Below are positions 1 to 44,458 of a stretch of DNA of 44,458 nucleotides, in pieces. Numbering within the stretch: the stretch's first letter is position 1; each line of letters starts with the position of its first letter. A model generated the notes under the pieces. It worked only from the letters and a program-made list of their open reading frames with translations, was not told the origin of the DNA and did not search any database. Source of the stretch: Salinivenus sp. (GTDB taxonomy: Bacteria; Bacteroidota; Rhodothermia; Rhodothermales; Salinibacteraceae); contig JAHENZ010000232.1 of assembly GCA_018609755.1 (NCBI GenBank), positions 1 to 44,458 of the forward strand. Reading direction: 5' to 3'. The position numbers and the translations under genes were made by a program.

Positions 1-101
1 GAGGGATCGTCGAAGATGAGCGTCTCGACCCGCTCGTGTTGGGTTCCTGCGCGGGTGCCTTGCTCGCGAGTATCCGGGGTGGTCGGAGAGTACGCAGTCA
101 T
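1..101 (-). CDS. N-terminal fragment of an unidentified protein, cut by the window edge
   Basis: An open frame begins with ATG at 101 and runs leftward off the window without a stop. The 33 complete residues visible start MTAYSPTTPDTREQGTR and end with ERVETLIFDDP. It diverges from the GMC oxidoreductase gene, and the palindromic operator at 212-225 lies between the two starts, so it may belong to the same regulon. The ending loosely resembles the N-terminus of the long Bacteroidota glucosamine-6-phosphate deaminase-like proteins, but so short a piece cannot be assigned. Reading frame and start are plausible; function is unknown. Confidence 0.4.
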   Translation of the reverse strand, partial: MTAYSPTTPDTREQGTRAGTQHERVETLIFDDP

Positions 102-211
102 GGGACGGGAGATGCTGATTGGTCCGGAAGCGGCGGTCGTGCTGAGTTCCTACAGTCTCTTGTAAGAGAGGATAGGGGGCGGCGGTCCGGAGGGCAATAG
201 GTCCGACGATT

Positions 212-225
212 AGGAACCGCTTCCA
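212..225. promoter_or_regulatory. Putative LacI-family operator, site 1
   Basis: AGGAACCGCTTCCA is a near-palindrome with a central CG, as in LacI/GalR-family operators. It matches five other sites in the window (consensus TGGRACCGNTTCCA). It lies 110 bp upstream of the GMC oxidoreductase start and on the other side faces the divergent partial gene. Assignment to the regulator encoded at 4257-5282 is inference. Confidence 0.6.
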
Positions 226-335
226 AACTTTTCGGTCCTCCCTGAAAAATTACCCGATGCAGTTGCGTCTGGGTCGGTGTCATTCTTAGACTGTGAACAG
301 TTGATGCACGATTGTTGAACGCGACGTGGAGGCTT

Positions 336-2066
336 ATGCCCCTCATTCAAGAGAGTCCCGAATCGTACGATGTCTGCATTGTTGGCTCCGGCGCCGGGGG
401 GAGCATGGCCGCCAAGGTGTTGGCCGAGGCGGGGGCCAACGTGGCGGTGTTGGAGGCCGGACCGGAGTGGAGCGTGGAGGAGGATGGCACCATGTTCGAC
501 TGGAACTACTCCTCTCCCCGCCGCGGCGCGTCCACAAAGGAGCGTCCGTTTGGAGAATTTGACGCCTGTCTCGGCGGATGGGACATCGAGGGGGAACCGT
601 ACACCACGACGGAGGGAACCGACTGGGAGTGGTTCCGCGCGCGGATGCTCGGAGGGCGGACCCACCACTGGGGCCGCATCTCGCTCCGCTTTGGGCCGGA
701 CGATTTCAACGGTCGGAGCGTGGACGGCCACGGCGACGACTGGCCGATCGACTACGACGATCTGAAGCCCTACTACGACCGTCTGGATCGCATGATCGGG
801 CTTTTTGGCTCGGAGGAGAATTTCTACAACGCGCCGGACGGTATTTTTATGGACCCGCCGGAGCCTCGCTGCTACGAACGAGTGCTCAAGCAGGGAGCGG
901 AAGACATCAACATTCCCGTCATTCCGTCCCGGCTCTCCATCCTCACGGAGCAACACAACGGCCGGGCGGCGTGTCACTACTGCGCCCAGTGCAATCGGGG
1001 CTGCACGACGCACTCGAATTTTTCGGCCCCGGTGCTGCTCAATCCGGCCCTGGAAACGGGAAATGTGACCCTCATCACCAACGCGATGGTGCGAGAGGTG
1101 ACGACCAATCAGGAGGGGCGCGCGACGGGCGTCTCGTACGTCGACACGCAACGCCGCCGCGAGCAGAAGGTGAAGGCCGACGTCGTGGTGCTGGCGGCTA
1201 GCTCCTGCGAGTCCGCTCGTCTTCTTCTCAACTCCACGTCCTCGCAGCACCCCAACGGCCTCGCCAACTCCAGCGACGCGGTGGGCCGCTATCTCATGGA
1301 CTCCACCGGCACAACCATAGCGGGCGTCATTCCGGAGCTCTTGAATCAGCCCGCTCACAACTGCGACGGAGTCGGCGGCATGCACATGTACGTGCCGTGG
1401 TGGGCCCACGACCAGAATCTCGACTTTCCGCGCGGCTATCACTTCGAACTGTGGGGCGGACGGGGCATGCCGGGCTACGGCTTTGGCAGCGGCATTCAAA
1501 ACCTCAACGGCCTCTTCCCCGGGGACGAGGAGACGAAGAAGAAGGGCGGGGGCGGCTACGGGCAGCAGCTCAAGAACGACTATCGACGCTTTTACGGGGC
1601 GATGGTGGGCATGTCGGGGCGCGGCGAATCGATTGCCCACCGCGACAACTACTGCGAGATTGATCCCGACACGACGGACGAGTACGGCATTCCCGTCCTC
1701 CGCTTCAACCACTCCTGGCGCGAAGAAGAATACCTGCAGGTGAAGCACATGCAGGAGAAGGGACGCGAAATCATCGAGGCGGCGGGCGGTGAGCCTCTTG
1801 GCACGATGCCGGATCGGGAGAGCGGCTATGGGATCACGACTCCGGGGGAAATCATCCACGAGACTGGTGTGACCCGCATGGGAACCGATCCGGACGAATC
1901 GGTGCTCAACGAGTACTGCCAGGCCCACGACGTGGACAACCTCTTCGTGGCGGACGGCGGCCCGTTTGTTTCGCAGCCGCACAAGAACCCGACCTGGACG
2001 ATCATGGCCCTTTCGATGCGCACCGCCGAGTACATCGTGGACCAGCGGGAGAAGGGGAATCTGTGA
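336..2066 (+). CDS. GMC-family FAD oxidoreductase, large (catalytic) subunit of a sugar dehydrogenase
   Basis: The protein has 576 residues. Near the N-terminus is the dinucleotide-binding motif VGSGAGG (about residues 16-22), followed by an acidic strand end (VLEAG), the usual FAD-binding pattern. The C-terminal part carries HETGVTRMG and PHKNPTWTIMAL, the region holding the active-site His/Asn of GMC enzymes. A cysteine cluster CHYCAQCNRGC in the middle resembles the iron-sulfur cluster segment of bacterial FAD-glucose dehydrogenases. There is no signal peptide. In this family the large subunit is exported together with a Tat-signal small subunit, and exactly such a gene follows. The ATG at 336, with GGAGG close upstream, is preferred to an in-frame TTG at 312. 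The likely role is periplasmic oxidation of a sugar or glycoside, perhaps at C3; the substrate is not visible. A palindromic operator lies upstream. Confidence 0.85.
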   Translation: MPLIQESPESYDVCIVGSGAGGSMAAKVLAEAGANVAVLEAGPEWSVEEDGTMFDWNYSSPRRGASTKERPFGEFDACLGGWDIEGEPYTTTEGTDWEWFRARMLGGRTHHWGRISLRFGPDDFNGRSVDGHGDDWPIDYDDLKPYYDRLDRMIGLFGSEENFYNAPDGIFMDPPEPRCYERVLKQGAEDINIPVIPSRLSILTEQHNGRAACHYCAQCNRGCTTHSNFSAPVLLNPALETGNVTLITNAMVREVTTNQEGRATGVSYVDTQRRREQKVKADVVVLAASSCESARLLLNSTSSQHPNGLANSSDAVGRYLMDSTGTTIAGVIPELLNQPAHNCDGVGGMHMYVPWWAHDQNLDFPRGYHFELWGGRGMPGYGFGSGIQNLNGLFPGDEETKKKGGGGYGQQLKNDYRRFYGAMVGMSGRGESIAHRDNYCEIDPDTTDEYGIPVLRFNHSWREEEYLQVKHMQEKGREIIEAAGGEPLGTMPDRESGYGITTPGEIIHETGVTRMGTDPDESVLNEYCQAHDVDNLFVADGGPFVSQPHKNPTWTIMALSMRTAEYIVDQREKGNL

Positions 2067-2127
2067 GGAGTGGCAACAGGTTTAGAAGCCGTGCCTCGAA
2101 TGATCTCCGGGGGGCTTTTCCCAAGTG

Positions 2128-2184
2128 CGTATTGCGTATCTCGTAAGGGAGAAGAGATAATACGCAATACGAAATACGCAATAC
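2128..2184. repeat. Intergenic hairpin with repeated TACGCAATACG units
   Basis: CGTATTGCGTATCTC (2128-2142) pairs with a right arm at 2154-2171 that contains ATACGCAATACG. A further direct copy of ATACGCAATACG follows at about 2174-2185. The structure lies between the large- and small-subunit genes of the oxidoreductase. It could protect or attenuate the transcript, or be a dispersed palindromic repeat of this genome. No T-run follows, so it is not a standard terminator. Confidence 0.6.
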
Positions 2185-2255
2185 GTGAAGCCCGGGAAGG
2201 GCAGGACCCCTTGGGACCTTGCAATCCGATAGCATTGACCTTCACCACCGAACTC

Positions 2256-2876
2256 ATGAGCACCCTCAACCGACGGGACGCCCTCAAACTGCTAGGCATC
2301 ATGGCCGCGGCGCCGACGTTCAGCGTGGCCTGCTCCTCCGACAACGTAGAGGAGGCGCGGCAGCAGACGGACGAGGTGCCCACCCGCCCCCAGCCGGAAG
2401 CCTATGACCGCCAGTTTCTGACCGATCACGAGTACGAGACGGTCGAGGTGCTCGTGGACTGGATTATTCCGGCCGACGACCGGTCCGGCAGCGCGACGGA
2501 TGCGGGCGTGCCTACCTTTATCGACTTCATCTTGACCGACGAGAAACTGGAGGATCGGACGGAGCAGCAGACGGCCTTTCGCGGCGGTCTGGCCTGGATC
2601 GACTACGAGTGCATCGAGCGGTTCGACCGCCCGTTCGTCGAGTGCTCCGAGAAGCAGCAGCAGGAACTAATCGACGCCATCGCGTGGCCGGAGGCGGCCG
2701 AGCCCTCCATGCAGCCGGGCGTCACGTTCTTCAACAGCCTGCGCAACCTCACGGCGTCGGGCTTCTTCTCCTCCAAGATGGGGATGGAGGATCTGCAGTA
2801 CCAGGGCAACCGCCACGTGGCCGAGTGGACGGGCTGTCCGGACGAGGTGCTCGATCACGTCGGCGTTACTGCCTAA
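2256..2876 (+). CDS. Gluconate 2-dehydrogenase subunit 3-family protein, Tat-exported small subunit
   Basis: The protein has about 206 residues. It opens with NRRDALKLLG, a twin-arginine signal, followed by a hydrophobic stretch and SVACSS, a probable lipobox, so it is likely a Tat-exported lipoprotein. The rest fits the small subunit that accompanies GMC-type gluconate, glucose and glucoside dehydrogenases (DHEYETVEVLVDWIIPADD, then WIDYECIERFDRPF). The small subunit carries the cofactor-loaded large subunit through the Tat pore. The gene follows the GMC gene on the same strand with a gap of 189 bp containing a hairpin. The frame is open further upstream, but the signal peptide fixes the start at the ATG at 2256. 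Confidence 0.82.
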   Translation: MSTLNRRDALKLLGIMAAAPTFSVACSSDNVEEARQQTDEVPTRPQPEAYDRQFLTDHEYETVEVLVDWIIPADDRSGSATDAGVPTFIDFILTDEKLEDRTEQQTAFRGGLAWIDYECIERFDRPFVECSEKQQQELIDAIAWPEAAEPSMQPGVTFFNSLRNLTASGFFSSKMGMEDLQYQGNRHVAEWTGCPDEVLDHVGVTA

Positions 2877-3010
2877 TCCCACTCTCTGTGCTCCGGTTCT
2901 CTGTAGGGCATTGACGATGGACCGCCGACTGCCGCGTGTGTGTCCGAAGCGGTCGTCCGGGACTCCACTGTAGGATTATGAGATTATCCGCCGGACGTGA
3001 GGGATGCCTC

Positions 3011-3047
3011 CTTCGTAGTGTCGTTGGACTCCAACGGCGCTACGAAG
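3011..3047. repeat. Strong hairpin in the 2877-3230 intergenic region
   Basis: CTTCGTAG and CTACGAAG, then CGTTGG and CCAACG, form a nearly continuous stem of about 17 bp (with G-U pairs) and a three-base loop. No T-run follows on either strand, so it is a weak terminator candidate. It could be a palindromic repeat element or a transcript-end stabiliser between the small-subunit gene and the next gene. Nothing else recognisable was seen in 2877-3230. Confidence 0.55.
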
Positions 3048-3230
3048 AGAATGCAGACCTTTTCAGAAAGCAAGACGCCCGGTGCCGCGGGTGATCGGTC
3101 CTGCAATTAACCTCGAAAAGGCACACTGGAGTCATCCTCTGTGGCGGTCGGCCGTCGTACACTCCGGACGACAATGAAAACGGTGGATCCTTCTTCGATT
3201 GATTCTCCTTCCTAACCTGCAGCAGCTCTC

Positions 3231-4229
3231 ATGCCGAACCGTCGCGACTTCCTCAAAACCAGCGCCATCGCCAGTATCGGCGCCAGTCCCATGCTCGCTG
3301 CCTGTGGAGGGGGCGCGTCCGCGTCTCAGCAGCAGAAGCCCGTGGTCGTGTCCACCTGGCGGCACGGCATGCCCGCCAACGAGGCCGCCTGGGAGGAGTT
3401 GACGGACGACGGCACGGCCCTCGACGCGGTGGAGGCCGGGGTGCGGGTCATCGAGGCGGACCCGGAGACGCGCACGGTGGGCCGCGGCGGCTATCCGGAC
3501 CGCACCGGTGTGGTGACCCTCGACGCCTGCGTAATGGACGAGCGCGGCCGATGCGGATCGGTGGGTGCCCTGGAAGACATTCTGCATCCAACCTCGGTGG
3601 CACGCAAGGTGATGGAGGAAACGCCGCACGTTATGCTTGTGGGGGACGGGGCGCGCGACTTTGCTATAGAGCAAGGCTTTGAGGAGACCGACCTTCTCAC
3701 CGAACAGTCCCGGCAGGACTGGCAGGAGTGGAAGGAAAAACAGGAGGAGACGCCAGAGCGGCCCGAGCCCAACATCGAAGGGGAGGTAGACGAGGAAAAT
3801 CACGACACCATTGGCATGCTGGCCCTCGACGCCAACGGGCATCTCTCCGGGGCGTGCACGACGAGCGGGACGCAGTGGAAAATGCACGGCCGCGTCGGCG
3901 ATTCACCGCTGATCGGAGCGGGGTTGTTCGTGGACGACGACGTGGGGGCTGCGTGTGCGACCGGTTGGGGCGAAGCCGTCATCCGGACGGCCGGGTCACA
4001 CCTCGCCGTCGAGAAAATGCGGCAGGGCGCTTCCCCGATGGAGGCGTGCCGGGCAGTCGTCGAGCGCGTCAGCAATCTGCACGGCAATCCAGAGGACGTG
4101 CAGGTGGGCGTGCTCGCGCTCAACAAAAACGGCGAAATTGGGGCGTATGGCTTGCAGTCCGGCTTCGAAACGGCTCAGTATACGCCCGAGGCCGGGAACC
4201 AGTTGGTCGAGGCCGATGCGTTTCAGTAG
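3231..4229 (+). CDS. N4-(beta-N-acetylglucosaminyl)-L-asparaginase, Ntn hydrolase, Tat/lipoprotein signal
   Basis: The protein has 332 residues. The start MPNRRDFLKTSAIASIG is a Tat signal, followed by MLAACGG, a lipobox, so it acts in the periplasm or on the outer side. The body matches aspartylglucosaminidase: STWRHGMPANEAAW near the N-terminus, and ENHDTIGMLALD containing the autocatalytic cleavage site, with Thr193 becoming the N-terminal nucleophile of the beta chain. Family members split GlcNAc-asparagine, the linkage left when N-glycoproteins are degraded, releasing GlcNAc and aspartate. A charged insert rich in Glu (about 160-190) lies just before the cleavage site, where the family is variable. 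It is next to the GlcNAc genes and convergent with the regulator gene. Plain isoaspartyl peptidase activity is the alternative, but the sequence fits the aspartylglucosaminidase branch better. Confidence 0.87.
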   Translation: MPNRRDFLKTSAIASIGASPMLAACGGGASASQQQKPVVVSTWRHGMPANEAAWEELTDDGTALDAVEAGVRVIEADPETRTVGRGGYPDRTGVVTLDACVMDERGRCGSVGALEDILHPTSVARKVMEETPHVMLVGDGARDFAIEQGFEETDLLTEQSRQDWQEWKEKQEETPERPEPNIEGEVDEENHDTIGMLALDANGHLSGACTTSGTQWKMHGRVGDSPLIGAGLFVDDDVGAACATGWGEAVIRTAGSHLAVEKMRQGASPMEACRAVVERVSNLHGNPEDVQVGVLALNKNGEIGAYGLQSGFETAQYTPEAGNQLVEADAFQ

Positions 4230-4256
4230 AGGCGAGTTGAGTGAAGAAGCACCGGA

Positions 4257-5282
4257 CTACTGCGCGCCGCAGCTCTTTCGGATCACCAAGTCAGGCTCCA
4301 ATTCCTTTTGAATGGGAGTCGAGCTCTCCTCCTCGATCTCACTGATGAGCAGGTTTGCGGCTGCCTGGCCCTTTTCGTACACGGGTTGTTGTATCGTGGT
4401 AAGAGGAGGAATCGTATATTTGGACGAGGGAAGGCCGTCGAAGCCCACCACTGCTACGTCTTCGGGGACGCGATGGTCTGCCTCGTGGAGGGCAAGAAGG
4501 GCCCCCATCGCCATCGTGTCACTCCCACAGAACAGAGCGTTCGGCAAGCGTCCGTCTTGAATCCACTGCTTTACAATGTTGTATCCGCTTTCCTGCGAGT
4601 AATCGCCATATCCAATTTTCTCGTCCGGCACCGTGCAGCTCGACTCGGTAAGCGCCTCCGAAAACCCACGTTGTCGGGCGACGGTCTCCTCTAACTGAGG
4701 ATGTCCCAGGATGACGCCGATATCTTCATATCCGAGAGAGCAGAGGTGGGCTCCGGCTTTGAATCCTCCCTTTGCGTTGTTGATATCGATCGAGTGATGG
4801 TTTTCCCATCCCTCATTTCCCCCAATGAGAACCGTCGGAATGTCGCGATCTTTGAAGGCGTCTCCGACGATCTCGCGCACTTCTCGGGTCACGAGGATAA
4901 ACCCATCGAATCGGTTGTCACCGGCCCGATCACTAATTTTGTCTTTCATCTCGGGCGAGACCATTGACAGCGATACGAAGTAGCCGCGCTCCAGGCACTG
5001 TTCGAAGATGCCCGAGTACAGGAGGGGCCAGTACCCAGTGGCAAGCGAGTCGTCGGCCCGGCGCGGCGTGAGGATGCTGACCTCGTAGGAGCGATCTGTC
5101 GCGAGACTCCGCGCCATCGAGTTGGGCCGATAGTCGTGCTCTTCAATCACCTTGAGCACTCGCTCGCGGGCTTCGTCGCTGACGTTCGGGTGGTCGTTCA
5201 GCACGCGGGACACGACGGACCGCGAGACGTACGCCAGCTCGGCCACCTGGTCGATCGTCATGTTCTTCTCGTCGTCGGCCAT
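4257..5282 (-). CDS. LacI/GalR-family transcription regulator
   Basis: The protein has about 341 residues. The N-terminal helix-turn-helix reads MTIDQVAELAYVSRSVVSRVLN followed by a hinge-helix region RPNSMARSLAT, typical of LacI family DNA-binding domains. The rest is a periplasmic-binding-like effector domain (GFILVTR, VLIGGN, ALFCGSDTMAMGAL, VAVVGFDGLPSS, PPLTTIQQP). It is last in the minus-strand series that begins with susC. It is the only LacI-type gene in the window, and six LacI-like palindromes occur at nearby promoters, so it is the likely regulator of the region; the inducer is probably a GlcNAc metabolite (inference). The ATG at 5282 (MADDEKN) is preferred to an upstream in-frame GTG at 5318. 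Confidence 0.9.
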   Translation of the reverse strand: MADDEKNMTIDQVAELAYVSRSVVSRVLNDHPNVSDEARERVLKVIEEHDYRPNSMARSLATDRSYEVSILTPRRADDSLATGYWPLLYSGIFEQCLERGYFVSLSMVSPEMKDKISDRAGDNRFDGFILVTREVREIVGDAFKDRDIPTVLIGGNEGWENHHSIDINNAKGGFKAGAHLCSLGYEDIGVILGHPQLEETVARQRGFSEALTESSCTVPDEKIGYGDYSQESGYNIVKQWIQDGRLPNALFCGSDTMAMGALLALHEADHRVPEDVAVVGFDGLPSSKYTIPPLTTIQQPVYEKGQAAANLLISEIEEESSTPIQKELEPDLVIRKSCGAQ

Positions 5283-5441
5283 GGCAGGGGGAGGGGTTTT
5301 GAGAAGAACAGAGGGCACGTCCGTCTCAGCCGGACAGTGTTCAGTCGTCGTCCTTGGGGGACAAGCGACGAACGGGAATCCGTTAGACGGGGGAAAGGGC
5401 GTCAGCGTTTCCGTGAAGGCGATCCAGGCTCTCCTCTTCGT

Positions 5442-7157
5442 TCAACGGCCCGGAAACGCCCGAGGGCTGAGGTTTCCCGTCCGGTCGACGGCCCTCACGA
5501 CAATGGCGTCGGGCGGCGCTGACGTTGGCACCGAGAAGCTGTTGTGAGAACGGGGCACGATGGCAGTATGCCAGGAGCCCTCATGCCGCCACTGGATCAC
5601 CCATTTCCACACCGGCTCATTTTCCCCGGCGGTCATCTTGAGGGTCAGTTGGGAGGCGCGTTCGGTCGATACGCGAGGACGAGCGGGCGGCGTGTCGTCC
5701 AACCACGGAGAGGCGGGCACGAGGGCGCCGGCGGCGTATGCTTCCGTTTGCAGTCGCGTGCGGAGCCGATGAGTGGTACGGTCCGCCTTCGGAGGCGGCT
5801 GGGAGCGGCGAATCGACACGCTGTCGGTCGTGACGGAGTCCACGGACAGGGAATCGATTCGGCGACCCGCTATGATGATGGAGTCGGTGGGTATCGTATC
5901 TGAAACGGGGGCAAGGGTGGAGTCGAGCGTATTCGCGACGTATGCGGAGTCGGGGAGCGGCATCAGCGCCTTCATGCTGAAGTGGACCTGCCCGGTGGCG
6001 CCGGGGTGGGAGCGGGCCGTATAGATTTGCCCGAGGATCTGCCGGTCCGACCAGTGTTGATCGCCGTGCTGGCGCACCCGGCTCGTGTAGAGTCCGGGCC
6101 AGACGTGGCGGTCCTGTTCGTTTTGCTCGATCCACCACCGCAGCATTTCCGGGTACGAGTACCCGTACTGGTCGAGCCGGTAGTAGAGCTGGGGCGTCAC
6201 GTAGTCGACCCATCCGTTGCGAAGCCACTTTCGGGCGTCGGCGTAGAGCGCGGCGTACGCGTCGAAGCCCTGCGTGCCGGGCGGATGGTCGGGGCGCCAG
6301 ATGCCGAACGGGCTGATCCCGAATTTGACGTGCGGCTTTTCGTCTTTAACGGAGCGGTAGACGCGTTCGACGAGGCGGTTCACGTTGTGCCGGCGCCAGT
6401 CGTCGCGGCTGCCCGTCCACCCGTTCGTCTGGGCACGGGCCCAACTTGCACTGTCAGGGAAGGGGGCGCCGTCGGCGTACGACGGATAGGGGTAGAAGTA
6501 GTCGTCGAAGTGGACGCCGTCAATGTCGTATCGGCGCACCACGTTTAGGATGACCCGATGCGTGTGGTCGCGGGCGGCGGGCACGCCGGGGTCGAGCCAC
6601 AGGTAGTCGCCGTACTCGCGTACCCAGGACGGGTGCTGGTTGTAGACGTGGCCGGGGGCAAGGTCGGACGTGTCGGCCGGGTGGCCCGCCCGGTAGGGGT
6701 TAAACCAGGCGTGCAACTCCAGCCCGCGCTCGTGGGCCTCCTGTACGGCAAATCGGAGCGGATCGTAGTACGGCTGCGGTTCCTGCCCCTGTTTTCCCGT
6801 CAGATAGTAGGACCACGGCTCGTGGGGCGATTCGTAGAGCGCATCGGCGTGGGGGCGCACCTGGAAGATGACGGCATTCAAGTTGAGGGCGGCGGCCTCG
6901 TCGAGCATCCGCCGCAGCTCGGCCTTCTGTTGCTGGGTCGAGAGCCCTGGCTCAGAGGGCCAGTCGATGTTGGCGACCGTTGCGATCCAGGCCGCCCGGA
7001 ACTCGCGGGGCACGGGCGGAGGGGACACGTCCTCTTCCGGCGATGGTTGGGGGGTGGGCGCGGTGCTTCCGCATCCGGCGAGGAGCCCACTGCCGACGAC
7101 CAGAAGTCCAATTGCGAATACCAGTGCGGAGGGATGAGGAGAGGCCGTCCGGTTCAT
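5442..7157 (-). CDS. GHL10-family glycan hydrolase, DigH/YngK-like lipoprotein
   Basis: The protein has about 571 residues. A lipoprotein signal ends in GLLAGCGS, then comes a Pro-rich linker and a family GHL10 (formerly DUF187) TIM-barrel: REFRAAWIATVANIDWPS, NAVIFQVRPHADALY, GLELHAWFNPYRAG, YDIDGVHFDDYFYP, KFGISPFGIWR and WVDYVTPQLYYR. E. coli DigH (YddW) of this family cuts peptidoglycan glycan strands stripped of stem peptides, so the substrate here may be a GlcNAc/MurNAc-type glycan, but that is inference. A C-terminal part of about 150 residues contains a Ser/Thr/Asp-rich linker and a beta-rich region resembling an Fn3-type domain. It lies between the hexosaminidase and the regulator in the same direction. 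The start is the ATG at 7157; a GTG two codons earlier is possible. Confidence 0.85.
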   Translation of the reverse strand: MNRTASPHPSALVFAIGLLVVGSGLLAGCGSTAPTPQPSPEEDVSPPPVPREFRAAWIATVANIDWPSEPGLSTQQQKAELRRMLDEAAALNLNAVIFQVRPHADALYESPHEPWSYYLTGKQGQEPQPYYDPLRFAVQEAHERGLELHAWFNPYRAGHPADTSDLAPGHVYNQHPSWVREYGDYLWLDPGVPAARDHTHRVILNVVRRYDIDGVHFDDYFYPYPSYADGAPFPDSASWARAQTNGWTGSRDDWRRHNVNRLVERVYRSVKDEKPHVKFGISPFGIWRPDHPPGTQGFDAYAALYADARKWLRNGWVDYVTPQLYYRLDQYGYSYPEMLRWWIEQNEQDRHVWPGLYTSRVRQHGDQHWSDRQILGQIYTARSHPGATGQVHFSMKALMPLPDSAYVANTLDSTLAPVSDTIPTDSIIIAGRRIDSLSVDSVTTDSVSIRRSQPPPKADRTTHRLRTRLQTEAYAAGALVPASPWLDDTPPARPRVSTERASQLTLKMTAGENEPVWKWVIQWRHEGSWHTAIVPRSHNSFSVPTSAPPDAIVVRAVDRTGNLSPRAFPGR

Positions 7158-7373
7158 ATGCACGAGGAGGCGTCAGGCGTTCAGCGGAGCGACGGAAGAG
7201 GGCTAATGGTGATTCTTTATGCACTCCTGAAGAGGACAGAATCTACGTGAGGGAGCAGTATTGGTACTCTCGTGTGGATGCTACGAAATCGGGTAGGAGT
7301 GACACCACGCACAATGTAAGTTGACGAGACAGTAGGAACGGTCCAAACCACCCGGAATGAGGCAGAGGAACCC

Positions 7374-10013
7374 TCAGGGAGAGACCGAGACCGTTCGACT
7401 TCCTCTCCCGTACCCGTCAAACGTGCGGAGGCGGACGGTAGCGTTGTCCGGCACCTCCACGGGATCGGTGTAGCGAGGGGAGCTGGGGGTGGGCGTTGAG
7501 CCGTCCGTCGTATAGCGAATGGGAAGGCCCGGCAGTGCAACGTTGGCTCGAAGCATGCCGTCCTCGATCACGGCCCCGGGGGGCGGCAGGCGATACGTCC
7601 AGTCCGGCGCGCGGAGGCTCAGGCGCGGGATCTCCCGTTGGCCGAGGCGGTTCGCAAACGCGCTCCACGCCTCGCCCCGCTGCTGCCGGAGCTGACTGAT
7701 GTCGTCCAGCGTCGCCCAGTCCGGTTGCGGCGCCCAGGCCCGCTCGGCGAGGCTCAAGAGTCGCGGGACCGCCATGTATTCCATTCGGTCGGTACTGCGC
7801 AGCGTTTCGGCCCAGAGCTGGCCCTGGAGCCCGAGAATGTTGGATCGGGCCGAGTCGGCGAGCCGCACGTGGTCGGCAAACATGGAGTCCGGATCGATCG
7901 GCCGGCCCATCGACGTGCGGTCCGCACTTTTGTAGAGGTCGTAGGGCACGAATGCGAATGGGTCGTCCAGGTCGACGAAGCCGGACCAGTAGAAGCCGTC
8001 CTCACGCGGATGCTTGTTGTAGGCCATGTCGAAGTAGAAGTTGGTGGCCTGCGACATCACCACGTCGAACCCTGCATTCGCCAGGCGATAAGCCCGATCC
8101 TCCGTGCCGCCGCCCCAGATGTTGCTCCAGACGTAGGGCTGCACGCCCTTTCCGACCAGCTCCATGTTCGGCGTGGTCGTCGTGGCCTGATGGCCGCCCG
8201 CATCTGTCATGCCCACTTCTTCCCAGCCGCCCATGGTGATCTCCCGAGCGGCGAGGGTGTCGCGGAAGCGGCGGAGGAAGTCGCCGAACAGGTCATCGGC
8301 GCTGTCGACGCCTTCCGTTTCGGCAATGTACTCCTCACAGATGGGCGATCCGGTCCAGGCGCCGGACGGCACTTCGTCGCCGCCGACGTGGACGGTAGAG
8401 AGCGGGGCGTCGGCCGCGTCGTGCAGATTGCGCAGCTCATCCACGACCGTAGCGAGGAAGCGGTAGGTGGAGGGCTGGCAGACGTTGACCACGTTGTCGT
8501 CCCATCCCTGCACCGATTCGTACGTCGAGGTATCCGCGGGATCGTGCAGACGGTACCGCTGGGCAGAGGCCGTATCGCCCGCAGCGAGGAGTCGCCGGGT
8601 GCGTGCCTTCATGCCCTGAATGGCCGCGCGGGCGTGGCCCGGCATGTCAATTTCGGGCACCACCTCGATGTGTCGCTCCTGGGCGTACTGCAGGATGTCG
8701 ACGTACTCGCCCTGCGTATACCAGCCGCTGCCCCGCGACATGGTCGGGCGCGGGTTGGGGCCGGAGCCGTAGGAGGGGACGAGGTGATTCTGTTCGGTGA
8801 GGGTGTGCCCGCGCCGACCGCCCACTTCTGTGAGCTCAGGCAGGGCGTCGATGGCGAGGCGCCACCCCTCGTCGTCCGTCAGGTGGAAGTGGAAGGTGTT
8901 CAGTTTGTAGGAGGCCATCACGTCCAGCAGTCGCTTCACCGCCTCGGCCGACTGGAAGTTGCGCGACACGTCGAGGTGCAGCCCCCGGTAGCCAAATCGC
9001 GGGGCGTCCGTGATCTGCACGGCGGGCACCGACACGGAAGATGACGACTGTTCGTAGGCATCAACGGGCAGCCAGGCTTGCAGGCTCTGGATGCCGTAGA
9101 AGACGCCGGTGTCGCGCGAGCCGACAATCTCGATTCCCTCCGACGGGTCGACCGTGAGGCGATAGGCTTCAGGGTGAACCTCGTCGGTCGAGGGCGAGTG
9201 AACGTCCGCGCGGCGAAGCACAATTGCCGGGTCTTCGGCGCTCACAGAGATCGTAGGTCGTTCGTCAAAGACGCTCTCCAGTCCCTCGGCCAGCAGCCGC
9301 GCCTCGGATGCGAGCCCGTTCTCGTAGCGAATGGTGGGGTCCGTGAACGAGAACGAGCCCGCTCGCTGATCAACCGAGGCGGGCGTCGGCACGACGTGCC
9401 CCACAGAGTCTGGGGATTGAGTCGAGAGGGACTCATTGGCGTCGTACCGACGGGCCGGCGTGGGGACCGGCACCTGATCGTTCGGTCCTCGTGACATCTG
9501 TTCGGGTCGGGTAAACGGCGTCACGCTCACGTCTGTGATGGGCGCCGGGGACGCCGTCGGGCGCCCTTCAGGGTCGTACACGATGTAGAAGCCCGCGGGC
9601 GCGTCGATGCGCTTGATGGCCGAGCCGCCGGCCTCAAACGTAAGGCGTCGCTCGGTGCCCGGCGCCACCGACGTGAAGTTTTCACCCGGTGTGAGTCGGT
9701 AAAAATCACCGTTGATCCGTGTAATGTTCACGTTTCCCGAGACGCTTTCCGGATCGATCTGGCGGAGAAAGTTGAAGTAGAGCGTCCAGCCCGAGGCGGG
9801 GAGGGCGGTTTTTCCGTCGTTGCGAAGAGTGAGGTGCGATCGAACGCGCGCCCCGTCATCGACGAGATTGCTTTCGACGCCCCACTCGACTGCCAGGTGG
9901 TCGGCAGACGGAGGAGATGGCTGGGCGGTAACGGACGCGCTAAGGAACGGCGCAAGGAGAAGAAAGAGGCAGATCCGCACGGGAAAGCCGTTCATGGAAG
10001 TGGACAGCAACAT
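7374..10013 (-). CDS. Family GH20 beta-N-acetylhexosaminidase
   Basis: The protein has 879 residues. A signal peptide (hydrophobic residues about 12-30) is followed by an N-terminal CHB_HEX-type carbohydrate-binding domain (about 35-165), a GH20b domain (about 205-335) and the catalytic TIM-barrel (from GYRGLHLDVSRNFQS at about 341). Asp546-Glu547 in HVGGDEVPSGAW are the catalytic pair of substrate-assisted GH20 enzymes. HLTDDEGWR and VVPEIDMPGHA are also family motifs. A C-terminal beta domain (PIRYTTDGSTPTP) matches the chitobiase C-terminal type. It removes terminal GlcNAc or GalNAc from oligosaccharides such as chitobiose or N-glycans, probably in the periplasm. Its ATG overlaps the stop codon of the upstream gene by one base (TAATG), which suggests translational coupling. 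Confidence 0.95.
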   Translation of the reverse strand: MLLSTSMNGFPVRICLFLLLAPFLSASVTAQPSPPSADHLAVEWGVESNLVDDGARVRSHLTLRNDGKTALPASGWTLYFNFLRQIDPESVSGNVNITRINGDFYRLTPGENFTSVAPGTERRLTFEAGGSAIKRIDAPAGFYIVYDPEGRPTASPAPITDVSVTPFTRPEQMSRGPNDQVPVPTPARRYDANESLSTQSPDSVGHVVPTPASVDQRAGSFSFTDPTIRYENGLASEARLLAEGLESVFDERPTISVSAEDPAIVLRRADVHSPSTDEVHPEAYRLTVDPSEGIEIVGSRDTGVFYGIQSLQAWLPVDAYEQSSSSVSVPAVQITDAPRFGYRGLHLDVSRNFQSAEAVKRLLDVMASYKLNTFHFHLTDDEGWRLAIDALPELTEVGGRRGHTLTEQNHLVPSYGSGPNPRPTMSRGSGWYTQGEYVDILQYAQERHIEVVPEIDMPGHARAAIQGMKARTRRLLAAGDTASAQRYRLHDPADTSTYESVQGWDDNVVNVCQPSTYRFLATVVDELRNLHDAADAPLSTVHVGGDEVPSGAWTGSPICEEYIAETEGVDSADDLFGDFLRRFRDTLAAREITMGGWEEVGMTDAGGHQATTTTPNMELVGKGVQPYVWSNIWGGGTEDRAYRLANAGFDVVMSQATNFYFDMAYNKHPREDGFYWSGFVDLDDPFAFVPYDLYKSADRTSMGRPIDPDSMFADHVRLADSARSNILGLQGQLWAETLRSTDRMEYMAVPRLLSLAERAWAPQPDWATLDDISQLRQQRGEAWSAFANRLGQREIPRLSLRAPDWTYRLPPPGAVIEDGMLRANVALPGLPIRYTTDGSTPTPSSPRYTDPVEVPDNATVRLRTFDGYGRGSRTVSVSP

Positions 10014-13000
10014 TACTGAGGGGGAGCGAGAGAAAAGGTCGTGAGGGCGGCGTTGTTATTCCCGACGACGACGAGGGGCGTGGGGCCATCCACGAGCATC
10101 AGTTCGCGGACATCTTTGGGGGCGTGAAAGCCACTTTCCCGGCTGAGAAGAGGGGTGAAGGAGAGGGAGCCCTCATTCAGCAGAACTGTTCCTTTTTCGG
10201 CGTCGGCGCGTCCCCACTGCGGACGGACCGTAAAGTCGTTGCCCGCGAGGAGGAGGTCGGGGCGGTCGTCCCCGTTCACGTCGTGCACGGCAATGCCCTG
10301 GATGGGAGCGAACTGGGCCTCCTGCGGCAGGGCGTGGCGCTGGAAGGTGCCGTCTTGGTTGTGAAAGACACTCGTTTCGAACGTTGAGGCCGTGAGGCGG
10401 GTGGCGGCCTCCCGTTCCGCCTCGGTAAGGATGTCGTCGATCGTGGACTCGGCGTAGTCCTCGTAGGAGGAAAACCGTTGTTCGAAGGGGGGGATTGCCT
10501 CGACCAGCGTGTCGTGCCAGTAGATCGGGTATTCCTTTCCGTCGAGGTGATGCGTCATGATCGGATCGACCGAGCCGTCACGGGAAAAGTCGGCTGCATA
10601 GATGGCGGCGGGTGCGTCCGGACGAGCCTGGACCTGGGCGTTGAGCCCTCGATTGCCGGCGACCAGTTCCGGGGCCCCGTCGCCGGTAAGGTCGACGGCG
10701 GCGAGGCTGTACCACCATCCCTCCGTTCCCGAAAACCCCATCTCGTCGGAGACTTCTTCGAACAGAATGTCGCCGAACTGAAAGACCCGAATCGGCATCC
10801 ATTCGCCCGCGAGCACGAGCTCCGTGGTGCCGTCGTCGTCAAGGTCGTGCCAGAGCGCGTCGGTCACCATGCCGGGCTTGAAGAGGAGCGGCGCGATGTC
10901 CGTCGTCACGTCTTCGAACGCTCCCCCTGTGTTTTTGAGGAGGTGGCTGCGGGGGGGAAGCGGGTATTCGCCCCGCCACATGCGCCCGCCGACGAAGAGG
11001 TCGGTCTGGCCATCGCCGTTGAAGTCGTGGGCGGCCACTGCGCTCCCACTGCTCTCGATCGTCGGCAGGGCATCGGGCGCATACGTAAATTGACCCGTTC
11101 CATCGTTCAAATAGACCCGATCCTGGTAGCCGGCGCCGCCCCGAGCGCCCTTGCCGCCGCTCACCACGTACAGATCCTGGTCGCCGTCGTCGTCTACGTC
11201 GAGAAAAACCGCGTCGGTGTCCTCGTAGCCCCGGTGGGGGGAGAAAGCGGACGAGGATGCGGACTCGAAGGAGCCGTTGTTCTGTTGAAGGAACAGTGCG
11301 CTCGTTTGTCCGCGAGCGCCTCCGACGAATACGTCCGTGCGTCCATTTCCCGTCACGTCGGCTCGGGCGAGGGCCGGTCCCGTCCGGGACAGCATGTGAG
11401 GGAGGAGGGGCTGAGACTTGAAGTCAAGAAGAGCGTTTTCTCGGTGCCTGAACGACGGGCCCTGCTCGTTGGAAACGTCCGTCAGATACGGATCTGTCGA
11501 AGGGGACGACGGGTCCGTCGAACGGGCGTCCGACTGAGAGAGCGTAATCGTTTGGTTGGCCGCAAGCTCGGAGCGCTGCTCTTGGGTCTGGTCGGGCCAC
11601 GTAACGGTGACGGACACGGAGTCGGCCGTTCCGATTCCGAAGTGTAGGGTGGGCTCAACAGACGACTGAAAGCCGCGCGACGGAATCATTTCCTGGGAAA
11701 AGGTCTGCCCGTCGGGGGTGCTCACCTCTACCTTCGCGCCGACGCCGAATTGATTCTTCTCGTTCCCCTCAAGGTCGACACTCAGATAATTGTTGTTCGT
11801 CTGGGTTCGGGCCTCGTTACGATAGATGAAGGCCTTCTGATTGATATTATTGACCACGAGGTCGGGGGCCCCGTCATTGTTCAAGTCTCCGTAGGCCGCG
11901 CCGGTCGAAAAGCCGGTTTGGGCGAGTCCCCAGGCCCGGCTCACCTTCTCGAAGGTGAGATTCCCACTGTTGCGGAAGGCGTAATTCGGAATCGGGGTCG
12001 ACGGCATTTTTTGCGTCAGCCCGTAGAGGTCGAGGTCGATTTCAGACGGGTTCTCGGCGTTCCTGTATTTTAGGTAGTTGAGGTTTGAGAAGAGGATCGA
12101 ATTGAGAAAGTCGAGGTTTGTGTAGTCGCGCCGGTAGCCGTTGGTGACGTAGAGGTCCTTGTGGCCGTCCAGGTTGTAGTCTGCGAAGAGGGCGGCCCAG
12201 CTCCAGTCGGTGTTCGACACGCCGGCGAGCTGCCCGATCTCGCTGAACGACCCATTTCCATTGTGTCGGTGCAGCATGTTGCGCTGGTACTGGTAATAAT
12301 AATCCTTTGCCAGCATGCTGCGGTAGAATTCAAGGTCCTTGGGCCCGGCCAAAAGCTTTTGGCGTCGGTTGTCTTCGGCCAGCATGTCGAGCGTGAAGAC
12401 CTCCGGCCGTCCGTCGTTGGTCACGTCGGCAATGTCGCTACCCATCGAGGAGTAGGACGTGTGGTCCATCCACGATCGAATCTCGTCCCGGAAGGTCCCG
12501 TCTCCTTGATTGATGTACAGCCGGTCGTCGGCCAGGTAGTCGTTGGCGACGTAGAGGTCGGGCCACCCGTCGTCGTTGACGTCGCTCACCGTCGCGCTCA
12601 GGCCGTAGCCCGTGGCGGCACCGACAATGCCGGCCTCGTCACTGACGTCGACGAAGGAGCCATTGTCGTTGCGGTAGAGCTTATCTCCGGCCAGCGGATC
12701 CCGCTGCTGCTCTCGCGTCGATCGGTCGACGTTGAACCGGGTACGGCCGGTCGCGTGATTCACCAGGTACAGGTCCAGGTCGCCGTCCCGATCGTAGTCG
12801 AAAAAGGACGCGTGGGTGGAACGAGCCGGATCGTCGAGACCATACTCTGCCGCTTGCTCTTCGAATTGAGGAGTGCCGTCCTCGTTGATCCCCTGATGGA
12901 TGTACAGCTTGTTGCGGCGGGCGTCCGTGTCGTGCCAGCCCGATTTGCACACGTACAAATCGAGGCGTCCGTCGCCATTTACGTCCGCCATGACCACGCC

Positions 13001-13348
13001 GGTCGTCCAGCCCTCCCGATCGGCCACCCCGGCCGTTTCGGTCCCCTCACGAAACTCAAAGTCTCCCTCGTTCAGGTAGAGCCGATTGCTTCCCATATTT
13101 GCGGTGAAGTACAGGTCGGGGCGATCGTCGCCGTTCAGGTCCCCGATGGCCACACCACCGCCGTTATAGAGATACTCGTACGTCAGCACATTGCGCTCAG
13201 CATTCTCCTCTAGATCGTTCGAGAACGTGATTCCCGTCGTCGTCGATGAGAGACGGGAAAAGAGGGAAGGGGGGGAGATCGCCGGAGTAAGCGCGCCGGT
13301 CGTTCCTATCAGAACAGCAAGGATGAGAAGGGAGGTCCGGAGTGACAT
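10013..13348 (-). CDS. VCBS/FG-GAP repeat protein with ASPIC/UnbV domains (CRTAC1-like)
   Basis: The protein has about 1111 residues. A signal peptide is followed by many calcium-binding FG-GAP/VCBS repeats of the form DLNGDDRPDLYFTAN, DVNGDGRLDLYV and DYDRDGDLDLYLVNH, which build beta-propeller blades. A domain near residue 600 reads GVGAKVEVSTPDGQTF and LHFGIGTADSVSVTVTWPD, the ASPIC/UnbV motif. A second propeller set follows. Such proteins are common directly after susC/susD in marine and halophilic Bacteroidota and are thought to be extracellular binding proteins; no enzymatic site is visible. The gene is 91 bp after susD with a hairpin between, and it overlaps the GH20 start by one base. 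The ATG at 13348 is preferred because a signal peptide follows it. Confidence 0.88.
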   Translation of the reverse strand: MSLRTSLLILAVLIGTTGALTPAISPPSLFSRLSSTTTGITFSNDLEENAERNVLTYEYLYNGGGVAIGDLNGDDRPDLYFTANMGSNRLYLNEGDFEFREGTETAGVADREGWTTGVVMADVNGDGRLDLYVCKSGWHDTDARRNKLYIHQGINEDGTPQFEEQAAEYGLDDPARSTHASFFDYDRDGDLDLYLVNHATGRTRFNVDRSTREQQRDPLAGDKLYRNDNGSFVDVSDEAGIVGAATGYGLSATVSDVNDDGWPDLYVANDYLADDRLYINQGDGTFRDEIRSWMDHTSYSSMGSDIADVTNDGRPEVFTLDMLAEDNRRQKLLAGPKDLEFYRSMLAKDYYYQYQRNMLHRHNGNGSFSEIGQLAGVSNTDWSWAALFADYNLDGHKDLYVTNGYRRDYTNLDFLNSILFSNLNYLKYRNAENPSEIDLDLYGLTQKMPSTPIPNYAFRNSGNLTFEKVSRAWGLAQTGFSTGAAYGDLNNDGAPDLVVNNINQKAFIYRNEARTQTNNNYLSVDLEGNEKNQFGVGAKVEVSTPDGQTFSQEMIPSRGFQSSVEPTLHFGIGTADSVSVTVTWPDQTQEQRSELAANQTITLSQSDARSTDPSSPSTDPYLTDVSNEQGPSFRHRENALLDFKSQPLLPHMLSRTGPALARADVTGNGRTDVFVGGARGQTSALFLQQNNGSFESASSSAFSPHRGYEDTDAVFLDVDDDGDQDLYVVSGGKGARGGAGYQDRVYLNDGTGQFTYAPDALPTIESSGSAVAAHDFNGDGQTDLFVGGRMWRGEYPLPPRSHLLKNTGGAFEDVTTDIAPLLFKPGMVTDALWHDLDDDGTTELVLAGEWMPIRVFQFGDILFEEVSDEMGFSGTEGWWYSLAAVDLTGDGAPELVAGNRGLNAQVQARPDAPAAIYAADFSRDGSVDPIMTHHLDGKEYPIYWHDTLVEAIPPFEQRFSSYEDYAESTIDDILTEAEREAATRLTASTFETSVFHNQDGTFQRHALPQEAQFAPIQGIAVHDVNGDDRPDLLLAGNDFTVRPQWGRADAEKGTVLLNEGSLSFTPLLSRESGFHAPKDVRELMLVDGPTPLVVVGNNNAALTTFSLAPPQ

Positions 13349-13379
13349 ACCATTTGGAGGAAGGAGAACCGAAACAGAA

Positions 13380-13410
13380 GAGGCGGACCACGTTTGCCAT
13401 GGTCCGCCTC
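13380..13410 (-). terminator. Hairpin between susD and the VCBS gene
   Basis: GAGGCGGACCA (13380-13390) and TGGTCCGCCTC (13400-13410) form a perfect 11-bp stem with a nine-base loop. On the minus strand it is followed by CTTCTGTTTCGG, a weak T-rich tail. It is best read as an intercistronic attenuator or 3' stabiliser that would keep susC-susD mRNA more abundant than the downstream genes; complete termination is unlikely. Confidence 0.5.
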
Positions 13411-13439
13411 CTCCTACGCGCACGGGGTTCGACAGATCG

Positions 13440-15011
13440 TTACTGAGGTTCGTCCCACCACATTCGACTCATGAAGGAGTCCCCGTTTTCATAGCGGTTG
13501 ACGGCCTCGTTGTAGTTTTCGGCGTTGATCGAGGCCTCGCTGTTGGGATAAATCATCCGGCGCGGAATCCGGCCGTCGGTGCGGTTGCCCGGGTAATTGG
13601 TGGGGGTCAGTTCCGGATAGCCGGTCCGGCGCCAGTTGGAGTACGACTCGTACTCGTTCATGAGAGTCGCCGCCCAGTACTGCTCATTAATCTGGCGGAT
13701 CTGGTCTTCCATGTTGGACGCCCACGGAAGATTGCTGACGTACGTGTCGATCTCGCCCTGTGGAATCTCGGCCGCACTCCCATACATCGACAGGTAGTTG
13801 AGGGCCGCCCGCGCGCCGTCGCGGTAGTGCTGCTCGGCGGACTTGCCGGTGCTGAGGCCCCAGCGGACGCGCGACTCGGCCAGCATAAGCTCGACCTCAG
13901 CGTACGTCTGGAAGAACATCGGATCGTCGCGTCCCTGAATGACCTCGTTGGGTAGCATGTACACGTCCAGGCCGCAGGGATCCGGGGGAGGACTTCCGGA
14001 GCATTCCACCCAGCTCGAGTGCTCCTGAATGGGGTTTTGTCCTCCGTCGTCGTATCCGTTGGGAAGGCCCACGGCCGGGTCGCCGTCGTCTTCACCGTAC
14101 ACCCGGAGGCGAGGATCGTCGTGCGTCTTCATCCAGTCCACGAAGGTTTTGCTCAGGTATGGTGGGGCCGGGGTGACAGAGTCGAAGGCCTCCCCGTTTC
14201 CGTTCTCTCCAATGCCGTCGCCCACCTGATGGGGAACGTAGGCAATGTCGTCATTGCTCGTCATGAGGCCGCCGTCGCCGGTAATGGCATTTTCGGCCCA
14301 CGTCTGGGCTTTACTTTCATTGACCTTCACCATCCGGAGCGCCAGCCGCAGCATGAGGGAGTTAGAGAATTTCTTCCACTTCTGGATGTCGCCCGTGAAC
14401 ATGATGTCGTTTTCTCCGAACATCGGTTGCGAGGAGTCGAACTGGTCCCGGGCGGCGGCCAGTTCGTTCAGCATGTCGTCGTAGATGGCCTGCTGCTGGT
14501 CGTACGCAGGCTTGCTGACGTCATCGTAGAAGGCCAGCCCGGCCTCCGAGTACGGAATGTCTCCGTAGAGGTCGGTGAGGCGATGAAAGACCAGTACACG
14601 GAGAATCCGAGCCACGGCATTTTTATTCACCATGGCGGGATTTTCCTCCGGATTGGTGCGGCGTTCGAGGTCGACGACTTCCTTCACCGCGTTGGGATAC
14701 CAGCTGGTCCAGGCCGCCGCCGTATACGAGGGAGTGTAGGTGTACTTGTCACCGGCCCAGTACCCCGCGAGAGTCGCGAAGTGCTGGATCATCGTCGAGT
14801 TATAGATCAGGTTATTCCGCCACGTCTCAAAGCGGGAGCCCGAGATCTTGAGCTGTACCCCGGTGAGTTGAAAGTCGGGATTGAGGTCCGTTTCGCTCGT
14901 GGGATCCGTATTGGTCTCCTGCAAGCGGGAGTCCAGCGAGTCGCAGGCCGTGAGCCCGATGGTCAGCAGGCCAAAGACGAGGACGTATCGGAGTAGCGAG
15001 GGAATGTTCAT
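13440..15011 (-). CDS. SusD/RagB-like outer-membrane glycan-binding lipoprotein
   Basis: The protein has about 523 residues. The signal ends in TIGLTACDS, a lipobox. The body matches the SusD-like family: VFHRLTDLYGDIPYSEAG, FSNSLMLRLALRM, AEVELMLAESRVRWG and a C-terminal segment with NYPGNRTDGRIPRRMIYP. SusD proteins sit on the cell surface and hold the oligosaccharide over the SusC channel. The gene is 85 bp downstream of susC in the same direction, the standard paired arrangement. The context (GH20, NagB, GlcNAc kinase) points to a GlcNAc-containing ligand. The ATG at 15011 precedes a compact signal peptide; a TTG two codons upstream is less likely. Confidence 0.93.
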   Translation of the reverse strand: MNIPSLLRYVLVFGLLTIGLTACDSLDSRLQETNTDPTSETDLNPDFQLTGVQLKISGSRFETWRNNLIYNSTMIQHFATLAGYWAGDKYTYTPSYTAAAWTSWYPNAVKEVVDLERRTNPEENPAMVNKNAVARILRVLVFHRLTDLYGDIPYSEAGLAFYDDVSKPAYDQQQAIYDDMLNELAAARDQFDSSQPMFGENDIMFTGDIQKWKKFSNSLMLRLALRMVKVNESKAQTWAENAITGDGGLMTSNDDIAYVPHQVGDGIGENGNGEAFDSVTPAPPYLSKTFVDWMKTHDDPRLRVYGEDDGDPAVGLPNGYDDGGQNPIQEHSSWVECSGSPPPDPCGLDVYMLPNEVIQGRDDPMFFQTYAEVELMLAESRVRWGLSTGKSAEQHYRDGARAALNYLSMYGSAAEIPQGEIDTYVSNLPWASNMEDQIRQINEQYWAATLMNEYESYSNWRRTGYPELTPTNYPGNRTDGRIPRRMIYPNSEASINAENYNEAVNRYENGDSFMSRMWWDEPQ

Positions 15012-15056
15012 GGTCAAGAATGCTGCGTCTGCGAGTGGGATGTCGGTAGGTCGGGG

Positions 15057-15088
15057 TCCCCCGTTGGAAGGGGGAGGGAGATCCCTCC
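15057..15088 (-). repeat. Small hairpins in the susC-susD gap
   Basis: TCCCCC (15057-15062) can pair with GGGGGA (15070-15075), and the overlapping GGAGGG/CCCTCC (15073-15088) can form an alternative stem. They lie just past the susC stop on the coding strand. They may modulate the ratio of the two proteins; this is weak evidence. Confidence 0.3.
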
Positions 15089-15096
15089 GTGGGCGA

Positions 15097-18000
15097 TTAA
15101 AACCGGAGGTTCAGGCTCACGCCCAGATTCCGCGTCTGCGGTACGCCGAAGTACTCAAGCCCCTGCAATTGCGTGCTCCGATTGTAGGTCGACTCCGGAT
15201 CGACGTTCGGAATGTTTTTGTGGAGGATCCACAGGTTGCGGGCCGTGACGGCGATGCTCGCGGTCTGAATCGGAAGTTGCTCAATGAGCGACGAGAAACG
15301 ATACCCGAGTCGCAGTTCGCGAAGCTTCACGTAGCTGGCGTCGTAGACGAATTCATTCGAGATCTCGCTGTAGCGCCCCCAGTAAGTTTGGGGGTTCACC
15401 CGAGCCGTCGTCTCATTGCCATTTTCGTCCACGCCTTCGACCTCAACGTATCCCTGCTCCCGTCCTTCAAGCGTCTGCTCGTGAAGCCCGCTTGAGGTTG
15501 CAATGGTGTTCGTTCCGGAGTAGACGCTGCCTCCAATTTGGACGTCCAGCATTGCTCGCAGGACGAGGCCCTTGTAGCTAAAGCTGTTGGAAATGCCGCC
15601 GCGCCAGTCCGGGGGGAAGTGGCCGGCCACGTTCAGCGAGTCTCGGCGCTGCGGGAGGCCGCTTGCGTCCAGTACGAGTCGTCCCTGCTCATCCCGCTTG
15701 AACTTGTAGGCCATGATGGCCCCGTACGGTTCGCCTTCGCGGGCTCGGACGAACGCACTTTGCGTGCGGGGCTGGCCGAGCTCCAGCTGATTTAGGTCTT
15801 CCGTGATCCGGACGACCTCGTTGTTGTTCGCCGAGAAGTTGAAGTCGAGGTTCCACTCAAAGTCGCCCAATTGGGCCGGCGTCGTCCGGAGTGCAACCTC
15901 TATCCCCGTGTTGCGCGTTTCCCCAACGTTCAGGACGCGACTGTTGTAGCCGGAGGCGCCGGGGATGGTCGTCGGGACGATGTCGTTGGTCGTAATCTCG
16001 CGGTACCAGGTGAAGTCCAGCCCCACTCGCTCACTAAAGAGCCCAAGCTCGAGTCCTCCCTCGATGGATTCTTTGCGGGAGGGCTGGAGGGCGGCATTCG
16101 GTACGCTTCCAGTGGCAATTTCCCCAACGGGAACGCTGGATCCGTTCGGGTTCGTGTGGGAGTGCCCGGTCAGCTGGTACGTGAGGTTGAGCTGGTACGG
16201 GTTCGTGTCGCCCCCAACGGCGGCCCATCCGGTTCGGACTTTTCCGAAGGAGACCCAGTCGGGCAGCTCGAATGCTTCGGAGAAGACGAAGCTTCCGCTG
16301 ACCGACGGATAAAAATACGAGTTATTGGCGACGGGCAGCGTCGAGGCAATGTCGTTCCGTCCGCTGAGGTTTAAGAACAGGTAGTCCTTGTAGGCAAGGT
16401 CGGCCGTTCCGTACGCGGACCAGACCTCCGATTCTGAGAAGTTGAAGACCGGGGACTGGTTGGAGGTATTCCCGATGGTTTGGAGGCCGGGAATGTTAAA
16501 GTTCGTGCCCGATTGCCCGAGGGTCTTGTTTCGGTTTTGCCGGAGCTGTCCACCGAGCCGAGCTGACAACTCCAGGTTTGGGGTGATGTTCTGTGTGGTG
16601 AACGCCTGGAGGCTGTAGTTTTGCTCCGAGACGTTGTATTCCGTTTCGTTGAAGGAGCCCCCAGGGATGTAGTTTGTACCGTACGGCTCAATGGTCACGC
16701 GATTGGTCCAGTACTTGTCCATCTCGGTCCGTCCCTGGAGCGTCACCCAATCCCCGATCTCGTACTGCAGCTGGACGAAGCCGTTGATGCGGTCGTCTTG
16801 GTCCTCATTTGAGAAACGATTGACGGCCCAGTACGGATTGGTGTTGAAGGCGGAGCTCGTCACGGCCTCCTCGTCGAATCGGTCATCGCCGACCCATCCG
16901 GGAGCCAAAATGCCTACATCCATACTTCGGGGCATCAGGGTCACCACATAGTTGGCGTTGCCGGGCGCATCCGAGACACGCGGGCGATTATGTGCATTCT
17001 CTCGCACGTAGTTGGCCTTCGCATCGGCCGACAGCCCCGGAAGGCCGAAGTCTGAGGATGCCCGCACGAGCATTGTCGTGCGATCATAGTCCGAATTCGG
17101 GACGATGGCGTTGTCTCGTCGATGTGACATCGAGAGCCGGAAAGATGTCGACTCGGTTCCTCCGTTTAGGGCGATGGAGTTGGAAGAGTTGAGGCCCGTG
17201 CGGTAAAAGTCTGAGAGGTTGTTCGTGGCCGGCGAGTAGGATCGCTCTTCGCCGTCGAACTCAATCGCAGAGTTTACCTCGTTCATCCTCGGGCCCCAGG
17301 ACGAAAGACCAAAACTCCGGGCCTGGCTCTGACTGGTGGGCACCACGCCCTGCCAGGACTGCTCCGTTCCCTCCTGCTGCATCTGGCCGTGGCCGTACTC
17401 GTTTTGGAAGGAATTGAAGTAGTTCAGGGGACTTTCCACGGTCGTGGTGCTGCTGAACTCTACGCCAAGTCCCCCCGACGACCCCGTTTTCGTCGAAATC
17501 AGCACGACGCCGTTCGAGGCGCGCTCTCCGTAGAGAGCGGCGGCAGATGCTCCCTTCAGGACGGAGACCTCTGAGATGTCCTGCGGATTGATCGACGTGA
17601 GGCCGTCGCCCATGTCCGAACCGCCCCACATGCTCGCGCCTGCAAGGTTGGAGTTGTCGAGCGGGACGCCGTCCACCACGTAGAGGGGCTGATTGTCGCC
17701 CGTGAGGGACGAGATCCCGCGGATGAGCACGTTGCTCGATCCAGCCGGGCCTGTGGCCGTGCCGCTAACGTCTACTCCTGCGATCTTGCCGGTTAGGGCG
17801 TCTCCAAAGTTTGAGGAAGGGACTTCGGCAAGGTCTTCTCCCGACACTTTGCTTACAGAGTACCCAATCGATCGCTGCTGGCGTTCGATGCCGAGGGCCG
17901 TCACGACAACGCCTTCAAGCTGCTTGGCACTGGACTGAAGCTCGATTGTCAGCTCCGTGCGACCATCTAGCGGAACGGTTTGTGACTCGTACCCCACGAA

Positions 18001-18279
18001 GGAAAAACGAAGGCGAGCGTCTTCTGCCGACACCGCAATTTCGAAAGTCCCATCCGCGTTGGTCGTGGTCCCGCGCTGGGTGCCGACCTCGACAACGTTG
18101 ACCCCGGGGAGGGGCTCACCATTTTCAGTATCCAACACCGTTCCCTCCACGGTGAGGCCTTGAGCATTCGCAACTGTCGCTCCTCCTATCAGGAAAAGAG
18201 CTACAGCGGCGAAGAGCCCAATCTGTAGCGATCGAAAGTGGAACTCGTACCGGCTGAACATAGCAGGTTTGAAGTGCAT
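15097..18279 (-). CDS. SusC/RagA-type TonB-dependent outer-membrane transporter
   Basis: The protein has about 1060 residues. A signal peptide ends near TVANAQG. It is followed by a carboxypeptidase-D regulatory-like domain (VEGTVLDTENGEPLPGVNV), a TonB-box region, and a plug domain with GKIAGVDV, NVLIRGISSL and QPLYVVDGVPLDN, the SusC signature. The rest is the large beta barrel, ending in NLGVSLNLRF with the terminal Phe typical of outer-membrane proteins. It imports oligosaccharides in a TonB-dependent way together with the SusD-like lipoprotein next to it. It is the first gene of the minus-strand series. Two palindromic operators lie 160-230 bp upstream. The start is either the ATG at 18279 or the one at 18261, and both leave a usable signal peptide. 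Confidence 0.95.
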   Translation of the reverse strand: MHFKPAMFSRYEFHFRSLQIGLFAAVALFLIGGATVANAQGLTVEGTVLDTENGEPLPGVNVVEVGTQRGTTTNADGTFEIAVSAEDARLRFSFVGYESQTVPLDGRTELTIELQSSAKQLEGVVVTALGIERQQRSIGYSVSKVSGEDLAEVPSSNFGDALTGKIAGVDVSGTATGPAGSSNVLIRGISSLTGDNQPLYVVDGVPLDNSNLAGASMWGGSDMGDGLTSINPQDISEVSVLKGASAAALYGERASNGVVLISTKTGSSGGLGVEFSSTTTVESPLNYFNSFQNEYGHGQMQQEGTEQSWQGVVPTSQSQARSFGLSSWGPRMNEVNSAIEFDGEERSYSPATNNLSDFYRTGLNSSNSIALNGGTESTSFRLSMSHRRDNAIVPNSDYDRTTMLVRASSDFGLPGLSADAKANYVRENAHNRPRVSDAPGNANYVVTLMPRSMDVGILAPGWVGDDRFDEEAVTSSAFNTNPYWAVNRFSNEDQDDRINGFVQLQYEIGDWVTLQGRTEMDKYWTNRVTIEPYGTNYIPGGSFNETEYNVSEQNYSLQAFTTQNITPNLELSARLGGQLRQNRNKTLGQSGTNFNIPGLQTIGNTSNQSPVFNFSESEVWSAYGTADLAYKDYLFLNLSGRNDIASTLPVANNSYFYPSVSGSFVFSEAFELPDWVSFGKVRTGWAAVGGDTNPYQLNLTYQLTGHSHTNPNGSSVPVGEIATGSVPNAALQPSRKESIEGGLELGLFSERVGLDFTWYREITTNDIVPTTIPGASGYNSRVLNVGETRNTGIEVALRTTPAQLGDFEWNLDFNFSANNNEVVRITEDLNQLELGQPRTQSAFVRAREGEPYGAIMAYKFKRDEQGRLVLDASGLPQRRDSLNVAGHFPPDWRGGISNSFSYKGLVLRAMLDVQIGGSVYSGTNTIATSSGLHEQTLEGREQGYVEVEGVDENGNETTARVNPQTYWGRYSEISNEFVYDASYVKLRELRLGYRFSSLIEQLPIQTASIAVTARNLWILHKNIPNVDPESTYNRSTQLQGLEYFGVPQTRNLGVSLNLRF

Positions 18280-18439
18280 GAGTAGAAAAACTTGCGCGTC
18301 CACTAGGAATCGCGGAACGCATTCGCCTCTTCGGTAAGCAGGTCCGAAATCGGTGGGTCCGTGGGGGCTACTTCCCGAAACATTTTACACACTAATAATA
18401 CTCGATCTTATGAGACTGCATCAAGGAGACGTAAAGGTT

Positions 18440-18453
18440 TGGAACCGGTCCCA
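18440..18453. promoter_or_regulatory. Putative LacI-family operator, site 2 (susC promoter)
   Basis: TGGAACCGGTCCCA is a 14-bp palindrome with one mismatch, of the same class as site 1. It lies about 160 bp upstream of susC in the gap between nagB and susC, paired with another site about 54 bp away. Confidence 0.65.
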
Positions 18454-18492
18454 CCTCCTCAATCGTCCTCATTAGATGGGGTTTTCGAAAGT

Positions 18493-18508
18493 TTGGAAGC
18501 CCTTCCAA
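18493..18508. promoter_or_regulatory. Putative LacI-family operator, site 3 (susC promoter)
   Basis: TTGGAAGCCCTTCCAA is a 16-bp palindrome with a single central mismatch. Together with 18440-18453 it forms a pair in the 388-bp gap upstream of susC. Two spaced sites would permit looping by a tetrameric LacI-type protein or cooperative binding. Confidence 0.6.
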
Positions 18509-18667
18509 GATCGGGGAGAAAAGAAGATATACGGTCGGCAGAAGAAAGTGCAGACGGGTACACAGGACAATCGTATCTTGGAGTGTTCAGGAGGATGGAG
18601 ACTCTTTCGTTGTTCGCTGCCGAAAATATCTGATCAATAGCAGGAGCGAGAGGCGCGGAGAGGAGCG

Positions 18668-19438
18668 TTATTCCCGGTCCTTTGGTTCGGCGATGCCGTG
18701 GTGGTGTCGATAGTCGAGTTTGCAGGCGGCGTCATCGTCGATGATGACGTGGGCAAAGCGGTGCATCTGCACCATCGAGGCCGGGACCATGGCCGTGAGG
18801 GGACCTTCGAGCGTTTTCTTAATCGCCTGAGCCTTTCGTTCCCCGCTGGCGAGAAGCAGCACCTCCTCGGCCTCCATAATCGTGCCTACGCCCATCGTAA
18901 TGGCGTACTCCGGCACCATGTCGGGGTCGTCGAAGTAGCGCGCATTGTCCTCTACGGTTTTCGAGGTGAGCGTCTTGATTCGAGTCCGAGAGCCGAGCGA
19001 GGAACCGGGTTCGTTGAACGCGATGTGGCCGTTGGCCCCGATGCCGAGAATTTGCAGGTCGATTCCACCCGCCTCTTCAATCCGGCGCTCGTACCATTGG
19101 CAGTGCTCGTCCACGTCGTCGGCCATGCCGTGGGGAATGTGCACCTGGCTTTCGGTGACGTTCACGTGGTCGAAGAGGTTGGACCACATGTAGTGAGCGT
19201 AGCTCTGCTCATGCTCCGGGGGGAGTCCCACGTACTCGTCGAGGTTGAAGGTCGTGAGTTTCGAAAAGTCCAGTCCGCGCGTTTGGTGGGCCTCAATGAG
19301 ACGATTGTAGAGGCCTTTTGGGGTGCCCCCGGTGGCGAAGCCGATGACGCTGTCCGGCTTTTTTCGAATTTGTTCGATGACGACCTCGGCGGCTTTTTGG
19401 CTGAGGGATTCGTAGTCGTCGACAACTTCGACAAGCAT
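18668..19438 (-). CDS. nagB: Glucosamine-6-phosphate deaminase
   Basis: The protein has 256 residues, close to E. coli NagB (266). Motifs: GFATGGTPKGLYNRL (substrate phosphate loop), TFNLDEYVGLPPEHEQSYAHYM (the catalytic Asp region), and LGIGANGHIAFNEPGSSLGSRTR with the catalytic His and Glu. It converts glucosamine-6-phosphate to fructose-6-phosphate and ammonia in the cytoplasm, the last committed step of GlcNAc catabolism. The operator at 19554-19567 lies about 116 bp upstream. No nagA (GlcNAc-6-phosphate deacetylase) is visible in the window. The ATG at 19438 gives the normal N-terminus (MLVEVVDDYESLS), so a longer upstream open frame is ignored. Confidence 0.96.
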   Translation of the reverse strand: MLVEVVDDYESLSQKAAEVVIEQIRKKPDSVIGFATGGTPKGLYNRLIEAHQTRGLDFSKLTTFNLDEYVGLPPEHEQSYAHYMWSNLFDHVNVTESQVHIPHGMADDVDEHCQWYERRIEEAGGIDLQILGIGANGHIAFNEPGSSLGSRTRIKTLTSKTVEDNARYFDDPDMVPEYAITMGVGTIMEAEEVLLLASGERKAQAIKKTLEGPLTAMVPASMVQMHRFAHVIIDDDAACKLDYRHHHGIAEPKDRE

Positions 19439-19553
19439 GAGGGAGAGGAAAGTGGGTGAGAGAAAAAGGGGATGTATTCCCCAATACAATCGACCTCAAT
19501 TCAATACTATTTAATAAAGACATCCCATTCAGTCCGTCAAGGGAGCCTGCGGG

Positions 19554-19567
19554 TGGGACCGCTTCCA
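19554..19567. promoter_or_regulatory. Putative LacI-family operator, site 4 (nagB promoter)
   Basis: TGGGACCGCTTCCA matches the shared consensus and lies upstream of nagB, between it and the end of the FAD oxidoreductase gene. Confidence 0.62.
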
Positions 19568-19682
19568 AATTCCTTCCGGAGACGTCGCGAACCGATTCCG
19601 TTCAGCTCATCGGAGAAGAGGGATGGTCCGCGGACAGCCGTCGTGCGTTTCGTCCGGCAGAATGGGGAGGTCACGAGAACGA

Positions 19683-21509
19683 TTACCCTTCGTTCGTTAG
19701 AACGGCGTGGAGTGCTTCGACGAACGGGCCGCGAGTCATCGGGCGCTCGTCGGGCAGGGGAGCACGGAGTGCGCCGGACACATTCCCGGGGCGGAGCGGT
19801 CCTTGGTTCTGCTGTATGGCGTTGGGGCGGTCGGCCCGTTGGGTCCACTTCCGCGCCCAATCGGCGGGCATCGGAGCGTCGGGGGTCAGGTCGGTTGGGT
19901 CGTCGTGCTTGAGGACGCCGCGAAGGGCCAGCTCCTGCACGGGGCGGAACAGGTCATGTCCAGCCGGCACGTCGTACATGATGTAGAGCGGACACCCGGC
20001 GTCGAGGAGGTGGTCCTGCACGCGCGACACGTCCACCTCGCGCGGCGCCACGCCGTCCTGTGTCCCGAGGGCGGCGTACGCGCCGAGGGCCTGTCCCATG
20101 AGCATGACGACGGGCTGCAGGCGCGTGCAGCCGTTCACGATGTGGGACACGGCGATGCTCTTCTCCCCAGCCATGAAACTCGGATCGTCGGTGTCGGGGA
20201 AGAAGACGGCCGGCGGCACCTGGAACGGAGCGTTGTCGGGGTAGTCTTCCGTGAGTCGACACCCGCGGGGGAGGTGGGCCTTCGCGTGGTGGTGGTCGAG
20301 AAAGTAGTCGCCCACGGCGATGCTGTCATCGATGGTGGGCGCACGGGGCGCGTCCCCATCCGGCACCACGTCGGCTTGCGTTATCATGCGGTCGGTGGCC
20401 ATCCGCCGGCTCTCCCGGATGTAGGGAATTGGGGGCAGGAGGTCGTCGGTTGGGTACTCGTCCGTTGCGATTTGCCATTCCGGATGCCCGAGCTCCGTCT
20501 GCATGTACTTCACGAACTGCAGCGTATGCCGCTTGGCGTCGAGGAGGCGCTGGTGCCGCACGTAGCGGTCCTCGAAGAAGCGGCGCGTCACGGGAAAGTC
20601 ATTCGAGTGAAACGGCCAATTGAGCAGGTACTTGTCGTTGGGCAGGGCCGCATACTGGATAAAGCTCTCCCATTCGTGCAGGTCGTGATTGAGACGTTCC
20701 GCGTCGGGCGTAGGGCAATCCCCCTTCACGCTGCACTGGAAGTGGGTCCAGTGGGCCCGCTCGGTGGGCGTTGAGGGGAGAGGAGCGGCCCCCGGCCTTT
20801 CGGTGAGCGTCGCGCAATAGGTCGGATCTTGGATCTCGTCGTCCGGCTCGGGCGGAGCGGCCGGTTCGGCGAGCATGTCACGGCTTTCGCGGCCTAGATG
20901 GTACGGAATTCCGGCCAGGGCGAGGCCGTCGCCGTACTCGGTCGCGTCCACAAACACGCGGCAGGTGAGCGTGCGCTCTGCCTCGCGGCATGCGGGGTCG
21001 AGTTTTGTCTTCGTCGGGGCCACCCCGATTCGGCGCACGCGACGGTCTACTCGCTCATAATCGACGGCCTCCACGCCCCGATGGACCGTGAGTGTATCCT
21101 CTGCGGCGACCCACTTCTCGAGAATGCGGTGGCCCACCCTGGGCTCGTAGCAGTACAGGCTCACCCAGCCGGTGTGCAGGGCCTCGATTGAGCCGTAGTG
21201 GTCGGCCAGTTGCTGGCGGAAGCGTTGAACGAGACCGCCTCCGGCTCCGTGCTTATTGCCGTCGAGCGCACTGACGCCCGCGGCCGTGAGCATGCCGCCG
21301 AGCCAGGGAGAGGGCTCCAGTACCGTCACGTCGGCGCCGAGGCGAGCGGCCTGCACGGCGGCGCAGATGCCCCCGGTGCCGCCCCCGTAAATGACAACGT
21401 CGGTTTCGCGGCTCTGCCGCCCTTGGAACCAGCGACCGGACACGGTAGGCATTGCGGCCCAGGCTGCGGTGCCGAGGCCTGTAGTCTTTAGAAAGGAACG
21501 GCGATCCAT
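19683..21509 (-). CDS. Tat-exported FAD-dependent oxidoreductase (FAD_oxidored family)
   Basis: The protein has 608 residues. The N-terminus MDRRSFLKTTGLGTAAWAAM is a twin-arginine signal, so the enzyme is exported folded with its cofactor. Next comes the FAD-binding motif VVIYGGGTGGICAAVQAARLG and, slightly later, WLGGMLTAAGVSALDGNK, characteristic of a family often found in polysaccharide utilisation loci. The middle holds VFVDATEYGDGLALAG and PYIRESRRM, also family motifs. The biochemical substrate of this family is largely unknown; oxidation of a sugar or glycan derivative in the periplasm is the context-based guess. It diverges from the GlcNAc kinase gene, with two operators between them. 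The ATG at 21509 is chosen because the Tat motif follows it directly. Confidence 0.83.
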   Translation of the reverse strand: MDRRSFLKTTGLGTAAWAAMPTVSGRWFQGRQSRETDVVIYGGGTGGICAAVQAARLGADVTVLEPSPWLGGMLTAAGVSALDGNKHGAGGGLVQRFRQQLADHYGSIEALHTGWVSLYCYEPRVGHRILEKWVAAEDTLTVHRGVEAVDYERVDRRVRRIGVAPTKTKLDPACREAERTLTCRVFVDATEYGDGLALAGIPYHLGRESRDMLAEPAAPPEPDDEIQDPTYCATLTERPGAAPLPSTPTERAHWTHFQCSVKGDCPTPDAERLNHDLHEWESFIQYAALPNDKYLLNWPFHSNDFPVTRRFFEDRYVRHQRLLDAKRHTLQFVKYMQTELGHPEWQIATDEYPTDDLLPPIPYIRESRRMATDRMITQADVVPDGDAPRAPTIDDSIAVGDYFLDHHHAKAHLPRGCRLTEDYPDNAPFQVPPAVFFPDTDDPSFMAGEKSIAVSHIVNGCTRLQPVVMLMGQALGAYAALGTQDGVAPREVDVSRVQDHLLDAGCPLYIMYDVPAGHDLFRPVQELALRGVLKHDDPTDLTPDAPMPADWARKWTQRADRPNAIQQNQGPLRPGNVSGALRAPLPDERPMTRGPFVEALHAVLTNEG

Positions 21510-21757
21510 GGGAGGACGAGAAGATAGTGAGAGGGTATTGTTCAAACCGATTCGCCATCATTCCAGACGAGCGGAACGACGGCGTTGACGTCGTGGGCGG
21601 ACAGGAAGGCCATTGCCATCCCGGAGTAGACCCGTTCGAGGCCGAAACCGCACGGGAACAGCGCAAGAACCGATTCACGGTGAGAAGGGGGGAGACGCAC
21701 GACAACTTTCCGCATGATAACCCCCGTTTTATTTGATCATCAAGAAGAAAAGCAATC

Positions 21758-21771
21758 TGGAACCGCTTCCA
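21758..21771. promoter_or_regulatory. Putative LacI-family operator, site 5 (divergent FAD oxidoreductase/kinase promoter)
   Basis: TGGAACCGCTTCCA, a near-perfect palindrome, in the 455-bp region between the divergent genes. Its centre is 23 bp (about two helical turns) from that of the next site, so both would face the same side of the DNA. Apart from the two operators I saw no gene in 21510-21964. Confidence 0.68.
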
Positions 21772-21780
21772 CGATGAGTG

Positions 21781-21794
21781 TGGGACCGGTTCCA
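21781..21794. promoter_or_regulatory. Putative LacI-family operator, site 6
   Basis: TGGGACCGGTTCCA is palindromic except for one base pair and is the partner of 21758-21771. It lies about 170 bp upstream of the kinase gene. Confidence 0.68.
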
Positions 21795-21964
21795 TCTTGC
21801 GGAAAGCGGGTCGAGTCCCGTTGTTGTTATTGGTATGAGCGAAAGCCGCCGGTTCCGAGAGGGGGAGGACTGCGTTTCCCGTTCGTTCGCACCTATCGAT
21901 TTCTGGGCTAGAGATAGTGCCTTTCGCCGTTCGGTACTCCCGTTGACAATTTCTGTTAGACGTC

Positions 21965-22885
21965 GTGTCCGCCACTCACTTTGTTGCTGGACTTGATTCT
22001 GGAGGGTCGAAAACGCTCCTCCGAGGGGAGTACCTCGAAAATGGGGCGTCCACCGCGATCGAGCGTCGGGGAGAGGGGGCCAATCCAAACCGGGTCGGAA
22101 TGGATCAGTCCACAGGGATCTTGATCGATCTCATCCGAGACGCGATGGAGGAGAGTCCCCCGATCGACCGGCTCTCCGTGTGTGCGGGCGTGTCGGGAGC
22201 GGGGCGGGAGGACGAGCAAGAGGTACTGGCCAACGCCGTGCGCCAGGCGTTTGCAGGACCAGAGATCTCTGTGTCCGTCGAGGTGGTCCACGACGCGCTC
22301 ATCGCGCTTGACGCCGCCTACGACGACGGCAGCGGCCTCGTTTTGATTGCGGGGACCGGGTCGGTCGTACTAGCACGGACGCGTGACGACACGTTGCTGC
22401 GCGTTGGCGGGTGGGGGCACGTGCTCGGAGATCCAGGAAGTGGATATGCCATCGGGCAGTCCGGACTGCGGGCGGTGGCCGAGGCTTACGACGGCGGGGC
22501 CGATACGGTCCTCTGCTCCTGTCTTCGCGAACACAGCAGCATTCACAGCCGCGAGCGCCTCATCCACCAGGTGTATCAGAAGGAATTCGACGTGCAATCC
22601 GTGGCACCGCTGGTAGTGAAAGCGGCGGCAGACGGGGACGCCGTTGCGACGGAGATCCTCAGGACCCAGGCGTCCGGCCTCGCCGAACAAGTCGGGTGGG
22701 TTCTAGACCGGGCGGATGCCATCGAGCCTCGCATCACAATGCTCGGAGGAATGGTCCGGAACGACCACTACGCGCAGATTCTTCGTCGTATTCTCGGTGA
22801 GCAGTTTTCCGAGTGGTCGGTGTCCTTTTTGGACAAAGAACCGGTAACTGGAGCCCTTCGGCGAGCCCATCGTCTACATTCGTAG
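21965..22885 (+). CDS. BadF/BadG-type N-acetylglucosamine kinase
   Basis: The protein has 306 residues, an ASKHA-fold kinase. Motifs: GLDSGGSKT (phosphate-1), VCAGVSGAGR, VVHDALIAL, LIAGTGSVVLAR (phosphate-2), GGWGHVLGDPGSGYAIG and the late LGGMVRND (adenosine region). This pattern is that of the eukaryotic-type NAGK/BadF family, whose bacterial members commonly phosphorylate GlcNAc, glucosamine or related sugars at O6. It acts in the cytoplasm and would feed NagB once the acetyl group is removed. The start is a GTG at 21965, giving an N-terminus that runs straight into the first kinase strand. Two operators lie upstream. The exact sugar cannot be read from sequence alone. Confidence 0.87.
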   Translation: MSATHFVAGLDSGGSKTLLRGEYLENGASTAIERRGEGANPNRVGMDQSTGILIDLIRDAMEESPPIDRLSVCAGVSGAGREDEQEVLANAVRQAFAGPEISVSVEVVHDALIALDAAYDDGSGLVLIAGTGSVVLARTRDDTLLRVGGWGHVLGDPGSGYAIGQSGLRAVAEAYDGGADTVLCSCLREHSSIHSRERLIHQVYQKEFDVQSVAPLVVKAAADGDAVATEILRTQASGLAEQVGWVLDRADAIEPRITMLGGMVRNDHYAQILRRILGEQFSEWSVSFLDKEPVTGALRRAHRLHS

Positions 22886-23041
22886 GACAGCAGCTCCTCT
22901 TTACTCCGAGCCGGTTTCCCTGTACCTTCGCTGGTACTGCGGTTCCACGCTGAGCGGAGGCCCCTTCAACCACGACTGGATCTATGCCTGCGTGTTGACC
23001 GCCGACGTTCCGCGAACTTCCCAAATGGACTGTTCAGTCTG

Positions 23042-23815
23042 ATGAGATTTTCGCTCGTGCTTCGCTTCTCGATTCTTTGTATTCTCGGCCTCGCACTGTC
23101 CGTGCCCTCGAATGCCCAGTCCCGAAATCCCATCTACTGGGACGTGCACGATTCGACTCGCGCACACCCCCCCGTCGTAGAACCGGGACCAGCCCCTGCC
23201 GAGCCGCAGTCCCCGCCCTCGGACGCGACCGTCCTCTTTGGTGGGGAGACCCTGGATGGGTGGGAGCACCCGGATGGATCGGCAGCCTCCTGGGTTGTCG
23301 AGAACGGTTACATGCAAGTGAAACCGGGAAGCGGGTCCATTCAGACCAAAGAAGAGTTTGGCAGTGTGCAGCTGCACGTGGAATGGATGGTGCCGTCCTC
23401 CGTCGAAGGAGAAGGCCAGGATCGCGGAAATAGCGGCGTCTTCCTGATGAGCAACTACGAGGTTCAGGTCCTCGACTCGCACGAGAACCAAACGTACGCC
23501 GACGGGCAGGCGGCGGCCATCTATGGGCAGTATCCGCCGCTGGTGAATGCCATGCGACCGCAGGGCGAGTGGCAAGTCTACGACATCGTCTTTCACCGGC
23601 CGCACTTCGACGGGAACGGGACTGTCATTACGCCGGCCACCTTTACCGTCTATCACAACGGCGTGCTCGTGCAAGACCACGTGGAGCTCACTGGTCCGAC
23701 GGCGTGGAAGGACCGTCCCCCCTACGAGGCTCACGCGTCCGAACTGCCGATTCAGCTTCAGGATCACGACCACCCGGTGCGCTTCCGCAATATCTGGCTC
23801 CGCGAGCTTGAATGA
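23042..23815 (+). CDS. DUF1080 / 3-keto-disaccharide hydrolase family protein
   Basis: The protein has 257 residues. A signal peptide (about residues 1-26, ending SNAQS) is followed by a jelly-roll concanavalin-like domain: VLFGGETLDGWEHPDGS, WVVENGYMQVKPGSGSIQTKEEFGSVQLHVEW, RGNSGVFLMSNYEVQVLDSH, WQVYDIVFHRPHF, VYHNGVLVQDHVEL and PIQLQDHDHPVRFRNIWLREL. This is the Pfam family formerly DUF1080, now linked to cleavage of 3-keto-glycosides made by sugar C3 dehydrogenases. That fits the GMC and FAD oxidoreductases of the same region, but no direct evidence of activity is visible. It lies 156 bp behind the GlcNAc kinase in the same direction and may be cotranscribed. Confidence 0.87.
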   Translation: MRFSLVLRFSILCILGLALSVPSNAQSRNPIYWDVHDSTRAHPPVVEPGPAPAEPQSPPSDATVLFGGETLDGWEHPDGSAASWVVENGYMQVKPGSGSIQTKEEFGSVQLHVEWMVPSSVEGEGQDRGNSGVFLMSNYEVQVLDSHENQTYADGQAAAIYGQYPPLVNAMRPQGEWQVYDIVFHRPHFDGNGTVITPATFTVYHNGVLVQDHVELTGPTAWKDRPPYEAHASELPIQLQDHDHPVRFRNIWLRELE

Positions 23816-24261
23816 AGGGCGCGGGGAGAGCGCGCGGGAGCGTGGGTGTAGAGAGTGTGAATGATGTTGGCCCGACGGACGGGCATGATTTCTCGTTGTA
23901 TGCTTCCTGCCATGGGCGACCGACGGCTGCCGGCGGACCGCCGCTGGGGTTCAGAAGAGCCGTACGCCGGGTCGCTTGCCGCAGGGGGGAGACGGGGAGA
24001 GCCCTTCTTCCTGCGCAAGAATAAACTTATGGCGTTCGGTCATGGGGATCGGTCTCAGTCCAAGGCATGGTTCGTCTCAGTCGTGAAGAGGAGCCGTCGT
24101 TTATGCTGAACTGTTACCCATGTTGCCAGTCTGTTCTGTTACCTGTGTACCCGGTTAGTACCCACACACGCCCATACTCCCATACCAATACCGGCACGAC
24201 GACTGAATTGGGCGGATGAGCCACCCACTTTCAATCGTTCCTCTCACCACCGATCGGCTCC
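23816..24261. other. Intergenic region without recognisable gene
   Basis: This stretch of 446 bp holds one copy (23840-23854) of the 15-mer GCGTGGGTGTAGAGA that is tandemly repeated at 26826-26885. It also has several TGTTACC/GTACCC-like short repeats (about 24110-24170) upstream of the symporter gene. No operator of the palindromic class and no gene were found. Confidence 0.5.
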
Positions 24262-25803
24262 ATGCTCACCACGATCGACATTGTCGTTCTCGTCGTCTAT
24301 CTGCTGGCCGTGGCCGGATTCGGCATCTGGTCGGGGGGCGCAGCGTCGACGGACGACTACTTTCTCGGGGGGCGCGACCTGCCGTGGTGGGCGGTCTGCT
24401 TTTCGGTCGTGGCTACGGAGACGAGCACGCTCACCGTGGTGGGCGTGCCGGCGGTGGCGTATGGGGGGACGCTGACCTTCCTCCAGATCACGCTCGGCTA
24501 CCTCGCCGGACGCATCATCGTAGCGGTGTACTTTCTCCCCCGCTACTATGCGGGCAAGCTGGAGACGGCGTACGCCTTTCTCGGGGATCGCTACGGCGAC
24601 AACATGCAGGCCGCGGCGTCGGTCACGTTCCTCGTCACGCGCCTATTGGCCGACGGCGTTCGGCTCTTCGCGACGGCCATTCCGCTCAAAGTGATTGCCG
24701 ATACGGCGGGACTGGAGGTGGGCTACTTCGAAATCATCCTCGTAATTGGCGTCGTGACGGCGCTCTACACGCTCGTGGGGGGCATCAAGGCGGTCGTTTG
24801 GATGGACGTGGTGCAGATGCTTCTCTACGTCGGCGGGGCGCTGGCGGCCATCGGGTTTTTGCTTGGAGACGTGCCAGCCGGATGGTGGGCCACGGCCGTA
24901 GAGGCGGGCAAGACGAACCTGATCGACCTCGGCTTCGAGCACTCCCTCGGACGCTGGTTCACGATGCCGTACACGCTCGGCACGTCGGTCATTGCCGGGG
25001 CCATCTTCTCCATGGCCTCCCACGGCACCGACCAGCTCATCGTGCAGCGTCTGCTGGCCTGCCGCGACGAGGGCGATAGCCAGAAGGCCATTGTCGGGAG
25101 CGCCGTGGTCGTGATGTTGCAGTTTGCGCTTTTTCTCGGGGTGGGCCTGCTGCTCTGGGTGCACTATGACGGCGCGACGATCGAGGCGCTCGGTCTTCAG
25201 CGCAGCGACGAGGTCTTTCCGAAGTACATTATCGAGGGGATGCCCGCCGGACTCTCCGGCCTCATCCTGGCCGGCATTGTGGCGGCGGCCATGAGTTCTC
25301 TCTCCTCGTCCCTCAACGCCCTGGCGTCGTCCTCGGTAAATGACCTCTACGAGCGCATCATGGGGCATCCACTGGCCGAAGACCGCGGCGTGTTCGTGTC
25401 GCGGATGCTGACCCTGTTCTGGGGCGTCGTCTTCATCGGCTTCGCGAGTCTCTTTCAGGACAGCAACAATCCGGTCGTGGAGCTGGGCCTGTCGATTGCC
25501 TCGTTCACCTACGGCGGACTGCTTGGGGCCTTCCTACTGGGGCTTTGGCACCATCAGACGCAACAGCTGGACGCGCTCGTCGCCTTCGTCGTCTCCATCG
25601 GCGCGATGGTGCTCATCATCTTTGGCGTGTGGCACAGCCCGTCGGAGGGGTGGATGTTCATTCTGAATCCGTCGGAGGCCTACACGCAGGAAGCGGATCT
25701 TCGAACGATCGGGTGGCCGTGGTACACCGCCATCGGCACGGTCATCAATCTGGCGCTCGGCAGCCTACTGGCCCTGCGGCACCGGGGCGCCGCGGAGGCC
25801 TGA
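24262..25803 (+). CDS. Sodium:solute symporter (SSS family)
   Basis: The protein has 513 residues and about 13 predicted membrane segments. Family signatures: DDYFLGGRDLPWWAVCFSVVATETSTLT near the N-terminus, LVGGIKAVVWMDVVQ, SMASHGTDQLIVQRLLAC, and LSGLILAGIVAAAMSSLSSSLNALASSSVNDLYERI, the strongly conserved SSS core with the sodium-site serines. It imports a small organic solute with Na+. In Bacteroidota sugar loci this transporter type often carries monosaccharides or sialic acid/GlcNAc-like sugars, so import of the released amino sugar across the inner membrane is likely but inferred from context. No operator is seen directly upstream. Confidence 0.93.
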   Translation: MLTTIDIVVLVVYLLAVAGFGIWSGGAASTDDYFLGGRDLPWWAVCFSVVATETSTLTVVGVPAVAYGGTLTFLQITLGYLAGRIIVAVYFLPRYYAGKLETAYAFLGDRYGDNMQAAASVTFLVTRLLADGVRLFATAIPLKVIADTAGLEVGYFEIILVIGVVTALYTLVGGIKAVVWMDVVQMLLYVGGALAAIGFLLGDVPAGWWATAVEAGKTNLIDLGFEHSLGRWFTMPYTLGTSVIAGAIFSMASHGTDQLIVQRLLACRDEGDSQKAIVGSAVVVMLQFALFLGVGLLLWVHYDGATIEALGLQRSDEVFPKYIIEGMPAGLSGLILAGIVAAAMSSLSSSLNALASSSVNDLYERIMGHPLAEDRGVFVSRMLTLFWGVVFIGFASLFQDSNNPVVELGLSIASFTYGGLLGAFLLGLWHHQTQQLDALVAFVVSIGAMVLIIFGVWHSPSEGWMFILNPSEAYTQEADLRTIGWPWYTAIGTVINLALGSLLALRHRGAAEA

Positions 25804-26003
25804 TCGGGCAATTGTGCTGGGCAGCGTTCATTGGAGGACGTTAGTCATACACAAGCGAGTGGGCGCATGGGAGCGCGATAGGGGGTAACATTTCGGTCTT
25901 CGGTCGCGTCTCCCAAAGAAAGTATGGGCCGAATCTGCATCTTTCCGCCCTGCTCCTGCGTTTTACACATCCACCCGCTCTTCTGTATTCACTTCCCCCT
26001 TTC

Positions 26004-26819
26004 ATGCGACTGACCGACGAGGAGAAGGCCGTTCGCCGCGAGATTGAAGACTGGCAGCACGCCGACGCGTCCATTGCGTCTCAGGCCATGGATTGGGCCA
26101 TGCGGCCCGTGGACTGGGCCGTGGACCGCACGGTGGATCCCGACACGATGGACCAGGTCGTGGATCGTATCCACCAGTTCCTCTCCACGCTGTCCGATGC
26201 CTCAGAGTGGACGTTCGAGGACGACGACATCCTTGCAGCGGCGGAGGACCGGGGTCTTCCGGCGCAAACCGTAAGCGACCTCCGCAGCCAGCCGATTGCC
26301 GAGCTCGATCCTCTCGCCCGCAGTCGCTTCCGGCAGAATACGATCCTCGCGGCCCTGGAGGGGGGCGGTACCGGTCTCATCGGCACCGCGTTCATCGCGG
26401 CGGACATCCCTCTGCTTTTTACCATCAACTTGCGTCTCATCCAGCAGATTGGGGCCTGCTACGGCTTTCCACTGCGCGGTCCCACGTTTCAGCCCCTCGT
26501 GCTGTCCATCTTCAATGCAGCAGCATCTGGCGGACCGGAGGCCCGCAACGAAGCACTGCGCGAAGTGAGTGTGGCCGCGGCTGCGTTCGCAAACGACCTT
26601 GACTACAAGGGGCGCGTCTCCGGCACCTTCCGCGACCAGAATCGGCATTTCCCGCGGGAGATTGCCAAGGCCCTCGTTGAGCGCAAGCTGGGGCAGGCCG
26701 TGCCGCTGGCCGGCGCCGCGGTGGGGGCGAGCGTCAACTACTGGTTCACGAACGAGACGGCCAAGTCGGCCTTCATGTGTGCTCGCGCACTCTACCTGGA
26801 GTGGAAAGAGCGACGATAG
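26004..26819 (+). CDS. EcsC-family protein
   Basis: The protein has 271 residues and matches EcsC-like proteins: a short charged N-terminal helix region (EEKAVRREIEDWQ), then GGGTGLIGTAFIAADIPLLFTINLRLIQQIGACYGF in the middle with two hydrophobic segments, and a C-terminal hydrophobic part AVPLAGAAVGASVNYWFT. EcsC belongs to the Bacillus Ecs ABC transporter cluster, but most members stand alone and their function is unknown. No ABC genes adjoin it here. It does not appear to belong to the glycan regulon. Confidence 0.82.
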   Translation: MRLTDEEKAVRREIEDWQHADASIASQAMDWAMRPVDWAVDRTVDPDTMDQVVDRIHQFLSTLSDASEWTFEDDDILAAAEDRGLPAQTVSDLRSQPIAELDPLARSRFRQNTILAALEGGGTGLIGTAFIAADIPLLFTINLRLIQQIGACYGFPLRGPTFQPLVLSIFNAAASGGPEARNEALREVSVAAAAFANDLDYKGRVSGTFRDQNRHFPREIAKALVERKLGQAVPLAGAAVGASVNYWFTNETAKSAFMCARALYLEWKERR

Positions 26820-26825
26820 GGTGGG

Positions 26826-26885
26826 GCGTGGGTGTAGAGAGCGTGGGTGTAGAGAGCGTGGGAGTGAAGAGCGTGGGAGTGAAGG
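26826..26885. repeat. 15-bp tandem repeat, four units
   Basis: Four consecutive 15-bp units: two copies of GCGTGGGTGTAGAGA, then GCGTGGGAGTGAAGA and GCGTGGGAGTGAAGG. A single copy of the same unit is at 23840-23854. The repeat begins just after the EcsC stop codon. Flanking DNA (about 26918-26950) also holds an AT-richer intergenic motif, ATTCCGCATTC, seen inverted near 42800. Confidence 0.85.
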
Positions 26886-26950
26886 GGATGGAGGGGGGAG
26901 AGAGGTATCCGCGCCCATTCCGCATTCACAATTCCACAGTCCGAACTCAC

Positions 26951-27122
26951 TAGTGGGCTTGCACAACTGAAACGCGAGAAATCGCAGATATCGTGACGCT
27001 GTTTCCGTCTGTATCTCCTGCGCGGAATCTGTTCGGTATCGACCGCTACCGGCAAACGCTGATGATTTTAGCGTCAGGTGACCGGCGCTTGAAACCGCTA
27101 GAGTAGTTGTGCAAGGTCACTA
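26951..27122. mobile_element. MITE-like element, copy 1 (172 bp)
   Basis: The element is 172 bp long with imperfect 18-bp terminal inverted repeats: TAGTGGGCTTGCACAACT at the left, and the complement of TAGTGACCTTGCACAACT at the right. It is bounded by TA on both sides, suggesting a TA target. A second copy of identical length is at 38672-38843 with clearly the same interior. It is too short for a transposase, so it would be moved by an IS elsewhere. Its right end supplies the stop codon of the neighbouring phosphoesterase gene. Assignment to a particular IS family is not possible from the sequence alone. Confidence 0.8.
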
Positions 27123-27824
27123 AAGGCCGTCGTAGAGCCGGGTGGCGAGGCGATTGGGGAGGGCGTCGGTGTCCCGAATTTTTTGGGCCGCGCCGTCGAT
27201 GTCGTAGGTCATGCGCACGTTGTGGTACTCAAACGAGTCGGTGTCGAAGAGACCGAAGCTGACCTTTGGGTTTTGGTCGCGTGGCTGACCTACGCTGCCC
27301 ACGTTTACGAGGTATCGGTGTCCTCGTCGGACCTGAAGCACGCCAAGCCGGTCCGCCATTACGGCCGGCACGTGGGTATGTCCGATGAAGCAGATGTCCG
27401 TGTCGAAGTGGTCGAATTGTGACTGGGCGGCAGGATATGTCGTGAGCCGCTTCCAAGCCCTCGGGGTGTCCGGGGTGGCGTGGACGAATGTGCAGTTTTC
27501 CACTGTGAGCGTATCTGGGAGGCTCGCGAGGTACGAAAGCTGATCGTCGGAGAGGCACTGTCGATTGTGGCGAGCAGCGTCTTGGCCGTCGGCTGGAAGT
27601 TCACCGATCGCTTCTTCCTTGGCCACCGCCGCATCGTGGTTCCCGCAGACGACGCCGTCGCACCGGTCACGAATCAACTCCACACACGCGGCGGGATCGG
27701 CGTTGTATCCAACCACGTCTCCCAAACAGTAGACGGCGTCCACCTTGGCGGCGTCGATTCCATCTAGGGCTCGTTGTAGCGCTTCGAGATTTGAGTGGAT
27801 GTCAGAAAGAATGGCAATGCGCAC
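27120..27824 (-). CDS. Calcineurin-like metallophosphoesterase (YfcE/MJ0936-type)
   Basis: The protein has 234 residues. All metal-ligand motifs are present in order: IAILSDIHSN (D-x-H), YCLGDVVGYNADP (GD), VCGNHDAAV (GNH[DE]), and GHTHVPAV (GHTH). VNVGSVGQPRD is also typical of the small phosphodiesterase subfamily. Such enzymes cleave phosphodiesters with Mn2+ or similar metals; the natural substrate is unknown. The start is taken at the GTG at 27824, because the family begins right at RIAILSDIH; a much longer upstream frame is proline-rich and unlikely. The stop codon (27122-27120) lies within the right end of the MITE, so the insertion may have altered the last residues. Confidence 0.9.
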   Translation of the reverse strand: MRIAILSDIHSNLEALQRALDGIDAAKVDAVYCLGDVVGYNADPAACVELIRDRCDGVVCGNHDAAVAKEEAIGELPADGQDAARHNRQCLSDDQLSYLASLPDTLTVENCTFVHATPDTPRAWKRLTTYPAAQSQFDHFDTDICFIGHTHVPAVMADRLGVLQVRRGHRYLVNVGSVGQPRDQNPKVSFGLFDTDSFEYHNVRMTYDIDGAAQKIRDTDALPNRLATRLYDGL

Positions 27825-28232
27825 AGAAAGGAACGTCGACTCGTCCGGCAGAACCAGTGAAAGGGGACTTTTGGAGGCGTCGTCCGGGCCAGGAGGGGGG
27901 GGGGTTAAATGCAACGGTTTGACCAATTCACATGAGATTACTTTTGCTCGAAACGGGCCTGGTGTGTTGTTTGTCTGAACACACACGAATGTATCGTTGA
28001 ATTATCAGACGCGTTCAACGGCGAATGCTTCATAGCGTCTGTTTGCATACACAAATGGCTTTCGGGTCGAGAGGGGTCCCCCCGTGTATTCACGGAGCGC
28101 CGCAACGTTCTCCCCGTGCTCGTTGCGTCAGCAACCGGTCGTGCCTCCGTCGTCAACGAGAGGCCGTCGGTTGTCGGAATGCCCTCGCCGAAGGCTTTCG
28201 ATGTTTTTTTAAAGAACGCATATTACCTTGAG
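27825..28232. promoter_or_regulatory. Divergent intergenic region with a G10 tract and a dyad
   Basis: This 408-bp region between the phosphoesterase and the response-regulator gene has no gene. It contains a run of ten G (27895-27904), a possible slippage site about 70 bp upstream of the phosphoesterase start. It also has a dyad CGTTGAA-N12-TTCAACG at 27995-28020, which could be a regulator site. A T7 run lies at about 28204-28210, just before the response-regulator gene. Confidence 0.4.
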
Positions 28233-28931
28233 ATGAAGCTCATTTTGCTTGTCGAAGATGACGAAAAACTGGCCCAGACATTAGAGAAGGGATTGACGAA
28301 GAACGATCCCTACCGGGTGCACCACGTGACGAGTGCTGAGGAGGCACTTGTAAAGGCCGCTTCCCATCGGTACGACGCGATGGTGGTGGACTGGCTGCTC
28401 CCAGAGATGAATGGGCCTGAACTCATTGAAGAGCTACGCGAGGAGGGATACACGACCCCGATCATGATGCTTACCGTCCGCGACAGTGTGGACGATCGGG
28501 TGAAGGGGTTGGAGAGCGGAGCCGACGATTATCTCACGAAACCCTTTGAGATGAAGGAGGTGAAGGCCCGCGTCCGTGCCCTACTGCGACGTCCCGCAGA
28601 ATGGACGACGCTCGATGAGATTTCGACGGGTCCGCTCACTGTCAACTCGGCGCGACAGGAGGCCCACGTCAATGGGTACGAGCTCGATCTCCGGAAGAAG
28701 GAGTTCGATCTTCTGCGTCTGTTGGCCGATCAAGAGCCGAACGTCGTCTCGCGCTCCACGATTGCCGAGCGGGTGTGGGGGTCGGATTACGTCTCGGACA
28801 ACTCGATTGACGTGACCGTCTCAGGCCTGCGGAAAAAGCTCGAGGGGGCGATGCACGAAGAGGAGGGAATGCGGCTCGAGACGGTTCGTGGCGTTGGGTA
28901 CCGGTTGAAGGTGGACGAAGAGCCTGAATAG
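28233..28931 (+). CDS. OmpR/PhoB-family response regulator, orphan
   Basis: The protein has 232 residues. The receiver domain (1-120) has the acidic pair Asp9-Asp10 in LLVEDDEKL, the phospho-acceptor Asp53 in MVVDWLLPEMNG, Thr81 in LTVRD, and Lys103 in DYLTKPFE, so it should be phosphorylatable. The C-terminal winged helix (about 130-228) contains LDLRKKEFDLLRLLADQEPNVVSRSTIAERVWG and SNSIDVTVSGLRKKL-type recognition sequence (here DNSIDVTVSGLRKKL), ending with VRGVGYRLK. No histidine kinase gene adjoins it, so the partner is elsewhere. It is convergent with the PYP gene; a link to light signalling is possible but unproven. The ATG at 28233 directly starts the first receiver strand. Confidence 0.93.
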   Translation: MKLILLVEDDEKLAQTLEKGLTKNDPYRVHHVTSAEEALVKAASHRYDAMVVDWLLPEMNGPELIEELREEGYTTPIMMLTVRDSVDDRVKGLESGADDYLTKPFEMKEVKARVRALLRRPAEWTTLDEISTGPLTVNSARQEAHVNGYELDLRKKEFDLLRLLADQEPNVVSRSTIAERVWGSDYVSDNSIDVTVSGLRKKLEGAMHEEEGMRLETVRGVGYRLKVDEEPE

Positions 28932-29026
28932 CGGCTCCCCCTTTGGACAGTGCTCCACGAACGAGTCCGTTTTCCATTGTTCGTTTCGGCATTGTCCACC
29001 GGAAATGTTGGCAACTAAACGTGGCC

Positions 29027-29055
29027 GAAAACGCCCCCAGCGAGCCGCTGGGGGC
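29027..29055 (-). terminator. Probable intrinsic terminator downstream of the PYP gene
   Basis: GCCCCCAGCG (29033-29042) and CGCTGGGGGC (29046-29055) form a perfect 10-bp stem with a three-base loop. Read on the minus strand the hairpin is followed by GTTTTCGG, a short T-run. It lies about 90 bp past the PYP stop codon and could also limit read-through from the convergent response-regulator gene. Confidence 0.6.
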
Positions 29056-29145
29056 TAAGGGCCACTGTGGCGCTATTTTCGCTGGTGCCTTTGGACGATT
29101 GTCGCCTCCCGACCCCCGGGGGGAGAGATCCCTCGGCGCGATGCA

Positions 29146-29628
29146 CTACCGTTCGTGAATGAGAATCCAGTTCTGACCCGCCTCGTCCCGGTACAGGCGG
29201 ATGTCCACGAGGGTCGGTCGCATCTTGTACGTGAACGTGTATGTAAAACGTTCGTCGAGCTCTCCTTCCTGAATGCCGTTCCTGAACCGCCCCAGAAAGA
29301 GGTGATTGTTGCTACAGGGGGCCAGCTCAGTGAAAAAGTTTTGTCCCACGGCTTCCGACGGCTCTACCCCGCTGAGCTCCGATTCACAGCGGTTGTAAAA
29401 CTGGACGATGCCGTCGTCATCCAGCCGAATGATGCCGAAGGCCGCATTGTTGAGCTCTTCTTCGCTGGCGTGGCGGAGTTGCTCCCCGATGCTCTCTGTG
29501 TCGAATTGGAGGGCTGCAGCTGACTCATCCTCTTCCTCGTCGTTCGGGATGGGTACGTCGGACTTCGGCCGAGGAGTCAGCTCACTGCCTTGGAGGAAGG
29601 AATGGAGGTTATCGGAGGACGAGTCCAT
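29146..29628 (-). CDS. pyp: Photoactive yellow protein (blue-light photoreceptor)
   Basis: The protein has 160 residues, 35 more than Halorhodospira PYP (125). It aligns over the whole PAS domain: AAFGIIRLDDDGIVQFYN, GQNFFTELAPCSNNHLFLGRF and FTYTFTYKMRPTLVDIRLY. The chromophore-site residues are conserved: Tyr78 (Tyr42 of Halorhodospira), Glu82 (Glu46), and Cys105 (Cys69, which binds p-coumaric acid). Thr50 is Ser, and Arg52 is Val. It should therefore be photoactive if coumarate is supplied. The acidic N-terminal extension (DEEEDESAAA) fits the extended PYP reported from Salinibacter ruber. No tyrosine ammonia-lyase or coumarate ligase gene is in the window. The ATG at 29628 is chosen over an upstream open frame that is unlike PYP. 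Confidence 0.95.
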   Translation of the reverse strand: MDSSSDNLHSFLQGSELTPRPKSDVPIPNDEEEDESAAALQFDTESIGEQLRHASEEELNNAAFGIIRLDDDGIVQFYNRCESELSGVEPSEAVGQNFFTELAPCSNNHLFLGRFRNGIQEGELDERFTYTFTYKMRPTLVDIRLYRDEAGQNWILIHER

Positions 29629-29899
29629 AGATGGTCGTGCGATTAAAACAGGCGCATCGAGACGGGTGAGGAATGAACCCGTTTCCATTCCAACGTGTCG
29701 TGCTCCGGTGGTTGGAGTCTGGCCCAAGACCACCGGAAGGGGCGTCCGGTGTAGGAAGATTCAACATTTTCACGTTCTTTCGTCCCCGAAAGGTCCGCCC
29801 GGATCGTCTCACGGATGCTTCCCTGCCGACGATAGATCCCGTTTCCGGCGGTTGGAGGTCGGTACACATTCGACCCACATATAGATGGCATAACGCGTT

Positions 29900-32707
29900 C
29901 TACGCAGGCCGGAAGAGAAGCCAGGTGGTCTCGCCCTCAGGCGCTCTGTAGAGGTGGACCGCAAACGATTGGGGGCCATCGCCGGGACTCACGAAGGTGT
30001 AGGGGAAGCGAGCATCGATTTCGCCTCGGCGTTGGCCCTTTCGGAAGCGACCGAAGAACAGGTTGTTGTTCGTGCTGGGTGCGAGGTCGAGGAAGAAGTT
30101 TTCCCCAATCACGTCCGTTTCGTCTTCTACGTCCTGAAGTCCAGGAAGCTGAAAGGCCGCCGCATTGAGGGCAGCAACCGTCCCGTCGTCGCGAAGCTGC
30201 ACGACTCCCACGTCGAGTGCGTCGAGCTCGTCGGGCGTCATCGCGTCGAGCCGGTCCAGCGTGTCGGCCTCGACAAACGGAGAGGCTGCCTCAATGTCGA
30301 CGCCGTAGTCCGTGGACTCGGACGAACCGGAGCGGGAGGGAAGCACTTCGGGGAGAGAGGTGCCCGCCTCCGATTCGAGTACGTGAACCCCTTCCACCAC
30401 CTCCAGCACACTGTCCGTTCCCAGCTCGGCCTGCAGCCGGTCGAAGCGGCGTTCATAGGTGCGATTCTCGCGCTGGAGAGCGTCGATTTGCTTCTGTTGC
30501 GTTTCGAGCCGAGCCATCGCCTCCTGCGCGTCGTCGAAGCCGTGGTGAAGGAGCGTTTCCTTCTCCCGGTACAGCGCTTCCAGCTGGTGCTCCATACTGT
30601 TCATGGTGAGCGTATCCGCCGGGTCGCGTTCCGACGCGTCTTCGTTTTCTTCCGTAGGCGCCTCCGGAGAGGACACCGAGAGGTCGTCCGTATCGGGGGC
30701 CCAGAGCCGAGCGTCGTGGCGCTCCTCGGGATCGAGCTCTGCGTCCCGGGCGGCGTAAAGGTCGTCGAGTTGCGTTTCGAGCGTCTCCACCATCTCGATC
30801 ACGTCTGCCGCGGAAGAGACGCCGAGGGCCTGCTGTAGCTTCTGGCGCTCGGCGTAGAGAGCTTCGAGTTGCTGGAACGTGCTTTGATTTTCGCTATCGT
30901 CGATCTGAACCTCCCGGAGGGCTTCCTTGTCGTCGTAGAGGTCGTCGAGCTGCTCTTCCATGCTTTCGATCATGTCCACCGCGTCGTCGATGCTGCTCAG
31001 GCCCAACTCCTCCAGCTTTTCTTTGTCTTCGTAAAGGGTGGTAAGTTGTTCTTCCATCTGATGGGCCAACTCGGAAAGCTCTTCGGCTTCCTCACGGGTT
31101 GAGATCCCGAGAACCTCCTCGATTGCCGAGAGCCGCTCAGCAGCATTGTCCTGGTCTTCCTTCTCCGTGTACAACTCGTCGAGCTGGGTCTGCATGTTCT
31201 CGATGAGGGAAACCGCCTCTTCGGCGTCGTACCCAGCGTCAGCCAGCACCTCGTGTTCTGTCGAAAGGGTGTCGAGCTCGTCGACCAGCGTACGCACGAC
31301 CTCCGATAGGTCGTCGGCGGCCTCCGGGGTCGTGCCGGTGAGATCCACGACCCGGCGGGCGAGGGCGTCGTCCAGAGCAGCGAAGCCAGAGTCTGTTCCG
31401 GAGGGAGGCTCGCTCGGGGAAGAGGTTCCGTTGATTCGAGACGTCCCCTGCTGATAAAGATCCGCAAGCTGTGCCCCCATGCTTTCGATCATCGTGAGGG
31501 CCCCATCGACGGAGAGGCCGACCTGGTCGAGCTTTTGACGTTCCTCCTCAAGCCGTTCCAGACGCTCGGACATATTCCCAATGAGCTCGTCCAGCTCGTG
31601 GGCCTCCTCTACCGAGTGGATGCCGAGAACGTCGCCTGCCTCTTCAGGAATCGTGTCTCCGCGATCGGACAGAGCGTCGGGGGCGGGGAGGGCACTGAGC
31701 TGATCTTCGAGGGAGTGCAAGAGCGTCAGGGCGTCGTCGCTCTGCGGCTCCACCTCTTCAAATTCGACCGTCCCCTCGTAGTGTTCGACGAGGCGTTGAC
31801 CGATCCGTCGGACGGTGTCGGCCAGCGTGCGAGCCTCCGATCCCGTGGCAATGCCGAGGGCGTCCGCAGCGTCGGGGGGAAGCGTCTCCGGATCGGGTAG
31901 GCCGTCGAGTTGTGCGGCCATGCTGTGGAGCAGTTCCACTAGGTTCTCCGGGGCATCGTCGACCGCCGTGTCCTGTCCCGACGCATGGGAGCGGATGCGG
32001 TCGTGCACCTGCTTGGCAATGCGACGAAGCGCTTCGGCCTGATCAGGGGTTGAGACCCCGAGGCGATCGCGGATGACGACGGCCGCTTCGAGGACGGACG
32101 TGTCCGGGTCGGGAGTGGAGGCGTCCTCCGTTTCCGGCTCCTCCTGATCTTGCTCCGCACGAAGCTGGTCGCGTTCACGCTCAAGGGCGTCGCGCTCCTC
32201 TCGGAGCCGGTCGAGCTCCGCAAGGGCCTCCTCGGCCGTTTCGTGCCCCGCCTGCATGAGCTGCTCCTTTTCCTGATAGAGATCCTCCAGCCGCCGATTG
32301 AGCCGCTGGATTCGCTCCCGCGCCTCATCCATCGTCGCGGCGTCCAGCGCATCGAGCAGCTGCCCGGCCTTCTGGTGGAGGTCCCGGAAGGCACTGTCTA
32401 CGTCCTCGTCCCCTTCCAGCCGTTCGGCCAGGGTTGCATTGCGCTCCCGCAACTTTTCCATCTTCTCATTCATCTCCTGGAAAACGTTCTCCACCTCGCT
32501 GATAGTGACGAGGCCTTCCTCCTGGCGATTGCCTTCGTCGAGCTGGTTCATGTGGCGCATCAAGGTGCGCACACGCGACAGGACCTCCTCCGGGTCCGAC
32601 GTGTCGAGCTCGTCGCAGAGGGTGTTCCACTGTTGGACGTACCAGTCGAGATCGTGGTCGGGAGACGACGGGTTAGAAGTAGGGTCCGAATCGCTTGCGT
32701 CAGCCAT
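29900..32707 (-). CDS. Acidic coiled-coil repeat protein with C-terminal degenerate PYP-like PAS domain
   Basis: The protein has 935 residues and is strongly acidic. Residues from about 20 to 780 are mostly helical and coiled-coil, with about ten imperfect repeats of the form M-E-x-Q-L-x-x-L-Y-x-x-K-E-x-L (for example SMEEQLDDLYDDKEAL, NMQTQLDELYTEKED, MVETLETQLDDLYAARD, SMEHQLEALYREKETL). Residues 823-935 form a PYP-type PAS domain: VGVVQLRDDGTVAALNAAAF, GENFFLDLAPSTNNNLFFGRFRKG and RFPYTFVSPGDGP. The Cys that binds the chromophore is Ser878 here, Tyr42 is Leu and Glu46 is Ala, so it should bind no coumarate. It lies 271 bp upstream of the true PYP gene on the same strand and is probably coexpressed. 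The ATG at 32707 precedes a typical acidic start. No known named family is recognised for the repeats; a scaffold or signalling role is inference. Confidence 0.85.
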   Translation of the reverse strand: MADASDSDPTSNPSSPDHDLDWYVQQWNTLCDELDTSDPEEVLSRVRTLMRHMNQLDEGNRQEEGLVTISEVENVFQEMNEKMEKLRERNATLAERLEGDEDVDSAFRDLHQKAGQLLDALDAATMDEARERIQRLNRRLEDLYQEKEQLMQAGHETAEEALAELDRLREERDALERERDQLRAEQDQEEPETEDASTPDPDTSVLEAAVVIRDRLGVSTPDQAEALRRIAKQVHDRIRSHASGQDTAVDDAPENLVELLHSMAAQLDGLPDPETLPPDAADALGIATGSEARTLADTVRRIGQRLVEHYEGTVEFEEVEPQSDDALTLLHSLEDQLSALPAPDALSDRGDTIPEEAGDVLGIHSVEEAHELDELIGNMSERLERLEEERQKLDQVGLSVDGALTMIESMGAQLADLYQQGTSRINGTSSPSEPPSGTDSGFAALDDALARRVVDLTGTTPEAADDLSEVVRTLVDELDTLSTEHEVLADAGYDAEEAVSLIENMQTQLDELYTEKEDQDNAAERLSAIEEVLGISTREEAEELSELAHQMEEQLTTLYEDKEKLEELGLSSIDDAVDMIESMEEQLDDLYDDKEALREVQIDDSENQSTFQQLEALYAERQKLQQALGVSSAADVIEMVETLETQLDDLYAARDAELDPEERHDARLWAPDTDDLSVSSPEAPTEENEDASERDPADTLTMNSMEHQLEALYREKETLLHHGFDDAQEAMARLETQQKQIDALQRENRTYERRFDRLQAELGTDSVLEVVEGVHVLESEAGTSLPEVLPSRSGSSESTDYGVDIEAASPFVEADTLDRLDAMTPDELDALDVGVVQLRDDGTVAALNAAAFQLPGLQDVEDETDVIGENFFLDLAPSTNNNLFFGRFRKGQRRGEIDARFPYTFVSPGDGPQSFAVHLYRAPEGETTWLLFRPA

Positions 32708-32786
32708 CGGGCATCCGTCAGATCGGTTGGGGAAGAGACGTAAGAGGCGACGGCCTACTTTGGGGGGATTGGCCGTATTCCTGCAC

Positions 32787-32816
32787 TACAACGTGCAAGT
32801 CGCGTTCCACGTTGTA
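32787..32816. promoter_or_regulatory. 30-bp dyad in the divergent promoter of the coiled-coil PYP-like gene
   Basis: TACAACGTG (32787-32795) and CACGTTGTA (32808-32816) are perfect inverted repeats separated by 12 bases, about 80 bp upstream of the coiled-coil gene and 230 bp upstream of the divergent helical protein. This is the shape of a dimeric regulator site. A weaker dyad TCCAAC...GTTGGA lies upstream of the PYP gene (29689-29716). The rest of 32708-33047 shows nothing recognisable. Confidence 0.5.
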
Positions 32817-33047
32817 TACCATCGGCCCGTGGGAGTCGATCCGTAGAATGAGCCCAGAAAGGCCGACCCCTGTCCTTGGGGGGAGGGGACCTGCGTGTCA
32901 AACATCCGGTTCCCAGATGTAACCAAATCGGTATGATAGAACTGATTCGGCGTGAGTGGCGAATCCATCCGACGAGGGGGGCGATAGAAAGATGCAGTAT
33001 TTGGCTTGGGCTACGCCAGGCGTCATTTCAGATTACTTCAAATTCTG

Positions 33048-33509
33048 ATGAGCACAAGCACACTTCACACGGAGGAGCAGACCGACACGGTGGAATCTGA
33101 CGAATCTGTCCATACCCTTCACGATCGCATTGAGGATGCCCTCCGCGGCTCTCTCGACACGCAGTGGGAACAGGTGCTCGACGAGTGGACGAGCGCTGCG
33201 CCGTCGGAGCGAAAAGCGGTCCGAGCGTACGTCTCAGGACTCCGAAATCGTATTCTTCGATCGCTTCTCGACATTGACACTGAAGATGAACTGCAGCGGG
33301 GGCTTGCAACGCAGTACATCGAGATGAAGTGCCACTGGACCATGCTGAACACGCAAATTCAGCATCAGACAGCCCGCGACGGGGAGGCGCAAGAAGATCT
33401 CATCTACCGTGCTACGTGCGTGAGTTTAATCATTCAGAGTCTGGAGCCGCTCCTCAGCCAAGAGCGCATTGACAACCTGACGGCTTTTCTCGCGGAGCCG
33501 CTGCAGTAG
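33048..33509 (+). CDS. Conserved-looking helical protein of unknown function
   Basis: The protein has 153 residues. It has an acidic N-terminus (HTEEQTDTVESDESV) and predicted helices throughout, with no signal peptide or membrane segment. Segments such as SERKAVRAYVSGLRNRILRSLLD and RATCVSLIIQSLEPLLSQERIDNL look like folded, soluble helical protein rather than a chance frame, and codon use is typical of the neighbourhood. It diverges from the coiled-coil PYP-like gene, sharing an intergenic region with a dyad. I do not recognise the family. The ATG at 33048 was chosen because the upstream extension is not protein-like. Confidence 0.7.
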   Translation: MSTSTLHTEEQTDTVESDESVHTLHDRIEDALRGSLDTQWEQVLDEWTSAAPSERKAVRAYVSGLRNRILRSLLDIDTEDELQRGLATQYIEMKCHWTMLNTQIQHQTARDGEAQEDLIYRATCVSLIIQSLEPLLSQERIDNLTAFLAEPLQ

Positions 33510-33766
33510 GGTTCAAGTGTGGAATGGAGCGGGAAAGCGTGGGGGAGAATGGAGGGGGTTCCTCAACTTGAGACTTCCCTCGACAGTCGAATCTTCGAGT
33601 CTTCGACTCGATCAGAGCAACGCACGCTCGTCTCTTCTTCCATTCGTGGGAGTCGTTTTGTAGATTCCGCGTCGGTGCCCCACGCGGGGCTCATGCGTCG
33701 ACTGTTTTGCTTTGCGTGGGGGGATGGAGGCTGCACTTCTCTTTCGGACGAAGGATCGACGCTGGT

Positions 33767-34555
33767 ATGGATTGGATTTCGAGCCCGGAAGCCTGGATTG
33801 CGCTCGGCGCCCTCACGCTGCTGGAGATCGTGCTGGGCATCGACAACATCGTGTTCATTTCTATCCTGTCGAATAAACTGCCAGCCGATCAGCAGCCGCT
33901 GGCTCGGCGTGTGGGGCTCGGCTTAGCTCTTGGTGGGCGCATTCTGCTCCTGCTGTCCATCAACTGGATTATGACGCTCACCGCTCCGCTCTTCGAAGTG
34001 TTCACGCATGCGGTGAGTGGCCGTGACCTCATCCTGCTCGTCGGCGGGCTTTTTCTCATCGGCAAGGCGACCACCGAGATTCACGAAAAGCTAGAGGGGG
34101 ACGACGGGGACACGAAAGCAGCGGCGACGGTGACCTTTGTCGGGGTGATTACCCAGATTTTTCTGCTGGACATGGTGTTTTCGCTGGATTCGGTGATTAC
34201 CGCTGTGGGAATGGCCGACGACGTGATGGTTATGATCATTGCCGTGACCATCGCCATCGTGATCATGATGGTGTCGGCCGAGGGCATTGCCGACTTCATC
34301 GCCGCCCACCCGACCGTCAAGATGCTGGCGCTCAGCTTCCTCCTGCTCATTGGCGTAATGCTCGTGGCCGAGGGAATGGGGCAGCACATTCCGAAGGGGT
34401 ACATCTACTCGGCGATGGCCTTCTCGCTGATCGTGGAGATGCTGAATCTGCGGGCCGTTCGGGTTGATGAAGAGGAGGAAGAGAAAACGGAGCCGGTTCA
34501 TCTCCACAACCCAAGGCTCCAGCGGGCGGTGAAGCGAGCGGTTCAGGAAGATTGA
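33767..34555 (+). CDS. TerC-family integral membrane protein
   Basis: The protein has 262 residues and about seven or eight membrane segments. TerC motifs: ALTLLEIVLGIDNIVFISIL at the N-terminus with the conserved acidic residues, GGLFLIGKATTEIHEKLE, and QIFLLDMVFSLDSVITAVGM, with the repeated D-x-x-x-S pattern. Family members are linked to tellurite resistance and to export of manganese or other metals. The C-terminus is acidic and cytoplasmic. It stands alone, and I see no yybP-ykoY-like manganese riboswitch upstream. The ATG at 33767 starts directly at the usual N-terminal helix (MDWISSPEAW). Confidence 0.93.
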   Translation: MDWISSPEAWIALGALTLLEIVLGIDNIVFISILSNKLPADQQPLARRVGLGLALGGRILLLLSINWIMTLTAPLFEVFTHAVSGRDLILLVGGLFLIGKATTEIHEKLEGDDGDTKAAATVTFVGVITQIFLLDMVFSLDSVITAVGMADDVMVMIIAVTIAIVIMMVSAEGIADFIAAHPTVKMLALSFLLLIGVMLVAEGMGQHIPKGYIYSAMAFSLIVEMLNLRAVRVDEEEEEKTEPVHLHNPRLQRAVKRAVQED

Positions 34556-34582
34556 TGCGGAGTCTGCTCGGCAGGGACGAGG

Positions 34583-35209
34583 TTAACGGTGATCTTCGAT
34601 GCGGAGTGTCCGGTCGTGACGGTCGGCCTCGTCGGAACGGTTGGTGGCCACCACGACCAAGCCGTTCCGCTTCCGCTGTGCGGCAATGATGCGTTCCACC
34701 ATGTCCCGCCCGGCCTGATCGAGATTGGCCGACGGCTCATCCAACAGGAGCAGGGGGGGCTCGGCAAGAAGGGCCGCGGCGTATTTCACGCGCTGTAGCA
34801 TGCCGGAGGAGAAGGCAGCAACCGGATCGTCCGCCCGATCCGAGAGACCCACCTCGGCTAATGCCTCGTCGATACGAGCGGGGCCGTTCGGAAGGCGACG
34901 AGCCGCCGTGAGAAACGACAGGTTTTCGCGGGCGGTGAGGCTGTCGTAGAGGCCGAGGTAGGGCGCCACCAGCCCTACCCGCTGCGGATGACGTTCGGAC
35001 GATACGTTTTTGCCGTCGACCGTGAGGGTGACATTTCCAGCCTTTGGGGTTAAAACGCCGGCTAAGATGCGGAGGAGGGTCGACTTCCCGGCCCCGTTCG
35101 CGCCCGTGACGGCAAGACTTTCCCGTTCCTCCAGCGTGAACGACAGTCGCCGAAAGAGAAGTAGCGACCCGTAGCGATGTCCCAACTGATCGGCGGTGAG
35201 GAGCGGCAT
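34583..35209 (-). CDS. ABC-transporter ATPase, CcmA-like
   Basis: The protein has 208 residues, the typical length of CcmA (about 205). It has Walker A GANGAGKST (residues 36-44), a Q-loop-like region before GLYDSLTARENLSFL, an ABC signature in the variant form FSSGMLQRVKYAAALL, Walker B LLLLDEPSANLD, and the switch region VVVATNRSDEA. Overall similarity is closest to the heme exporter ATPase CcmA used in cytochrome c maturation. No ccmB or other permease gene is next to it, so the membrane partner must be encoded elsewhere or the protein has another role. The H-loop position is Asn (ATNRSDE) where many ABC proteins have His. Confidence 0.84.
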   Translation of the reverse strand: MPLLTADQLGHRYGSLLLFRRLSFTLEERESLAVTGANGAGKSTLLRILAGVLTPKAGNVTLTVDGKNVSSERHPQRVGLVAPYLGLYDSLTARENLSFLTAARRLPNGPARIDEALAEVGLSDRADDPVAAFSSGMLQRVKYAAALLAEPPLLLLDEPSANLDQAGRDMVERIIAAQRKRNGLVVVATNRSDEADRHDRTLRIEDHR

Positions 35210-35479
35210 TGCACGCGACGCGGCGTGACGACAATTCTACGGGCAGGAGGGCTGCATTGTCCAGCGTGTTGCCAATGTAGGAACGGGGGAGGGCGGGAAG
35301 GTTGAAGGTCGGGAAAAAATGTCTCCGAGCGTGCTAGTGGTGCGTCAAGTTTTCCATGTCGAGTAGAGCACCGATCAATGAACGGCATTCAGGCCGTTGA
35401 AGCGGCATTCAAGTGGGCATACTCAATTCGACACCCGACACCTTCGGCTTGACTGACCATTAGGGATGGAATGTGGAGG

Positions 35480-37024
35480 TTACAGCGTCCCCTTTTTCGT
35501 CCGGGTTCGCACCTCTTCCACCCGCTCGGCTATGGCGTCCAGCTCTTCCTCCGACTTCCGCCGGACGTTTGCCAACTGGAAGTTCATGCGTGGGTTGTCG
35601 GCGAAGGTGTCCTGATGGCGATTCAGGAAGTCCCAGTAAAGCGACGTGAACGGGCAGGCATTCTCGCCGGTGGCCGCGTCGGGGTCGTAGCGGCAGTGCG
35701 AGCAGTAGTTGCTCATCCGGTTGACGTACTTTCCGGAGGCGGTATAGGGCTTCGTGCCCACGATGCCCCCGTCGGCGTAGAGTGCCATGCCGATCATGTT
35801 CGGGGCCGAGACCCACTCCCAGGCGTCCACGTACATCGCCTCGTGCCAGGCGTTCATCTGCTCCGGATCCACCCCGTAGAGGAGCCCAAAGAGACCGATC
35901 ACCATGAGGCGCGGGATGTGATGGGTGTATCCGTGCGCCACAGCTTGTCCTACGCTTTCGCGCAAGCAGAGCATGTCAGTGTCGCCCGTCCAGTAAAATT
36001 CCGGCAGGTCATGTGTGGCGTCGAGGGCATTCGTGCCGACGTACTCAGGGGCGTAGTGCCAGTACACCCCCCGTACGAACTCGCGCCAGCCGAGAATCTG
36101 CCGTACGAATCCTTCCACGGCGTTGATGGGGGCATGGCCGTCGTGATACGCCGCTTCGGCCCGTTCGAGGGCGAGGCGCGGATCGAGGAGCTTCAGGTTG
36201 AGCGCGGCCGAGAGGCGAGAGTGGTAGAGAAAGGGGCGCCCGGTCCACATCGCATCCTGGTAGGTGCCGAAGTGCGGCAGGCGATGCTCGATGAAATCGT
36301 CCAGGGCCGCCTCGGCCTGTGCGGGGGTGACCGGCCATCGAAAGTGGTCGAGATCGCCGGGGGCGTCGGCACACTCCGTTCGGACGAGGTCCAGAACGGA
36401 TCGCGTGGTGTCGTCTCGGTCAATGGACGGTCCCTCGGGGATCATGCCGGGCCCGTCCCGGCCAAACGACTCGCGATTATCGTCGTCAAAATTCCAGGCG
36501 CCACCTACGGGGTCCCCGTCGTCGGTCACCAGCACGTCGTACGCCCGGCGCTGTTCGCGGTAGAAATATTCGAGCGTCAGCTCCTTCCGATCGGCGGCCC
36601 AGGCGTCGAACGTATCGTGGGTCACCAGGAAGTGCCGATCCGCATGTACCTCCAGGGGTACGTTGGCATTCTCGCAAACGTCTTCGATCGCTTGCAGGAG
36701 ACTATATCGTCCCGGTTCGGTCACACAGACACGATCGGGCTGGTGCTCGGCGATCTGCCGTCGCAGAAACGCGGCCGCGTCGTCGCTTCGCTCCGGGGCG
36801 TCGGCGGTTTCATAGTGAACACGCCATCCCTGCGCACGGAGGTCGTCGCGAAAGTGGCGCATGGCCGCCCAGTTGAGGGCGAGGCGTTGCTTGTGCTCTG
36901 GAAATGGCCCTCGGTTCACGTCCACTTCCGTCATGGCCACGGCGTCTCGGGACGGGTCGGCGTCGTCAAGCATCGCCGCGTGGCGGTCGAGCTGGTCCCG
37001 AAGGAGGAAGAGCAGGCGGCGCAT
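35480..37024 (-). CDS. Iron-sulfur bacterial cryptochrome/photolyase (FeS-BCP, DPRP family)
   Basis: The protein has 514 residues, close to Agrobacterium PhrB (about 507). The start MRRLLFLLRDQLDRHAAML fits the family's N-terminal domain. The C-terminal catalytic half has FLYHSRLSAALNLKLL, FVRQILGWREFVRGVYW and GKYVNRMSNYCSHCRY. Cysteines lie in the PhrB spacing: CSHC (3 apart), the next 13 on (ENACPF), and another 88 residues before the first (MLCLRES); these four ligate a 4Fe-4S cluster in PhrB. Family members repair (6-4) photoproducts using FAD and a lumazine antenna. The SDR gene ends 95 bp upstream on the same strand, so the two may be cotranscribed. The ATG at 37024 gives the family's normal N-terminus. 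Confidence 0.93.
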   Translation of the reverse strand: MRRLLFLLRDQLDRHAAMLDDADPSRDAVAMTEVDVNRGPFPEHKQRLALNWAAMRHFRDDLRAQGWRVHYETADAPERSDDAAAFLRRQIAEHQPDRVCVTEPGRYSLLQAIEDVCENANVPLEVHADRHFLVTHDTFDAWAADRKELTLEYFYREQRRAYDVLVTDDGDPVGGAWNFDDDNRESFGRDGPGMIPEGPSIDRDDTTRSVLDLVRTECADAPGDLDHFRWPVTPAQAEAALDDFIEHRLPHFGTYQDAMWTGRPFLYHSRLSAALNLKLLDPRLALERAEAAYHDGHAPINAVEGFVRQILGWREFVRGVYWHYAPEYVGTNALDATHDLPEFYWTGDTDMLCLRESVGQAVAHGYTHHIPRLMVIGLFGLLYGVDPEQMNAWHEAMYVDAWEWVSAPNMIGMALYADGGIVGTKPYTASGKYVNRMSNYCSHCRYDPDAATGENACPFTSLYWDFLNRHQDTFADNPRMNFQLANVRRKSEEELDAIAERVEEVRTRTKKGTL

Positions 37025-37119
37025 AGGCGACGAGCGGTCGGTTTCCTGCGAGACAAATTCCAGAGCCTCCAGCATGAGGACGATGGATCCTCCATCGGAG
37101 AGCACCCACGCCCCCAAAT

Positions 37120-37857
37120 CTACCCCGTACGGACGGTCCCGAGGCCGCCGTCAACGCCGATCACCTGTCCCGTGACCCAGTCGGTCTCCGGATCGAGGAG
37201 CCAGGTGACGGCTGGGGCTACATCTTCGGGCTGGCCCACACGCCCCAGCGGATGCATCTGCTCGGACTGTTTCCGGCCCGCGTCTGAGCTTAGGATTTGC
37301 TTCGACATGCGACTCTCGACGAGCCCCGGGGCCACGCAGTTCACCCGTACCCCACGGTTGGCGTAGGAGGCCGCGGCCGCCCGCATGAGGCCAGTCACGC
37401 CCCCCTTGGCCGCTGCGATGGCTTCGTGGTTCTTAAGGCCGGTGCGGGCGACGGCGGAGGTCATGAGCACGATCGATCCGCCCTTTTTCATGAGCGGACG
37501 TCCGGCCGCCTTCACCGTGTGGAAGGCCGTGTCGAGATTCAGCTCAATCTGCTCGCGGTATTCGTCCAGGCTGGTGAGGTGAGCCGGTTTCAGCAGGATG
37601 GAGCCCACGAAGTTCGCGATGCCGTCGAAGCGATCATAGGTCTCGGTGGTGTGGTCCACGATGCTCTGTACCTCCTCGAATGAGGTCGCATCGAGCGGGA
37701 ATGCATCTCCACCGGTTTCGTCGGCGAGGGCCTCCACGTCGGATTGGGTGCGAGCGCCGAGGACGAGTTGTGCGCCCTCGTCGGCCAGCTGGCGAGCGAC
37801 TTCCGAGCCGATGCCCCCTGTGGCACCAAGGAGGACGTAGACGGGAGAAGAGGACAT
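37120..37857 (-). CDS. Short-chain dehydrogenase/reductase
   Basis: The protein has 245 residues, the normal length. Motifs: YVLLGATGGIGSEVARQLA (NAD(P)-binding TGxxxGIG variant), the N-A-G-like position as ANFVGSIL, and the downstream active-site area SIVLMTSAVARTGLKNHEAIAAAKGGVTGLMRAAA. The usual Tyr of YxxxK is His here (H-E-A-I-A-A-A-K, with the spacing altered), so catalytic competence is uncertain. The C-terminal RVNCVAPGLVESRM and GQVIGVDGGLGT are typical. The substrate is unknown. It is followed by the photolyase on the same strand. The ATG at 37857 gives a standard SDR start; the open frame upstream is unlike protein. Confidence 0.87.
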   Translation of the reverse strand: MSSSPVYVLLGATGGIGSEVARQLADEGAQLVLGARTQSDVEALADETGGDAFPLDATSFEEVQSIVDHTTETYDRFDGIANFVGSILLKPAHLTSLDEYREQIELNLDTAFHTVKAAGRPLMKKGGSIVLMTSAVARTGLKNHEAIAAAKGGVTGLMRAAAASYANRGVRVNCVAPGLVESRMSKQILSSDAGRKQSEQMHPLGRVGQPEDVAPAVTWLLDPETDWVTGQVIGVDGGLGTVRTG

Positions 37858-37960
37858 GAGGGAACAGGAGGGTTGCGTGAGAGGAAATGCCAACGCATCT
37901 GTTCCTGAAAATCGCACGCCTCCCCGGTGGTCCCGTCCCCCCGTACATATTTGCGGATCG

Positions 37961-38512
37961 TTACGGCCCGTCCGTTCTTGCCTCGGGCGGGCGGAGCACC
38001 GTGTCGATGACGTGGATGAGGCCGTTCGCAGACTCGATATCGTCGTCGAGCAGCCGGGCGTTTCCGACGGTACGGATTGAGTCGGAGGAGGCGATCTGCA
38101 GGGAGTCGCCGGTGAGGGTGACGAGGGTCGTCGTGTCGGAGATTGTGGAGAGAGAGACGCGGCGCTCCACGACGTGATGGGCGAGAATGGTCCGCAGCCG
38201 ATCGGGGCGTTCGGAAAAAAGTACAGGGACAGTGCCCTCCGGTAGGGCGTCGAATGCCGCGTCCGGAGGAGCGAAGAGAGTGTACGGCCCGTCCGTTGCA
38301 AGAATCGAGTCGAGCTCCGTCGAGTCGAGCCCGGCCGTGAGCGTCGAGAAGCGGTCGTCGGTCCGCAAGACCCGATCCACCGTCATCGTGTCGACGCGGC
38401 TCGTGTCGGGGAGAGGGGCAGCGGTGGTCTCCGATTCATTTTCTGGCCCACATGCCCCGAGGACAGCGAGGAGCAGCGTGAGCGTCAGCAGGGGAAGAAG
38501 TTGGCGTCCCAT
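37961..38512 (-). CDS. Fasciclin-domain lipoprotein
   Basis: The protein has 183 residues. The signal MGRQLLPLLTLTLLLAVLGACGP contains a lipobox, so it is likely an outer-envelope lipoprotein. The rest is one FAS1 domain: FSTLTAGLDSTELDSILATDGPYTLFAPPDAAFDALPEGTV, then LRTILAHHVVERRV, and the late motif ANGLIHVIDTVLRPPEA. FAS1 domains mediate adhesion or protein binding, and bacterial functions are little known. The ATG at 38512 is fixed by the lipoprotein signal; the open frame continues upstream into the MITE, but that part is not a gene. Confidence 0.9.
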   Translation of the reverse strand: MGRQLLPLLTLTLLLAVLGACGPENESETTAAPLPDTSRVDTMTVDRVLRTDDRFSTLTAGLDSTELDSILATDGPYTLFAPPDAAFDALPEGTVPVLFSERPDRLRTILAHHVVERRVSLSTISDTTTLVTLTGDSLQIASSDSIRTVGNARLLDDDIESANGLIHVIDTVLRPPEARTDGP

Positions 38513-38671
38513 TCTACATCGTGGGGGGGAGGAAAAAACATGGATCATGAAGGCAAGAGGGGTCGGTGAGGGGCCCGTCCAGAAGGCAAAAAATCGGATA
38601 GTCAACGTCGTTCGCATGAGAATCGTTCGCCCCGGAAGCAGGTACGGGGCAAAGCCTACGAAAAGCCGTCC

Positions 38672-38843
38672 TAATGGGCTTGCACAACTGAAACGCGAGA
38701 AATCGCAGAGATCGTGACGTTGTTTCCGTCTGTATCTCTTGTGCGGAATATGCTCGGGATCGACCGTTGCCGGCAAACGCTGACGATTATGGTGTCAGGG
38801 GACCGACGCTCGAAACCGCCAGAGTCGTTGTGCAAGGTCACTA
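38672..38843. mobile_element. MITE-like element, copy 2 (172 bp)
   Basis: This is the same 172-bp element as at 26951-27122, with about 20 substitutions. Ends are TAATGGGCTTGCACAACT on the left and the complement of TAGTGACCTTGCACAACG on the right, again bounded by TA. It lies in the 401-bp gap between the fasciclin gene and the end of the antiporter gene and interrupts no gene. Divergence between the copies suggests they are not recent insertions. The remainder of the 38513-38913 gap shows nothing else. Confidence 0.8.
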
Positions 38844-38913
38844 CACGTGAGGAAACCGAGTCTCGACGGCTGGTTCATTGTCGGTCGCACGAATTGGGAC
38901 CGCGGGCTCTCGT

Positions 38914-39864
38914 TTACAGGGCAAAGAGCACGAGACCAGTGACGTACGCGACGTAGCCCCCCAGCAACAGGCCGCCTTCCCATCGAGAAAACGTGTAGCC
39001 CGTCCAGAGAAACGGCAGCGTCACGATGGCAAATGCCAGCATCACGCCGGCGTCCAGCCAGGACAGGCCCGACGCATCCACGGGTTGAATGCTGGCGGTG
39101 ATGCCCAAGATGCCGAGAATGTTAAAGATGTTAGAGCCCACGAGATTGCCGAGTGCGAGGTCGCTCTGCCCGCGCAGGGCCGCCACGAGGGAGGTAGCCA
39201 GTTCGGGGAGGCTCGTTCCCACGGCCACGACGGTGAGTCCGATGATGGTGGCGGAGAGGCCCAGGGCTTCAGCTACCGTAACCGCCCCCGACACCAAAAA
39301 CCGGGCGCCGAGGACGAGAAGCCCGAGTCCTCCGGCGCTGAACAGAACGGCACGCCACAGAGAGTCCTGGTTTGGGACCCCGGCGTTAAACTCCTCCAGT
39401 ACTTCCTCCTGCGACTCGTCCCAGCTTCCCCAGATGCAAATGAGGGTGTAGACCACCGCGCCGGCCACGAGCACCAGGCCGTTCAGTCGCCCCACCACCT
39501 GATCCCAGATCAGGCCCAGTAGCAGTGCACTCACACCGATCATGATGGGCACGTCGAGTCGAAGAATCTGCGCCTGAGCTCGGATCGGGGACAACAGGGC
39601 CGCGCCGGCGAGGATGAGCCCGATATTGCTGATGTTGGAGCCGACGACGTTGCCGAGAGCAATGTCCGGATTCCCGCCAACGGCGGCCTGCAGGCTCACC
39701 ACCAGTTCCGGAGCACTCGTGCCGTACGCTATGATCGTGAGGCCGATGATGAGCGGGGAGATGCCCACGCGGCGGGCGAGGGACGAAGCGCCCCGAACGA
39801 GTCCTTCAGCCCCCCCGGTGAGGAGGAGAAGGCCCCCTAAGATCCAAAGCAGTGCAGTCAACAT
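38914..39864 (-). CDS. Calcium/sodium antiporter, CaCA family (YrbG-like)
   Basis: The protein has 316 residues and about ten membrane segments in two repeated halves. Each half carries an alpha-repeat motif: GTSAPELVVSLQAAVGGNPDIALGNVVGSNISNIGLILA and VAVGTSLPELATSLVAALRGQSDLALGNLVGSNIFNILGILG, with the conserved Glu and Asn needed for ion exchange. Members exchange Ca2+ for Na+ (or K+) across the inner membrane, useful in a saline habitat. A possible mobile element (39874-40035) begins only ten bases upstream of the ATG, so its promoter may lie inside that element. Confidence 0.95.
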   Translation of the reverse strand: MLTALLWILGGLLLLTGGAEGLVRGASSLARRVGISPLIIGLTIIAYGTSAPELVVSLQAAVGGNPDIALGNVVGSNISNIGLILAGAALLSPIRAQAQILRLDVPIMIGVSALLLGLIWDQVVGRLNGLVLVAGAVVYTLICIWGSWDESQEEVLEEFNAGVPNQDSLWRAVLFSAGGLGLLVLGARFLVSGAVTVAEALGLSATIIGLTVVAVGTSLPELATSLVAALRGQSDLALGNLVGSNIFNILGILGITASIQPVDASGLSWLDAGVMLAFAIVTLPFLWTGYTFSRWEGGLLLGGYVAYVTGLVLFAL

Positions 39865-39873
39865 GGAGACGTG

Positions 39874-40035
39874 AGAAGCTGTTTGGTGGATTGATGCTCA
39901 GCCGAGACACAGTGGGCGAAGCTGCAAAATGGTGCCCAAATGAGCTCTGTAGTGGAACTACCGAGCGAATATAGAAGCCATTTTGCACGAGATCCATGAA
40001 GTCGTAGGCCGCAGAACGTCCGCCAAACAGCTTCT
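39874..40035. repeat. Inverted-repeat element of about 162 bp, possible second miniature element
   Basis: The ends AGAAGCTGTTTGGTGG (39874-39889) and CCGCCAAACAGCTTCT (40020-40035) are inverted repeats with 15 of 16 matching. A second, nested inverted repeat, TGCAAAATGG (39923-39932) and CCATTTTGCA (39978-39987), lies inside. The pattern is that of a small non-autonomous element or remnant, but no second copy was seen and no clear target duplication is visible. Confidence 0.5.
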
Positions 40036-40496
40036 GACTGTTCGTGGAGAGCAACGGCAACTTGACGAAGAGGACGCCCGGACGTTCGACGGATCCAACG
40101 GACAGGGGCGCAGCTTCACTGTACCCTTCCCTCTGCGGTGAGGCATCCCAAAACGGATGGCCGTAATCGCCGCGAAACTACCGGTTACAAACCTGGAAGG
40201 CAACCGGAATCCATGGAATGCGTAGGACCCCTGCACGTATTTAATATTGTGCACAGAACGACCTTCTTGACGAGATGTCGGCCGAATCTTTTGGTTCGCC
40301 GGTCAATTCCCTATGTTGGAAGGAAGTGGAGACGGTAAATCCTGCGGGGTAGCAATGTCTCAGTAGATGCCGGAAGCGCTTTGCCTCTGGTCTCGGCCGG
40401 GCGTTCCCTGCTCTCCGCTCCGTCGCTGCGGGATGGATGCTACAGCGGCGTCCTGTCAGGATCTTCGGATGGCTTCGAGCAATGATCGACTTCGTC
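40036..40496. other. Intergenic region upstream of the E1 gene
   Basis: No convincing gene was found. The region includes an inverted repeat CCGGTT (40181-40186) ... AACCGG (40202-40207) and an A/T-rich stretch TATTTAATATTGTGCAC at about 40239-40255, which could belong to the promoter of the following gene. Confidence 0.4.
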
Positions 40497-42794
40497 ATGG
40501 CGAATACAATCGATTCCCCCGATTCTGAATTGTCGAACTCGCCCGAGCCCAACGGCACGGACGGAGCTGCCCCATCTAGTGGTACTGATGGGGCTCCCGC
40601 CGAACCGGAGCCGTCTACGTCCGACGCCGCGCCCCCCGATCCCGAGAACGCCGTGGACGCCACCGACGAGGATTTGCCCATCGAGGAGTTGATGTACGGT
40701 AACGGGCACGCGGCCATTCCGGAGATCCCGTCGATTAAATCAGACGGGTCGATCGAAATTGATCAGCTCACCCCTGTCGATTTTGATCCGGACGATCTGC
40801 GGCAGCGGCTGCGGACGATGATGCTCTCGCGGCGCCTCGACGAGAAGATGCTGACGCTGCTGAAGCAGGGGAAGGGGCACTTCCACATCGGCTGTGCGGG
40901 GCACGAAGCCGTGCAGTCCGCCATTAGTCGGTACTCGCGTCCCGGTGAAGGGCCCGGTCACGACTGGTTTTGCTTCTACTACCGGGATCTCTGCATGGCG
41001 CTCTCGCTGGGCATGACCACACGCGAGGCCCTCCTGGCGCACCTCGCAAAAGCCGACGATCCGAATTCCGGCGGGCGCCAGATGCCGGAGCATTTTGGAC
41101 TGCGGCGTCTGAACGTCATGACGACGGCCTCGTCCGTCGGGGCGCAGTTTAATCCCGGCCTCGGCTTTGCGCTGGCCGTTCAGCAGCGGGGCGAGGACAA
41201 CTACGTTTACGTCTCGTGCGGCGACGGCGCCACCTCGCAGGGGGACTTCCACGAGGCTCTGAACTGGGCGGCCCGGACGCAGGCCCCCGCCCTGTTCGTC
41301 GTGCAGGACAACAAGTACGCCATCAGCGTCCCGATTGACGAGCAGACCGCCGGGGGAACGCCGTATAAGCTCGCGGCGGGGTACGAGGGCCTCAGTCGCA
41401 TGCGCGTAGACGGCACCAACTTCTTTGCCAGCGCCTCCGCCGCGAAAGCCGCCCTTGAGCACATTCGGGCGGGCAAGGGACCGGTCTGTCTCGTGGCCGA
41501 CGTGGTGCGTCTCCTCCCGCATTCCTCCTCCGACGATCACACCAAATACCGGACCCCCGACGAGCTGGAGGCCGACCGACAGATCGATCCGATTTCGCGG
41601 ATGGAGGCGGCTCTCCTTGCGGAGGATCTGATCACCGAAGACGAGGTGGAGACCATGCAGGAGGAAGTGCACGAGGAGGTCGACGAAGCCGCGAAGTGGG
41701 CGCAGAAGCAGGCCGACCCGGTCCCAGAGACCGCTACACAGCACGTTTTCTATGAAGGGGAGCTCGACCTCAACTACAACTCTCCGGACGATATTGACGA
41801 GGACGCCGATCCGGTCGTTATGGTCGATGCCATCAATCGGACGCTGAAGGAGGAAATGACGCGCGACGAGTCGATCATCGTCTACGGGGAGGACGTGGCC
41901 GGGGACAAGGGCGGCGTGTTCACCGCGACGAAGGACCTGACGGCCGACTTTGGCAACGATCGCTGCTTCAACTCCCCATTGGCCGAGGCCTCCATCGTGG
42001 GGACGGCCATCGGCTATGCGGCCAGCGGCTTCAAGCCCGTCGTGGAGATTCAGTTTGCCGACTACGTGTGGCCGGCCATGCAGCAGCTTCGCAACCAGGT
42101 GGCCCCGTTCCGTTATCGGTCGAACAATGAGTGGAGTTGCCCGATGGTGATTCGGGTGCCGTGCGGGGGGTACATCCACGGAGGGCTCTGCCACTCGCAA
42201 AACATTGAGTCCATCTTCGGTCACACGCCGGGGATCAAGGTGGCGATGCCCTCCACGGCCGCCGACGCAAAAGGACTATTGGCCACGGCGATCCGCATGG
42301 AAGACCCGGTGCTCTTCCTCGAGCACAAGGCGCTGTACCGTGCCGCGTCGGCCCGCACGCCGGCTCCGCCTGAAGAGTACACCCTTCCGTTTGGGGAGGC
42401 TCGGATTGCACGCGAGGGCTCCGACCTCACCATCATCACGTATGGATTGATGGTCCACAAGGCACTCAACGTCGCGAAGGAGCTGGAAAAGGAGGGGGTA
42501 GACGTGGAAGTCGTCGATCTTCGCACGATGGTTCCACTCGATTCCGAAACGATCCTGGCGTCGGTGCAGAAGACGAACCGGGCGCTCGTGGTCTACGAGG
42601 ATCAGGAATTCGTCGGCTTTGGGTCGGAGATTGCCGCGCAGATTGGAGACGAGGCCTTTAAATACCTCGATGCCCCCATTCGCCGAGTGGCCGGGGAGTT
42701 TACCCCGATTCCGTTTGCCCACGCGCTGGAGCGCGAGGTGCTGCCGAGTGACGAAGGCATCTTCAAGGCGGCCCGCGACCTGGTGGCGTTTTAA
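40497..42794 (+). CDS. Fused E1 alpha-beta subunits of a 2-oxoacid (pyruvate or branched-chain) dehydrogenase
   Basis: The protein has 765 residues. An acidic, low-complexity N-terminal extension (about 70 residues, rich in P, D, S and E) comes first. The alpha part follows: LLKQGKGHFHIGCAGHEAVQ, YYRDLCMALSLGMTTREAL, GRQMPEHFG, and the thiamine-diphosphate motif GDGATSQGDFHEALN...DNKYAISV. The beta part starts near IDAINRTLKEEM-like sequence (VDAINRTLKEEMTRDESIIVYGEDVAGDKGGVF) and contains LAEASIVGTAIGYAASGFKPVVEIQF and VVYEDQEFVGFGSEIAAQI. It decarboxylates a 2-oxoacid and passes the acyl group to E2 lipoate. The E2 and E3 genes are not in the window. Branched-chain versus pyruvate specificity cannot be decided. 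The ATG at 40497 is preferred; one at 40482 is possible. Confidence 0.9.
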   Translation: MANTIDSPDSELSNSPEPNGTDGAAPSSGTDGAPAEPEPSTSDAAPPDPENAVDATDEDLPIEELMYGNGHAAIPEIPSIKSDGSIEIDQLTPVDFDPDDLRQRLRTMMLSRRLDEKMLTLLKQGKGHFHIGCAGHEAVQSAISRYSRPGEGPGHDWFCFYYRDLCMALSLGMTTREALLAHLAKADDPNSGGRQMPEHFGLRRLNVMTTASSVGAQFNPGLGFALAVQQRGEDNYVYVSCGDGATSQGDFHEALNWAARTQAPALFVVQDNKYAISVPIDEQTAGGTPYKLAAGYEGLSRMRVDGTNFFASASAAKAALEHIRAGKGPVCLVADVVRLLPHSSSDDHTKYRTPDELEADRQIDPISRMEAALLAEDLITEDEVETMQEEVHEEVDEAAKWAQKQADPVPETATQHVFYEGELDLNYNSPDDIDEDADPVVMVDAINRTLKEEMTRDESIIVYGEDVAGDKGGVFTATKDLTADFGNDRCFNSPLAEASIVGTAIGYAASGFKPVVEIQFADYVWPAMQQLRNQVAPFRYRSNNEWSCPMVIRVPCGGYIHGGLCHSQNIESIFGHTPGIKVAMPSTAADAKGLLATAIRMEDPVLFLEHKALYRAASARTPAPPEEYTLPFGEARIAREGSDLTIITYGLMVHKALNVAKELEKEGVDVEVVDLRTMVPLDSETILASVQKTNRALVVYEDQEFVGFGSEIAAQIGDEAFKYLDAPIRRVAGEFTPIPFAHALEREVLPSDEGIFKAARDLVAF

Positions 42795-42853
42795 TCGAAT
42801 GTGGAATGCGGAATGGGGAGTTCGGAAGGATCGGGAGCACTCGCCAGACTGGG

Positions 42854-43696
42854 CTACTCATCCTCCTTCGCCTCATCCCACAGTTGATCGGCGGTGGACA
42901 GGTCAGCCTCTTCGACCGAAGAGCCCGATTCGTCTAGGCGTGCTTCGACGTGCTGGAAGCGGCGGGTGAACTTGTCGTTGGTCGCTCGCAGTGCATTCTC
43001 GGGATTGATGTCGGCCTGCCGGGCGTAGTTGGTGAGGGCGAAGAGCAGGTCCCCGAACTCTTCCTCCCGGTCTTCTGCGCCGCCGTGGGCCGTGGCCGAT
43101 CGAAACTCCGCAAGCTCCTCCTCGACCTTGGCCCAGGCCTGGTCGCGATCGGGGAAGTCGAAGCCCACGCCCGCGGCCTTTTGTTGCATCCGGTAGGCGC
43201 GGAGAAGCGCCGGAAGCTGAGTGGGGACCCCGTCGAGCACAGAGGGGGATTCATCGGCCTCGCCGTCCTTCTCTTGCTGCTTGATTTCTTCCCAGGAAGC
43301 CGCCACTGCGTCCGGGTCGTCTGTGGTTTCATCTCCGAAGACGTGCGGGTGGCGCCGGACGAGCTTGTCCGTCTCGGCTTCGATCACGTCCGCCAGCGTA
43401 AAGCGGTCATCTTCCTGGGCAATGACGGAGTGAAAGAGGACGTGCAAAAACACGTCGCCCAGCTCTTCCGCGAGCTCGTCCCAGTCCTCCGCCTCGATGG
43501 CGTCTACGACCTCGTAGGCCTCCTCGATCAGCAGGTGCTTTACCGACTCGTGGGTTTGCTCGCGGTCCCACGGGCAGTCGCGGCGGAGCTGCTTCACGAT
43601 GGCCACGAAGTCGGCGTACGCCTCCAGCCGCTCGGCGGACTCGGCAAACTGCGCCTCGTAGATCTTGTCGGACAGGTCGAAGGGGAGGGTGGACAT
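42854..43696 (-). CDS. mazG: Nucleoside triphosphate pyrophosphohydrolase MazG
   Basis: The protein has 280 residues, like full-length MazG (263 in E. coli). The first MazG domain has LRRDCPWDREQTHESVKHLLIEEAYEVVDAIEAEDWDELAEELGDVFLHVLFHS, holding the E-E-x-x-E and E-x-x-D metal ligands. A second domain follows with AKVEEELAEFR and EEEFGDLLFALTNYAR. It hydrolyses nucleoside triphosphates (and in some bacteria affects (p)ppGpp), cleaning non-canonical or excess nucleotides. It is convergent with the E1 gene and lies upstream of ssrA on the opposite strand. The start is the ATG at 43696, at the family's usual N-terminus. Confidence 0.95.
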   Translation of the reverse strand: MSTLPFDLSDKIYEAQFAESAERLEAYADFVAIVKQLRRDCPWDREQTHESVKHLLIEEAYEVVDAIEAEDWDELAEELGDVFLHVLFHSVIAQEDDRFTLADVIEAETDKLVRRHPHVFGDETTDDPDAVAASWEEIKQQEKDGEADESPSVLDGVPTQLPALLRAYRMQQKAAGVGFDFPDRDQAWAKVEEELAEFRSATAHGGAEDREEEFGDLLFALTNYARQADINPENALRATNDKFTRRFQHVEARLDESGSSVEEADLSTADQLWDEAKEDE

Positions 43697-43906
43697 GCAG
43701 CACTGAGGATCATTGAGACAAAAAAGGCGCGACACAAGGACTCTACACACCGCCTGGACGGATGTTTGTGTGTGAATCACATCCGAAGGGACGTGGCGGT
43801 CGGGGGAGATCTGCGAAACATTTTTGCGCTAGAATGGTCCCATAACACGTGACAAGTGGTAGCCTCGCGCGACACCGAGGTCGCTTGTCCTTGCTCTTTC
43901 ACATAT

Positions 43907-44274
43907 GGGGATGACACGGCTTCGACGTGTAGTAAACGGGCAGCGGACTGTCCTGCCGAGCTTCCTGGTATGCTCGTAAATCTTGTCAGGAACTCGCAAC
44001 TGCGGACGATTATTCGTACGCGATGGCGGCGTAACAGCCCCCATCTGTCCTGCGTCGCTCCTGACCCTTGGGGAGCGTAGGACATCGACAAAAAGGGTGT
44101 AGTCACTGCGTCCTCCGGCTGAGGACGTAGGGGCGAAATTTAATCAGCCTTTGCGCCGCCCTGGCCTCGTGGATGGGCAGACGGGCTGGCGCGAGCACTG
44201 AATGCATCCACTATGCAGGTAGAGGTTCGGACTGTGCGGCTACGCGGACCCGGGTTCGACTCCCGGCATCTCCA
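43907..44274 (+). ncRNA. ssrA: Transfer-messenger RNA
   Basis: The length is 368 bases. The 5' end GGGGATGACACGGCTTCGACG matches the typical tmRNA start, and its first seven bases pair with CATCTCC at 44267-44273. The discriminator A is at 44274, and CCA is not encoded. A T-arm-like segment (GGGTTCGACTCCCGG) precedes the acceptor 3' side. The tag frame lies near 43996-44034. It rescues ribosomes stalled on broken mRNAs, together with SmpB. A good terminator follows. Confidence 0.97.
43996..44034 (+). CDS. tmRNA tag peptide reading frame
   Basis: If resumption is at GCA (43996), the tag is ATADDYSYAMAA, ending in a stop TAA (44032-44034). The hydrophobic C-terminal MAA fits recognition by ClpXP-type proteases. 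The resume codon is deduced from position and sequence, so the first residue is less certain than the end. Confidence 0.8.
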   Translation, partial: ATADDYSYAMAA

Positions 44275-44284
44275 CACTTCTTCC

Positions 44285-44320
44285 AACCCCGTAGGCCCAG
44301 TGGCCTGCGGGGTTTTCTTT
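44285..44320 (+). terminator. Rho-independent terminator of ssrA
   Basis: AACCCCGTAGGCC (44285-44297) pairs with GGCCTGCGGGGTT (44302-44314) in a 13-bp stem with loop CAGT, followed by the T-rich tail TTTTCTTT. It lies 10 bases after the tmRNA end. Confidence 0.95.
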
Positions 44321-44458
44321 GTGTGCCATGCATACTCACAGGCTTTAGGGTGAGAGTCCCGAATGAGCCGAGTCGCAGGAATCATTAGCAGAAGGCAAGG
44401 CGCTGTCCGTGAGGGTAGGACTGAAAGAAGCCGGATGCAAAAAGGGGTTTTGACGAAC
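44321..44458 (+). mobile_element. 5' part of a group II intron, cut by the window edge
   Basis: Right after the terminator tail comes GTGTGCC, a fit to the 5' GUGYG consensus of group II introns. Further on there are motifs usual for domain I: AGGGTGAGAGTCCC, then GGCAAGGCGCTGTCC, GTGAGGGTAGGACTGAAAG and AAGCCGGATGCAAAAA, ending in TTTTGACGAAC. The intron-encoded protein would lie beyond the window. Insertion directly behind a terminator hairpin is the known habit of some bacterial group II introns (class C). Confidence 0.78.

Follow-up and report, generated by a model that had tools for sequence, protein, structure and literature searches.

PYP is among the most studied photoreceptors in biophysics, and a recent paper still describes the signalling partner of the model protein as unidentified (PMC13250908). 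The main-text parts of a 2025 survey likewise name the PYP signal transduction chain as an important gap, and state that only homologues containing Cys69 were taken (Dohmen et al. 2025, PMC12826048). Cys69-substituted PYPs, together with clade B PYPs that adjoin chemoreceptors, are reported in the main-text parts of a further study (PMC9664959), and the binding of Ppr to CheW provides an independent link between PYP and Che proteins (PMC2993699). The helical-repeat partner and the two families, R and S, that we describe below are not named in the main-text parts of PMC12826048, and the scaffold, R and S are absent from those of PMC9664959. Some such neighbours may appear in earlier PYP surveys under the label of hypothetical proteins, and some of the scaffold domains may fall within the Cys69-substituted 'PYP_like' branch of PMC9664959. 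Among the main texts of open papers searched, none describes R, S or the scaffold, and their novelty is provisional.

The DNA analysed here, termed the window, is a stretch of 44,458 nt from Salinivenus sp. (contig JAHENZ010000232.1) in which a PYP gene follows a gene encoding a large protein that we call the scaffold. Its relevant features are as follows.

29900..32707, minus strand: scaffold gene, 935 aa, comprising a head, about 11 helical repeats and a C-terminal light-blind PYP domain
30503..32599, minus strand: repeat region (R family), approximately residues 37-735, a helical repeat of about 33 aa with the core EQLxxLYxEKE
29903..30265, minus strand: light-blind PYP domain, residues 815-935, in which Leu847, Ala851, Pro855 and Ser878 replace Tyr42, Glu46, Thr50 and Cys69
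29146..29733, minus strand: true PYP, likely start ATG 29628, with Tyr42, Glu46 and Cys69 present and Ser50
28116..28931, plus strand: OmpR-type response regulator (Pfam Response_reg and Trans_reg_C), convergent with PYP
33006..33509, plus strand: S protein, small and helical, divergent from the scaffold, with invariant W and N in ELKxxWxxLNxQ
33707..34555, plus strand: TerC-family membrane protein (Pfam TerC), regularly found beside S at type I loci

The likely PYP start lies 271 nt past the scaffold stop on the same strand, and all three chromophore residues are kept, in agreement with a first-pass annotation of this DNA that had reported an intact PYP gene at this position. Neither a kinase in the part of the window surrounding the scaffold and PYP genes nor a Che gene near the window's PYP was identified. 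A deoxyribodipyrimidine photolyase-related protein is encoded at 35480-37117, about 2 kb beyond S, and such a gene also occurs near the type I locus of the relative G009.

A scaffold protein ending in a light-blind PYP domain

Scaffold residues 815-932 match solved PYPs with an E value of 2e-15 and contain both GENFFLDLAP and NNLFFGRF, bearing out the overall PYP pattern that had been read from the sequence at first pass. Substitutions were scored by alignment against H. halophila PYP, which likewise confirmed the reported losses, with Ser878, Leu847 and Ala851 standing in for Cys69, Tyr42 and Glu46; across the order, Cys69 is absent from 27 of 27 aligned scaffold domains. An AlphaFold model of the 132-aa domain has a pLDDT of 91.6, and when solved chains were drawn from Foldseek's top thousand and re-aligned, PYP chains led with Z scores of 18-19 (maximum 19.0), the first PAS chain other than a PYP following at 11.8. 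By this model the C-terminal domain, whose PAS character the first-pass annotation had left to be checked, has a real PYP/PAS fold. By fold and sequence homology the domain belongs with the PYP family; by its residues it departs from it, lacking Cys69, which carries the p-coumaric acid thioester, as well as Tyr42 (or Phe) and Glu46 (or Gln). It scores 72 bits against the TIGR02373 photo_yellow model, for which the cutoff is 143 and the order's own true PYPs reach only 110-121, also below the cutoff.

The positions kept in PYPs and blind domains alike include Phe62, Phe63, Pro68, Phe75, Gly77, Phe79, Phe92, Tyr94 and Trp119, whereas the blind domains have not retained the pocket residues or the 98-103 loop, all of which show little or no variation among PYPs of the order. 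The pocket changes are consistent across scaffolds, with a small or apolar residue at 42 (Ala, Leu, Val or Ile), Ala at 46 and Pro at 50. Consistently altered pocket positions around a conserved core might be expected of a domain repurposed to bind another ligand, or to sense redox, salt or temperature, while sharing just an operon with PYP, and new sensing roles have been proposed for the Cys69-less PYPs of methylobacterial Ppr in the main-text parts of PMC9664959. Such a sensor is nevertheless quite unlikely, the domain being found solely where PYP occurs. Moreover, residue 69 is variable (S, G, A or D), and the aligned scaffold domains have not gained any invariant polar residue in the pocket, so that loss of pocket function fits better than acquisition of a new function.

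Relative to the closest relative, dN/dS is about 0.05 for the blind domain and about 0.04 for PYP (with dS saturated), values from which we conclude that chance is excluded and that the blind domain is maintained by purifying selection. The same value weighs against regarding the domain as a neutral passenger, that is, a decaying PYP duplicate on a structural protein that is retained through linkage only. In favour of decay, the domains of type II scaffolds (defined below) evolve faster than PYP (dN 0.25 vs 0.05) and the blind-domain scaffold has been lost in the S. ruber clade; but dN/dS is about 0.05 for the type I domains, all 27 scaffold domains have retained both an open reading frame and the conserved core positions of PYP, and co-occurrence extends over three families, which makes this explanation highly improbable.

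A repeat profile search found 11 copies of the repeat in the scaffold (consensus GVSDPEEALEMIESMEEQLEDLYEEREALAEAG), in line with the roughly ten repeats proposed at first pass; the long coiled coil proposed with them is probably too simple a description. In the full-length AlphaFold model, which is of low confidence (pLDDT 64, pTM 0.26), the helices are many and mostly 13-40 residues in length, interrupted by short turns and disordered linkers, which suggests a series of helices separated by flexible breaks rather than a single rod. The PYP domain is well formed in this model and the repeat packing is not interpretable. Pfam returned nothing for the 935-aa protein, and neither Pfam nor NCBIfam placed the scaffold or S in a family above its curated cutoff. 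A search of the source genome found the repeat in three proteins only, each with a C-terminal PYP-like domain, and outside the window's scaffold it is confined to a second module. We define family R in this analysis as helical repeats of the type EQLxxLYxEKExLExxLGxSxxEEIIxMVRSLEEQLxxLY that lie beside PYP or are fused to it, and the window's scaffold falls within this definition. The 935-aa protein is a giant local form, the most elaborate member of this apparently undescribed family of PYP companions.

Scaffold-PYP pairs and their loci within the order

The order was represented by 114 genomes, 21 with PYP and 93 without. The repeat family is present in 21 of 21 PYP genomes, 15 times with the blind domain and 6 times as a mini form of about 97 aa, and in 0 of 93 PYP-less genomes (Fisher 2e-23 over the 114 genomes, shared ancestry not being corrected for). 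Within the taxonomic family alone the corresponding counts are 19 of 19 and 0 of 8, several of these eight genomes being incomplete. S was found in 21 of 21 PYP genomes and in 1 of the 93 PYP-less ones. The scaffold very probably belongs to the PYP pathway, and the idea that it is a partner of PYP is strongly supported by genetics.

Twenty-two scaffold-to-PYP pairs are distributed over three families of the order, always on the same strand with the scaffold upstream, and with a gap of about 3-290 nt in nearly all of them. Cys69 and Glu46 are preserved in 34 of 34 stand-alone PYPs of the order, and position 42 is either Tyr or Phe. In a phylogenetic tree all scaffold domains group together in a single clade (99/97), and the two outlying families pair as sisters in the PYP part and in the scaffold part alike, as joint inheritance predicts; because both of these relationships are observed, we consider the pair and its gene order to be old. 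When residues were matched between scaffolds and their own partner PYPs, no bias emerged overall (130 vs 119), and gene conversion between PYP and the blind domain as a general cause of their similarity was rejected on this ground. Own-partner matches at positions 96 (14:0) and 66 (12:4), which were picked post hoc, may reflect one or two events. At three loci (L050, L056 and L057) the scaffold has no adjacent PYP, and PYP is encoded elsewhere in the same genomes.

The type I locus, to which the window's belongs, comprises a long scaffold, one or two PYPs, the divergent S gene and often TerC and the OmpR-type regulator. Of the 10 type I loci with a scaffold-PYP pair, 7 retain the regulator; in scaffold-less type I loci it was not recognised as a neighbour. 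The type II locus contains a shorter scaffold, PYP, pCL, TAL and DUF427, in operons with chromophore enzymes. The second module of the source genome (G000) consists of a scaffold (551 aa), PYP, a second scaffold (356 aa), a p-coumarate-CoA ligase-like enzyme and an aromatic amino acid lyase. Although the assembly of G000 is split into 328 contigs, its relative G009 (10 contigs) likewise carries both modules, there on a single contig. The gene order in G084, from the third family, is S, scaffold, PYP and a fused pCL-TAL, which may resemble the ancestral arrangement.

Several further arrangements were observed at these and related loci. A shorter second scaffold with a Cys-less PYP domain directly follows PYP at L006:8536-9606 and L047:9059-10231, giving operons in which a single true PYP is accompanied by two blind copies. 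In G016 and G022 (L058:9145-13829 and L063:3165-7838) the type II and type I modules are separated by a multi-PAS histidine kinase and an OmpR-type regulator, a candidate output system. At L142:5807-8878, directly downstream of PYP, a single protein of 1023 aa combines an AMP-binding ligase with an aromatic amino acid lyase and is predicted to be a one-protein route to p-coumaroyl-CoA. In the Salinibacteraceae PYPs (window 29146-29628 and orthologues), the N-terminus is extended by an acidic stretch that includes a short conserved motif, for example DLYSFL or YPFLD; this candidate binding peptide is absent in the outlying genomes G056 and G084.

The co-occurrence of scaffold and PYP, named at first pass as a check on the pairing, holds as far as the linkage of the two genes in three families is concerned, but not for six genomes of the S. 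ruber clade, which have PYP without the blind domain and keep the mini form. The latter is an ORF of about 97 aa that aligns with the scaffold head and one repeat and carries no blind PYP.

L175:7475-7930, L176:7787-8080, L177:5674-6330, L178:6095-6397, L179:6222-6521 and L181:5059-5373: mini scaffold ORFs of the S. ruber clade

These ORFs sit at the type II site, adjoining pCL and, where the contig reaches, PGM, with PYP at another locus, and dN/dS, where it could be measured, is about 0.08-0.11. In S. ruber, the member of the group that has been studied, the blind-domain scaffold would not have come to light, because its clade has lost it and the mini form lies elsewhere. In three of the six scaffold-less genomes (G005, G006 and G007) the PYP-type TAL is missing, with a lyase of about 36% or none found, and pCL is present.

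The proximity of the chromophore enzymes raises the alternative of a chromophore-loading platform, in which the scaffold and R would keep apo-PYP close to p-coumaroyl-CoA ligase (pCL) and TAL for efficient loading, with the blind domain as a non-loadable mimic that positions the enzyme. Type II scaffolds share operons with both enzymes, the gene immediately downstream of the second scaffold (356/390 aa) is pCL, the S. ruber-clade mini form is located between PGM and pCL even though PYP is elsewhere, and the pCL-TAL fusion of G084 follows PYP. We nevertheless judge a loading role unlikely, since neither pCL nor TAL is found near the scaffold in type I loci, the window's included, and further evidence, given below, points to signalling.

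Families R and S beyond the order

A cross-phylum scan queried with the order's true PYPs (clade B-like motifs, to which its results are limited) yielded PYP loci from Ignavibacteria, Kapaibacteria, Leptospiraceae, Bdellovibrionota, Planctomycetota, Fimbriimonadaceae, Sericytochromatia and others. None of these loci from other phyla contains a neighbouring Cys-less PYP. In 28 of 29 of them (8,460 ORFs, 388 kb), profiles of R and/or S give matches, and only near PYP. The helical, coiled-coil-like composition of R could inflate its profile matches; that the matches are positionally specific to PYP argues against such an effect.

Outside the order, R is usually encoded on its own beside PYP, as a protein of about 60-145 aa, and these short proteins have in common the full motif given above. 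In L133, R forms the N-terminal part of a fusion with a true PYP (E 4e-8), the domain order being that of the scaffold, and weaker matches (E 1e-2 to 1e-4) indicate possible N-terminal fusions of this kind in L128, L131, L134 and L140. Of 395 genomes sampled across the phylum, R was detected in 8, each of which also has PYP; this count leaves out three S. ruber-type mini forms, which need a scaffold-head query. S was detected in 14 of the sampled genomes, 12 of them with PYP. For a divergent PYP in G443, neither R nor S was found. S tracks PYP at least as well as the scaffold does, and is probably as important. At a locus from a Phycisphaerales MAG (L137:5188-7395), two PYP genes, two R genes and a single S gene follow one another, one of the PYPs having Val at 42 and Gln at 46 with Cys69 kept.

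Beyond the order, S occurs as a stand-alone protein, fused to R (L123), in proteins with a CheW-like domain (L125 and L130), and as the C-terminus of Hpt and HATPase_c proteins, some with CheW (L128, L131, L132, L134, L135, L138 and L140); in Bdellovibrionota, it is fused to a CheA-like kinase beside PYP. Because S is fused to CheA-like kinases, it is the likeliest output side of the system. These fusions, along with the scaffold-linked response regulator, favour signalling over chromophore loading, as does the fact that R also adjoins PYP where the locus has no pCL match (L112, L119-L121, L124, L129 and L141, some on short contigs). A PDB sequence search with the S profile gave only weak, probably chance matches, the best to triosephosphate isomerase (E 0.014).

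These distributions also bear on the possibility that the blind domain is a decoy or negative regulator, titrating PYP or its effector in the dark and thereby lowering sensitivity. A homologous domain incapable of activation, encoded adjacent to PYP on one strand, would suit that role, but it leaves the 10-16 repeats, the mini form without a blind domain and the occurrence of R in other phyla unexplained, and we consider it improbable.

A proposed relay and its closest known counterparts

The suggestion made at first pass, that scaffold and PYP form a new signalling module, stands with respect to fold, residue losses and linkage; it overlooked the multi-phylum R family and the second neighbour, S. 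On the comparative evidence, we regard it as about evenly balanced that the scaffold is a dedicated PYP assembly or relay protein whose blind domain docks holo-PYP. The scaffold would have descended from an R-PYP fusion such as that of L133, with the ancient companion family R expanding in this lineage from one or two repeats to about ten or more. This expanded R would carry a C-terminal PYP copy that has lost chromophore binding and may serve as a permanently PYP-shaped docking surface for holo-PYP, while the repeats could give reach and might oligomerise or bind further partners. A light-driven change in PYP would then alter the PYP-scaffold complex, and the signal would probably go with the S protein to a kinase; the light dependence of the module is the more doubtful part of this proposal. 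Direct binding, the direction of signalling and a direct role of the blind domain are what we infer from these patterns. Several observations speak against the proposal: the blind domain is dispensable, as the six genomes with PYP and a mini R lack it; R outside the order has no blind PYP; three scaffolds have no adjacent PYP; scaffolds show no overall own-partner residue bias; and the surroundings of the window's genes yielded no kinase.

More broadly, R, PYP and S could quite possibly, if still tentatively, constitute a three-part light module that feeds CheA-like/CheW-type signalling (in Salinibacteraceae, another kinase), with R and S as general partners of clade B-like PYPs and the giant blind-PYP scaffold as a lineage-specific, array-like expansion of R. 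Judged from sequence, R and S are testable candidates for the long-sought signalling partners of PYP, and their presence beside clade B-like PYPs across many phyla makes the partner gap directly accessible to experiments on binding and on deletion mutants. A photoreceptor accompanied by its own light-blind copy on a scaffold also represents a natural template for optogenetic recruitment tools.

A functional analogy exists among LOV proteins, with the difference that the White Collar LOV domain is itself light-sensitive. In the VIVID-White Collar pair of Neurospora, a small stand-alone photoreceptor acts via a homologous domain on a larger signalling protein (PMC4433212), although the domains there are LOV, not PYP. 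Among PYPs, the blind domain has the fold and core residues of clade B PYPs such as those of S. ruber and Leptospira biflexa, as described in the main-text parts of PMC9664959, and its neighbour is a true PYP; unlike them, it is without Cys69, Tyr42, Glu46 and the conserved 98-103 loop, and it is carried on a repeat scaffold. Methylobacterial Ppr likewise has a PYP domain without the chromophore cysteine within a large protein; in the main-text parts of the same study, however, these PYPs are N-terminal on phytochrome-histidine kinases, some with Y42C/S50C (PMC9664959), whereas the blind domains are C-terminal on helical repeats, have Ala, Leu, Val or Ile at 42, and are paired with an intact PYP. 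The multidomain proteins and operons in the main-text parts of Dohmen et al. (2025; PMC12826048) resemble the present ones in having PYP at a protein terminus and operons with pCL and TAL. Finally, Ppr-CheW (PMC2993699) and the Leptospira PYP encoded beside chemoreceptors (main-text parts of PMC9664959) also tie PYP family members to chemotaxis-type signalling, but the link described here runs via an undescribed S domain that other lineages fuse to CheA-like or CheW proteins.
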